A DNA stretch of 47,097 nucleotides from Salinarchaeum sp. (GTDB lineage: Archaea > Halobacteriota > Halobacteria > Halobacteriales > SKNY01), in the NCBI GenBank assembly GCA_007123105.1, contig SKNY01000065.1:1-47097 (forward strand), given 5' to 3'. The notes below the pieces were generated by a model. That model was not told where the DNA came from. It saw only the letters and a list, made by a program, of their open reading frames with translations, and did not search any database. This document shows, in pieces, positions 1 to 47,097 of this stretch (its first letter is position 1; every line of letters begins with the position of its first letter). The translations under genes and the position numbers were made by a program.

Positions 1-618
1 ACACTCTTTTTCTGTGCCGGGGCGATTCACGTCGAGACCCACACGGACAACATCAGCGAGATGGCCGGTATCGGTCGGCGCATGCCGTTGACGATGACGG
101 CGTTTACCGTCGGTGCCGCTGGGATGGCCGGCATTCCACTCGTTGCCGGATTCGTCAGCAAGTTCTACCTGCTGGTCGGTGGCATTGGAGCCGGCGGATT
201 CGGGAGTGTCGGAGCCGACGCAGCCGTCCTGTCACCAACCCTGGCGGCCATCTTCGCCGGATCGCTCATCGTCTCCGGTATATTGAATATCGCCTACTTC
301 TGGCCGATCGTCTACACGGCGTTTTTCGAGACGCCGGAGGCACACGATCCAAAGCCGTTGCTCGAGCACCCGATCGGCGGTCGGGAACGGGCAGTGACTG
401 ACGGAGGTCCAACCCACGGATCCGATAGCGACCATCACCACCACGGTGGTGCACCGGCTGGCGGATGGGAGGCCCGCACACCATGGACCGAGAGTACGTG
501 GCTGATGATCGTGCCAATCGGTCTGCTTGCGGTCGGTGCGCTTGTCCTCGGAACCGTTCCGAACACGGCTGTGTTCCTCGATCTCGTGATCTACATCGTG
601 GAGGTGGTCGACCCATGA
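1..618 (+). CDS. Na+/H+ antiporter subunit of the MnhD/NuoL family, C-terminal part
   Basis: Frame 1 is open from the first base of the window, so this is the 3' part of a longer gene. It encodes the last membrane segments of a proton-translocating antiporter subunit (Proton_antipo_M family), a partner in the Mrp/Mnh Na+/H+ antiporter that uses the proton gradient to export sodium. Segments such as GIPLVAGFVSKFY, with the conserved lysine, and AIFAGSLIVSGILNIAYFW are typical. A His-rich loop (SDHHHHGG, about residue 144 of the visible part) precedes the last helix. Its TGA overlaps the ATG of the next subunit, so the two are translationally coupled. MnhD1/D2/D3 or complex I paralogues cannot be separated here. 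Confidence 0.85.
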   Translation, partial: TLFFCAGAIHVETHTDNISEMAGIGRRMPLTMTAFTVGAAGMAGIPLVAGFVSKFYLLVGGIGAGGFGSVGADAAVLSPTLAAIFAGSLIVSGILNIAYFWPIVYTAFFETPEAHDPKPLLEHPIGGRERAVTDGGPTHGSDSDHHHHGGAPAGGWEARTPWTESTWLMIVPIGLLAVGALVLGTVPNTAVFLDLVIYIVEVVDP

Positions 619-2405
619 TGGAGCTCGCAACGGCTCTTCCGCCGTGGCTGCCGATCATAATCGGTGCGGGATTACTCCTGGTGCTCCCCCGGGCGGTGGG
701 ATATACGGTGGCTGGAATATCGGTCGCAACGCTCGTACCGCTCTCGCTGGTGGCACCTGCAGGAGCGCACCTCACTGTCGGGTTCCTGGGATTCGAGTCG
801 ACGTTCCTCTACGTGGACGAGGCGACGAGGCTGCTCGGGCTTGGCTTTGGCATTTTAGGTACGGCTGCCGTCTGGTATGCCTACGCGAGCGGCCTCAGCC
901 GTCGGTCCGGTGCCATTGCACTGGCGTACGTGGCAACCACGATCGGCGTCGTCTTTGCGGGCGACTGGTTGAGCATGGTGTTCTTCTGGGAGTTGATGGC
1001 CATTACGAGCACGGTGCTCGTGTGGGCGTACGGCGGTGCGGCCATCAGGGCTGGCTATCGCTACGCGATTGCTCATGGGATTGGCGGCAGTTTGGTCTTG
1101 TTTGCGGTGACCTGGCATTATGTCGCAGTCGAGACCTTCGCCTTCGGCGCGATAGTCGACGGGATCGCACCGGGTGGTCCAGCGCTACTTGCCGTCCTCG
1201 GTATTGGCGTCAACTGCGGGTTCATCGGTCTCCACACGTGGCTGCCCGACACGTACCCCCGTCCACACGTTGCCTCGAGTGTGTTCCTGTCGGTCTTTAC
1301 GACGAAGACGAGTGCGTACATGCTCTTTCGCGCGTTCCCCGATGGCGATCTGTTGATCGCGTACATGGGCGGGTTGATGGCCGTATACGGGGTCGTCTTT
1401 GCCCTCCTCCAACATGACATGCGGGCACTATTGTCCTATCACATCCAGGCCCAGGTCGGCTATATGGTCGCCGGCATCGGGATCGGTTCTGCGATCGGGA
1501 TTGCCGGGGCGCTCGGACACGTCTTTAACAATATCATGTACAAGGCGCTGTTGTTCATGGCGGTCGGTGTCATCATCCTCCGGACGGGCGAGCACGATCT
1601 CTATCGGCTCGGTGGACTCTGGCGGGAGATGCCCGTGACCGCGGGAGCCTTCGCGCTCGGTGCCCTCTCGATTACCGCGGTGCCCGGAACGAATGGGTTC
1701 ATCAGCAAAGGCATGCTGCTCGATGCAGCTGATCCGGCGTATTACGGTGCACCCGAATTCCACGCCCTCTACTGGTTGCTGATGATCGGCGCAGTCGGTA
1801 CGTTCCTCTCGTTCATCAAGCTCGGCTATTATGCATTCCTACACGGTCCAGCTACGGTGACAGTCACTGACGCGACACCGGGCCAATCGATCGCCATGCT
1901 CTCGATAGGAGCCGTGTGTATCGGGTTTGGTGTGTTCTGGCAGGCGTTCGTTGGCATCCTCCCCGGGGGCGAGGCCCTCATTGTCGAGGGAAGCGCAAAC
2001 CCCTACAGCGTTGGCCATCTCATCGATGCGGTCGGCCTGCTCGTGGTGAGTGTCATCGGATTTGCCGTGATTCGGAAGCCACTCAGCAGCGTCGGTCACG
2101 TGCGAGACGTGGATCGATGGCTCAATCCACTCCTGTTTTACACTGGCAAGGGGTCGATGCTCGCGATCACCGAATTGTATGCTGCAGTCGATCGGCTCGT
2201 CGTTCGGTTGGTAGTCCTCTCCTACTGGATTGCCAACAATCCGGTGACGACCGCTCGTCGAGTCGGTCTCACACCGGCTGATTCGGTTGCGGCAAACGGT
2301 GGTCGGCCATCAACGATTCCAATCCGTGCAAGCATCGGCACCACGGTCCTAGTGATCACGGTAGTTCTGACGCTCGTGCTGTTCATCCTCCTCTCATTTA
2401 CCTGA
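615..2405 (+). CDS. Na+/H+ antiporter subunit D-like protein (Mrp/Mnh, NuoL/M/N family)
   Basis: A 596-residue, roughly 14-helix membrane protein of the proton-conducting transporter family. The conserved Glu of helix 5 lies in MVFFWELMAIT, and the channel lysines lie in FTTKTSAYMLF and NNIMYKALLFM, as in MrpD and NuoL. A long C-terminal extension with extra helices (VLVITVVLTLVLFILLSF at the end) follows the core. The start is the ATG in an ATGATGA overlap with the upstream stop; the frame is open further upstream, but that part lies inside the preceding gene. It is the last gene of the antiporter operon and converges on dnaG. It probably works in sodium export at the cytoplasmic membrane. 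Confidence 0.87.
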   Translation: MMELATALPPWLPIIIGAGLLLVLPRAVGYTVAGISVATLVPLSLVAPAGAHLTVGFLGFESTFLYVDEATRLLGLGFGILGTAAVWYAYASGLSRRSGAIALAYVATTIGVVFAGDWLSMVFFWELMAITSTVLVWAYGGAAIRAGYRYAIAHGIGGSLVLFAVTWHYVAVETFAFGAIVDGIAPGGPALLAVLGIGVNCGFIGLHTWLPDTYPRPHVASSVFLSVFTTKTSAYMLFRAFPDGDLLIAYMGGLMAVYGVVFALLQHDMRALLSYHIQAQVGYMVAGIGIGSAIGIAGALGHVFNNIMYKALLFMAVGVIILRTGEHDLYRLGGLWREMPVTAGAFALGALSITAVPGTNGFISKGMLLDAADPAYYGAPEFHALYWLLMIGAVGTFLSFIKLGYYAFLHGPATVTVTDATPGQSIAMLSIGAVCIGFGVFWQAFVGILPGGEALIVEGSANPYSVGHLIDAVGLLVVSVIGFAVIRKPLSSVGHVRDVDRWLNPLLFYTGKGSMLAITELYAAVDRLVVRLVVLSYWIANNPVTTARRVGLTPADSVAANGGRPSTIPIRASIGTTVLVITVVLTLVLFILLSFT

Positions 2406-2472
2406 AAGCCAGTGGATTGATCAATCGGTGAACGAACCGGTGGGGTGTCCAAACCGATTCATCACGTCCAAA

Positions 2473-3750
2473 TTAGGCATCCACTGGTGCGATGTCGAGT
2501 TCTGGAAACGTAGCGACGTGGACACTGATCGGTCGTTTTACCACGTGTTCGACGTGGTGGCCGATGATCGTCGGGACGTCGTGTCGGGCCGCCACATCCA
2601 GTTCGACTTGCGTGATCGGTCCGTTGATCAACACCGTCTGGCAGGCGTCATGTTCGTCAAGCCGAGCAGCGAGCTCATCTCGGGACGCTTCGACGAGTTG
2701 GTGAGCGCCTTCATCAAGCAACAGAATTGTGTCTGGGTCGGCATCGAGGATGGCTGCCGCAGCTGCCTCGATCGATTCGTCCGCAACATGTTCGTGGACA
2801 CAATCTTCGGCCTCGGGTTCCTCCGGCGTCTCGGTGGACGCGGTGTCAGAGCCAGATGGTACCGCGTCGACCCCGTCCTCCCGCGGTTCGAGGGTGCCAG
2901 AAGGAGGTTCCATCGTTGGGACCACCTGGTCGTAATCGTCAATTGCGGCCGGTGACGGCTCGTAAGGGACACGTTCGGCAAGCGCTTCCCGGATCTCGGC
3001 TCCGCTCAACTCCTCGACCACCTCGCCGGGGGGTGCAAACGTCACATAATCGACGTCGCCGACCTGGGCGAGCTCAAGCAACAGAAGATTCCCGCCACGG
3101 TCGCCATCGAAAAACGCGGTAACCGTATGGGCTTCCGTCAACGACGCGATCTCATCGGGAACGTTAGTACCCTCGACGCCGACCACGTGGTCGATGCCGT
3201 ACCGGAGCAATCGACGGACATCAGAACGCCCCTCTACAACGATGAGTTCGTCGGTCTCCCCGACGGCCGGTCCGGCAGGATATCCATGGAAATCGGCGAG
3301 TTCGACGGGCATTGTCGTCTCCCGGACGACCGTGACGAGATCCCGACCGGCGATGCCGATGTCATCGAATCCGTCCTCAATCAGCTCCGTTGCTCGATCA
3401 ACGATGTGACGGCGTTTTGCGGCGCGGACGTCTTCAATTCGTTCGACTTCAACTGATGCATAACACGGACCGATCCGGTCGATCGTTTCAAGTGACGCAG
3501 CGAGTACGGCCGTTTCCACCCGATCCATCGTCGTCCCGATGATGATGGTGCCGGTCGACACTCCATTCTCACTCTCGACTTCGACCTGCATGCGCCCGAC
3601 GCGTCCCGCCGCCTGGGACGAGCGGAGTTCGAGATCGTTACCGAGGAGTCCATCAGTTTGACCGAAAATGGCCCCAACGACATCGCTTCGTTCGATGACG
3701 CCGCTCGCGGTGATGCGGGCGACGATGTGATAGGTTGCAGCATCAGTCAT
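2473..3750 (-). CDS. dnaG: Archaeal DnaG-type primase/TOPRIM protein
   Basis: A 425-residue archaeal DnaG homologue. The N-terminal conserved region (1-150) is followed by a TOPRIM domain with the catalytic Glu in VVEGRSDV (E173) and the DxD pair in FFDGD (D215, D217). An acidic, low-complexity linker (about 270-320) leads to a C-terminal domain. In archaea this family makes RNA primers in vitro and is also bound to the exosome, so it may act in RNA metabolism as well as replication. ATG at 3750 (protein begins MTDAATYH) is preferred over an in-frame upstream start because it matches the family N-terminus. It is transcribed divergently from the 3887 regulator. Confidence 0.93.
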   Translation of the reverse strand: MTDAATYHIVARITASGVIERSDVVGAIFGQTDGLLGNDLELRSSQAAGRVGRMQVEVESENGVSTGTIIIGTTMDRVETAVLAASLETIDRIGPCYASVEVERIEDVRAAKRRHIVDRATELIEDGFDDIGIAGRDLVTVVRETTMPVELADFHGYPAGPAVGETDELIVVEGRSDVRRLLRYGIDHVVGVEGTNVPDEIASLTEAHTVTAFFDGDRGGNLLLLELAQVGDVDYVTFAPPGEVVEELSGAEIREALAERVPYEPSPAAIDDYDQVVPTMEPPSGTLEPREDGVDAVPSGSDTASTETPEEPEAEDCVHEHVADESIEAAAAAILDADPDTILLLDEGAHQLVEASRDELAARLDEHDACQTVLINGPITQVELDVAARHDVPTIIGHHVEHVVKRPISVHVATFPELDIAPVDA

Positions 3751-3855
3751 CGGGAGACCCCTCGGTAGTGTCGATTTCTGATACTCGCCGGGACGGAAAA
3801 GTTGTATCGGTCCTGCTACCCGCATACAGCAGTTCCCGCCGGAGGCGTTCACTAG

Positions 3856-3865
3856 GGGTTAAGAA
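3856..3865 (+). promoter_or_regulatory. TATA-like element for the HFX_2341-type regulator gene
   Basis: The sequence GGTTAAGA is centred about 27 nt upstream of the ATG at 3887. This is the spacing expected for a haloarchaeal promoter driving a leaderless transcript. Inferred from position and composition only. Confidence 0.4.
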
Positions 3866-3886
3866 TCTCCCCGGCGGAATACCGGT

Positions 3887-4795
3887 ATGCAGACCCACAT
3901 CGTCCCGGTCGGGTTTGATTACGACCGGCTCATTGCGCCGCTCGTCCGGGATCGGATGGAGGTTGATCGGGTAATTTTGCTCCAAGGACCGGTCGGTAGC
4001 GAGGCAAATGTCGAGTACTCCCGTCACGTCACTCAGAAACTAGAAACCGATTTCCACAATCTGTTGGGTGCAGAGACAGAACGACGAACGATCGAAGACG
4101 TCTACGATTACGATGCCGCCTTCGAGCACGCCTACCGACTGATTGCCGCTGAACTCGACGATGGAAACGAAGTGTGGGTCAACGTGAGCGCCATGCCACG
4201 GACGGTCAGTTTTGCGGTCGCAACGGCCGCACACTCCCTGGCTGTCGAGCGAACCGAGGAGCGCGAATCGATTCACACCTACTATACGGCACCAGAGAAG
4301 TACCTGGAAACGGAGCTGGCCGAGGAACTGCGACACGATCGGGAACTTCTTCGGACACTATCGGTAACTGACCAAGACGGCGCAATCGAGCGACGCCTCG
4401 ATCGGATCGACGCAGTACTACACGAATTCGACGAACGGGGCACGACCATCGGAGCAAAGGAGATCGACGGCCACCACATCGTTGAGTTCCCGCTTGCATC
4501 ATTCTCGAACGTCAAGCCGTTCGAAGAAGTGATTCTCTTCAAACTGGGAGAAGACGGTGAATTCCAAAGTGTGAGCGAGCTTGCAGAAGCACTGGCCCGC
4601 GAACTCGAGGAGGAATTTACCGATAGCTTTCGGTCGAAGGTCATCTACAACGTCGACCGGCTCGGCCCGGGGGGCAAGGGGTATATCGAACAGGAGGAGA
4701 CGGGTAAGGCACACCGGACACGCCTCTCCCGGATCGGAGAATTATGGGTCCGGGCTCACACGGAGGAAGAAGCCGTTCAACCAGCGGACGTGTAA
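3887..4795 (+). CDS. HFX_2341-family (DUF6293) regulator: CARF-like N-terminus plus winged helix
   Basis: A 302-residue protein of a haloarchaeal family annotated as HFX_2341-type transcriptional regulators. Residues 1-150 look like a Rossmann/CARF-like sensor: a first strand HIVPVGFDYDR (4-14) with a turn into a helix, and a second conserved block VNVSAMPRT (98-106) where CARF proteins bind their nucleotide. The C-terminal third (about 195-302) has helix-turn-helix character (VSELAEALARELEEEF, then a recognition-helix-like FRSKVIYNVDRL) and ends RIGELWVRAH. The CARF assignment is my inference from pattern. No cas genes are nearby. It diverges from dnaG and its stop lies next to the TnpB element. 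Confidence 0.8.
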   Translation: MQTHIVPVGFDYDRLIAPLVRDRMEVDRVILLQGPVGSEANVEYSRHVTQKLETDFHNLLGAETERRTIEDVYDYDAAFEHAYRLIAAELDDGNEVWVNVSAMPRTVSFAVATAAHSLAVERTEERESIHTYYTAPEKYLETELAEELRHDRELLRTLSVTDQDGAIERRLDRIDAVLHEFDERGTTIGAKEIDGHHIVEFPLASFSNVKPFEEVILFKLGEDGEFQSVSELAEALARELEEEFTDSFRSKVIYNVDRLGPGGKGYIEQEETGKAHRTRLSRIGELWVRAHTEEEAVQPADV

Positions 4796-6235
4796 ACTAC
4801 CCTACCCTACTTCGCTCGGTCTGGCGACCTCGCTCGTTGAGGGCAGGACTTTCGCGTGGACTCCCGTTCTATGCCACCGTCCGTGGTAGCGGGAGGACGT
4901 ACTCCCCCACTTCCATTCAACGTCCCGCGATTCAAGCGCACGTTTACGGGCGCGCCTCCGTCGGCTGCGTTTTGCCTCCGACGGAGATACCGATAGCCGA
5001 TGTTCTTCGCCGCGTTGTAATCCGCGTGGTTCTGATACCCGCACTTCAGACATTCGAGGTGATCGCCGTCACGGTTGTCCTTGTAGTACAGCCGCACGTC
5101 GAACAGCGTTGGGACGTGTGGTTCGGCGGGACTCGCACGGCTTCGATGCCGCACTCTGTCGCTTTGTACTCGACGTATTGGAACAACCGACGGAACGCCC
5201 AGACGTGTTGCCACGTTGCTTGCGGGATGTGCTCGCGGATATGCGTTAAGTCCTCGAAGACGATGTGCGAACAGCCGGATTCGACGGCTTCCTCGGTGAG
5301 TTCGTTCGCTACGCCATGCAGGTATATCTCGAAGCGTCCGTACTCCTTGCGACCGACGCCTTCGATGGCTTCGTGTGCCGCTCGCGTCCCGGTCTGTTGC
5401 AGCGAGCCACGGTGCTTCTCGTACTCCCGTCGCCAATGGTTGAACTCACCGGCGGACCAAAACGTGCCGGTTGACGAAACGGCGAGATTGTTCACACCAA
5501 GGCCCACACCGAGGACTGTCCTGTGCTCGGTGTCGGGTTCGGGGCCGTCGGCTTCGACCTTTCGCATCGAGGCATGCAGGAACCACACACCGGTTCGACG
5601 CTGTAGGTTCGCCATGCGGAACTCGTAGCCCTCGTCTTCGAGGTAGGTCCGTGGATGACGCTCAGGGTCGTCGGGAAGGATGTAGTCGCACGCGACGCGC
5701 CCGTTGACGGTCGAAAGCGAAACGTGGTCGCGGTGGAACGTCGCGCTTCGTTTGTCGTAGACCGCGCTATCGGCGGAGAATGAGGGTTGCGACGTTCGTT
5801 CACCGCGTTTCAGCCGTGCGACACCGCTCTTGACGGCTTCGACCGCTCGGCGGACTCCATTCTGCACGAGATTCGCGGTAAGGTCGGTTTCGGCACGCAG
5901 TTGGTCGTACAAGGCACGTTCGGCTTTGGCCATTGAGGTAACGTGGTATCCGTCGTCACCATGCCAACACCATTTGCTCGCGGTGTTTGCACAGTGTTTG
6001 AATTGCTCGACCGTCTCGCGAAGGGACGCATCGGCGTCCTGAGGCACGTCGAGCTTGATTACGGCGGTACGACGGTATTCCACGACGTTTCACATAATGT
6101 GGTGGTGTTCCGTAAACATCTGGGAGCGGGACTGCCTGATAACTTGGTTCGTTGCGGAGTTCTCGGCTCTTCCCCGCCCAACTCCGTTCGCTTCGCTCAC
6201 TCCGTTGAGGAAGGGGCCTCCGCCTCGCAATTTAG
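4796..6235 (-). mobile_element. Decayed IS200/IS605-type (IS1341-like) element carrying only tnpB
   Basis: The element is defined by a broken tnpB and by atypical GC-rich, palindrome-rich flanks. On the plus strand, the stretch just after the stop of the 3887 gene (about 4796-4870) and the stretch 6090-6235 fit no host gene. The latter holds the small palindrome CACATAATGTG (6091-6101) and repeated ACTCCGTT/CGCTTCGCTC motifs. No tnpA (Y1 transposase) is present, as in IS1341-type elements. The exact ends are not resolved. The left end appears to run into the 3' end of the DUF1405 gene. No target-site duplication is expected for this family. Confidence 0.6.
4807..6083 (-). pseudogene. tnpB: TnpB (IS200/IS605 OrfB), frameshifted and lacking the first RuvC aspartate
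   Basis: An RNA-guided nuclease of the TnpB family (Cas12 ancestor). The first ORF (5046-6083, 345 residues) carries the OrfB core, the RuvC-II Glu in IVFEDL (E277) and the first zinc-finger pair CSTC (C327, C330). It then leaves frame near 5090. The other frame continues with [20 protein letters not shown], which supplies the second Cys pair and the third catalytic Asp. Adding one base at about 5091 restores the usual spacing, so this looks like a 1-nt deletion. Independently, the RuvC-I motif reads GVGLGVNNLA instead of GVDLGVNNLA: codon 194 is GGC (5502-5504), a GAC-to-GGC change that removes the catalytic Asp. Two separate lesions argue for an inactive relic, although the truncated first ORF could still make an RNA-binding protein. 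Confidence 0.85.
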
Positions 6236-6907
6236 GTGAACACTCCGCCCCCGTTCTATGCGCGTTAAAAATGCGAGGACCGTAATCCAGATCGTCAGTA
6301 CCACCGCAGCCACGGCGAGGAAATCCCCGGCCGTGGCGTTTAACCAGAGTTCGGCCTCCCGGTCGGTTGGGACCCAGGTGTGGTGGGGACCACCGACGAT
6401 CGGCACGAAGAAGTCGACGATCAAGTCGAAGGTGTACCACGTCAACGCGCCGATAATCGCCCAGGGTGGAAACCGCGCGTAGTGCTGGATCAAAAAGGCC
6501 TGGGCAACCATGAGCAGGTGGCTCCAGAAGAGAAAGTGGAACATCTCTGGATCGAGGTATGAAAAGTCCTCTCGGAAGACCAGCAGGGTGTAGGGAGTCC
6601 ACAGCCCGAGCTTGATGTTCCCATAAAACGCGAGAAGGTTGATCAACTCATTTGATCGGCCGAGCCGCCAGAGCGCCAGGCTAGCTGCCATAAACAGCGT
6701 GGCAAGCGGACTATCGGGAACCCACGGCCACATCACCAGCGGCGTGTCGGCAAGCTGGAAACGATAGTACCAGAACCCGAACGCCGTTCCGATGAGGTTG
6801 ATCACCACGATCGGCCACGCAAATCGCAGCGCGAGGGCCTCGATCCGACCAGGTAACGGCGCCACCACCCGGGATCTCACCTCCGCAAGCAACCGGGGAG
6901 CGCCCAT
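6197..6907 (-). CDS. DUF1405 family membrane protein, C-terminus probably altered by the IS
   Basis: A 236-residue membrane protein with about six to seven hydrophobic segments and family-typical stretches (INLIGTAFGFWYYRFQL, MWPWVPDSPLATLFMAASLA, NIKLGLWTPYTLL). DUF1405 proteins (YpjA-like) have no assigned reaction. The start ATG at 6907 leaves 83 nt to pdxS, which is divergent. The last residues (from about SVHLNCEAEAPSSTE) are encoded by sequence that looks like the left end of the adjacent TnpB element, so the native stop has probably been replaced. Function of the protein may be intact, since the changed part is a short hydrophilic tail. Confidence 0.75.
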   Translation of the reverse strand: MGAPRLLAEVRSRVVAPLPGRIEALALRFAWPIVVINLIGTAFGFWYYRFQLADTPLVMWPWVPDSPLATLFMAASLALWRLGRSNELINLLAFYGNIKLGLWTPYTLLVFREDFSYLDPEMFHFLFWSHLLMVAQAFLIQHYARFPPWAIIGALTWYTFDLIVDFFVPIVGGPHHTWVPTDREAELWLNATAGDFLAVAAVVLTIWITVLAFLTRIERGRSVHLNCEAEAPSSTE

Positions 6908-6961
6908 GATGGCGACTGTTCACGTTCATGCTTATCGGTGCCGATCCCTGACTGCATAACA

Positions 6962-6970
6962 CCTTAACCC
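6962..6970 (+). promoter_or_regulatory. TATA-like element for pdxS
   Basis: CCTTAACCC is centred about 25 nt before the pdxS ATG at 6991, the normal place for a haloarchaeal TATA box of a leaderless mRNA. Positional inference. Confidence 0.35.
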
Positions 6971-6990
6971 CCCGTACCCCATCTTTGGGT

Positions 6991-7899
6991 ATGGAAGAAG
7001 CAGTGGAGTTGGACGAGCTTCGCCGTGGGACGGAGCTTATTAAACGCGGCTTTGCCCAGATGCAACAGGGTGGCGTCATCATGGACGTGGTGAACGCAGA
7101 ACAAGCCCAAATCGCCGAAGATGCGGGTGCCGTTGCGGTCATGGCCCTCGAGGCCGTGCCAGCCGACATTCGGAAACGCGGAGGCGTCGCACGAATGGCC
7201 GATCCGTCGGATGTCGAGGAGATAATCGAGGCCGTCTCCATCCCGGTGATGGGCAAGGCCAGAATCGGTCACACGATGGAAGCCAGGATTCTCGAGGCGA
7301 TTGGTGTCGACATGATCGACGAATCCGAGGTACTCACCCCGGCCGACGACGCCTATCACATCGATAAGCGGGACTTCACTGTCCCGTTCGTCTGCGGAGC
7401 TCGTAGCCTCGGGGAGGCACTCCGACGCATCGATGAGGGGGCCGCCATGATCCGAACGAAAGGCGAGGCCGGAACCGGTGACGTCAACCAGGCTGTCCAT
7501 CACCAACGAACGATCGCCGGTGAAATCGGGCGGCTTGAAGGAGTTGACTATCAGGCGCGGACGGCCTACGCCCACGAGATCGACGCGCCGCCATCGTTGG
7601 TCCATGAGGTCGCCGAGCGCGGGCGGCTGCCGGTCGTCAACTTCGCGGCAGGCGGAATCGCGACACCAGCCGATGCAGCGTTGATGATGCATCATGGGGT
7701 AGACGGCGTTTTCGTTGGGAGCGGAATTTTCGGGGCAGAGGATCCCGAGGCGATGGCAGACGCCATTGTCACCGCCGTCACGCATTGGGACGATCCGGAC
7801 CGGCTCGCAGAAGTGAGCGCTGCGGCGGGGAGCGGGATGACCGGGACGGCAAACGTTGACTTGCCCGAGGAGGAACAGCTCCAATACCGTGGCAACTGA
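6991..7899 (+). CDS. pdxS: Pyridoxal 5'-phosphate synthase, PdxS subunit
   Basis: A 302-residue (beta/alpha)8-barrel enzyme that makes PLP from ribose 5-phosphate, glyceraldehyde 3-phosphate and ammonia supplied by the PdxT glutaminase. Visible landmarks are [20 protein letters not shown], the Schiff-base lysine in VMGKARIGH, the second lysine in [10 protein letters not shown], and [13 protein letters not shown] with the phosphate-binding [12 protein letters not shown] at 6991 is chosen over an in-frame TTG two codons earlier. No pdxT lies in this window, so the partner must be encoded elsewhere. The GTG of the next gene overlaps its last codons. Confidence 0.96.
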
Positions 7900-8113
7900 C
7901 GATCAACGAAGTTCCCTCCAGCTTGTAGGGATCGCATTGCTATTCGGGATTCCAGTCGGAATTGGAATTGCCATCGCGGTGTTCCGAGTGACCGGCGGCG
8001 CAGCCACGATGTGGTCGGTGGTCACCGGTCTTGCCGCCGGGCTCGCACTAGTCGTTGCAATCGTCATTATCGGCACAACGGGGTCGGTTGATCCCGATTT
8101 CGATCACTTGTAA
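7889..8113 (+). CDS. Small two-helix membrane protein downstream of pdxS
   Basis: A 74-residue protein starting at GTG 7889 inside the last codons of pdxS (11-nt overlap), then two hydrophobic segments ([21 protein letters not shown] and [21 protein letters not shown]). An in-frame ATG at 7856 would extend further into pdxS and is less likely. No family is recognised. The overlap suggests co-translation with pdxS. Its 3' end overlaps the convergent thrB by 10 nt. Confidence 0.65.
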
Positions 8114-8982
8114 ACGGTTGCACCTGGTCCGACTGTTGTCTGATACGCCCGTGCGTCGACGTCATGTGCGGCGAACGCATCCACCATCGCCCCGCCAATC
8201 CCCCGCTGATGTCGATGGTGACAAGCCGCAATCACTGTCGGTCCCGCACCGCTTACCGTTACCCCAGTGGCGCCGTTCGCGAGAGCAGCGTCCCGGACAT
8301 CAGGATATCCATCGATCAGTGCCGCGCGTTCGGGGGTGACGATGTGGTCTTCCATTCCCTGACCGACGAGAACGGGATCGTTTCGCATCATGCCGGCAGT
8401 GAGCGTTGCCGCCCGACCGACGGTGTCGATGACGTCTGCGATCGTTGCCCGATCTGGAACGACGTTCCTCGCGTCACGGGTCGAGACGACGATGTCTGGC
8501 AGGCAAGCGACGACCGGGATCGAAGCGTCGATCTGAGTGACGACCTCCTCGGTGGCAATCGTAAAACCGCCCAAAATGGCAGGGGCAACGTTATCGACGT
8601 GTGCCGTACCCGAGACGAGTGCTTCGCCTTGGGCTGCGTACGGGATCAGGTCGCGATAGTTCAGGCCGAGGTCGTACAGTTCGTTCAGTCCGATGGCCGT
8701 CGCTGCTGCGCTCGCAGCAGACGAGCCGAGCCCGGATGCAGGACGTACGCCTTTGTCGATTTCGATGTGGGCGGTCACGTCGAGCGCCTGGGCGACTGCA
8801 CCTGCCGTGTTCCGATCCGGATCCTCAGGGATGAATTCACTCCCGACTCCGGACATCGTGATCGTCGTTTCGGCGGCCTCCGAAACATGGACCACATCGG
8901 CGGGTCGACCGAGTGCGGCGCCGAATACGTCGTATCCGCTGCCGAGATTGGCGCTCGTCGCCGGCACTCGCACCGTTACCAT
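8104..8982 (-). CDS. thrB: Homoserine kinase
   Basis: A 292-residue GHMP kinase that phosphorylates homoserine for threonine synthesis. The N-terminal motif VRVPATSANLGSGYDVFG and the ATP-binding loop VRPASGLGSSAASAAATA are diagnostic. The C-terminal GHMP motif appears as GVTVSGAGPTVIA. Length is typical for ThrB. It converges on the small pdxS-linked membrane gene. No threonine synthase or homoserine dehydrogenase gene lies nearby, so the pathway is dispersed. Confidence 0.95.
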   Translation of the reverse strand: MVTVRVPATSANLGSGYDVFGAALGRPADVVHVSEAAETTITMSGVGSEFIPEDPDRNTAGAVAQALDVTAHIEIDKGVRPASGLGSSAASAAATAIGLNELYDLGLNYRDLIPYAAQGEALVSGTAHVDNVAPAILGGFTIATEEVVTQIDASIPVVACLPDIVVSTRDARNVVPDRATIADVIDTVGRAATLTAGMMRNDPVLVGQGMEDHIVTPERAALIDGYPDVRDAALANGATGVTVSGAGPTVIAACHHRHQRGIGGAMVDAFAAHDVDARAYQTTVGPGATVYK

Positions 8983-9103
8983 GAACCAGAAAACCCGCAG
9001 GATCCTGAAAAAGCTAGCGAACCGCTATATCCGCCGACTGGTAGTGGCGGAAAGTTGGATCTGCCAGTCAGATCGACCGAAGAGCAAGGGCTCATCGGTT
9101 CGA

Positions 9104-9241
9104 TCACAACAATGCAATTCCGGCCCGGTAGAGTAAGCCGATCAGGAAGAGCACCACGAGGATCGTCGTCACGACGACTACGACAGGGGAAAGTTTGCCC
9201 TCCTCGACTGCGAGCAGGTGGTCCTCCGGTCGTCGAGTCAT
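9104..9241 (-). CDS. 45-residue single-span membrane protein
   Basis: A complete small ORF: ATG at 9241, TGA at 9104-9106. The protein begins MTRRPEDHLLAVEEGKL, followed by one strongly hydrophobic helix (VVVVVTTILVVLFLIGLLY) and the end RAGIALL. A basic/acidic cytosolic N-terminus with a single transmembrane segment is typical of haloarchaeal small membrane proteins. No family is recognised. It sits alone between thrB (same strand, 121 nt downstream) and the divergent FAD reductase gene. Confidence 0.6.
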   Translation of the reverse strand: MTRRPEDHLLAVEEGKLSPVVVVVTTILVVLFLIGLLYRAGIALL

Positions 9242-9355
9242 GTGGTGCGGTATCGGAGCCAGCAATAAACCCGTTGCGAAGCCAAGGTTTCAGCGATACA
9301 AACTTCCCGTCCTGCTAATAGCAACGGACATTAGGCCCCGGGCAAAACCTCCACT

Positions 9356-10594
9356 ATGGGGAACTCGTACGTGGTACTCGGCGACGGAATCGCGGGGAGT
9401 TCCGCCGCCGAAACCCTCCGAGAGGAGGACCCCGATGGAAAAATCACCGTTGTGACCGATGAGGGGGAACCGCTGTACAACCGGATCCTCATTAAAGAAT
9501 TCGCGAAGGGAAAGCTCCCCGAGGCACCCATCGCTATCCACGACGAAGAATGGTATGAGGAACGAGATATCGAACTTCGGTTGAACACGCACGTCACGCG
9601 GGTGGCCCCGGACGAACACCGACTCTACCTACACGAGGGAGATCCGATCACGTACGATAAACTACTGATCGCCACGGGCGGAACGCCACGGCAACTCCCC
9701 GTTCCCGGTAGTGCGGCAGATGGTATCCATCATTTTTGGACGTTTCAGGACGCGCGAGCGATCCGTGAAGCAGCAGAACGGGCCGACACGGGTGTCGTCA
9801 TCGGTGCCGGCCTTCTGGGGATCGACCTCGCAGCCATCTGTGGCGCCCAGGATGTCCGCGCACACTATTTGATGCGTGGAAACCGATGGTGGCGGTACGC
9901 ACTCAGTGAAGAGGGTGGGGAAATCATCCACCGCGCGCTGCGAGCGCGCAACGTCACTCCGGTGTTCGAGAGCGGGGCGTCACGGTTCGAAACGGAAGAC
10001 GGACGGGTTGTCGCAACAATTGACGCCAACGAGCAGCGGTACGAGAGTGAGTTCGTTGGAATCGCAATCGGTTTGCATTTCAACATGGAGTTCCTTCAAG
10101 GGAGCGACGTTGAACAAGATGATGGGATTGTCGTCGACGAGTACATGCAGACAAGCGTCGAGGATGTCTACGCTGCGGGCGACATCACACAGTTTTACGA
10201 TACCATACTCGGTGAACACGCACAGAACGGGTCGTGGGGATCAGCGAAGACACAAGGCCACATTGCCGGGGTGAACATGGCAGCTGACGAGCCAGACGAG
10301 GCGTTTCGCTGGGTATCATCGTATTCGATCACCCACTTTGACTTTCCGTTTCTCAGTTTTGGCCATCCGACCCTCGGTGATCGCTACATCGAGCGGACGT
10401 TCGACGAGACTGCCTGGCGACGGATCGCAATCAAGGACAATAAGGTCGTGGGGGGCGTATTGATCGGTGACCTCGCCCCACAAACGACGCTCAAGCGGCT
10501 GATGCGCGAGGAGGTTTCGGTCGCCGGCCAAGACGATCAGTTGCTCGCCGACGACATCGACATCGAGCGAGTCGCACCGGCGCTCGGGAACTGA
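9356..10594 (+). CDS. FAD/NAD(P)-dependent oxidoreductase (pyridine nucleotide-disulfide class)
   Basis: A 412-residue flavoprotein reductase resembling rubredoxin/nitrite-reductase-type NAD(P)H reductases. The FAD site is the N-terminal VVLGDGIAGSSAAE, the NAD(P) site is GVVIGAGLLGIDLA (about 145-158), and the second FAD contact is VYAAGDITQF. The family-typical YNRILIKEFAKGK motif follows the first domain. There is no CxxC redox pair, so it is not a thioredoxin-reductase type. The electron acceptor is unknown and no ferredoxin or rubredoxin gene is adjacent. The next gene follows after 38 nt. Confidence 0.85.
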   Translation: MGNSYVVLGDGIAGSSAAETLREEDPDGKITVVTDEGEPLYNRILIKEFAKGKLPEAPIAIHDEEWYEERDIELRLNTHVTRVAPDEHRLYLHEGDPITYDKLLIATGGTPRQLPVPGSAADGIHHFWTFQDARAIREAAERADTGVVIGAGLLGIDLAAICGAQDVRAHYLMRGNRWWRYALSEEGGEIIHRALRARNVTPVFESGASRFETEDGRVVATIDANEQRYESEFVGIAIGLHFNMEFLQGSDVEQDDGIVVDEYMQTSVEDVYAAGDITQFYDTILGEHAQNGSWGSAKTQGHIAGVNMAADEPDEAFRWVSSYSITHFDFPFLSFGHPTLGDRYIERTFDETAWRRIAIKDNKVVGGVLIGDLAPQTTLKRLMREEVSVAGQDDQLLADDIDIERVAPALGN

Positions 10595-10632
10595 TCGAAG
10601 GCGTTTTGCGACGTCGTGGCTGAACAGCGAGT

Positions 10633-11046
10633 ATGGCAGGCGGCAGCGGGGACATGACCCTCGCGTTCGAACTGCGGGCGCTCCGGAAGCTCGCGGATCC
10701 ATCGGCGGTGTTCAGTGACGCCCGCGAATGGTCGCGGTACGTCGGAGTGGTCTCCGAGGAGCCCACGTACGTTGTGACCAACTACACACGAGAACAGCAG
10801 ATTCGCCAGGACTTCTTCTCTGGTCCGCGGGGTGTTGAGGAAAGCCTGCGGAGTGTAAAGGACCAATTTGACACCGCGCGGTACGTCTTCGTTGGGACGA
10901 ACGACACCGACGAAACGATTGCCGAGGCAACCGAGTGGGAGTATTTGCCTATCGAGGAAGCCGCAGAAGCAGCTAACTGGACGCTTGCCGATGACGAAGC
11001 GGACTGGCTGACCGACGACGAGGACGTCCGCGAAGACTGGCCGTAA
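10633..11046 (+). CDS. Conserved haloarchaeal protein (DUF7124-like)
   Basis: An acidic 137-residue protein of a type seen only in haloarchaea. The core reads LAFELRALRKLADPSAVFSDA, then SRYVGVVSEEPTYVVTNYTRE; the tail is rich in Asp, Glu and Trp. No catalytic motif is evident. An in-frame ATG at 10654 (MTLAFEL) is an alternative start and matches my memory of relatives slightly better. It is followed after 7 nt by the DUF5815 gene, suggesting an operon. Family name from memory, not searched. Confidence 0.7.
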   Translation: MAGGSGDMTLAFELRALRKLADPSAVFSDAREWSRYVGVVSEEPTYVVTNYTREQQIRQDFFSGPRGVEESLRSVKDQFDTARYVFVGTNDTDETIAEATEWEYLPIEEAAEAANWTLADDEADWLTDDEDVREDWP

Positions 11047-11053
11047 CTCCGAG

Positions 11054-11572
11054 ATGTCCACACCACGTGTTCCTGACGGACCGACCGATGACCTCACGCT
11101 CCCGTGTGGCCATGCTATCGGTATCGACAACTTGGATATGGGAATGCGGGAATTCTCATGTCCGTGTGGGGACGATCACGCCGTTGTGATGGACATTCAC
11201 CCGCTCAGTCGATGGGTCCCCGAGGAAGTCGCCAGCGTGTTGCGCGAGACAATCGTGCCTGATGACGAGTACGACGAGTTCGGGACGATCCATTTGATGG
11301 CCATCGTCCGCGAGGAGTTTCCAGAGCGCGTGGTCGACTACGATGCGAGCGAGGATCCAACGGTTGGCTATGCGCTTTGCTGGGTGAGCGATCATTCTGC
11401 CCGTCGACTCCACGAGATCATCGTAGAATTGTTGATCGAACTCATGGATCACGCCGTCAGTCATGCCGAGGACGATGCCGTCAAAACGACGTTTAGCGAT
11501 CAGCTCGCGTCGTTCAACGTTGCGTCGTTCGTGACGCTATACCGCGATCAGCGCGATTTTGAGCGCCCGTGA
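11054..11572 (+). CDS. DUF5815 family haloarchaeal protein
   Basis: A 172-residue protein with an N-terminal CGH (LPCGHAIG) and a CPCGDDH block (FSCPCGDDHAVV) that could bind zinc, followed by an acidic helical domain with a long helix around HEIIVELLIELMDHAVSHAE. The pattern fits DUF5815, whose role is unknown. It lies 7 nt after the DUF7124-like gene and 57 nt before carB, all in the same direction. Confidence 0.75.
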   Translation: MSTPRVPDGPTDDLTLPCGHAIGIDNLDMGMREFSCPCGDDHAVVMDIHPLSRWVPEEVASVLRETIVPDDEYDEFGTIHLMAIVREEFPERVVDYDASEDPTVGYALCWVSDHSARRLHEIIVELLIELMDHAVSHAEDDAVKTTFSDQLASFNVASFVTLYRDQRDFERP

Positions 11573-11591
11573 ATCGTTCCGCATCGGGCCG

Positions 11592-11600
11592 TTTAATAAC
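11592..11600 (+). promoter_or_regulatory. TATA box for carB
   Basis: TTTAATAAC lies 30-38 nt before the carB ATG at 11630, in an AT-rich patch of an otherwise GC-rich spacer. It suggests that carB has its own promoter and a very short leader. Confidence 0.45.
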
Positions 11601-11629
11601 CCGTGCGAATTCTCTCAGTATAGTATACA

Positions 11630-14600
11630 ATGGCAGAGGAATCACGGACCATCTTGCTAATTGGAAGTGGCCCCATCCAAATCGGCCAAGCAGCCGAGTT
11701 CGACTATTCAGGTGCCCAGGCCTGCCGAGCGCTCGCCGAGGAGGGTGTCCGTGTCGTCCTCGTTAACTCGAATCCCGCAACGATCATGACAGATCCGGAG
11801 ATGGCGGACAAGGTGTACATCGAACCGATCACCGCCGACGCCATCGCAGAAATCATCGAAATCGAACGCCCTGACGGTGTCATCGCCGGATTAGGGGGAC
11901 AAACCGGGTTGAACGTGACTGCCGAGCTTGCCGAAGCAGGGGTACTCGAGGAATTCGATGTCGAGATTCTGGGGACGCCACTCGAAACGATCTACGCGAC
12001 GGAAGACCGCGATCAGTTCCGCCAGCGGATGCGCGCACTCGACGAACCGATGCCACGATCAGTGACGATTCAGTCGGTCGACGAGGTCGAATCGGCCGTC
12101 GAGGCCGTTGGTGGTCTGCCGGTCATTATGCGCACCACCTACACACTAGGGGGATCGGGGTCCGGTGTTATCGACGATATGGAAGAGCTCGTCGACGCCG
12201 TCCGGCGTGGCCTACGGTTGTCCAGAAATAATGAAGTGATGATCACCGAGTCGATCGCGGGATGGATCGAACTCGAGTATGAAGTTATGCGGGACGCCGC
12301 AGACTCGTGTATCATCATCTGTAACATGGAGAACATCGATCCGATGGGGATTCACACAGGGGAGTCGATCGTCGTCACCCCATCACAAGTGATCCCTGAC
12401 GAGGGCCATCAGGAGATGCGCTCGGCCGCCTTGCGAGTGATTCGGGATCTCGAAATCCACGGCGGGTGTAACATACAGTTTGCGTGGCGGGATGACGGTA
12501 CGCCAGGCGGCGAGTATCGAGTTGTCGAGGTCAATCCACGAGTCTCTCGATCTTCTGCACTCGCATCGAAGGCCACCGGCTATCCAATTGCCCGGGTCAC
12601 GGCGAAGGTTGCGCTCGGAATGCGCTTACACGAGATCGAGAACGAGATCACCGGTGAGACCACGGCCGCATTCGAGCCCGCGATCGATTATGTCGTCACG
12701 AAAGTCCCCCGTTGGCCGAAGGATAAGTTCCCGGACGTCGAATTCGAGTTGGGACCGGCAATGAAATCCACCGGTGAGGCGATGGCAATCGGACGGACAT
12801 TCGAGGAGAGCCTGCTCAAGGCCTTGCGATCGACCGAATACAACCCAGCCGCGGACCTCACTGACGTCTCGGACGCAGTGCTCGAACGTGAGTATCTCGA
12901 ACGACCGGATCCGGATCGCCCCTACGGCATTTTCGAGGCGTTCGCGCGCGGGTACGATGTGGAATCGGTCAGCGAGCTCACCGGAATCCATCCCTGGTAT
13001 CTCGAACGATACCAGCGGATCGCGGATGCCTCCACCGGGGCCGCCGCAGGCGATCTTACCACACCGGCCGAACTCGGGTATACCAATCGTGAAATCACCA
13101 GCCTCGCTGATGATGGGACCGAGCTGGCGGATGTCGAGGCAGCGGCACCGACACGGCGATTCAAGTTGGTTGACACGTGTGCCGGAGAATTCGCTGCGAC
13201 GACGCCCTATTACTACTCGGCACGAGCCCGTGGCCCCGGCCTCGATCGGGACGAGGTGCGAGTCGACCGCGAGGCCGAGAGCGTCCTTATCGTTGGGGCG
13301 GGCCCGATTCGAATTGGACAGGGCGTCGAATTTGATTACTGTACAGTGCATGCCGTTCAAGCACTGCGCGAACGGGGCATCGACGCCCACATCGTGAACA
13401 ACAATCCCGAGACGGTATCGACCGACTATGACACCTCGGACGGACTCTTCTTCGAACCACTCAGCGCAGAGGAGATCACAGCCGTCATCGAGGCAACCGG
13501 CGCCGACGGAGTAATGGTCCAATTCGGGGGCCAAACCTCCGTGAACGTTGGTGCACCACTCGCGGCAGAAATCGAACGGCGGGGGCTCGACTGCAAGATC
13601 CTCGGCACCAGTGTCGAGGCAATGGACCTCGCCGAGGACCGCGATCGGTTCAACGCACTACTGACCGAACGTGGGATCAATCAGCCCGAGGGTGGTGCTG
13701 CAACCAGCGAATCGGAGGCGCTTGCGCTTGCGGCGAAGATTGGCTATCCCGTACTTGTGCGACCGAGTTACGTGTTAGGCGGCCGGGCCATGCAGGTCGT
13801 TACGGATGACGACGAACTCCGGGAATTCATCCGTGAGGCGGTGCGGGTGAGTCCAGACAAGCCCATCCTCGTCGACGAGTTTCTCGAGGACGCGATCGAA
13901 CTCGACGTCGACGCGGTCAGTGACGGCACCGACATCTTCATCGGTGGGATCATGGAACACGTCGAATCCGCTGGGATTCACTCCGGTGACTCGGCTTGTA
14001 TGATCCCGCCACGATCGCTCGGGCGGGCTGTCAATCGTGAAGTGCGGCGGGTGACCGAAGAGATCGCTGATGCGCTCTCGACGGTCGGTCTATTAAACGT
14101 TCAGCTGGCCGTGCGTGACGGAGAAGTGTACGTCCTCGAGGCTAATCCGCGGTCCTCGCGAACCGTCCCGTTTGTATCGAAAGCCACCGGCGTGCCGATT
14201 GCGAAGATCGCCGCGCGGGTGATGGCCGGCGAACGGCTGGCCGACATGGACGTCACCGAGCAAGTCCCGAGTCAGTTCAGCGTGAAAGAGGTCGTACTCC
14301 CGTTCGATCGCCTGCCGGGATCTGATCCCCGGCTCGGTCCCGAGATGAAATCGACAGGCGAAGTCATGGGAACCGCCGATAGTGTCGGGAAAGCCTACGC
14401 GAAAGCACAGGCAGCTGTCGGGAAACCGATCCCCACTGGTGGTGTCGCCGTCGTGGATCTCGAAGGAAGTGATTTCCCAGATGACGTCGCCGCCGATGGA
14501 CGCTCGGTGCATGACCGGTTCGGTGAATACTTCGAGCTACGGGAGTTCGAGGACGAGAACGCCTTTGCAGACGCGTTACGGGCTGGTGAGCTCGACCTTG

Positions 14601-14782
14601 TCGTCTCGCGCCGCCGCACGCCGCTCGAAGTTGCCGTCGAAGAGGACGTGACGTACCTCTCGACGCTCGCCAGCGCCAATGCAGCCCTCGAAGCTATTGA
14701 AGCGACTGACGAGCCGTCGGCAATTCAGGCAGTTGCTGACCGGCCACGGATGCAAGAGTACTGGGGCCAGCCAAAATCGTAA
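11630..14782 (+). CDS. carB: Carbamoyl-phosphate synthase large subunit
   Basis: A 1050-residue enzyme subunit making carbamoyl phosphate from bicarbonate, ammonia and two ATP, for pyrimidines and arginine. It shows the internal duplication of the family: two ATP-grasp halves, each opening with the same nucleotide-binding signature (LLIGSGPIQIGQAAEFDYSG near residue 9 and LIVGAGPIRIGQGVEFDYC near 551) and each having a VNPR/ANPRSSR metal-binding block. A shorter MGS-like allosteric domain ends the protein. It faces carA tail to tail with only 21 nt between the stops. Confidence 0.97.
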   Translation: MAEESRTILLIGSGPIQIGQAAEFDYSGAQACRALAEEGVRVVLVNSNPATIMTDPEMADKVYIEPITADAIAEIIEIERPDGVIAGLGGQTGLNVTAELAEAGVLEEFDVEILGTPLETIYATEDRDQFRQRMRALDEPMPRSVTIQSVDEVESAVEAVGGLPVIMRTTYTLGGSGSGVIDDMEELVDAVRRGLRLSRNNEVMITESIAGWIELEYEVMRDAADSCIIICNMENIDPMGIHTGESIVVTPSQVIPDEGHQEMRSAALRVIRDLEIHGGCNIQFAWRDDGTPGGEYRVVEVNPRVSRSSALASKATGYPIARVTAKVALGMRLHEIENEITGETTAAFEPAIDYVVTKVPRWPKDKFPDVEFELGPAMKSTGEAMAIGRTFEESLLKALRSTEYNPAADLTDVSDAVLEREYLERPDPDRPYGIFEAFARGYDVESVSELTGIHPWYLERYQRIADASTGAAAGDLTTPAELGYTNREITSLADDGTELADVEAAAPTRRFKLVDTCAGEFAATTPYYYSARARGPGLDRDEVRVDREAESVLIVGAGPIRIGQGVEFDYCTVHAVQALRERGIDAHIVNNNPETVSTDYDTSDGLFFEPLSAEEITAVIEATGADGVMVQFGGQTSVNVGAPLAAEIERRGLDCKILGTSVEAMDLAEDRDRFNALLTERGINQPEGGAATSESEALALAAKIGYPVLVRPSYVLGGRAMQVVTDDDELREFIREAVRVSPDKPILVDEFLEDAIELDVDAVSDGTDIFIGGIMEHVESAGIHSGDSACMIPPRSLGRAVNREVRRVTEEIADALSTVGLLNVQLAVRDGEVYVLEANPRSSRTVPFVSKATGVPIAKIAARVMAGERLADMDVTEQVPSQFSVKEVVLPFDRLPGSDPRLGPEMKSTGEVMGTADSVGKAYAKAQAAVGKPIPTGGVAVVDLEGSDFPDDVAADGRSVHDRFGEYFELREFEDENAFADALRAGELDLVVSRRRTPLEVAVEEDVTYLSTLASANAALEAIEATDEPSAIQAVADRPRMQEYWGQPKS

Positions 14783-14803
14783 CTCCTGGGTGAGAACTAC
14801 AGC

Positions 14804-15844
14804 TTATCCGTCTGCCATCGCCACGACGTCATCGAAGAAATCGAGCGTGTCGTGTGGACCAGGGTTCGCCTCTGGGTGGTATTGTCTGGTGAGAATCGAT
14901 CGTCCTTCGTCATCCAGCCCTTCCGGCGTATCGTCGTTGACGTTCCGTTGGGTGACCGTCAGAGACCCAGGATCGTCGACTGTGTAGCCGTGATTTTGCG
15001 TCGTCATCACGACACGGCCGGTTCGTAGGTCCTGGACCGGTTGGTTAACACCGCGGTGACCAAAGTCCATCTTGGTTGTCGACCCACCGAGCGCGCGAGC
15101 GACGATCTGTTGGCCCAAACAAATCCCGGCAATTGGTAGCTCACCGGCGAACGTCCGCACGAGTTCCTCTGCCGCGGAGAAAGTGGCCGGATCGCCAGGG
15201 CCATTTGAAAGAAACAAAATGTCGGGATCGTGTTCGGTAACAGTGTCCTGACCGATGTCGTACGGGACGACGGTTACGTCTGCACCGCGTTCGGTGAGCG
15301 ATGTAATGATCGATCCTTTCGCACCACAATCCACAAGCAGGACCGAACACCGACCGTTTCCAGAGAACGTCCTCGCTTCATCCACGCTCACCTGCGCACC
15401 AATGTCGGTATGGTCGCTCATGTGTTTACAGGCGTCCAGTTCGGCTCGGGCATCTGCCTCGGTGGCGTCTGTGCCGGCAGCAATGCCACAACGCATCGCA
15501 CCCTGATCACGGATCTCCGTAACGAGATCTCGCGTATCTACGTGGTCGATTGCAGGGATCGCCTCGTCGGCCAACCAAGTGACCACCTCATCGGTAAGTT
15601 CGAGGGCAACCACACCTCGTGGATGGATCCGGTCGGATTCAAACCGGTTTTCGTTGACGCCGTAGTTACCGATCAGTGGATAAGCAAACGTCAACACCTG
15701 TTCTTCGTAGGAGGGGTCGGTCAGGCTCTCCTCGTAGCCCGTGTAGGCAGTCGTAAAGACGAGCTCACCGCGAGTCCGCCCCGGCACCCGACACCTCGCG
15801 CTCAACACGTCGCCACCCTCGAGGGCGAGAAACGCCGTACTCAT
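14804..15844 (-). CDS. carA: Carbamoyl-phosphate synthase small (glutaminase) subunit
   Basis: A 346-residue glutamine amidotransferase that feeds ammonia to CarB. The N-terminal domain starts MSTAFLALEGGDV and has the GYEESLTDPSY block. The class I glutaminase holds the nucleophile in GICLGQQIVARALGG and the catalytic His/Glu in QYHPEANPGP. The ATG at 15844 matches the family; a longer in-frame extension upstream overlaps idi and is rejected. Convergent orientation to carB means the two subunits are not in one operon. Confidence 0.96.
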   Translation of the reverse strand: MSTAFLALEGGDVLSARCRVPGRTRGELVFTTAYTGYEESLTDPSYEEQVLTFAYPLIGNYGVNENRFESDRIHPRGVVALELTDEVVTWLADEAIPAIDHVDTRDLVTEIRDQGAMRCGIAAGTDATEADARAELDACKHMSDHTDIGAQVSVDEARTFSGNGRCSVLLVDCGAKGSIITSLTERGADVTVVPYDIGQDTVTEHDPDILFLSNGPGDPATFSAAEELVRTFAGELPIAGICLGQQIVARALGGSTTKMDFGHRGVNQPVQDLRTGRVVMTTQNHGYTVDDPGSLTVTQRNVNDDTPEGLDDEGRSILTRQYHPEANPGPHDTLDFFDDVVAMADG

Positions 15845-15964
15845 TGGAAACCAGTAGTCAAATCCGGCGGAAAAACCTTCCTTTCCGGAATTGAGGGCCT
15901 GCAAAGACCTGTCGCTGCGACCGAGAGTCGAAGCTGGTTTAGCAGCGTCGAACGGATCATTCCT

Positions 15965-16540
15965 ATGAGCCAAGAGTCTCCCGTGGCGACTGATGATGTC
16001 GTACACCCGAATGCCGGCCAGGACGTCATCGCAGTCGATGAGGAGGATGGTGAACGTGAGGTAGTCAACCGGCTCGATGCCCACATCGGCGACGGGATCC
16101 GCCATCGGGCCTTTACGGCCCTGATCTTCGATGAGCGTGGCCACATTCTGCTTGCTCAACGAAGCCCCGAGAAACGTCTCTGGGACGGGCACTGGGATGG
16201 CACCGTGGCGTCACACCCACGACCGGGCGAATCACAACTCGAAGCCACACAGAACCGCCTCGAGGTCGAACTCGGGATCACTCCGGACCAATACGACGAC
16301 CTCGCGATTACTGACGTCTTCGAATACAAACGCTACTACCAGCGGGCCGGGGTCGAATGGGAGGTCTGTACGGTCCTACAACTCACCCTCTCCGAGACGG
16401 ATATCGATCCGAATGAAGAAGAGGTCGCGGGCATACTCTGGGCACCGTATGAACGACTCTATAATCACCCAGAATGGTACCGGCAGCTCCGCCTATGTCC
16501 GTGGTTCGAAATCGCGATGCGACGCGATTTCGACGATTGA
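15965..16540 (+). CDS. idi: Isopentenyl-diphosphate delta-isomerase, type 1 (Nudix fold)
   Basis: A 191-residue type 1 IDI, interconverting IPP and DMAPP for archaeal lipid, carotenoid and quinone synthesis. Metal-binding histidines are present (DAHIGDGIRHRAF), the Nudix helix is around GESQLEATQNRLEVELGI, and the conserved Glu residues lie in GVEWEVC. In the motif matching E. coli SVCGHPQLGES this protein reads TVASHPRPGES, so the catalytic cysteine (E. coli C67) is alanine. I believe haloarchaeal relatives share this change. ATG at 15965 is chosen over a long upstream extension that overlaps carA. It is divergent from carA. Confidence 0.9.
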   Translation: MSQESPVATDDVVHPNAGQDVIAVDEEDGEREVVNRLDAHIGDGIRHRAFTALIFDERGHILLAQRSPEKRLWDGHWDGTVASHPRPGESQLEATQNRLEVELGITPDQYDDLAITDVFEYKRYYQRAGVEWEVCTVLQLTLSETDIDPNEEEVAGILWAPYERLYNHPEWYRQLRLCPWFEIAMRRDFDD

Positions 16541-16542
16541 TG

Positions 16543-16752
16543 TTACGGACGAACGGCTGCCCAAACGGCAGTAGTCGCGAGTAGTACGGCCGGGATAAGC
16601 GGGAGGATGAGATAGGCAAACGTAAACGAGACTGCCGTCGGGGGCTGGACGATGATGATCAACGGGACGATTACGAACGCACAGACGATCATCCCAACGA
16701 GGACCCACCCACGCCACGAGAACGCCCGTTTGGGAGATGTGGGATGTGCCAC
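16543..16752 (-). CDS. Small two-helix membrane protein
   Basis: A 69-residue protein beginning MAHPTSPKRAFSWRGW, with two hydrophobic segments (VLVGMIVCAFVIVPLIIIV and FTFAYLILPLIPAVLLATTAVW). Family not recognised. It lies 2 nt from the convergent idi stop and 42 nt downstream of the winged-helix gene on the same strand, so it may be cotranscribed with that regulator and pspA. Confidence 0.65.
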   Translation of the reverse strand: MAHPTSPKRAFSWRGWVLVGMIVCAFVIVPLIIIVQPPTAVSFTFAYLILPLIPAVLLATTAVWAAVRP

Positions 16753-16794
16753 ATCTGTATCCCATCCGCGGCAGAATATGAACGTTCGCGTCCG

Positions 16795-17025
16795 TTACTG
16801 GGCGAACCGGTATCGGTCTCCGTTACGGGTGACGACCTCACGATCTTCGAGGGCATTAAGAACACCACAGAGTTCGATCAATCGCATGTCGAGATCATCG
16901 GCCATCTCATCTAACGAGGCGTCGCCGCGGAGTTCGAGATACAGGGAAACGAGCTTTGCACGTGCGGACTCGAGTCCCATCGGCACCGCGTACCGAGTTT
17001 TCGCGGGACGCTCCATCTGTGACAT
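16795..17025 (-). CDS. Small winged-helix transcriptional regulator
   Basis: A 76-residue protein that is little more than one DNA-binding domain: LVSLYLELRGDASLDEMADDL, then the recognition helix region RLIELCGVLNALEDREVV and a wing TRNGDRYRFA. It resembles TrmB/MarR-type haloarchaeal HTH proteins. The ATG at 17025 is used; a GTG directly before it is possible. An inverted repeat bracketing a TATA box lies just upstream, consistent with autoregulation. The gene for PspA precedes it on the same strand. Confidence 0.75.
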   Translation of the reverse strand: MSQMERPAKTRYAVPMGLESARAKLVSLYLELRGDASLDEMADDLDMRLIELCGVLNALEDREVVTRNGDRYRFAQ

Positions 17026-17027
17026 CA

Positions 17028-17088
17028 CTACTGGAATAGACTATATTCGACGATAATAAAACCTTCCTACGACAATAGTCGAAAGTAG
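17028..17088 (-). promoter_or_regulatory. Inverted repeat bracketing the promoter of the winged-helix gene
   Basis: Arm 1 GACTATATTCGACG (17039-17052) matches the reverse complement of arm 2 (17067-17080, read as GACTATTGTCGTAG) at 11 of 14 positions. Outer CTACT/AGTAG pieces (17028-17032, 17084-17088) also pair. Between the arms is an AT-rich TATA-like stretch (TTTTATTAT on the minus strand, about 17053-17062), 28-37 nt before the ATG. A dimeric HTH bound here could block TBP. The repeat is visible; the role is inferred. Confidence 0.5.
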
Positions 17089-17134
17089 CAGAGGTTCGTC
17101 GACTGAATTTGGAGCCTGTGTTCCCGCGAACTAC

Positions 17135-17899
17135 CTATTTTGACTCCTCGTCTTGGAGTTCGGCGAGCTCTTCTTCGACATCGTCGTCCGTCGATCCGCC
17201 GCCAGTACCGGCCTCTGCTTTGAGGGTCTCCAATTCGGCCTCGACAGCTGAATCGGTGCGACCCGCGCTGAGTTCGCGGTCAATCGCGTCTTCATCGGAG
17301 AGCGCATCTTCAAAGGCACCAGTGTCTTGTAGTTCGTCCATCGCTGCTGCGCGGGCCTCCATCTCTTGGGTCTGTTCTTCCGCGCGTTCGATCGACCGGC
17401 CGACGTCTGCCATTTCGTCCCCGGCACCCGTCAACGCCTCCGAGACCCTGGTACTCGCTTCTGCCGCCTCGTATTGGGCCTTCATGGTTTCCTTTTTTGT
17501 CCGGAACTCCTCGATCCGACGCTGGAGCTCGTTTTTCTTCTCGACGAGGTTTTCCTGTTGGTGTTGAAGCTCGTTGATCTGCGTGTCGAGTTGCTCGATC
17601 TGTTCCATTTTCGCTTTCTTCTTCTCTAAGGCCTGCCTTGCGAGATCATCGCGATCCTGTCGAACAGCCTCACGAGCTTGCTCGTTGTGCTTCTCGACGT
17701 TCTCCTCGAGCCGCCGTTGTTGCATCTCGAGGCGTTTTTTCTGGGTGGTTAAATCGGCGATCCCCTGTTTGACCTGCTGGAGTTGGTCGCGCATCTGTTC
17801 GTATGAATAATCCAACGTCTCTCGTGGATCCTCGGCCCGGTTCAAAATTGCATTTAACTTGGACCGGATGACATACGACGCGCGTGCGAGGATGCCCAT
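17135..17899 (-). CDS. pspA: PspA/IM30 family coiled-coil membrane-stress protein
   Basis: A 254-residue ESCRT-III-like protein, almost wholly predicted coiled coil. It opens with the membrane-binding amphipathic helix MGILARASYVIRSKLNAILN, then EDPRETLDYSYEQMRDQLQQV, typical of PspA. The heptad-rich core runs to about residue 200 and a Gly/Asp/Glu tail ends the protein. The family protects the cytoplasmic membrane under salt or energy stress. A TATA-like TTTTAAGG lies about 27 nt before the ATG. The winged-helix gene follows on the same strand after 109 nt. Confidence 0.92.
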   Translation of the reverse strand: MGILARASYVIRSKLNAILNRAEDPRETLDYSYEQMRDQLQQVKQGIADLTTQKKRLEMQQRRLEENVEKHNEQAREAVRQDRDDLARQALEKKKAKMEQIEQLDTQINELQHQQENLVEKKNELQRRIEEFRTKKETMKAQYEAAEASTRVSEALTGAGDEMADVGRSIERAEEQTQEMEARAAAMDELQDTGAFEDALSDEDAIDRELSAGRTDSAVEAELETLKAEAGTGGGSTDDDVEEELAELQDEESK

Positions 17900-17920
17900 G
17901 TACCTTTGTTTGGCAGCAAG

Positions 17921-17930
17921 GCCTTAAAAC
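17921..17930 (-). promoter_or_regulatory. TATA-like element for pspA
   Basis: On the minus strand GTTTTAAGGC is centred about 27 nt upstream of the pspA ATG (17899), the spacing of a leaderless haloarchaeal promoter. Confidence 0.4.
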
Positions 17931-18002
17931 CTCTTAGTAGCCTAATGTGCCCGAGAAGCATGGCTTCGAAATGGTTTTGGCGCGGTCACCCACACCTTGG
18001 GT

Positions 18003-19646
18003 ATGCCGAGGGCGCCCCCAACAGGGTACGATTCATCGCTGGGCAATAAGTTCATCTTCGTGACGGGTGGGGTCATGTCCGGCCTCGGAAAGGGGATCAC
18101 GTCCGCGAGCACCGGCCGACTGCTCAAAAACGCCGGGCTCGACGTCACCGCCGTCAAGGTGGATCCGTACCTCAACGTCGATGCGGGAACGATGAACCCG
18201 TATCAGCACGGAGAGGTATACGTCCTCAAGGATGGCGCCGAAGTCGATCTCGATCTCGGAAACTACGAACGGTTTCTCGACATCGACATGACTGCAGATC
18301 ATAACATCACGACCGGGAAAGTGTATCAGCGGGTCATCGAGAAAGAACGGGCTGGCGATTACCTCGGCTCGACCGTCCAAATCATTCCCCACATCACCGA
18401 CGAGATTAAACGACGGATTCGAACGGCGGCGGCAGGAAGCGACGTTTGTATCGTCGAGGTTGGAGGGACCATCGGTGACATCGAGGGTATGCCGTTTCTC
18501 GAGGCGCTCCGTCAATTTGCCAATGAAGAGGATCCGGCGGACATCATCTTTGTCCACGTTACGCTCGTTCCCCACTCCAAGAACGGCGAACAGAAGACGA
18601 AGCCAACACAACACAGCGTCAAGGAACTCCGCAGTATCGGGCTCCAGCCGGACGTGGTGGTTGGACGGTGTGAGGAACGGCTCGAAGAACAGACTAAAGA
18701 GAAGATTGCCCTCTTCTGTGATGTTCCCGTCGAAGCCGTCTTTTCGAATCCGGATGTCGAAGACATCTACCACGTCCCGTTGACCGTCGAGGAGGAAGGG
18801 CTCGATCGATTCGTGATCGATCGGTTGGCACTGGCCGATCAGACCAAACCGGATGGAAACACTGAGTGGCGCGAGCTTGTCACGCGCGAGACCATCGACG
18901 CGATTGAGGTTGCACTCGTCGGCAAGTACGCCCTCGAGGACGCCTACATCTCCATTCACGAGGCACTCAAACATGCGGGGCTCGAACGAGCAGTCGCCGT
19001 CGATGTGAAGTGGGTCGATTCCGACGCGATTGGCCCAAATGAAGTCGAACAATTGACCGATGTCGATGCCATCGTCGTTCCCGGCGGGTTCGGGAGTCGG
19101 GGAACCGAGGGCAAGATCGAAACGATTGGATATGCACGGCGTGAACGCGTGCCATATCTTGGCCTCTGTCTTGGCTTTCAGCTCGCAGTCGTCGAGTATG
19201 CGCGCAACGTCATCGGGTGGTCGGATGCACATTCGGCCGAAATCGACCCCGATACGGACTACCCCGTCATTGACATTCTTCCAGAACAACATGATCTCGA
19301 CGACCTCGGAGGGACCATGCGGCTCGGAGCACACGAGACGACAATCGCACCGGGTACCCAGGCAGCGGCAATTTACGAGGCCAACAGTTGTCTCGAACGA
19401 CATCGGCATCGGTACGAGGTGAACCCGGAGTACATCGAGACGCTCGAAGCGGCCGGGTTATCGTTTACCGGGCGATCCGGCCGACGAATGGAGATTCTCG
19501 AACTGCCGGATCACCCGTACTTCATCGGAACCCAATTTCATCCCGAGTTTCGCTCACGACCGGGACGAGCAAGTCCCCCGTTCGTCGGTCTCATCGATAG
19601 CGTGATCGACACACCACCACAGCCACACGGGGAGGTCGAGGTGTAA
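18003..19646 (+). CDS. pyrG: CTP synthase
   Basis: A 547-residue enzyme aminating UTP to CTP with glutamine and ATP. The synthase domain has [20 protein letters not shown] (P-loop), [20 protein letters not shown] and [11 protein letters not shown]. The C-terminal glutaminase carries [13 protein letters not shown], the nucleophile in [17 protein letters not shown] and the His/Glu in QFHPEF. ATG at 18003 is preferred to an in-frame TTG six nt earlier. The stop overlaps the guaAb ATG by one base, so the two are coupled. Confidence 0.97.
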
Positions 19647-20563
19647 TGGTGGACGTCGATAGCTTCATCCCGGAGGCAATCGCCGAGATCGAAACTGCCG
19701 TCGGGGACGGGCGGGCGATCATCGCGCTCTCGGGCGGGGTCGATTCATCGGTCGCTGCCACGGTGGCCCACCGCGCGATCGGGGATCGATTGATCCCCGT
19801 CTATGTCGACACGGGGTTAATGCGGGCGGGCGAGACAGAATCCATCCGCGAGACGTTCTCGTTCATGGAGCAACTCGAAATCGTTGATGCCCGCGACCGA
19901 TTTCTCGCGGCACTCGCCGGCGTCACCGATCCGGAAGAAAAACGGCAGGTTATCGGCGAGACGTTCATCCGGGTCTTTGAAGAGCAGGCACGAAGGGTAG
20001 ATGCCACCTACCTCGTCCAAGGAACGATCTACCCCGACCGAATCGAATCCGAGGGAGGCATCAAGTCCCATCACAACGTCGGTGGTCTGCCCGAGGTCAT
20101 CGATTTCGACGGGATCGTCGAACCGGTCCGCGATCTTTACAAAGACGAGGTGCGCGAGGTTGCCCGTGCGCTCTCGCTCGAATCAGTCATCGCCGAGCGC
20201 ATGCCGTTTCCCGGTCCCGGACTTGCGGTGCGGATGATCGGCGAGGTAACCGAGGAAAAATTGTCCGTGGCACGAGCGTCGTGTGCAATCGTCGAGGAGG
20301 AACTCGAGGAATATGAGCCATGGCAAGCCCTCGCCGCGGTCATCGGCAAGGCGACGGGTGTGAAAGGAGACAACCGTGTCCATGGCTGGGTCGTCGCCGT
20401 CCGATCCGTGGATAGTCGTGACGGCATGACCGCGAGGGCCCAGGATATCGACTGGGAAACCCTCCAACGGATTCAGAGCCGAATTACGGGCGAAAATCCT
20501 TCGGTCGCACGAGTCGTCTATGACGTCACGCACAAACCGCCGGCGACGATCGAGTATGAGTAA
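19646..20563 (+). CDS. guaAb: GMP synthase subunit B (ATP-pyrophosphatase)
   Basis: A 305-residue synthetase subunit of archaeal split GMP synthase, converting XMP to GMP with ammonia from the separate glutaminase GuaAa, which is not in this window. The PP-loop reads [34 protein letters not shown] and the C-terminal dimerisation motif ([28 protein letters not shown] region) are all present. Coupling to pyrG groups two amidotransferase-dependent nucleotide enzymes in one transcript. Confidence 0.96.
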
Positions 20564-20590
20564 CGCCGGAGCCGAGTCCAGTAGCCACCC

Positions 20591-20932
20591 ATGACACAAA
20601 TCGTAGTCGGCGGCGACGGTGCGACGGAACTGATTAGTGCACTCCGGAATGCGGGCTTTACCATCGACCGGATTTCCGCCCCGGTGACAGCACGGGCCCT
20701 AGAGCGGACAGGAATTGAGGAGGCCACGATGTTCGTGTTGACCGACGTCGAAGAAGCGACGAGTATTCCCGTTGCCCGTGAACTGAATCCTGGGCTCGAT
20801 GTCGTCGTCCTGAGTCGAACGTCCCTCCCCGAATTCGCCAGTCCCATCGCGGATCTAGTTATCCACCCAGAGGCGATGGACGCAACGATGCTCGTAGAAG
20901 AACTCGCCCGGCGTGTCAATGCGGCAGACTAG
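20591..20932 (+). CDS. Conserved haloarchaeal protein, TrkA-N-like fold (DUF7126-like)
   Basis: A 113-residue protein with alternating strand-helix pattern: TQIVVGGDGATELISALRNAG, MFVLTDVEEATSIPVARELNP, LDVVVLSRTSLPEF. This resembles a small Rossmann/TrkA-N nucleotide-binding domain. Relatives are found next to pyrG/guaAb in haloarchaea and are sometimes mislabelled CTP synthetase. It follows guaAb by 27 nt. Role unknown; a regulatory nucleotide-binding partner is possible. Family name is from memory. Confidence 0.7.
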   Translation: MTQIVVGGDGATELISALRNAGFTIDRISAPVTARALERTGIEEATMFVLTDVEEATSIPVARELNPGLDVVVLSRTSLPEFASPIADLVIHPEAMDATMLVEELARRVNAAD

Positions 20933-21222
20933 GCGACCCCAGCGACATCTGGCTCGTCGGCTGGATCGCACACGGTGTAACCGTCCGCCTCAAGTGCCTT
21001 CGTGATGAGCTGATCGTCGATATCTCGAATGATGGCCCGCGGGACGAGCTGGTTACCGTCGAATACATCGAATTCGACCGTTCTGACGGCGACCTCTCCG
21101 TCACTACCAGTCCCAAAAATTTCGACGAGCACCTCCCCACGGAACCGATATATGTTAAACGACGAGATCGTATCCATACAGATACATTCACGCGAGAAAC
21201 GATATGGACCAACCCTAATCAT
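20929..21222 (-). CDS. Hypothetical haloarchaeal protein
   Basis: A 97-residue acidic protein with no recognised motif. The part from MDTISSFNIYRFRGEVLVEIFG looks like a compact beta-rich fold, and MDTIS (residue 16) is an alternative start. It ends with DPADEPDVAGVA, overlapping the end of the convergent DUF7126-like gene by 4 nt. Its start lies 5 nt after the stop of the upstream MDR gene, so the two are probably cotranscribed. Confidence 0.6.
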   Translation of the reverse strand: MIRVGPYRFSRECICMDTISSFNIYRFRGEVLVEIFGTGSDGEVAVRTVEFDVFDGNQLVPRAIIRDIDDQLITKALEADGYTVCDPADEPDVAGVA

Positions 21223-21227
21223 TTAGG

Positions 21228-22256
21228 CTACCGATCAATGATTGGATCGGCCACGTGGACGAGTTGCTTGCCGAGATTTGCGCCGGCGAACAGTCCAATG
21301 AAGGCATCGGCAGCCGATTCGATACCATCGGTGACCGTCTCTTCGTACGCCAGCGCATCCGAACGGATCCAGTCTGCCAATCTCCGTTCGGCGACATCGG
21401 CGCGATGGTCGAAATCGCCGACGAGGAAGCCACGGATCTGGGCCCGAGTCGCGATCAACCTGTGGAGTTTCCGGGGGCCGACGGGTTGGTCTGTGTCATT
21501 GTACAGGGCTATCTGACCGCAGATGGCCACCCGAGCATCAACAGCCAGGTGCGAAAACACTGCATCGGTGATTGTACCGCCGACATTATCGAAGTAGACG
21601 TCCACGCCATCGGGGCAGGCGCGTTCGATGGCCGCGTCGAGATCACTTTCCCGTCGATAGTTGATCGCAGTATCGATGCCGGCAACGGTTTCGAGCCACT
21701 CACATTTTTCGTCCGTTCCAGCCGTTCCAACCACGTGGCAACCAGACATCCGCGCGATCTGTGCGGCCGTCGACCCGACCGCTCCGGCGGCCCCCGAGAC
21801 GACAACTGTTTCCCCCGCATTCGGGCCGGCGACCTCACGCATACCGAAGTACGCCGTCCGTCCGGGCATCCCGACGACACCTAATCGAGTCGATATTGGA
21901 GCCAGCTCCGAATCAATGGGCTCAACGTCTGCTCCCACCGCTGTCGCATACTCTGCCCACCGAAGTCTCCCACGGACGAGATCCCCGCGCTCGAACAACG
22001 GATGCTGGCTCTCCAAAATCTCTCCAACGACCCCACCGCGGAGGATATCTCCTACATCCCATGCTGCTGCGTAGCCGGACGTGCCACCGATGCGGCCACG
22101 CATATACGGGTCGACCGACAGATAACAGGTCTTGACCAGCACTTCACCCGCGGCCGGTTCCGGCACCGGCTGATCGACGAGCGCAAACGCCTCCTCGGTT
22201 GGTTCGCCGGAGGGTCGTTCTGCCAGAACCCAACCGCGATTTAACTCCTCAGTCAT
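21228..22256 (-). CDS. Zinc-independent NADP-dependent alkenal/one oxidoreductase (MDR family, CurA-like)
   Basis: A 342-residue medium-chain dehydrogenase/reductase. The N-terminal substrate domain has LVKTCYLSVDPYMRGRIGG, a hallmark of leukotriene B4 12-hydroxydehydrogenase/curcumin-reductase-like members. The Rossmann nucleotide site is VVVSGAAGAVGSTAAQIA. The zinc-binding Cys/His set of alcohol dehydrogenases is missing. It probably reduces reactive alpha,beta-unsaturated carbonyls with NADPH. The physiological substrate is not readable from sequence. Confidence 0.88.
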   Translation of the reverse strand: MTEELNRGWVLAERPSGEPTEEAFALVDQPVPEPAAGEVLVKTCYLSVDPYMRGRIGGTSGYAAAWDVGDILRGGVVGEILESQHPLFERGDLVRGRLRWAEYATAVGADVEPIDSELAPISTRLGVVGMPGRTAYFGMREVAGPNAGETVVVSGAAGAVGSTAAQIARMSGCHVVGTAGTDEKCEWLETVAGIDTAINYRRESDLDAAIERACPDGVDVYFDNVGGTITDAVFSHLAVDARVAICGQIALYNDTDQPVGPRKLHRLIATRAQIRGFLVGDFDHRADVAERRLADWIRSDALAYEETVTDGIESAADAFIGLFAGANLGKQLVHVADPIIDR

Positions 22257-22306
22257 ACCCAGATTGCGCGGAAGGGCACCTAAAAAAGGGACGATCCGGC
22301 CCGCAA

Positions 22307-22379
22307 CGGGCGTGACGGGATTCGAACCCGCGATCGAAAGGTTAGGAACCTTTCGCCCTATCCGCTAGGCCACACGCCC
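22307..22379 (-). tRNA. tRNA-Arg (anticodon CCU)
   Basis: A full cloverleaf on the minus strand: acceptor GGGCGTG paired with CACGCCC, D-arm GCCTAGCGGATAGGGC, anticodon arm AAAGG-TTCCTAA-CCTTT giving anticodon CCT, variable loop, T-arm with GGTTCGAATCCC and discriminator G. CCA is not encoded and there is no intron. It reads AGG codons. It lies between tatA and the MDR gene, all on the same strand. Confidence 0.95.
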
Positions 22380-22412
22380 TGCTGACAGGTGGGAGCGTAC
22401 CGCCAAAAACGG

Positions 22413-22718
22413 TTACTGTTGATTGGTTTCTTCGTCCGGTTCGACCTCTTCGGTCTCGGTTGACTCCGATGGAGATTCGACGTCGCCACCGTCACCGGAC
22501 AGCTCAGAATCGTCCATGGTGGCCGTATCCTGGAGTTCTTGGAGTTCCTGTTCGACCTGTTGGCGACCTTTCTTAAATTCCCCCATTGCTTCACCAGTCG
22601 ATCGAGCGAGCTTTGGGATCTTGTTCGCACCAAACAGTAGAATGGCGATCAGGAGAATGACCGCGAGCTCCATCCCACCCGGAACCCCCGGAAAGAGGGG
22701 TATTGCTTGGAAAGGCAT
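22413..22718 (-). CDS. tatA: Twin-arginine translocase subunit TatA
   Basis: A 101-residue TatA/E-type protein. One N-terminal transmembrane helix (MELAVILLIAILLFGANKIPKLA) is followed by the FGxxKxPxLA hinge, the amphipathic helix RSTGEAMGEFKKGRQQVEQEL and an acidic disordered tail. It forms the pore that exports folded proteins, the main route in haloarchaea. The TATA-like CTATAAC (about 22745-22751) lies about 27-30 nt before the ATG on the minus strand. No tatC is adjacent. Confidence 0.93.
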   Translation of the reverse strand: MPFQAIPLFPGVPGGMELAVILLIAILLFGANKIPKLARSTGEAMGEFKKGRQQVEQELQELQDTATMDDSELSGDGGDVESPSESTETEEVEPDEETNQQ

Positions 22719-22743
22719 CTATGGCATAGATAGCCGAGAAGCA

Positions 22744-22752
22744 GTTATAGGC
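22744..22752 (-). promoter_or_regulatory. TATA-like element for tatA
   Basis: On the minus strand CCTATAACT is centred about 30 nt before the tatA ATG (22718). The setting is AT-rich relative to the neighbourhood. Confidence 0.4.
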
Positions 22753-23048
22753 TTTATGGAGATGCTGGACATGAACTAATATCCAGAAGTTCTGGGAATT
22801 GTGATCATCACGTCCAGTTCTGTAGCTCAATACACCGAGCAAGATCACCATACTATCGCATCAAAAATGCGTTCGTTTCCCAAGATGGTTTCGCGAGATC
22901 CGTCGGTATCACGGCAAACACCATCGGCCAGCGGGCAGTGTCCGAGGTTCCCCTCGGGAGAAGGCATGGTTTGCATCCCTCGGAGAGCTCCGGAGATTGC
23001 AACCATCACCGCCGTCGTTTTCGTCGCTCTGCGGTGGGAAAAGAAGCC

Positions 23049-23059
23049 TTCATAAGTTT
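23049..23059 (+). promoter_or_regulatory. TATA-like element for the thrS operon
   Basis: TTCATAAGTTT lies 20-30 nt before the thrS ATG (23079), implying a leaderless or near-leaderless operon mRNA covering thrS, pheS, pheT and the HD gene. Confidence 0.45.
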
Positions 23060-23078
23060 CCTGTAGCTGGCATATACC

Positions 23079-25028
23079 ATGTCGATTTCCGTCCGCCTTC
23101 CCGACGGCTCAACGCTCGACGTTGAGGAGGGTGCCACGGTCCAGGAGGTTGCCTATGAGATTGGTCCCGGCCTGGGCAGCGATACCGTCGCCGGCGTCGT
23201 CGACGGAACCCTCGTCGCACGGGAGGAAACGCTTGACTCCGATGTTTCGCTCGAGATCGTCACCGACGATAGCGACGAGTATCTGGATGCGCTCCGACAC
23301 ACAGCAGCACACGTATTCGCTCAGGCGTTATTGCGTCTCCACCCGGACGCGAAGTTGGCGATCGGACCATGGACGGACGATGGGTTCTACTACGATATCG
23401 CACACGTCGACCTCGACGAGGATGACCTCAAGCAGATCGAAGCAGAAGCCCATCGCATCATCGAAGCCGATCTAACCGTCGACCGTCTGGAGATGGAGCG
23501 TGCGGACGCCATCGAATACTATGAGGAAGCTGCACCAAATCGGTTCAAACGCGAGATTCTCGCAGAGGAGGCCAGCGGAGAGGCGACGGTGTCCTTCTAT
23601 GAACAGGGAGAGTTCCGCGATCTCTGTCGCGGTCCTCACGTTCGTTCGACAGGCGAAATCGGGGGCTTCGCGTTGTTGGAGATGTCAGCCGCCTATTGGC
23701 GAGGCGATGAGTCGAACGAAACGCTTACGCGAGTGTACGGAACGGCGTTTCCGAGTGAAGCCGAACTGGAATCGTTCCTCGAGCGCCGCGAGGCGGCCAA
23801 AGAACGGGACCACCGACGTATCGGCCAGGAAATGGATTTGTTTTCGATCCCCGAACACTCACCGGGGTGTGTCCACTTCCATCCGAACGGCATGCGAGTG
23901 CGACGCGAGCTCGAGGAGTACGTCCGGACGAAGAACGAAGAACTCGGCTACGAAGAGGTGTGGACACCCGAACTCAACAAAAAGGAGCTTTGGCAGAAAT
24001 CGGGTCATCTGGACTTTTTCGGTGCCGAAGGTGAGTTCTATCTGTGGGAACAGGACGGCGACGAGTACGGGCTCAAGCCGATGAACTGTGCGAATCACGC
24101 CTATCTTTACGACCGCGAGAAGTGGTCCTACCGGGACCTGCCGATCCGGTTTTCGGAGTTCGGCACCGTCTATCGAAACGAACAATCAGGAGAGCTATCG
24201 GGCCTATTTCGGGTGCGCGGGATGACCCAAGACGACGGCCATGCATTCATCAGACCGGATCAAATCCAGGCAGAGATCACCCACACCCTTTCGATCATCG
24301 AGGAGCTGTACGGGGAGTTTGGCCTCGAGGCAGTCTATAAGCTCGAAACCAAAGGCGATCATTCGGTGGGCTCCGATGACATCTGGGCGCGTGCCACCGA
24401 AGCACTGCGTGATGCCCTGGAGGAGCGCGGCCTCGAGTACGAGATCGAGGAAGGCGAAGCAGCCTTTTACGGACCGAAGATTGGGCTCGACGCCGTCGAC
24501 GTGCTTGGTCGGGAGTGGACGGTCGGTACGGTCCAGCTCGATTTCAACATCCCAGAGCGACTCGATCTGATCTATATCGGCGAGGATAACCGTGAACACC
24601 GTCCGGTGATGGTCCATCGGGCGTTACTTGGCACGTTCGAACGGTTTCTCGGTGTGATGCTCGAGCATTTCGGCGGCGATTTCCCCACCTGGCTCGCACC
24701 AGAGCAGGTACGCATCCTGCCGATCAGCGACGACCAGCTCGAGTACGCAAACGCCCTCGCCGATACCTTCACCGGCGTTCGGGTGACGATCGCAGACCGA
24801 TCTTCGACGCTCGGACGGAAGATTCAGGCTGCCCACGACGACAGAGTTCCGTATATGGTCATCATCGGCGGTAACGAAGAGGAGTCGGGGACGATCTCCA
24901 TCCGTGATCGGTTCGAGCGGGAACTCGACGACATCGACCCGGCAGCGTTTAAACGGGCACTGGACGAGGAGATCGCCGCGAAACGACTGGAGCCGGCAAT
25001 CATCGAGACGTGGTCCGACCATGAGTGA
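23079..25028 (+). CDS. thrS: Threonyl-tRNA synthetase, bacterial-type editing domain
   Basis: A 649-residue class II synthetase charging tRNA-Thr. Domains in order: TGS (1-62), the N2 editing domain with HTAAH (H74, H78) and LCRGPHV, the catalytic core with zinc ligands in PMNCANH and later His, class II motif 2 FRVRGMTQDDGHAF, and an anticodon-binding domain ending ARKLEP-like. Many archaea have a different (DTD-like) editing domain, so the bacterial N2 type here is notable, although known in haloarchaea. Its TGA overlaps a 21-codon ORF leading into pheS. Confidence 0.97.
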   Translation: MSISVRLPDGSTLDVEEGATVQEVAYEIGPGLGSDTVAGVVDGTLVAREETLDSDVSLEIVTDDSDEYLDALRHTAAHVFAQALLRLHPDAKLAIGPWTDDGFYYDIAHVDLDEDDLKQIEAEAHRIIEADLTVDRLEMERADAIEYYEEAAPNRFKREILAEEASGEATVSFYEQGEFRDLCRGPHVRSTGEIGGFALLEMSAAYWRGDESNETLTRVYGTAFPSEAELESFLERREAAKERDHRRIGQEMDLFSIPEHSPGCVHFHPNGMRVRRELEEYVRTKNEELGYEEVWTPELNKKELWQKSGHLDFFGAEGEFYLWEQDGDEYGLKPMNCANHAYLYDREKWSYRDLPIRFSEFGTVYRNEQSGELSGLFRVRGMTQDDGHAFIRPDQIQAEITHTLSIIEELYGEFGLEAVYKLETKGDHSVGSDDIWARATEALRDALEERGLEYEIEEGEAAFYGPKIGLDAVDVLGREWTVGTVQLDFNIPERLDLIYIGEDNREHRPVMVHRALLGTFERFLGVMLEHFGGDFPTWLAPEQVRILPISDDQLEYANALADTFTGVRVTIADRSSTLGRKIQAAHDDRVPYMVIIGGNEEESGTISIRDRFERELDDIDPAAFKRALDEEIAAKRLEPAIIETWSDHE

Positions 25029-25086
25029 AGACGGTCAAATGAGACGGGGTCGAACGGGAGGAAACGGCCGGAGGATGACGCGATGA
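25021..25086 (+). CDS. Possible 21-codon Arg/Gly-rich ORF bridging thrS and pheS
   Basis: ATG at 25021 lies inside the last codons of thrS, and TGA at 25084-25086 overlaps the pheS ATG (25083) in an ATGA. The peptide begins MSEDGQMRRGRTGG. The stop/start overlaps at both ends would let ribosomes pass from thrS to pheS by reinitiation. The reading frame is clear; whether it is translated is unknown. It may simply be spacer sequence that happens to be open. Confidence 0.3.
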   Translation: MSEDGQMRRGRTGGNGRRMTR

Positions 25087-26588
25087 AGGTTTCACCCATC
25101 CACGCCGCAGTACTCGAGGCGCTTGCTGATGATGACGGCCGCAGCATCCATGGAATCGCTTCCGCGATCGACGAAAAACCCGAGACGGTCACCGGTGCCG
25201 CCTTCGCCCTCGAGGAAGCGGGCCTTGTACAGGTCGAGGAAGTAGACCGGACTACGGTCTCGCTGACCGCGGAGGGGACGACATACGAAGGTGAAGGGCT
25301 CCCGGAACGTCGCCTCTATGCGGCCGTCGTCGAAAGCGTAGGCACCGAAACGCCCGTCGCGCTCGGTGACGTCCTCGCTGAGGCGGACATTGCTGGTGAA
25401 GAGATCGACATTGCGCTTTCGAACCTGGCCCGCAAGGGATTGGGAGCGATCGATTCCGGTGAACTCACTGTTGTGGCAGATCCCCCACCGGATACCGAGG
25501 CATCGGCGCTGGCCGCCATCGCGGCAGATGATACCGATGGGATCGACGCAGCGGTCCTCGACCAACTCGAGCGGCGAAACCTCATTTCCGTCTCGACGCA
25601 CACGGAACGCACGGTCACCCTCTCCTCGGCAGGTGCGGCTGCCGTCGAGGAAGGCCTGGAGGTAGCCGAGCAACTCGGACCAGTGACTCCCGAGTTATTG
25701 ACCAGTGAAGACTGGAAGCAAGCGGAGTTCCGACCGTATAACGTGACAGCCGACCCACCGCTCGAGATCGGAGGACGTGTCCATCCGCTTCGGCAGATGG
25801 CCGAACGGGTAAAGGACGTTCTTATTGGGATGGGATTCCGGGAAATGGACGGGCCCCACGTCGACGCGGACTTCTGGATCAACGACTGTTTGTTCATGCC
25901 CCAAGACCATCCGGCCCGCACCCACTGGGACCGATTCGCGCTCGAACAACCCGAACGGATCGACAAGCTACCCGACGAACTCGTTGATCGCGTCGAAGCT
26001 GCGCATCGTGAAGGGGTTGGTGAAGATGGGGAGGGATATCGATCGCCGTGGGATGAAGACTTCGCCCGCGCGTTGGCACTCCGCGGCCACACGACCTCGT
26101 TGTCGGCACGATACCTGTCGGGTCGGGCAATCGGCGAGCTCGAGCCACCCCAGCGGTTTTTCAGCGTCGAGAAGGTCTATCGGAACGACACGCTTGATGC
26201 GACACACCTCCTCGAGTTCTTTCAGATCGAGGGCTGGGTAATGGCTGATGCGCTGAGCGTCCGCGACCTGATGGGGACCTTCACCGAATTCTACGAACAC
26301 TTCGGTATTACGGATCTCGAGTTCAAACCCCACTACAACCCGTACACCGAACCGAGTTTCGAGCTCTTTGGAACCCATCCCCGAACCGGTGAGCTCATCG
26401 AAATCGGTAACAGCGGTATCTTCCGGCCCGAGATGCTCGAACCCTTAGGCGTGGAAGCTGACGTCATGGCCTGGGGATTGGCCCTAGAGCGACTGTTGAT
26501 GTTGGTCACGGGCGCAGAGGACATCCGCGATGTTCACGGTACGTTAGTTGATCTCGAGTACCTGCGCACCGAGGAGGCGATCTACTGA
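25083..26588 (+). CDS. pheS: Phenylalanyl-tRNA synthetase alpha subunit
   Basis: A 501-residue archaeal/eukaryotic-type alpha subunit. The N-terminal 200 residues contain winged-helix repeats (for example VLEALADDDGRSIHGIASAI and LDQLERRNLISV) for tRNA binding. The class II catalytic core follows: EMDGPHVDADFWINDCLFMPQDHPAR (motif 1/2 region), FFSVEKVYRNDTLDATHLLEF and the motif 3 GLALERLLML near the end. Its TGA overlaps the pheT ATG, so the two subunits of the heterotetramer are made together. Confidence 0.97.
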   Translation: MKVSPIHAAVLEALADDDGRSIHGIASAIDEKPETVTGAAFALEEAGLVQVEEVDRTTVSLTAEGTTYEGEGLPERRLYAAVVESVGTETPVALGDVLAEADIAGEEIDIALSNLARKGLGAIDSGELTVVADPPPDTEASALAAIAADDTDGIDAAVLDQLERRNLISVSTHTERTVTLSSAGAAAVEEGLEVAEQLGPVTPELLTSEDWKQAEFRPYNVTADPPLEIGGRVHPLRQMAERVKDVLIGMGFREMDGPHVDADFWINDCLFMPQDHPARTHWDRFALEQPERIDKLPDELVDRVEAAHREGVGEDGEGYRSPWDEDFARALALRGHTTSLSARYLSGRAIGELEPPQRFFSVEKVYRNDTLDATHLLEFFQIEGWVMADALSVRDLMGTFTEFYEHFGITDLEFKPHYNPYTEPSFELFGTHPRTGELIEIGNSGIFRPEMLEPLGVEADVMAWGLALERLLMLVTGAEDIRDVHGTLVDLEYLRTEEAIY

Positions 26589-28318
26589 TGCCCGTCGTCG
26601 ACGTCGATCCCGACGAACTGCGGACGCTGGTCGGCACCGAGGAGAAGACAGACGATGAGCTCATCGCGGATCTGTTCGCGCTTGGACTGGAGTTCGAGGG
26701 CCGAAACGAGGCTGGTAAGTTTCAACTCGAGTTTGCACCAGACCGGCTCGACCGGTTGTCCGTCGAGGGCGTCGCCCGCTCATTGCGATACCAGTACGGC
26801 CTCGAACGGGGCGTCTACGTACCGTCTGTCGGGCGCTCGAATTGGACAATCGAAGTAGATCCATCGGTCCCCACCGCTCGGCCATACGTCACCGGGGCCG
26901 TCGCGCGTGACGTCTCGTTGACCGAGGACACGCTTACATCGCTCATCCAACTTCAAGAGAAGCTTCACGAGACAATGGGTAGATCGCGGGCAAAAGGTGC
27001 CATTGGCCTGCATGATCTCACGATGCTTCAGGGCGACGATCCGCTGGAGGATGGCGGTGCGTCGGTGACCTACCGTGGGATATCGGGCGACGGCGGTCAG
27101 TTCGTCCCATTGGAGAGCTCCGAGGCCATGACGCCGGCCCGGGTGTTAGAAGCCCACCCAACCGGACAGGCATATGCCGGCGTGGTCGCCGACTACGAAT
27201 CCTTCCCAGCCATCTATGACGAGATTGGCCTCTTTTCGTTTCCACCAATCATCAACGGCCAGCGCACCGAAGTGACAACTGGCACCCGTGATCTGTTCAT
27301 CGAGTTGACCGGGACCGACGAGTGGACGATCGAGAAGATGTTGACGATCGTCTGTTATGCGTTAGACGCACGTGGGGCATCGATCGAGTCGGTTACCGTC
27401 GAGTATCCGGACCGCACCCATCGCAGTCCCGATCTCGAACGTGATCGAAAACACGTCTCCCACGCCAGAATCGAACGTACACTCGGTATTGAACTTACAC
27501 CGGATGACGTGATTGATTTGCTCGAACGAGCCGGGCTCGATGCCGTGCGCGAGGAGGACACCGACACCTACGCCGTTGAGGTACCACCGTACCGGGTCGA
27601 CGTGCTCCATCCCGTCGATCTCGTCGATGACGTCGGGCGCGCGTACGGGTTCAATGACCTCAAGCCACGCTATCCGGAGGTCGGGACCGTGGGTACCCGC
27701 CACAACCGATCCCGGTTTGAACGGGTCGTCCGAGAGTTGCTCGTTGGCCTCGGGTTCGAGGATTTGCTCAACTTCCACCTCATCAGCGAACGGGCAAACT
27801 TCGATCGGATCGGGGTGGAACCGACCGACGACGCTGTCGGTGGGGGCCAACCCGTTACCATCAGCGAGCCGTACAGCGAAGAGTATGAGATCGTCCGCAC
27901 GTGGGCATTGCCGTCGTTGTGTCTCGTCCTGGAAAACAACACACACCGTGCCTATCCCCAGCGGTTGTGCGACATCGGACTTGTGGCATCCGTCGATCGG
28001 GATGAACGACTGAAGGTCACGGAGCACCGAACCGTCGCTGGAGTAATCGCCACCCACGATACCTCATTTGAGGATGCGGCCGCCCCACTCGCGGCGATCT
28101 GCCGACGATTCGGCCTCTCGTTAACGACCCAGCCGACGACCCACCCGAGCTTCATCGACGGTCGGGCCGCAACCATCGACGTAGGCACCGGACCGATCGG
28201 TATCGTCGGCGAACTCCACCCGCGCGTCGTGACCGAATTCGACGTCGAAGTTCCCGTGGCCGCATTCGAGGTTCGACTCGACGGCCTCCAATCGGCGGTG
28301 GAGTCACACAATGAGTGA
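26588..28318 (+). CDS. pheT: Phenylalanyl-tRNA synthetase beta subunit
   Basis: A 576-residue beta subunit of the archaeal size. It has the N-terminal B1 region, the B3/B4 editing fold around SFPAIYDEIGLFSFPPIINGQRT, the B5 domain, and a catalytic-like C-terminal domain ending PIGIVGELHPRVVTEFDVEVPVAAFEV. It partners PheS for tRNA-Phe charging and hydrolyses mischarged Tyr-tRNA. The 3' end overlaps the HD-domain gene by 8 nt. Confidence 0.97.
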   Translation: MPVVDVDPDELRTLVGTEEKTDDELIADLFALGLEFEGRNEAGKFQLEFAPDRLDRLSVEGVARSLRYQYGLERGVYVPSVGRSNWTIEVDPSVPTARPYVTGAVARDVSLTEDTLTSLIQLQEKLHETMGRSRAKGAIGLHDLTMLQGDDPLEDGGASVTYRGISGDGGQFVPLESSEAMTPARVLEAHPTGQAYAGVVADYESFPAIYDEIGLFSFPPIINGQRTEVTTGTRDLFIELTGTDEWTIEKMLTIVCYALDARGASIESVTVEYPDRTHRSPDLERDRKHVSHARIERTLGIELTPDDVIDLLERAGLDAVREEDTDTYAVEVPPYRVDVLHPVDLVDDVGRAYGFNDLKPRYPEVGTVGTRHNRSRFERVVRELLVGLGFEDLLNFHLISERANFDRIGVEPTDDAVGGGQPVTISEPYSEEYEIVRTWALPSLCLVLENNTHRAYPQRLCDIGLVASVDRDERLKVTEHRTVAGVIATHDTSFEDAAAPLAAICRRFGLSLTTQPTTHPSFIDGRAATIDVGTGPIGIVGELHPRVVTEFDVEVPVAAFEVRLDGLQSAVESHNE

Positions 28319-29111
28319 TTCCGACTACGGAGCCTACGACCGCGAAGCCGATCACGCCTTTCCGGACGAGCGGCTTCATGCCATACTAGATCGAATTGCA
28401 GACGACGACGAGGTCCAGGCGCTGCTCGCAGCCCAGAACGTCAACCCCGTAACCAGACTCGGATTCAATGACCACGGCCCCAAACACGTCGAGATCGTCA
28501 CCGATCGGGCACTATCGCTCTACGATCTGTTAAAGCGGGCGGACGTGCCGTTCTCCGGTGCCGCCGATCACGGCCTCGCAGCAGCTGACGAGGCCGTCAT
28601 CATCGGCCTCGCGGCAACGCTCCACGACGTGGGTCACATCGTCCACCGGACGGACCACGCCCACTGGTCGGTACCGCTCGCAGCCGACATTCTCGATCGG
28701 ATCCTCCCCTCGTTCTACGGGACGGCCGAGTGTGTCTGCATCAAAGCCGAAACGCTCCATGCAATCGTTTGCCATCACGCAGACTCAGTCCCCCTCACCG
28801 AGGAGGCCGGAGTCATGCGTGTCGCCGACGGATTGGACATGGAACGAGGTCGTTCGCGCGCACCGTACGAAAGCGGCGGACGGGGGATCAACACCGTCTC
28901 CAGTCGGGCGATCGAACACGTGCGGCTGTTTGCCGGCGAGCAGGTACCGGTCCGCGTCGAGATCGAAATGACGAGCGCGGCGGGCGTCTATCAGGTCGAC
29001 ACCTTGTTAAAGCGGAAGCTCGAGGGCTCGGGACTCGAGGACTACATCCGGATCGTCGCAGTCAACGTCGGGTCTGGCAGTGACCCGATCGTAGAACGCA
29101 TCGAACTCTGA
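28311..29111 (+). CDS. HD-domain phosphohydrolase
   Basis: A 266-residue protein of the HD superfamily. The metal site is formed by DHGPKHVEIV, the HD pair in LAATLHDVGHIVH, HAIVCHHAD and a later Asp in VMRVADGLDMERGRSR. Relatives hydrolyse phosphoester bonds in nucleotides or act as Zn/Mn-dependent phosphatases, but the substrate is not known. The 8-nt overlap with pheT places it in the thrS-pheST operon, suggesting a link with translation or nucleotide signalling. Confidence 0.85.
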   Translation: MSDSDYGAYDREADHAFPDERLHAILDRIADDDEVQALLAAQNVNPVTRLGFNDHGPKHVEIVTDRALSLYDLLKRADVPFSGAADHGLAAADEAVIIGLAATLHDVGHIVHRTDHAHWSVPLAADILDRILPSFYGTAECVCIKAETLHAIVCHHADSVPLTEEAGVMRVADGLDMERGRSRAPYESGGRGINTVSSRAIEHVRLFAGEQVPVRVEIEMTSAAGVYQVDTLLKRKLEGSGLEDYIRIVAVNVGSGSDPIVERIEL

Positions 29112-29161
29112 GCCCCGCAAAAGGAAAGCCCCAATACTGTGGGTCAGTAACGTCTCCATGC

Positions 29162-29233
29162 GCGTGGGTGGTCTAGCGGCTAGGACCTCAGCCTTCCAAG
29201 CTGATGGCCCGGGTTCAAATCCCGGCCCACGCA
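29162..29233 (+). tRNA. tRNA-Gly (anticodon UCC)
   Basis: Cloverleaf on the plus strand: acceptor GCGTGGG/CCCACGC, D-arm GTCTAGCGGCTAGGAC, anticodon arm TCAGC-CTTCCAA-GCTGA with anticodon TCC, T-arm CGGGTTCAAATCCCG, discriminator A. No encoded CCA, no intron. The DUF420 gene starts 9 nt after it, so the tRNA 3' trailer is extremely short or is cut from a joint transcript. Confidence 0.95.
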
Positions 29234-29242
29234 TCCATTCTC

Positions 29243-29818
29243 ATGGCGATCCCGAGCGGACGTCTCCATCCGGCCCACCGCGATCTCCTGACGGGGGTAA
29301 TATCCGTCCTCGCGCTCGCGATCGTCGTGACCGCCGCAAGCGGCCGCGTGCCGGCGTCGTTCTTCCCGGCCACCCAAGGATGGGTGATTAGTGGAATTCC
29401 GTACGTCAACGTCGTCATCAGCGTGCTCGCGATCGGTACGATCGTGACCGGCTGGCGTGCGATTCGTGCGGGCCAAATTCGTCGACACCGAAGCGCAATG
29501 ATCGCCGCAACTGCTCTATTCGGAATCTTCCTCACGCTATATTGTTACCGGCTGGCCGTCCTCGGGGGACACGTACCGTTTGACGGGCCGAGTGTGCTCT
29601 ATCGGTACGTGTATTTGCCCCTGTTGGGTGTGCACGTGCTCCTTGCAATCGTATGCGTCCCGTTGCTGATCGATGCACTCGCACATGCGGCTACCGTCCC
29701 GACCACAGCACTCGCGGAGACACGCCATCCGACCGTGGGCCGCGTTGCCGCGGCACTGTGGATCATCTCGTACGTTCTCGGCATCTGCGTCTTCGTACTT
29801 CTCAGACTGGGCAGCTAG
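29243..29818 (+). CDS. DUF420 family membrane protein
   Basis: A 191-residue, five- to six-helix membrane protein. Segments include LLTGVISVLALAIVVTAAS, VNVVISVLAIGTIVTGW, MIAATALFGIFLTLYCYRLAV and LPLLGVHVLLAIVCVPLLID. Conserved histidines (AHRDLLTG, VHVLLAI) fit the DUF420 group, related to CtaM/YozB-like factors linked to haem-copper oxidase assembly. That functional link is knowledge of the family rather than something visible here. The ATG at 29243 follows tRNA-Gly directly; an in-frame upstream ATG lies within the tRNA and is rejected. Confidence 0.8.
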   Translation: MAIPSGRLHPAHRDLLTGVISVLALAIVVTAASGRVPASFFPATQGWVISGIPYVNVVISVLAIGTIVTGWRAIRAGQIRRHRSAMIAATALFGIFLTLYCYRLAVLGGHVPFDGPSVLYRYVYLPLLGVHVLLAIVCVPLLIDALAHAATVPTTALAETRHPTVGRVAAALWIISYVLGICVFVLLRLGS

Positions 29819-31248
29819 TCGTCCGCGCTCGCCGGGGGTTCGCCGATCGTCGGCCGGGTGACGGGCCGATCGGTTTGCTCCCCATCGATGTCATACGGAT
29901 ATTCTCCGGTGATACAGGCCATACAAAGTGCCGAGCTGTCCTTACAAATGGCCTTTGCCACAGCGCCTGCGGAGATATACTTGAGGCTATCGGCGCCGAT
30001 CACATCCCGGATCTCTTCGATCGTTCGATCCGTGGCAATCAGCTCATCACGGGTCGCCATATCGATCCCCATGTAACATGGGGCAATAATCGGTGGCGCA
30101 CCAATGCGCATATGGACCTCCTGGGCGCCTGCGGCACGTAACACTGCGACGAGTTGATCGGACGTCGTGCCACGGACGATACTGTCGTCGACCAAGGTGA
30201 CGGTCCGGCCGGCGACCGTGCTCTTGATCGGATTGTGTTTGAGCCGAACGGCCCGTTCGCGTTCGTCTTGAGTCGGCATGATGAACGTCCGGCCGACGTA
30301 CCGGTTTTTCATCAGTCCCTCGGCGAACTCGACTGTGTCCGGTGCCGCCTCGACGTATCCGCTGGCAAACGCGCGGCCGGAATCGGGAACGGGCATCACC
30401 ACGTCGGTCTCGATACCGCTTTCCTCCCAGAGCGATCGACCGATTTCCCGTCTGACTTCGTAGACGAGTTTCTCGTCGATGATGCTGTCTGGTCGGGCGA
30501 AATAGACCCACTCGAAGAAGCAGTGGGCCGTTCGATCGGTCTCGATAAGTTGATAACTTTCGAAACCAGTGCCGTCGTCCTCAAGAACGATTAGCTCGCC
30601 CGGACAGACATCGCGGATCAACTCACCGCCCAGCGTATCGATCGCCGCGCTTTCCGAACAGAGGATGTACCCATCGTCAACTTTGCCGATGCACAGGGGC
30701 CGGTTGCCTTCGGGGTCCCGGACGCCGAGGACAGTGTCGTCGTGCATGATCGTCAGCGAGTAGGAACCGTGAATTCGGCCCATAGTGCGCTTGACGGCAC
30801 GAACGAGATCGGCACGCAGGAGATTCCTAGCGAGGTCGTGGGCGATAACCTCGGTGTCGCCATCGGAGGTGAACGCGTGGCCAAGTGATTCGAGATCACC
30901 GCGGAGTTCGCCGGCGTTCACGAGGTTCCCATTGTGACAGAGCGCTAACGAGCCGTTCTTAAACGAGACGGTGAATGGCTGGGCACAAGACTTCTCGACG
31001 CTGCCGGCGGTTGGATAGCGGACGTGTCCAATCCCGGCCGCACCGCCGAGGCCGACCAGATCGGCTTCATCGAAGGCCTCGCCGACCAGTCCCATCGCAA
31101 TGTGACTGTGCTGTTGAAAGCCGTCGTGGGTGACGATACCAGCAGATTCCTGACCGCGATGCTGGAGGGCGTACAGCGCGTAATAGATCGGTCGGGCGAC
31201 GTCGTCGGCAGCAGTAGAGATGCCGACCACGCCACACTTGTCTCTCAT
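29815..31248 (-). CDS. purF: Amidophosphoribosyltransferase
   Basis: A 477-residue enzyme for the first committed step of purine synthesis (PRPP + glutamine to phosphoribosylamine). The N-terminal nucleophile follows a short propeptide (MRDK then CGVVGI), as in PurF. The Ntn-hydrolase domain holds QHRGQESAGI and GHVRYPTAG; the PRTase domain has VTLVDDSIVRGTT, the PRPP-binding motif. ATG at 31248 leaves a 13-nt gap after rpl37e. In-frame GTG codons further upstream overlap that gene. The stop overlaps the convergent DUF420 gene by 4 nt. Confidence 0.96.
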   Translation of the reverse strand: MRDKCGVVGISTAADDVARPIYYALYALQHRGQESAGIVTHDGFQQHSHIAMGLVGEAFDEADLVGLGGAAGIGHVRYPTAGSVEKSCAQPFTVSFKNGSLALCHNGNLVNAGELRGDLESLGHAFTSDGDTEVIAHDLARNLLRADLVRAVKRTMGRIHGSYSLTIMHDDTVLGVRDPEGNRPLCIGKVDDGYILCSESAAIDTLGGELIRDVCPGELIVLEDDGTGFESYQLIETDRTAHCFFEWVYFARPDSIIDEKLVYEVRREIGRSLWEESGIETDVVMPVPDSGRAFASGYVEAAPDTVEFAEGLMKNRYVGRTFIMPTQDERERAVRLKHNPIKSTVAGRTVTLVDDSIVRGTTSDQLVAVLRAAGAQEVHMRIGAPPIIAPCYMGIDMATRDELIATDRTIEEIRDVIGADSLKYISAGAVAKAICKDSSALCMACITGEYPYDIDGEQTDRPVTRPTIGEPPASADD

Positions 31249-31261
31249 CCCAATGTGGTCG

Positions 31262-31435
31262 CTATTCACCGACTTTACTCGTCCACGCGTATTCTCGACG
31301 TTTAGCGGATTTCCCGAAACCACACGCCGAGCAGACGCTCTTCTTCACGTGATAGGACTTCTCGCCGCACCGGCGACATTTCACGTGTGTAGTGGTATTC
31401 TTCTTTCCTTGGCTTGGTGTCCCGGCTCCCGGCAT
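31262..31435 (-). CDS. rpl37e: Large-subunit ribosomal protein L37e
   Basis: A 57-residue zinc-ribbon ribosomal protein. It begins [17 protein letters not shown], then carries the zinc ligands KCRRC (C20, C23) and VCSAC (C35, C38) and ends [16 protein letters not shown], all as in archaeal L37e. It is an easily missed short gene. It is followed after 13 nt by purF, so both probably share a transcript. In several haloarchaea an Sm-like (lsm) gene precedes it; none is visible here. Confidence 0.95.
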
Positions 31436-31462
31436 TGTACATCGAACGAAATGGCCGGGACC

Positions 31463-31471
31463 GGTTTAAAG
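31463..31471 (-). promoter_or_regulatory. TATA-like element for rpl37e-purF
   Basis: TTTAAA (31465-31470) in GC-rich surroundings lies about 32 nt before the L37e ATG on the minus strand. A very short leader is implied. Positional inference. Confidence 0.4.
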
Positions 31472-31648
31472 CAAACGATAGTCCCCGCTTCGTACCAGAA
31501 GGGACGCCCTTCCGAACAAGGGAGTTTCAAGCCAGCACGTCGCCTCGGAGGCCCGTCCAACGCGGTCTCACCGGCTGCCGACTGGATGGGGTGTCAGTGA
31601 TCGAAAGCACACCGAACGACTAAGACGCTGTCGAGTCAATGTTCGGTT

Positions 31649-31918
31649 ATGGCCGACCGAAAGTTCACGCTACTCGAGTACCACAGCCACGGCAACGGTC
31701 CCAGCATTCTCCCCGATCTCCTCTCCGGACGGATGAAAACACAGGTGGCGGAACCACCCACCGAGGGGGACGACGAAGGCGGGAGCACAGTCGCGGTGGC
31801 AATCGGCTTCCTTGTCCTGGTTGCCATTGCGGCCGGTGTTCGATACTACTGGCAATCTCGTGAAGACGACTCGTATACCGAGCCAGAGAACGTCGAAGTC
31901 ACCGAATTTGAAGCCTAG
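31649..31918 (+). CDS. Small membrane-anchored haloarchaeal protein
   Basis: An 89-residue protein: a hydrophilic N-terminal stretch (DRKFTLLEYHSHGNG, about 45 residues), one membrane helix (STVAVAIGFLVLVAIAAGVRYYW) and an acidic tail. It has no signal peptide or known domain. I do not recognise a family. It precedes the zincin gene by 42 nt on the same strand and may be its membrane partner, but that is a guess from position. Confidence 0.65.
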   Translation: MADRKFTLLEYHSHGNGPSILPDLLSGRMKTQVAEPPTEGDDEGGSTVAVAIGFLVLVAIAAGVRYYWQSREDDSYTEPENVEVTEFEA

Positions 31919-31960
31919 CTGGTGAGCACGTTTTTCAGGCTCCCGACCGACGTCTCCGTA

Positions 31961-32914
31961 ATGGATATTTATCGAAGCCTCCGGGCGGTGTCCCAGGCCA
32001 GTGGACCAGAGGCCATCGACTGGGAGGCGGTCCGAGAGGCCGCCCACGCGGCAACGGTACCTGGTTCGATCGCCCTGGAGCAGAGCGACGAGCAGGGATA
32101 CCGCGACGATGTCCGGGCCGCTCGTGCGGGCGTGCGATCGGTATCCGGAATCGATTTCGACCTCCCGCCGACGTTTCAAGTGCACAACCGGCACCACTGG
32201 ATCGACGCGAACATCGAGACGTTCGAACGCATGCTCGCCCCTATTGCCGAACGGCAATCCGTAATCGTCCCTGACGTGGCACGGGTGTTAAACACAGGCT
32301 CGATGACGGTCACCGTCTCGTTTCTCGCGCGACACGTCCTCGGCCAGTACGATCCGCTGCTATTGACCGACGAACCCGATCATGGGCTCTATTTTGTCCA
32401 TCCAAACGTCAGTCACGTCGCCGATGAGCTCGAATTACCATTCCCCCGCTTTCGACGATGGATTGCGTTCCACGAGGTCGCCCACGCCGCGGAGTTCGGC
32501 GCGGCACCATGGTTGCCAACACAGTTAGAGTCCCACCTCCACGACATGATGGACGCACTGGCAGGGGGCCGGATCGACCGGACGACCTTCCGCGAACTCG
32601 ACGCAACCATGACCGCGGTTGAAGGATATGCTGAGTTGTTGATGGACGAGGCCTTCGATCAACGATACGACGATCTCCGCGATCGGATCGAGCAACGACG
32701 TCGCAACCAGGGGCCACTCGGATCGCTAATGCGACGATTGCTCGGGCTCAGTATCAAACGGCGCCAGTACGAACGCGGTAAAGCATTTTTCGAGGCGGTC
32801 CGCGACGAACGAGGTATCGAGGCAACCGCTCGCGTGTGGGACGATCCCGAAAATCTTCCGCGGTGGGACGAATACGACACACCGGGCCAGTGGATCGCAC
32901 GGGTCGATCCCTGA
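31961..32914 (+). CDS. Zinc-dependent metalloprotease-like protein (zincin, DUF2342/F420-associated family)
   Basis: A 317-residue protein with the zincin signature RWIAFHEVAHAAEF (HExxH), followed by helices that would supply the third ligand. It resembles the DUF2342 group (Zincin_2), often called F420-biosynthesis-associated, whose substrate is unknown. ATG at 31961 (protein MDIYRSLRAV) is preferred to an in-frame GTG at 31922, because relatives start near this motif. No signal peptide, so it is probably cytosolic or peripheral. Confidence 0.8.
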   Translation: MDIYRSLRAVSQASGPEAIDWEAVREAAHAATVPGSIALEQSDEQGYRDDVRAARAGVRSVSGIDFDLPPTFQVHNRHHWIDANIETFERMLAPIAERQSVIVPDVARVLNTGSMTVTVSFLARHVLGQYDPLLLTDEPDHGLYFVHPNVSHVADELELPFPRFRRWIAFHEVAHAAEFGAAPWLPTQLESHLHDMMDALAGGRIDRTTFRELDATMTAVEGYAELLMDEAFDQRYDDLRDRIEQRRRNQGPLGSLMRRLLGLSIKRRQYERGKAFFEAVRDERGIEATARVWDDPENLPRWDEYDTPGQWIARVDP

Positions 32915-33463
32915 TCAACCGAAGCCACGTCCGATTTCGTCGTCATCGAGCAAATCGTCAAGTTCCGACTCGAGCAGCCGTTCCGCCTCATCGAAGGTTC
33001 CCGAGAGCGCATCGAGTGGTTCCGGCCGATCCCGCTGATCGTAAGTAAGCGGACCGAAGGCCGGACTTTCAATCGCGTCCATGACGTCCTCGAAGAGGTC
33101 TTCCCGTGTGGTCGGTGCCGCGGCGTGGGTTTTGACCGTTTCTTCGAGTCGCTTTGCCCGTTGTTTGGCCTCATCACGATCCTGGACGGCGGGCTGGACG
33201 GCGAACTTCGCGGGCGCGTCTTGGGGCATCCACTGACCTATCTCATCGTCAATGGAACGAGCGACGCGTGTACCGACCCCGCGACGTTCGAACGGATTCT
33301 TCGGATACGTTTTCAAGACGTATACACCCCGGCGGGGGTGGGCAAGATAGAGGTCCTCGCCGATTCCGCGGTTGCGCGGGCCAGCGATCGCCCGCCAGTC
33401 ATCGGAACGAACGTTGGCGTCGACGATCTCACTGACGACATCCCGCCAATCACGCACGCGCAT
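32915..33463 (-). CDS. Conserved haloarchaeal protein of unknown function
   Basis: A 182-residue acidic protein. The first half (VRDWRDVVSEIVDANVRSDD, then GIGEDLYLAHPRRGVYVLKTYP) looks globular and mixed alpha/beta; the second half is helical and very acidic (EAERLLESELDDLLDDDE). No catalytic motif is seen. The ATG at 33463 is chosen since the longer reading frame runs into lhr. Its stop abuts the zincin stop with no gap. It is the last gene of the 11 kb minus-strand run, 40 nt after lhr. Confidence 0.65.
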   Translation of the reverse strand: MRVRDWRDVVSEIVDANVRSDDWRAIAGPRNRGIGEDLYLAHPRRGVYVLKTYPKNPFERRGVGTRVARSIDDEIGQWMPQDAPAKFAVQPAVQDRDEAKQRAKRLEETVKTHAAAPTTREDLFEDVMDAIESPAFGPLTYDQRDRPEPLDALSGTFDEAERLLESELDDLLDDDEIGRGFG

Positions 33464-33503
33464 ACGTACAAACTGCGCGATCGGTAGGAATGAACGTATC
33501 GGA

Positions 33504-36167
33504 TCACAATATGCTGTCATCGATGGTGTCCAAGACGTGCCGGTGGTAAGCACGGATTGCCTCGTTTCGCGAACCGCCAATGACTGTCGAGCTAGCGGAC
33601 AGGGTTGCAAGCCCGAAAGCGAGTGGGCTCGGCGAGTCAACGGTAACCCGATCGACGGCCACTGCGTCGGTCGCGATATCATTGAGGAGGCGTTCGATCT
33701 CACCGACAGCAAAATAATCCTCTAGCAGCTCACGGTGTGTTTCCGCGAGTACGACAAAGTCATCAAGCGCTCGTGCGAACTCCAGCAGCATTTCGCTCGA
33801 CACTTGCTGTTCGCGCGCCGATTTCTCTTTACCCTTGTAATGGCGGAGGATCATGAACGAACGCGTTGCGTTGATTCTGAAGTATCGTTTTTCGAGATCA
33901 GTCCCTGCAATGGCCGCGCGCAGTCGCTTCCGTACATTCAGAGCGGCCAGTTCCTCGAGAGTACGAGCCACGTCCACCTTGTGGTTCAGCGGCATCGATA
34001 ACGTGAATCCACCGTCGTCGACGGCCGTCGTGACCTGGGCACCCGTGGTCTCTCGACAGAAGGCCGCGACCAGTCGGGCCAGTCCGTCATTGGTGCGCCT
34101 CCCGAACGTGGCGTGGACGTAATACCGGCGTTGGTAACCGTCGTGATCGCGCTCCTCCTCGACGAGCAGTCGGTCGGGGGTGCTGACGGCATCGACATAC
34201 GCGAGCTGTTCGTCGATCAAGCGAGTGAGGCCACCTCGGGCGTGAGCGTTCATCGGGGTCGATGCTAATCGTGCACGCACGGCAGCGCGACCACCCTGCC
34301 GATGGGCTTCGTCGAGATCCCGTTGGAGGCGCAACCGTTCCCGACCAACGTCGACGGCCAGGGGCATCTGCTCTGAGAACCACGTCGGGACCGTCGGCCG
34401 CGCGTCGGTCGGATCGACGAACAGCTCACCGCCCCGACGATAGCGGAACACGAACCGCTGCCCACCGAGGAGGAAGACATCGCCGGGTTCGATGGCGTCG
34501 AGGAACGTTTCGTCGAGGCTGCCGACCCGTTCGTCAGTCTCCCGGCTGCGGACGGTACATGCAAAGCTACCGGGAATCGTCCCGACATTTGTCATGTAGA
34601 TGGGACGGGCCAGCCGACCGCGTTTGCCGATCAACCGCGTGCCCGGCGGAAAGCCTTCGTGATGGTGGGGGCCCGCTGGTGGATCGTTCGCGTCGACCCA
34701 GACCTTCGGATAGACGTGCCGTTCGGTGAGTCCATCATAGTCCGCGGTGAGATACCGGAGCAGCCGTGACCAGTCCGCATTCGAGTAATCGCGGAACGGA
34801 TACGCTCGCCGTAATATCCGTCGCACCGCCGCTTCCTTGCTGACCGCGGCGATTGCCATGCCGTAGACGTGCTGGACTGCAACGTCGTGTGGCCGGGTCG
34901 GGATCGTAATCCGATCAACCGTCCCGGCGTCGATCATCCTGAGCATCGCTGCACACTCCAGTAACTCGGCCCGATCGAGTACGAAGAGCCGCCCCGTGAC
35001 AGTTTCTCCCAGCTGGTGACCAGCCCGGCCAAACCGCTGGAGCAGCGCCGCCGTCGACTTTGGGCTCCCCAATTGAACGACCAAGTCGATATCTGGCATA
35101 TCGATGCCGAGCTCCAGGCTCGTAGATGTGGTCACGACGTCTAACGTCCCTTCCTTTAGTTCGGCCTCCACTCGCTCGCGAACGGGCTGGGAGAGGCTGC
35201 CGTGATGGCATCCCGAGTTCGACTCATTGTATGCCGGATAGCGATCGCGGAGTTCGTGCAGAACACGTTCTGCGCCGGAGCGCGTGTTCGTGAACACGAG
35301 CACACTATTGTGTTCGCGGACGAGCGCGTGGAGGCGGTCATACATGGCATCGCGCACGCGACCGGCCGGCGTCCGGACGAGATCGGCACATGGAGACACT
35401 AGCTCGAGATCGTAGGTCCGTGAGAACCGACGGTCAACGATCTCACACGGCCGTTGTCGTCCGTTATCGTCGTACCCGACAAGGAAAGCCGCAACGTTGT
35501 CGATCGGTTCGATGGTAGCGGAACAGCCGATACGGACGGGTGATCCGTCAGCGAGTTCCTCCAATCGTTCCAGGCTGACTGCGAGATGGCTCCCGCGCTT
35601 GCTGGCCGCCAGGTTGTGGATCTCGTCGACGATCACGTATTCGACCGTCCGCAAATGGTCCCGAAACGACGGCGCGTTCAGGAGAATGGCCAACGTTTCC
35701 GGTGTCGTATTGAGAATGTGGGGCGGCTCTGCGAGCATCCGCTGGCGGGCGTATGCGTCGGTGTCACCGTGGCGGATGGCATGGCGAATGTCGACGGTCT
35801 GACCGTCGTCGTCCTCGACGATGGCCGAGATCTCGTCAAGCGGCCGCGAAAGATTGCGGTGGATGTCATTCGCAAGTGATTTGAGCGGCGAAATGTAGAG
35901 ACAGTAGACCGTATCATCGAGCTCGCCGCGTCGATCTCGGCGTAGGAGATCGTCGATGATCGCGGTGAATGACGCTAGCGTCTTCCCGCTCCCGGTCGGA
36001 GCGGCGACGAGGACGTGGTCGTCGTCCAGAATATGGGGAATCGCCCCGCGTTGGGGCGGAGTGAACCGATGGGCGACGCCATCGCCGAATCGGTCGAGCC
36101 ACCAGCGCCCGATTGCGGGATCCAATCGGTCGAAAATGGCAGCATCCTGTGAACGACCGTCCCCCAT
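33504..36167 (-). CDS. lhr: Lhr-like ATP-dependent DNA/RNA helicase
   Basis: An 887-residue superfamily 2 helicase. Motif I is VLVAAPTGSGKTLASF, motif II VDEIHNL, motif III CSATIEP, and domain 2 has VFTNTRSGAERVLHEL and the motif VI arginines in LLQRFGRAGHQ. A winged-helix plus beta-barrel Lhr C-terminal region follows (GTIPGSFACTVRSRETDERVG to the end), which marks the Lhr-core group acting in DNA repair. The ATG at 36167 is used; another start lies seven codons upstream. It follows pelA by 54 nt on the same strand. Confidence 0.93.
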   Translation of the reverse strand: MGDGRSQDAAIFDRLDPAIGRWWLDRFGDGVAHRFTPPQRGAIPHILDDDHVLVAAPTGSGKTLASFTAIIDDLLRRDRRGELDDTVYCLYISPLKSLANDIHRNLSRPLDEISAIVEDDDGQTVDIRHAIRHGDTDAYARQRMLAEPPHILNTTPETLAILLNAPSFRDHLRTVEYVIVDEIHNLAASKRGSHLAVSLERLEELADGSPVRIGCSATIEPIDNVAAFLVGYDDNGRQRPCEIVDRRFSRTYDLELVSPCADLVRTPAGRVRDAMYDRLHALVREHNSVLVFTNTRSGAERVLHELRDRYPAYNESNSGCHHGSLSQPVRERVEAELKEGTLDVVTTSTSLELGIDMPDIDLVVQLGSPKSTAALLQRFGRAGHQLGETVTGRLFVLDRAELLECAAMLRMIDAGTVDRITIPTRPHDVAVQHVYGMAIAAVSKEAAVRRILRRAYPFRDYSNADWSRLLRYLTADYDGLTERHVYPKVWVDANDPPAGPHHHEGFPPGTRLIGKRGRLARPIYMTNVGTIPGSFACTVRSRETDERVGSLDETFLDAIEPGDVFLLGGQRFVFRYRRGGELFVDPTDARPTVPTWFSEQMPLAVDVGRERLRLQRDLDEAHRQGGRAAVRARLASTPMNAHARGGLTRLIDEQLAYVDAVSTPDRLLVEEERDHDGYQRRYYVHATFGRRTNDGLARLVAAFCRETTGAQVTTAVDDGGFTLSMPLNHKVDVARTLEELAALNVRKRLRAAIAGTDLEKRYFRINATRSFMILRHYKGKEKSAREQQVSSEMLLEFARALDDFVVLAETHRELLEDYFAVGEIERLLNDIATDAVAVDRVTVDSPSPLAFGLATLSASSTVIGGSRNEAIRAYHRHVLDTIDDSIL

Positions 36168-36221
36168 CGTTGGTTCAAGACGGAGCAATCATATGATCGT
36201 TCGGTGTGGAGTGAAGGTGGC

Positions 36222-37289
36222 TTACTCGATCGGATACCGGAGGAGTGCAGCGATCCCACCGAGGTTAGCGAGCTGTCGACCCGGATCGTGACGAGCAGAG
36301 ATGACGACGATGTCCCCGCCCTGCTGTTCGACCTGCTGTAACACCGTTTCCGGATCGGTTGACCAGTCCCCGTCGTCGGTTCGTTCGAGCCGAAGCCGCT
36401 CATCGAGGATCGCGAGCTGTTCGACGGCGCCGTAAGCGCCAGCAGTGGCGACTTCGTCGATGCCATAGGTGACCGGCTCATCGGTTCCCAGCCGGCGCAT
36501 TATTTCTTCGACACAGGCGGCCTCCTCGCCGATGCGGGCTGCAGATCGGACCTCATCGAGAACCCCGCGCTCGAGTACTTCGTTCACCCCGCGACCGCCT
36601 GCGGCGGAGGTGTCGACCACGGTCAATCGATCGTCGAGATCGGGGTGGACGTCGGAAATGACGTCGACGGCATCCTCCTTGGTAAATCCGGGACCAGCCA
36701 CGACGATCCGATCGACGTCCAGCCGGCCAACAAGGGTTGCGATCTCCTCGAAGAAAGATGATCGCGCGCGAGCGTACTCGCCCTTGCCCGTCGGGCCGGA
36801 GATCGTTGCGATCTCCTCGGGGCCGTATTGGTTGACCGCAAATAACGTCGCCTCCCCCTCCTCGACCGTGACGATGGCGACATCCGGATCGGCGGCCGCC
36901 TCGACGGCCGCCTCCAGGCGGTCGCGTTGATCGACCGAGAAGCGTTTCTGCATGCTAATTTCGTCGTGGATGTCGACGTTGATCGTGTGATGGAAGCCGA
37001 CCTGATCCTCTCTGGAGCAGGCAACGATTTCGCCGCTGACCCGGAGGCGGTTTGCGTGCCGATCGAATTCGACGTCCTCGACCGCAACGGCAGCCCAGAG
37101 ATGTTCGCGCTGGCCACCAGTATCCCGCATGTGATCCTCCTGGCGCTGGATCCGCCGGTGGGTATCGCCCGCAACACGGTCCCCAGGTTCGATGACGTAT
37201 TGGAGATGCCAAAGGTCGTCGACGCCGTCGGGAACGACGCTCATCCGTTCATAGTCGCCGTCGATCGTTTCACGTTCGGTAATGCGCAT
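36222..37289 (-). CDS. pelA: mRNA surveillance protein pelota (aPelota/Dom34)
   Basis: A 355-residue eRF1-like protein that, with aEF1A, releases ribosomes stalled without a stop codon. Domain 1 has DGVDDLWHLQYVIEPGDRV, domain 2 the IVAGPGFTKEDAVD region and VVDTSAAGGRGVNEVL, domain 3 ends ISARHDPGRQLANLGGIAALLRYP. There is no GGQ motif, as expected for pelota. The start at 37289 lies 10 nt after the rqcH stop, so the two ribosome-rescue factors form an operon. Confidence 0.95.
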   Translation of the reverse strand: MRITERETIDGDYERMSVVPDGVDDLWHLQYVIEPGDRVAGDTHRRIQRQEDHMRDTGGQREHLWAAVAVEDVEFDRHANRLRVSGEIVACSREDQVGFHHTINVDIHDEISMQKRFSVDQRDRLEAAVEAAADPDVAIVTVEEGEATLFAVNQYGPEEIATISGPTGKGEYARARSSFFEEIATLVGRLDVDRIVVAGPGFTKEDAVDVISDVHPDLDDRLTVVDTSAAGGRGVNEVLERGVLDEVRSAARIGEEAACVEEIMRRLGTDEPVTYGIDEVATAGAYGAVEQLAILDERLRLERTDDGDWSTDPETVLQQVEQQGGDIVVISARHDPGRQLANLGGIAALLRYPIE

Positions 37290-37299
37290 ACTGTAACTC

Positions 37300-39378
37300 T
37301 CAGGGTTCGATGATGCGGCTCCGTCCCGGAGGGAGAAATCCCTGGATCTGATCCGGGCTGGCGATCTTGCGGACGAACGTCGTATCTGTGAACGACGTTC
37401 GGAAGGATCGGTAGATCCGTTTGGCGACGTCGTCTTGGGCGAATTCACCTGGTTGGACCCGACAGGTCACCTCAGCGCGTTCGAGAACCGGATCCGGCGG
37501 GCCCCCGATCACACGCGTGACGGGTTCACAGGTGATACCGATCGCGATCTCGACTTCGATGTTCTCGAAGTAATCGCGTTCACCGCGGATGACGAACGCC
37601 CCTTTCTGGAGATACTCGCCGCTTTCGGGATCCTTCCCAACCTGGTTGGCCTCGACCACGTACGCATCACCGGCGAACTGGCCGGCCTTCCATACCGAGG
37701 AATACGCGACGGCAAACTGGGCGGCCTCCTGGAGGGACCGCTCTGGGAAGGGCCCCTCACGAACCGGTTCGGACGGGTCGCTACCCTTCAAAATCGTTAC
37801 AGGGCCGCCATGAGCCTGTGCATGGACGAACCGGTCGCCGCGTTCGAGATACTTCGCGACCAGCTCTTCGTTCTGTTCGGCGTTGCGTCCGCCGAGGACA
37901 AGAAAGCCGTCGCTCGTTCTAAACCACCGAAACCGTTCGAACCAGTCATCGGGTTCCCGAACCGGAATCGACCGCCGACTCAACCAATCGGTAGGTTCGT
38001 CCTCATCCACCTCGACCGGTTCGGGCTGTGGCGAATCGCGCCGGTTCTCGAGCGCCTCGCGCTCGGCTTCCGTCTCTGCGAGTGCAGTCTTGGCGCCCTC
38101 GCGTTTGTTCTCGATCGCCTTAGCCTCCTGGTAAAGCCGGTTGGCATTCCGTTCGACGCCCGTGGTGACGTCGACGGTTACGCGATCATCGCCAAGGTCG
38201 ATCGTGACCGTCGCGTCACCAGGTTGGATGTCGGTAACGGCCGCTGCCCGTTCGTTACCGGCCTCGGCGGCATCCTCGAACCGCTCGATAATAGTGTCCC
38301 AGGGGACATCGTCAGCACGTGCGGCGGCAACCGTAGAGATGATCTCATCCACGAGGTCATACTGGGCGTACAGCATCTCCGCTCGTGTCCGTGTAGCTTC
38401 GGCTTCCTCGGCGAGGTCGTCGATGGCCGCCCGTTGCTGGTCGATAATCCGTTCGATCCGAGCGATTTCCTCCGCCAGATCGGGACCGTCGTCCGTGTCC
38501 TCCTCGACCGGTATCGTCTCGAGTTCGACATAGTACTGATCGACTGCGGTCGAAAACCGATCGAATTGCTCGAACGCGAGGGCTTCGTACTCGACAAGGG
38601 GTAACGGCGTGACATCCACGGGTTGATCATCGGTGCGGTATATCCGGGGGTCAAAGGTCCGTTCGCGAATCCGGTCGGCAACCGAGCAAAGCGCCTCATA
38701 GACCCGTTCGATGACCGCTTCGTCGATGTTGTCGGTCGGCATCGACCCATCAACCCCGGCTCTGGCACACAGTTCCTCCGCATAGGTTCCCCCGAGATTC
38801 AGCTGCGTGGCAAGCGTCCGGACGAGATCCGCATCGGATGCTTGAATGAGACCGGCTACCCGGTCGTATCCAACGGAGAACGGATCGAGCTGGCGATCCG
38901 GGTACTCATACGTTCCCCCGGGTGCAATCGTTCGCGACCGCAGCCGTACCGTCTCCAGTGCGTCGATGATGGTGTCGGTCGCATCACATACGATTAGATT
39001 GCCTTGGCCGAACAGTTCGACGATCACCGTCGTTGATTCATCCCCACGGACGAACCGTAACGTGACGATGCGGTCGAACTCGTACTGCTCGACGGACTCA
39101 AGACTCGCACCCGTCAACCGATTGCGTAACATCTTCGCAAAGTTCGGGGGCCGATCCGGGGCATCCGGTACCCGTTCGGGGTCGGCCATGTGAATGCGCT
39201 TGTACTCACCAACCTGACAGAGCAGTTCGATCCGGCCACGATCGAAATCCCGCATCCGAAACCGAACGAGGTCGTCCGGGTAGAGATACGCCTTGTCGAT
39301 CTTCGCACCCCGGTAGTCGCGAAGCTCGCCCACGAGGGCCGCGATGTCGATGCTCGTGAGTTCCCGTTTGGCCTCCAT
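37300..39378 (-). CDS. rqcH: RqcH/NFACT ribosome-associated quality-control protein (Rqc2 homologue)
   Basis: A 692-residue NFACT protein: NFACT-N (1-about 240, starting KRELTSIDIAALVGELRDYRGAKIDKAY), HhH region, a long acidic coiled coil (about 290-450) and NFACT-R (SDGFLVLGGRNAEQNEELVAKYL, about 485). The family binds peptidyl-tRNA on stalled 60S/50S subunits and recruits tRNA-Ala to add C-terminal alanine tails. It precedes pelA by 10 nt, linking ribosome splitting with nascent-chain handling. The ATG at 39378 gives the expected N-terminus. Confidence 0.94.
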   Translation of the reverse strand: MEAKRELTSIDIAALVGELRDYRGAKIDKAYLYPDDLVRFRMRDFDRGRIELLCQVGEYKRIHMADPERVPDAPDRPPNFAKMLRNRLTGASLESVEQYEFDRIVTLRFVRGDESTTVIVELFGQGNLIVCDATDTIIDALETVRLRSRTIAPGGTYEYPDRQLDPFSVGYDRVAGLIQASDADLVRTLATQLNLGGTYAEELCARAGVDGSMPTDNIDEAVIERVYEALCSVADRIRERTFDPRIYRTDDQPVDVTPLPLVEYEALAFEQFDRFSTAVDQYYVELETIPVEEDTDDGPDLAEEIARIERIIDQQRAAIDDLAEEAEATRTRAEMLYAQYDLVDEIISTVAAARADDVPWDTIIERFEDAAEAGNERAAAVTDIQPGDATVTIDLGDDRVTVDVTTGVERNANRLYQEAKAIENKREGAKTALAETEAEREALENRRDSPQPEPVEVDEDEPTDWLSRRSIPVREPDDWFERFRWFRTSDGFLVLGGRNAEQNEELVAKYLERGDRFVHAQAHGGPVTILKGSDPSEPVREGPFPERSLQEAAQFAVAYSSVWKAGQFAGDAYVVEANQVGKDPESGEYLQKGAFVIRGERDYFENIEVEIAIGITCEPVTRVIGGPPDPVLERAEVTCRVQPGEFAQDDVAKRIYRSFRTSFTDTTFVRKIASPDQIQGFLPPGRSRIIEP

Positions 39379-39421
39379 GTACGCAGTGAACGGAACGGCG
39401 GGAAAGGCCTATCGCTCCGAC

Positions 39422-41074
39422 TCAGGACAGTTGTTTCACGACGTAAGGTCCGTCTTGTTTGTACCCGAGCTGCTCGCGATAGTACTGGCGGGCACCGATG
39501 CCACTGATTACACTCAGACGATCGTACCCGGCATCGGCCGCAATCTCCTCGGCCCGAAGCATGAGCGTCTTGCCGTGGCCCCGGTGCTGGTAGTCACCGC
39601 CGGCACCGATTTCGGCTTCTGCACCATAGACGTGTAACTCCCGGACAATCGCGGCGTTTGCAAGCTCGGTTCGGTGTGTGTCCCCCGGAAAGCGGAGGCG
39701 ACAGAATCCGACGAGAATGTCGGCATCGGGATCTTCGATGCTCAGGAAATGTTCGGTCCCACCGGCAGCCTCGTACGAGTGTTCGAGCAGCTCGAGCTGG
39801 TCTGGCGTCCCGTCTGCGTGGCCCACCTCGCGACACCGAATACAGCGACAACGACCACCCGACTCCGCCAGCCGTTCCCGCGCGAGCTGTCGGAGATTCG
39901 ATTTCCAGACGCCGGCCTCGATGAAATCAGCCGGGATATCGCGCTGGACGCGCTGGAGTCTGACATACGGTGGAATAGCTGCCTTGATCTCGGCGACAAG
40001 GTCGGCGGCCTCCTCATTCGTCAACGGTTCATATTCGCCCTCGCGCCACATGTCGTAGGTGCGTGTTCCGGCCACGACCAACGTTGGATAGATCTTGAGG
40101 TAATCCGGCCGCCATGTTGGATCCGCAAACAGTCGTTGGAAATCCTTCCGGTCCATCTCCGACGTCATGCCGGGTTGGCCTGGCATCATGTGGAAGCCGA
40201 CCTTAAAACCGGCGTCCCGGAGGCGTCGGTTGGCCATACGGGAGGCGGCCGTCCCGTGACCACGGTGCATGGCCCGGTTGATCTCGTCGTAGGTGGTCTG
40301 GACGCCGAGTTCGACCTTCGTGCCACCCAATCGCAACATGCGGTCAATCTGTTCGGTCCCACACCAATCCGGTTTGGTCTCAAACGTCGTCGCGACGTTC
40401 CGGACGGTGGCAGTTTCGTTGCGACTGATGACGTCCTCGAGGTACGCAAACGTATCGGCGGGATCCTGCCGCAGACGTGCTGGGTCGTCGACGTGAAGTC
40501 GCGTATCAGGGTCGAAGTCGTTCATCGCCTGCAAGGCCCGTCTGACGAACCAGGTCTGGTAATCGTGGCTCCGGGCAGTCATCGTACCACCCATGAGAAT
40601 TAGTTCGACCTTGTCGACCGGATGGCCAATCGTCCGGAGCTGGTGTAACCGGAGCGTCACTTGTGCGTACGGATCATACTCTGTTTGCACACCCCGGGCT
40701 GCCGCCGGTTCGTGACCGGTATAACTCTGTGCGCTCGAAAACTTCGATGCCGGCCCACCGGGACAGTACAAACACTTACCGTGGGGACACATTGCCGGGC
40801 TGGTCATAATGGCGACCGGAGAAACGCCAGAAGCCGTACGAACGGGTTTGCGGCTGATCACGGGCTCGACGGCATCAATTTCGTCGGATTGTGCGTGTTC
40901 GAGGATTTCGCCGTTGGTCGGTACCTTTGGGGATGCGTATTGTCCACATACCACCAATTTTTCTCGTTCGAGATCGTCCCGGTCGATCTCCCCGTCCACG
41001 ATGCGGCGGACCAGCTCCCGGCACGTCCGCTCGAACGCCTCTGACTCCTCTGCGGTCGCGCTGTCGGAGTGCAC
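39422..41074 (-). CDS. elp3: tRNA U34 carboxymethyltransferase Elp3 (radical SAM + GNAT)
   Basis: A 550-residue archaeal Elp3. The radical SAM cluster cysteines lie in CPHGKCLYC (C96, C101, C104), followed by MGGTMTARSHDYQ and ELGVQTTYDEI. The C-terminal GNAT domain has GAGGDYQHRGHGKTLM. It installs carboxymethyl groups on wobble uridine of tRNAs. No ATG is usable near the N-terminus: GTG at 41074 is chosen, since it lies 43 nt after the stop of the DHH gene; a TTG further upstream would overlap that gene. It precedes rqcH by 43 nt. Confidence 0.93.
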   Translation of the reverse strand: MHSDSATAEESEAFERTCRELVRRIVDGEIDRDDLEREKLVVCGQYASPKVPTNGEILEHAQSDEIDAVEPVISRKPVRTASGVSPVAIMTSPAMCPHGKCLYCPGGPASKFSSAQSYTGHEPAAARGVQTEYDPYAQVTLRLHQLRTIGHPVDKVELILMGGTMTARSHDYQTWFVRRALQAMNDFDPDTRLHVDDPARLRQDPADTFAYLEDVISRNETATVRNVATTFETKPDWCGTEQIDRMLRLGGTKVELGVQTTYDEINRAMHRGHGTAASRMANRRLRDAGFKVGFHMMPGQPGMTSEMDRKDFQRLFADPTWRPDYLKIYPTLVVAGTRTYDMWREGEYEPLTNEEAADLVAEIKAAIPPYVRLQRVQRDIPADFIEAGVWKSNLRQLARERLAESGGRCRCIRCREVGHADGTPDQLELLEHSYEAAGGTEHFLSIEDPDADILVGFCRLRFPGDTHRTELANAAIVRELHVYGAEAEIGAGGDYQHRGHGKTLMLRAEEIAADAGYDRLSVISGIGARQYYREQLGYKQDGPYVVKQLS

Positions 41075-41117
41075 GCCTGTGATACGTTCGGGTCGATCGT
41101 CGAATAAGGATGTCGCC

Positions 41118-43016
41118 TCAACCAAGCGAATCGGTGATGGCCTCGACGATCGCTGTCCGGACGGTATCCCGCCGACCCGACAGAAATTGCATGCCGTGAC
41201 GTGATGGCTCGATCCCGGCATGAGGGACCGCAGCGGCCACACGGTCGATCACCGTCGGGAGCTCCGATGGCTCTGCGCCGGCGATCCAGCACTCATCGAC
41301 ACCGAGAACGACCGTGACTGAGGCCGCGTCTTCGTCCCGGTGCAACGCATCGGTCAGGACAGCTGCCGGCGGAAATTCGAATCGGTGAGTATCCTGCTCT
41401 GCATCGAGCATCACGAGATCGCCGCCAACGGTCGAGATTCGATCCACGTTTCGCCGGGCCGTCTCCAGAGCAGTCTCCAATCTGGCTCGGTACTGCGCAC
41501 TGATGTGGCCCGCAAGTTCCCTGGCGGCGTCGCCGTTGAAGAGAAGATCTTCGATGAGTTCGCGTTTGTCATCGTACCGCTGGTAGTACGCGATGAGGGC
41601 GATTGCGTCGTGTCGTTCGGTGAGAGCTTCATCGTCGTAACCGTGAGCAGCCGCGAGCTCGCGGTACACCGACGGTGGTTCCTCGTAACTCACCGCCGGC
41701 AGGTGTACAAACGAATCGGCGGCCTCGGGATCGACCAGTGCCCCGACAGTCGCTGCGACGGTTGTCGCCGACCGGTCGTCCTCGACCACTGCACGCACCC
41801 CAAACGAGAAATCAGCGGGTCGGGGGTTCGAATCGACGATCGCGCCGTCGACCCCGAACAGTTCGAGGAACTCAAGGGCGGCTGCATCCTCGGAATTCGA
41901 ACCGGCACCAACGAGGAGCACGAACGGTTGCGTGCCATCACGGTCGACGTCAAACATGGCATCACCCAGGTCATACGCCCCATCCCGAAGGGGACGGCGA
42001 CGAACGAGATGATAACGTTCGACTGTATCACCGTGTACCTGGTCTATCCACCCCGCTATGGCCCGTTCGAGCGCAGCGCCACCGACAACGCCATCGGCAG
42101 TCGCTGGGTGCCGAATGACGATTGGTGTCCGAACGATGACGGCGCGCCGAACGGCGGTGGCGACTGCGGCAACGTCGTCCATCAGTTTCTGGATGACCGG
42201 GTCTTCGACAAGGGGTTCAACCGCGTCCGGCTGGGCGCGTTCGACGAGCGCCGAATCGATCCGACCCTTGAGATCATCGGCGGCCGCCTCCTCGAGGAGT
42301 GCGATCTCATCGCTTTCGATCTGAATGTCGCCGCGATGTCGTTCGACGACACCGAGGACTTCGACCGCATCGTCTGCAGTGATTGACGGATACGCGCGGA
42401 CTCCTGCGGACTCGAAGGCGGCGATCTCGGCCGTACCGGTCTCGTCGCGTATCGAAAAGATCGTCGGTCCACTCGTTTGCCTGACGTTCGCTACGACGCC
42501 TTCGATCATCACACTCGAACCAACGGCATCGTCGAGCTGTTCGATCGGGACACGTTCGACCGATTCCGTGCTCGCAGTTGCGTCCTCGGTCGGTTGTTCG
42601 GGCTGTTCTGTGGTGGTGAGTGGTTGCTCGTCGGTCGCTGGTTCGGCCTGTGGTGCGGCGGAGGTCGGTTCTCCCTCGGGCTCCGCGTCCGCATTGGGAT
42701 CGTGGACCGATTCGCCACGGAATTCTGAATCCGACTGACGGATCGACCACGCGAGGTCAACGTTACCGTTGTTCTGGACGTTTTCGACCTGGACGATGAC
42801 TTCGTCGCCCTCGGACCAACCTAGGTTTTCCAGTCGCGTATCGAGTTGGCTGCGGTGTAACAACCCAGTGACGGAGTCGCCGATGCGAACGAATACCCCG
42901 AAATCAGCGTATCCATCGACCGTTCCCCGATAAAACCGACCGGCCTCGAGTTCGGCCGCTTCGGATCCGCGAAACTCAAAGAGGATGTCCTCTTCGTGAA
43001 GGTTATCCCAAGTCAT
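41118..43016 (-). CDS. S1-OB-DHH family protein (RecJ-like), DHH motif degenerate
   Basis: A 632-residue protein: an S1 RNA-binding domain (about 22-95, GRFYRGTVDGYADFGVFVRI), an acidic Pro/Thr/Glu linker (about 100-160), a tRNA_anti-like OB fold (SSVMIEGVVANVRQTSG) and a DHH/RecJ-like C-terminal half. Where active DHH enzymes have a D-H-H/D-x-D-G cluster, this one reads VIRHPATADGVVGG, keeping one His and one Asp only. It may be a nucleic-acid-binding scaffold rather than a nuclease. Haloarchaea have several RecJ paralogues and some are known to be divergent. Confidence 0.82.
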   Translation of the reverse strand: MTWDNLHEEDILFEFRGSEAAELEAGRFYRGTVDGYADFGVFVRIGDSVTGLLHRSQLDTRLENLGWSEGDEVIVQVENVQNNGNVDLAWSIRQSDSEFRGESVHDPNADAEPEGEPTSAAPQAEPATDEQPLTTTEQPEQPTEDATASTESVERVPIEQLDDAVGSSVMIEGVVANVRQTSGPTIFSIRDETGTAEIAAFESAGVRAYPSITADDAVEVLGVVERHRGDIQIESDEIALLEEAAADDLKGRIDSALVERAQPDAVEPLVEDPVIQKLMDDVAAVATAVRRAVIVRTPIVIRHPATADGVVGGAALERAIAGWIDQVHGDTVERYHLVRRRPLRDGAYDLGDAMFDVDRDGTQPFVLLVGAGSNSEDAAALEFLELFGVDGAIVDSNPRPADFSFGVRAVVEDDRSATTVAATVGALVDPEAADSFVHLPAVSYEEPPSVYRELAAAHGYDDEALTERHDAIALIAYYQRYDDKRELIEDLLFNGDAARELAGHISAQYRARLETALETARRNVDRISTVGGDLVMLDAEQDTHRFEFPPAAVLTDALHRDEDAASVTVVLGVDECWIAGAEPSELPTVIDRVAAAVPHAGIEPSRHGMQFLSGRRDTVRTAIVEAITDSLG

Positions 43017-43163
43017 CTCGGGACCTCCGTGAATGACATCAGGTCACTGCCACCGGCGACTGTCCGGGCCAGAGCACAATACAACGGAAAACACGGAATA
43101 CCGTACGAACTCATTGTCACAGAGGTCAGCCCGGACGTTAAAACGGTTGTCGAATCGTCACCG

Positions 43164-43433
43164 TCATCCGAAGCCCTCGACATCGCCTTGTTCAGCGACA
43201 TACGCGAGACCGTCGACGAGTGCCTCGGCTTCTTCGGGAAAGAGTGCGACCTCGATCTCGTTTCCCTCATCGTCTGCAAACGCGAGCTTCACTCGATTAT
43301 CACCGAACGGACGGGCCGTCGCTGCAGACACATCGTACAGCTTGACAGTAGCTGCTTTCGTTTGGGCGCCAACGTTCTGAACTGAGCCTTGCTTGAGCTG
43401 AATCAAGAAGTCGACGAGCTCGAGCGTGAGCAT
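43164..43433 (-). CDS. Conserved hypothetical protein
   Basis: An 89-residue protein with a helix (LTLELVDFLIQLKQGSVQ), a strand-rich centre (AATVKLYDVSAAT, NRVKLAFADDEGNEIEVALFPEEAEAL) and an acidic C-terminus. No family recognised. GTG at 43439 two codons earlier is also possible. It is followed by a 147-nt spacer without a clear promoter before the DHH gene, and preceded by the FMN reductase gene on the same strand. Confidence 0.6.
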   Translation of the reverse strand: MLTLELVDFLIQLKQGSVQNVGAQTKAATVKLYDVSAATARPFGDNRVKLAFADDEGNEIEVALFPEEAEALVDGLAYVAEQGDVEGFG

Positions 43434-43471
43434 GGCCACAAATCACCTGGCGAGAAGAAAACCGCTCCGGC

Positions 43472-44059
43472 TTACCGGTGGGCAGCACCCACGTTCTCCT
43501 CACTCTCGAAGGAGTGCTGGTGGGGTGAGATGCGGGCATACTCGACCGCCCGTTCGCCGAGTTCGACGACACGCTCCTCGATCGCCTCGTCGGTGAATCT
43601 ATCGCCCTCGATGACCGTCCGTGCTCGTGGGACTGCGACCTCCCATGGCAAGACCCACGCGTTCAACGATCGACACACAGATCGCAAATGTTCGAGAGCC
43701 GTGATCGGGAACCGACCCCCGGCAACAGCGAGTAAGCCGACGGTCGCATCTTCGAATTCGTCGAACCCGCAGTGGTCAATCATGTTCTTGAGCACCCCGG
43801 AGTACGAGCCATGGTACATTGGGGTACCAAGCAGAATGGCATCACTTGCAGCGACGACGTCGCGCAACCGCTCGACATCGCCGGCCGCAGCCGCATCGGG
43901 ATCGAGTAAGGGGATATCGAGCGAACGACCCTCGAGATGAGTCGTCTCCGCACCGGCAGTGGCGCTCGCTGTCAACGCCCGCTCGATTGCAACATGGGTA
44001 TAACTGCCAGCTCGGCGACTACCGCTCAATCCGACGACGCGAATGGGTCCGTCGGTCAT
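43472..44059 (-). CDS. NADPH-dependent FMN reductase (flavodoxin-like)
   Basis: A 195-residue flavodoxin-fold oxidoreductase. The FMN phosphate loop is VVGLSGSRRAGSYTHVA, and the second flavin contact is LLGTPMYHGSYSGVLKNMIDH. These enzymes reduce FMN, quinones or azo compounds with NADPH. ATG at 44059 is chosen for family fit; GTG/ATG codons six to nine codons earlier are less likely. A TATA-like GTTAAG lies 24-29 nt upstream and a perfect palindrome GGTCATATGACC (44096-44107) just beyond it. Confidence 0.88.
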   Translation of the reverse strand: MTDGPIRVVGLSGSRRAGSYTHVAIERALTASATAGAETTHLEGRSLDIPLLDPDAAAAGDVERLRDVVAASDAILLGTPMYHGSYSGVLKNMIDHCGFDEFEDATVGLLAVAGGRFPITALEHLRSVCRSLNAWVLPWEVAVPRARTVIEGDRFTDEAIEERVVELGERAVEYARISPHQHSFESEENVGAAHR

Positions 44060-44404
44060 ACGGACACGAGCACGCATCGGTGCTTAACGATTGTTGGTCA
44101 TATGACCGACTACCAGCAGGCACTCCAATCCAGTTTCCGTGAAATCAGTTCCGATGAATTGATTCTGTGCTCGCCCGTAAGCCGTCCGACCAAGTACCCG
44201 CAGGACACTCGGGCGGTCAACGGCTTCATTGAATCGCCCCGAGGATGACGGCTGTGTACCAGCTAGGCGTGTCGGTGTGCATCGCCTCGGGGTCAAGCCC
44301 CGAGGCACTGTCTTCCTTATCTGTAACACGGTGCGGACTCGTCGGACCCGAAGCGGCAAAGGCGTGCGTCGATCGCACCCCGTAGCCAAGCACGCCGACG
44401 ACGC
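44060..44404. other. 345-nt non-coding region with a perfect hairpin and palindrome
   Basis: Contains GGTCATATGACC (44096-44107, a perfect palindrome), a possible 48-codon ORF on the plus strand (44102-44248, starting MTDYQQALQ) of doubtful reality, and a perfect 9-bp hairpin: GCCTCGGGG (44284-44292), loop TCAAG, CCCCGAGGC (44298-44306). A further GCCCCGAGG copy lies near 44235-44245. Short stems of this type are common at ends of haloarchaeal IS200/IS605 elements, so this may be a relic right end or an RNA derived from one. Both flanking genes are on the minus strand. Confidence 0.5.
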
Positions 44405-45340
44405 CTACGAATCGTAACCGGAGCTAGCAAGCCGAACAATCGTCGTCCCAACGTCATTCTCCTCGAGTTCGACCAGCCCATCATCAGCAAGGTCATTCAC
44501 TACCCCGCACAACCAGTCTCGACCAAACTCACCTGCTGGATCGTAATCGACACGAACTGTTCGACCTAGTGTATCCAGTGCCACCGGCTCGCCTGAAGTC
44601 AGCGCCCGGACGATTCGGCCTCGATACTGGCGGCGGCTTCCGGCAAAGGCAGCCTGTGTCGGGACGTCCGGTGCCCGAAAGTCACCGGTGTCGTACGCCC
44701 GACACGAGTCCTGCCAGGGACACTCCTCGCAATTCGGATCGGCAGTACAAACCGTGGCACCGAGTTCCATGATGGCATTGTTCCAGGTGCGTGAGCGTCC
44801 TGGGGGGAGCAATACATCAGCCACCGCGCCGTGCGTGGGTGGCTCATCAGCGGTGTCCATCGCGAGCAACCGGTGAACGACTCGCTTGACGTTCGTGTCC
44901 ACGACAGCGCCGCCGGCGTTGAACGCGAAACTTGCCACTGCATTGGCTGTATAGGGACCGACACCCGGTAATTCCTCTAAGGACGCTGGATCCTCGGGTA
45001 TCTCGCCGTCCCACGCCTCCACGATTTGAACGGCGGCCTCGTGCAGATACCGCGCACGTCGATTGTATCCCAATCGATGTGATGACCAGAACGCGATCAC
45101 CACGTCGACTCTCGTAGCCGCAAGCGAGTGGATGTCCGGCCATCGGTCGAGAAATGCCGTCCAGGCCTCCTCGACGCGAGAAAGTTGGGTCTGCTGGCTC
45201 ATGACCTCCATGACCAGAATCGCGAACGGATCCGTCGTCTCCCGCCATGGAAACGACCGTTTGTGTATTTCATACCAGTCGACCAACTGATCCTGCAGAT
45301 CAGAGGCCGGAGCGGGAAGGTCGACGTCAGCCGCGGTCAT
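44405..45340 (-). CDS. mutY: A/G-specific adenine glycosylase
   Basis: A 311-residue HhH-GPD glycosylase removing adenine opposite 8-oxoguanine. The catalytic Glu lies in LVMEVMSQQTQ (E45), the HhH motif is LPGVGPYTANAVASF, and the catalytic Asp is in VDTNVKRVVHRL (D148). The iron-sulfur cysteines are C198, C204, C207 and C213, i.e. C-x5-C-x2-C-x5-C, one residue shorter in the first spacer than the usual C-x6-C-x2-C-x5-C. The C-terminal domain is short (about 95 residues), without a clear Nudix-like region. It is divergent from the 45435 gene. Confidence 0.93.
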   Translation of the reverse strand: MTAADVDLPAPASDLQDQLVDWYEIHKRSFPWRETTDPFAILVMEVMSQQTQLSRVEEAWTAFLDRWPDIHSLAATRVDVVIAFWSSHRLGYNRRARYLHEAAVQIVEAWDGEIPEDPASLEELPGVGPYTANAVASFAFNAGGAVVDTNVKRVVHRLLAMDTADEPPTHGAVADVLLPPGRSRTWNNAIMELGATVCTADPNCEECPWQDSCRAYDTGDFRAPDVPTQAAFAGSRRQYRGRIVRALTSGEPVALDTLGRTVRVDYDPAGEFGRDWLCGVVNDLADDGLVELEENDVGTTIVRLASSGYDS

Positions 45341-45434
45341 GACCGTCTCCGCTCGCTCACGTTACTACACGGTTTCGAGTTTCGTCGCACGCCAGGTCGA
45401 AAGGGGTATGGGGCCAATGCTAATAGCACAGGTT

Positions 45435-45761
45435 ATGAGTCTCGATGAGCTCTCCAGCGAGATTGAAGCCGAATACGATGCGCTCCCCGATGAAATGACG
45501 GTCGCTCTCGATCGACAATCGAAAAACGAACTCGCCTTTCTACAGACCGTGCTCGGCACCGAAGAGACCGACGAACTGCTTCGCCGCGCGATTCACTTGC
45601 TCTTTCAGTCGACCGTCGACGTGGGTGGAATGGATTTCCACCTACGTCAATCATTCGACATCACATACGACGAATATCTATCAGGGATGACCTACGATGA
45701 GATGCGAGGAGGCGGCAGCTACCAGCCGCCAACTGAAGACGATCGACGATATCAATTCTGA
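45435..45761 (+). CDS. Conserved haloarchaeal protein of unknown function
   Basis: A 108-residue acidic protein with two helical blocks (SLDELSSEIEAEYDALPDE and TDELLRRAIHLLFQSTVDV) and a conserved-looking FDITYDEYLSGMTYDEM motif. I have no functional assignment. ATG at 45435 is chosen because the upstream frame extends into the mutY promoter region and lacks the bias of real coding sequence. It converges on the PadR gene with 21 nt between stops. Confidence 0.7.
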   Translation: MSLDELSSEIEAEYDALPDEMTVALDRQSKNELAFLQTVLGTEETDELLRRAIHLLFQSTVDVGGMDFHLRQSFDITYDEYLSGMTYDEMRGGGSYQPPTEDDRRYQF

Positions 45762-45782
45762 GACGGTACGGCCGGTGGGGAG

Positions 45783-46064
45783 TTAATTATCCTCGTTCAG
45801 ATACTTCGCTTCCCATTCCTTCCGTGCCTCGATCTCCCGATGACCCCGTCGCGTAACCGTATAGTAGTTGGTCCGTCGGTCACGTTGACCCTTTTCTACG
45901 AGACCTTTCTCGACTAACGTATCGAGATTCGGGTAGAGACGTCCGTGGTGAATTTCGCGTTCGTAGTACTCCTCGAGTTCGTCCTTAATTGCAAGGCCAT
46001 GTGGCTCGTCCTTGCCGCCGATGACATAAAGGAGATCCCGCTGGAATCCCGTCAAGTCGTGCAT
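45783..46064 (-). CDS. PadR family transcriptional regulator
   Basis: A 93-residue winged-helix regulator of the PadR type: QRDLLYVIGGKDEPHGLAIKDELEEYY, then HHGRLYPNLDTLVEKGLVEKG and the wing RRTNYYTVTRRGHREIE. It lacks a long C-terminal effector helix, as in small PadR-s1 proteins. The ligand is unknown. A TATA-like TTTTTATTG is centred about 39 nt before the ATG (about 46100-46108), and a GAATG-N2-CATTC inverted repeat lies between them, so it may autoregulate. Confidence 0.9.
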   Translation of the reverse strand: MHDLTGFQRDLLYVIGGKDEPHGLAIKDELEEYYEREIHHGRLYPNLDTLVEKGLVEKGQRDRRTNYYTVTRRGHREIEARKEWEAKYLNEDN

Positions 46065-46401
46065 TGGGAATGACCATTCGATAATTCGTTTCGGTTTACA
46101 ATAAAAATGTCGGGTTGTAAGTCAAAACTTCGATCGAACCGGCCCGCACGGACGAGGACTTGACGTCCAGTGGGTTTCGAACGTGGTCCCGATTGACGAA
46201 AGTATACTCGTCAAATGAACATGTCTGTAACTGTTCGACTTGGCACTCATCAAGTATCGTGCGGAAATGGTAAGCAAGCTTCGCCAAAATCGGCGAAACT
46301 CGCTTGCCGCCCTGAATTGGTCCCCGCTGACGCTTCGGCCCTCCAAAGCGAAGCGTCACCTGAAGATAGCCACTGGCAGCGTAATAAAACTAACGGATGC
46401 G
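46065..46401. other. 337-nt spacer with two strong hairpins between folD and padR
   Basis: After the padR promoter elements, two stable stem-loops lie close to the folD stop. The first (46274-46307) has outer arms GCAAGC/GCTTGC and inner arms TTCGCC/GGCGAA around AAAATC. The second (46329-46357) has perfect 9-nt arms GACGCTTCG/CGAAGCGTC with an 11-nt loop. An 87-codon ORF (46096-46359, minus) covers part of it but shows no known domain and I do not call it a gene. The hairpins could be a folD terminator/processing site, a small RNA or an IS remnant. Confidence 0.5.
46068..46079. promoter_or_regulatory. Inverted repeat before the padR gene, possible PadR operator
   Basis: GAATGACCATTC: 5-nt perfect arms (GAATG/CATTC) separated by two bases, 4 nt upstream of the ATG at 46064 and downstream of the TATA-like element, near the expected transcription start. 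A PadR dimer bound there would repress its own gene. The repeat is visible; regulation is inferred. Confidence 0.4.
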
Positions 46402-47097
46402 TCAGGACATGATCGTCGGCAGATCGACCTCGAGATCTCGACGTGCAGCAGCAGCCTTGACGGTATTGTACAACAGCATCGCGATGGTCATCGGGCCCAC
46501 CCCACCGGGCACTGGCGTCAGATGTGCTGCCTTTCGTTCGACACTCTCGAACTCGACGTCGCCAACGAGTTTGTATCCTTTCTCGGTGTCGGCATCGACC
46601 CGGTTGACGCCAACATCGATGACGGTGGCGCCGGCATCGACCATCGATCCATCGATCAGTTCGGGAACGCCGGCCGCGGCGATCACGATGTCAGCACCCG
46701 TCGTGTGCGCGGCGAGGTCGCGCGTTCGAGAGTGACAGACGGTGACGGTCGCGTTTCCCCCGGCAGCCTTCTGGATCAGCATGTTCGCCAAGGGCTTGCC
46801 GACGATCATCGAGCGTCCGACGATGGTCACGTCCTTCCCAGCCGGGTCGACACCAGCCTCGGCCAATAACCGGAGAACTCCGTGGGGGGTACACGGCAGG
46901 AACCGGGGATTGCCAGCAACGAGTCGCCCCACATTCTCGGGATGGAACCCGTCGACATCCTTTGTCGGATCGACCCGTTCGAGCACGGGATCAGTATCCA
47001 CGTGCTCGGGAACCGGCATCTGAACGAGAATGCCGTCGACATTCTCGTCCGCGTTTAATTCATCAATCGTGTCTAACAGCACCGCGGCAGAATCATC
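46402..47097 (-). CDS. folD: Bifunctional methylenetetrahydrofolate dehydrogenase/cyclohydrolase, N-terminus cut by window end
   Basis: The visible 231 residues cover most of FolD, which interconverts methylene-, methenyl- and formyl-tetrahydrofolate. Signature motifs are [58 protein letters not shown] and the C-terminal [19 protein letters not shown]. The frame is open to the last base of the window (47097), so the start lies outside; the conserved lysine near the N-terminus is not visible. A haloarchaeal FolD normally has about 290-300 residues. Confidence 0.95.

What the first reader, a model, noticed from the sequence alone, without database searches (positions are those of the whole stretch)
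4807..6083. TnpB with a lost RuvC aspartate and a truncating frameshift: dead relic or domesticated RNA-guided binder
The first ORF keeps the OrfB core and the first zinc-finger cysteine pair but stops in the zinc finger, and its RuvC-I motif has G (codon GGC, 5502-5504) instead of the catalytic D. Loss of RuvC residues plus C-terminal truncation is also what nuclease-dead TnpB-like repressors (TldRs) of bacteria show. The coding part is otherwise open for 345 codons, which is more than random decay would be expected to leave if it were old. Decay is still the simpler reading.
Basis: partly seen in the sequence, partly recalled or inferred. Interest (0 to 1): 0.5.

Follow-up and report, generated by a model that had tools for sequence, protein, structure and literature searches.

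The report
Decayed TnpB insertion sequence in haloarchaeon
This is an ordinary, recently broken copy of a common salt-loving-archaeon jumping gene (TnpB): its cutting enzyme has lost a key residue and its reading frame, and nothing found suggests that the cell has put the broken protein to a new use.

Summary
On the minus strand lies a tnpB ORF (5046-6083, 345 aa). Its RuvC-I aspartate is glycine (GGC, 5502-5504), and a 1-nt deletion (between 5084 and 5085) stops it inside the zinc finger. The missing C-terminus is still readable in another frame. The gene sits in a full-length element, 4792-6235, with a TTCAC left flank, a TTTAC right end and a guide slot next to it. The element was inserted between the convergent ends of an HFX_2341-family gene and a DUF1405 gene; three relatives have the same gene pair without it.

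Domestication is not supported. All 44 uninterrupted relatives examined keep the D, and none of 394 genomes in the order has this allele. Window-only changes are 18 nonsynonymous to 4 synonymous over the open part (omega about 0.7, not distinguishable from neutral), against 33:39 pooled in intact copies (Fisher P = 0.003). The guide has no second TAM-adjacent match with two or fewer mismatches in the 67%-complete genome. Many sister copies carry other, independent lesions. A frame still open for 333 codons after about 20-30 random substitutions has a probability of 0.3-0.4, so it is no sign of selection. Best reading: a recent pseudogene of an IS200/IS605 (IS1341-type) element.

The parts
4792..6235 (-). 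Whole IS200/IS605-family (IS1341-type, tnpB-only) insertion element, about 1444 bp
   Evidence: Both ends defined by alignment with L040, L038, L042, L089 and others, where similarity begins after TTCAC and ends at GTAGTTTAC; 90% DNA identity over the full length to NZ_CP119993.1
6236..6240 (-). TTCAC, left target/transposon-adjacent motif
   Evidence: TTCAC (TTCAT in L038, ATCAC in L040, and so on) precedes the left end of related copies
5046..6083 (-). tnpB, truncated open frame of 345 aa (GTG start), RuvC-II Glu retained, ends in the zinc finger
5502..5504 (-). GGC: Gly in place of the catalytic RuvC-I Asp (D194G in alignment numbering)
   Evidence: D in all 44 uninterrupted relatives
5084..5085 (-). 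Site of the 1-nt deletion that shifts the frame in the zinc finger
   Evidence: TGTACT-AC in the window against TGTACTCAC/TGTACTCAT in relatives; no relative shares it
4802..5084 (-). Frame-shifted remainder of tnpB: second zinc-finger Cys pair, RuvC-III DYNAAKN motif, C-terminus
4792..4880 (-). Right end / presumed omega-RNA 3' part: imperfect stem CCUGCCCUC...GUAGGGUAGG, then GUUUAC
   Evidence: fold (z -1.7; stem weaker than in the relative L040, z -3.3); no Rfam hit
4772..4791 (-). Guide slot next to the right end (ACGTCCGCTGGTTGAACGGC), i.e. the former target site
   Evidence: no second TAM+guide match with 2 or fewer mismatches in the held genome
3887..4795 (+). Flanking HFX_2341_N / DUF7776 gene, whose stop is now supplied at the element border
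6197..6907 (-). Flanking DUF1405 membrane-protein gene, C-terminus now run into the element's left end

Best explanation
An IS200/IS605-family element carrying only tnpB transposed into a TTCAC site between the convergent 3' ends of an HFX_2341-family gene and a DUF1405 gene of a haloarchaeon. It then lost purifying selection. Amino-acid changes accumulated across the protein, including Asp-to-Gly in RuvC-I, and a 1-nt deletion broke the zinc finger, so the product is a dead nuclease fragment without RuvC-III. Shown: element ends, lesions, lineage-specific relaxation of selection, sites in relatives without the element. Inferred: the order of the lesions, loss of nuclease activity (from the established RuvC mechanism), and absence of any function. 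The right-end stem is still largely formed, so an RNA may still be made and the ends may still be movable by a Y1 transposase acting in trans (untested).
For: Close relatives at 85-90% DNA identity have D and no frameshift at this place. D194 is invariant in 44 uninterrupted copies, and the window departs at 7 of 158 invariant columns (K51M, K75N, D194G, R224H and others) where most intact copies show 0-3. Tip-only changes in codons 1-333 are 18 N: 4 S, omega 0.68, neutral not rejected (P 0.33); intact tips have omega 0.03-0.24 and pooled 33:39, Fisher P 0.003; over codons 1-390 it is 22:7 against 37:53, P 0.0013. Sister copies carry different lesions: frameshift in L089, stop in L046, 52-bp insert in L041, 110-bp deletion plus stop in L095, several indels in L074, L087 and L101. 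The locus without an element is seen in G056, G028 and G039, and the same-genus G001 has the flanking gene with no element next to it. Published precedent: most IS1341-type genes in Haloquadratum walsbyi are pseudogenes (PMC3119063).
Against: The frame is open for 333 codons with no stop, and neutral evolution is not formally distinguishable from moderate constraint with only 22 changes. Pairwise dN/dS (0.10-0.19) still carries the constraint of the ancestral active period. No strain of the same species is held, and the genome is a 67%-complete draft, so a local assembly error cannot be excluded.
Confidence: 0.93

Rival explanations
1. Domesticated nuclease-dead RNA-guided binder (TldR-like): the truncated protein with a dead RuvC binds an omega RNA and represses a target.
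For: Loss of the RuvC-I Asp and of the C-terminal RuvC-III region; long open frame; right-end stem partly preserved.
Against: Allele unique to this genome; no purifying selection detectable; no second TAM+guide site with 2 or fewer mismatches; transposon ends still present and the guide is simply the insertion site; Glu of RuvC-II intact; second Cys pair lost through a frameshift; flanking genes are ordinary and occur together without the element in relatives.
Confidence: 0.03
2. Assembly or sequencing error (or strain mixture) in a draft metagenome-type genome created the frameshift and/or the D-to-G change in a live tnpB.
For: Draft genome of 122 contigs, 67% complete; read coverage cannot be seen.
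Against: Excess of window-only nonsynonymous changes along the whole gene, on both sides of the frameshift; the deletion is not in a homopolymer.
Confidence: 0.04
3. The protein is dead, but the locus still donates an omega RNA/guide in trans to another TnpB of the same cell.
For: Right-end hairpin and terminal TTTAC largely kept; for a bacterial csrA-tldR locus with a frameshifted tldR the authors suggest that it may still contribute guide RNA in trans (PMC13418256).
Against: No close TnpB elsewhere in the held part of the genome; the next best is 44% identical over 124 aa and interrupted. The guide matches only its own site.
Confidence: 0.04

Closest known systems
IS200/IS605-family, IS1341-type (tnpB-only) elements of haloarchaea, e.g. 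copies in Halomarina halobia, Halegenticoccus tardaugens, Natronobiforma cellulositropha, Halalkalicoccus paucihalophilus
   Same: 85-90% DNA identity across the element, same ends, same protein
   Different: Window copy has D194G, a 1-nt deletion in the zinc finger and an excess of amino-acid changes
Decayed sister copies (L089 Halovivax, L046 Halegenticoccus, L095 Halalkalicoccus, L074 Haladaptatus)
   Same: Same element family, one or a few inactivating lesions each
   Different: Different, independent lesions; RuvC-I Asp kept where aligned
TldR (TnpB-like nuclease-dead repressors, bacteria)
   Different: No allele conservation, no second guide target, no associated cargo gene, transposon ends intact, relaxed selection

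Membership tests
TnpB / OrfB of IS200/IS605 (IS1341-type) | Homology over the whole tnpB frame | tested here: met
   Pfam Cas12f1-like_TNB hit; about 90% aa identity to complete TnpBs
TnpB / OrfB of IS200/IS605 (IS1341-type) | Element ends: target motif at the left end and conserved right end | tested here: met
   TTCAC flank and GTAGTTTAC right end shared with relatives
TnpB / OrfB of IS200/IS605 (IS1341-type) | Intact catalytic D-E-D triad and zinc finger in one frame (active nuclease) | tested here: not met
   D194G; frameshift separates zinc finger half 2 and RuvC-III. The copy is a member by descent, not an active one.
TldR (domesticated TnpB repressor) | RuvC active site lost | tested here: met
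   D194G plus loss of RuvC-III by frameshift
TldR (domesticated TnpB repressor) | Conserved as a clade under purifying selection | tested here: not met
   No other copy with the allele; omega about 0.7, neutral not rejected
TldR (domesticated TnpB repressor) | Guide targets a genomic promoter away from the element, next to a TAM | tested here: not met
   Only its own site with 2 or fewer mismatches; 3-mismatch hits about as many as the reversed-pattern control, 15 in all against 10 (genome 67% complete)
TldR (domesticated TnpB repressor) | Stable association with a non-transposon gene | tested here: not met
   Neighbour pair occurs without the element in G056, G028 and G039
TldR (domesticated TnpB repressor) | RNA-guided DNA binding | not testable with these tools
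   Needs RNA-seq/ChIP-seq or binding assay

The most novel reading that the evidence does not exclude
A very recent archaeal exaptation in which a truncated, RuvC-dead TnpB of an IS1341-type element keeps binding its right-end RNA and its insertion site, or a target in the missing third of the genome, and acts as a repressor.
Probability: 0.02. Interest if true: 0.6.

Novelty: already known. Interest (0 to 1): 0.08.

Why it matters
It matters little in itself: decayed IS1341-type tnpB genes are common in haloarchaea. It is a useful caution that RuvC residue loss plus truncation, read from one genome, does not show TldR-like domestication; allele conservation, selection and guide targets have to be checked.

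Tried and rejected
(1) Viral contigs: no relatives. (2) Rfam sotRNA/omega-RNA families: no hit at the gathering threshold over the window, nor at E up to 5 over 4700-5200. (4) The first tip-only count (26:8) included a compensating indel pair near codon 394, so it was repeated for codons 1-333 and 1-390. (5) Programmed frameshifting: rejected, because no relative has the shift and the site is not a slippery run. (7) Wiegand et al. 2024 (TldR) is not in the library; TldR features are taken from PMC13418256.

Full report
What is there. On the minus strand a 345-codon frame (5046-6083) encodes most of a TnpB protein. Reading TVLGVGLGVNN where relatives read TVLGVDLGVNN, it has lost the RuvC-I aspartate (GGC at 5502-5504). 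The frame ends inside the zinc finger because one base is missing: the window reads TGTACT-ACAAGG where relatives read TGTACTCACGAGG or TGTACTCATGAGG. The rest of the protein, with the second cysteine pair, RuvC-III motif and C-terminus, is still readable in the next frame down to 4802. RuvC-II (FEDLTH) is intact.

The element. Alignment with the closest copies fixes the ends: TTCAC at 6236-6240, the element from 6235 to 4792, and the right end ...GTAGTTTAC, followed by the guide slot ACGTCCGCTGGTTGAACGGC. It was inserted between the convergent ends of an HFX_2341_N/DUF7776 gene and a DUF1405 gene. Joining the two flanks gives ...CCAGCGGACGTGTGAACACTCC..., in which both genes end within a few bases of each other (stops read by eye). 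Three relatives show the same convergent pair with no element. The only same-genus genome held has the HFX_2341 gene with no element beside it but a different neighbour. The left and right ends are those of a tnpB-only IS200/IS605 element. No tnpA lies between the ends; an intact Y1-transposase frame lies elsewhere in the genome, near another tnpB.

Relatives. The genome-wide scan gave 67 loci, the closest at 86-92% protein identity in Halegenticoccus, Natronobiforma, Halomarina, Halalkalicoccus and Haladaptatus. D194 is invariant in 44 uninterrupted copies. Among 394 genomes of the order (drawn evenly from a larger group) only this one has the truncated allele among the best matches. Several sister copies are broken in other ways: L089 by a frameshift, L046 by a stop, L041 by a 52-bp insert, L095 by a 110-bp deletion and a stop, L074, L087 and L101 by several indels. 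Inactivation is therefore frequent and independent in this family. That most IS1341-type elements of Haloquadratum walsbyi are pseudogenes is published (PMC3119063).

Selection. I counted changes unique to each tip at positions where all other close copies agree. Over the open part (codons 1-333) the window has 18 nonsynonymous and 4 synonymous changes (omega 0.68; neutrality not rejected, P 0.33). Intact copies have omega 0.03-0.24, pooled 33:39; the difference has Fisher P 0.003. Over codons 1-390 it is 22:7 against 37:53, P 0.0013. The window departs from 7 of 158 otherwise invariant columns; most intact copies depart from 0-3, with exceptions (L075 11, L082 5, L066 4). An omega between the intact values and 1 fits a branch that was constrained at first and neutral later. 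Pairwise dN/dS (0.10-0.19) is low only because it includes the constrained past. The open frame is not evidence of constraint: with a stop-creating fraction of 4.05%, 20-30 random changes leave no stop with probability 0.44-0.29.

Domestication tests. A TldR-like regulator should be conserved, under purifying selection, and have a guide against a site elsewhere. None is met: the allele is unique, selection is relaxed, and TTCAC plus the first 11 guide bases has no match with 2 or fewer mismatches except its own site. With 3 mismatches the total (15, own site included) is close to the reversed-pattern control (10). The held genome is 67% complete, so a target in the missing third cannot be excluded. 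The right-end stem is still formed, somewhat less stably than in L040, and no Rfam family matches. RNA expression and DNA binding could not be tested.

Verdict.

Noticed in passing
L038, L042, L039, L089 (right end, between GACGG and TGGCATAG); L041, L046 (zinc-finger codons, after TACAACG); L039 (left end, after GCGAAG): 52-59 bp 'double hairpin' inserts (two adjacent near-perfect stem-loops; stem sequences differ between positions, architecture is the same) sit at three different places in relatives of this element. They differ in size from the roughly 110-bp SMR-A repeats known to target haloarchaeal IS605 elements (PMC3119063) and may be another small mobile repeat.
   Followed up: partly
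window 4785-4800 and 6197-6245: The element border supplies a TAA stop to the HFX_2341 gene almost in place (GTG TGA becomes GTG TAA), whereas the DUF1405 protein gains a new C-terminal tail from the element's left end.
   Followed up: partly
window 4890-4920(-): Relative to L040 the window has a +1/-1 compensating indel pair near tnpB codon 394, a further sign of loose constraint.
   Followed up: no
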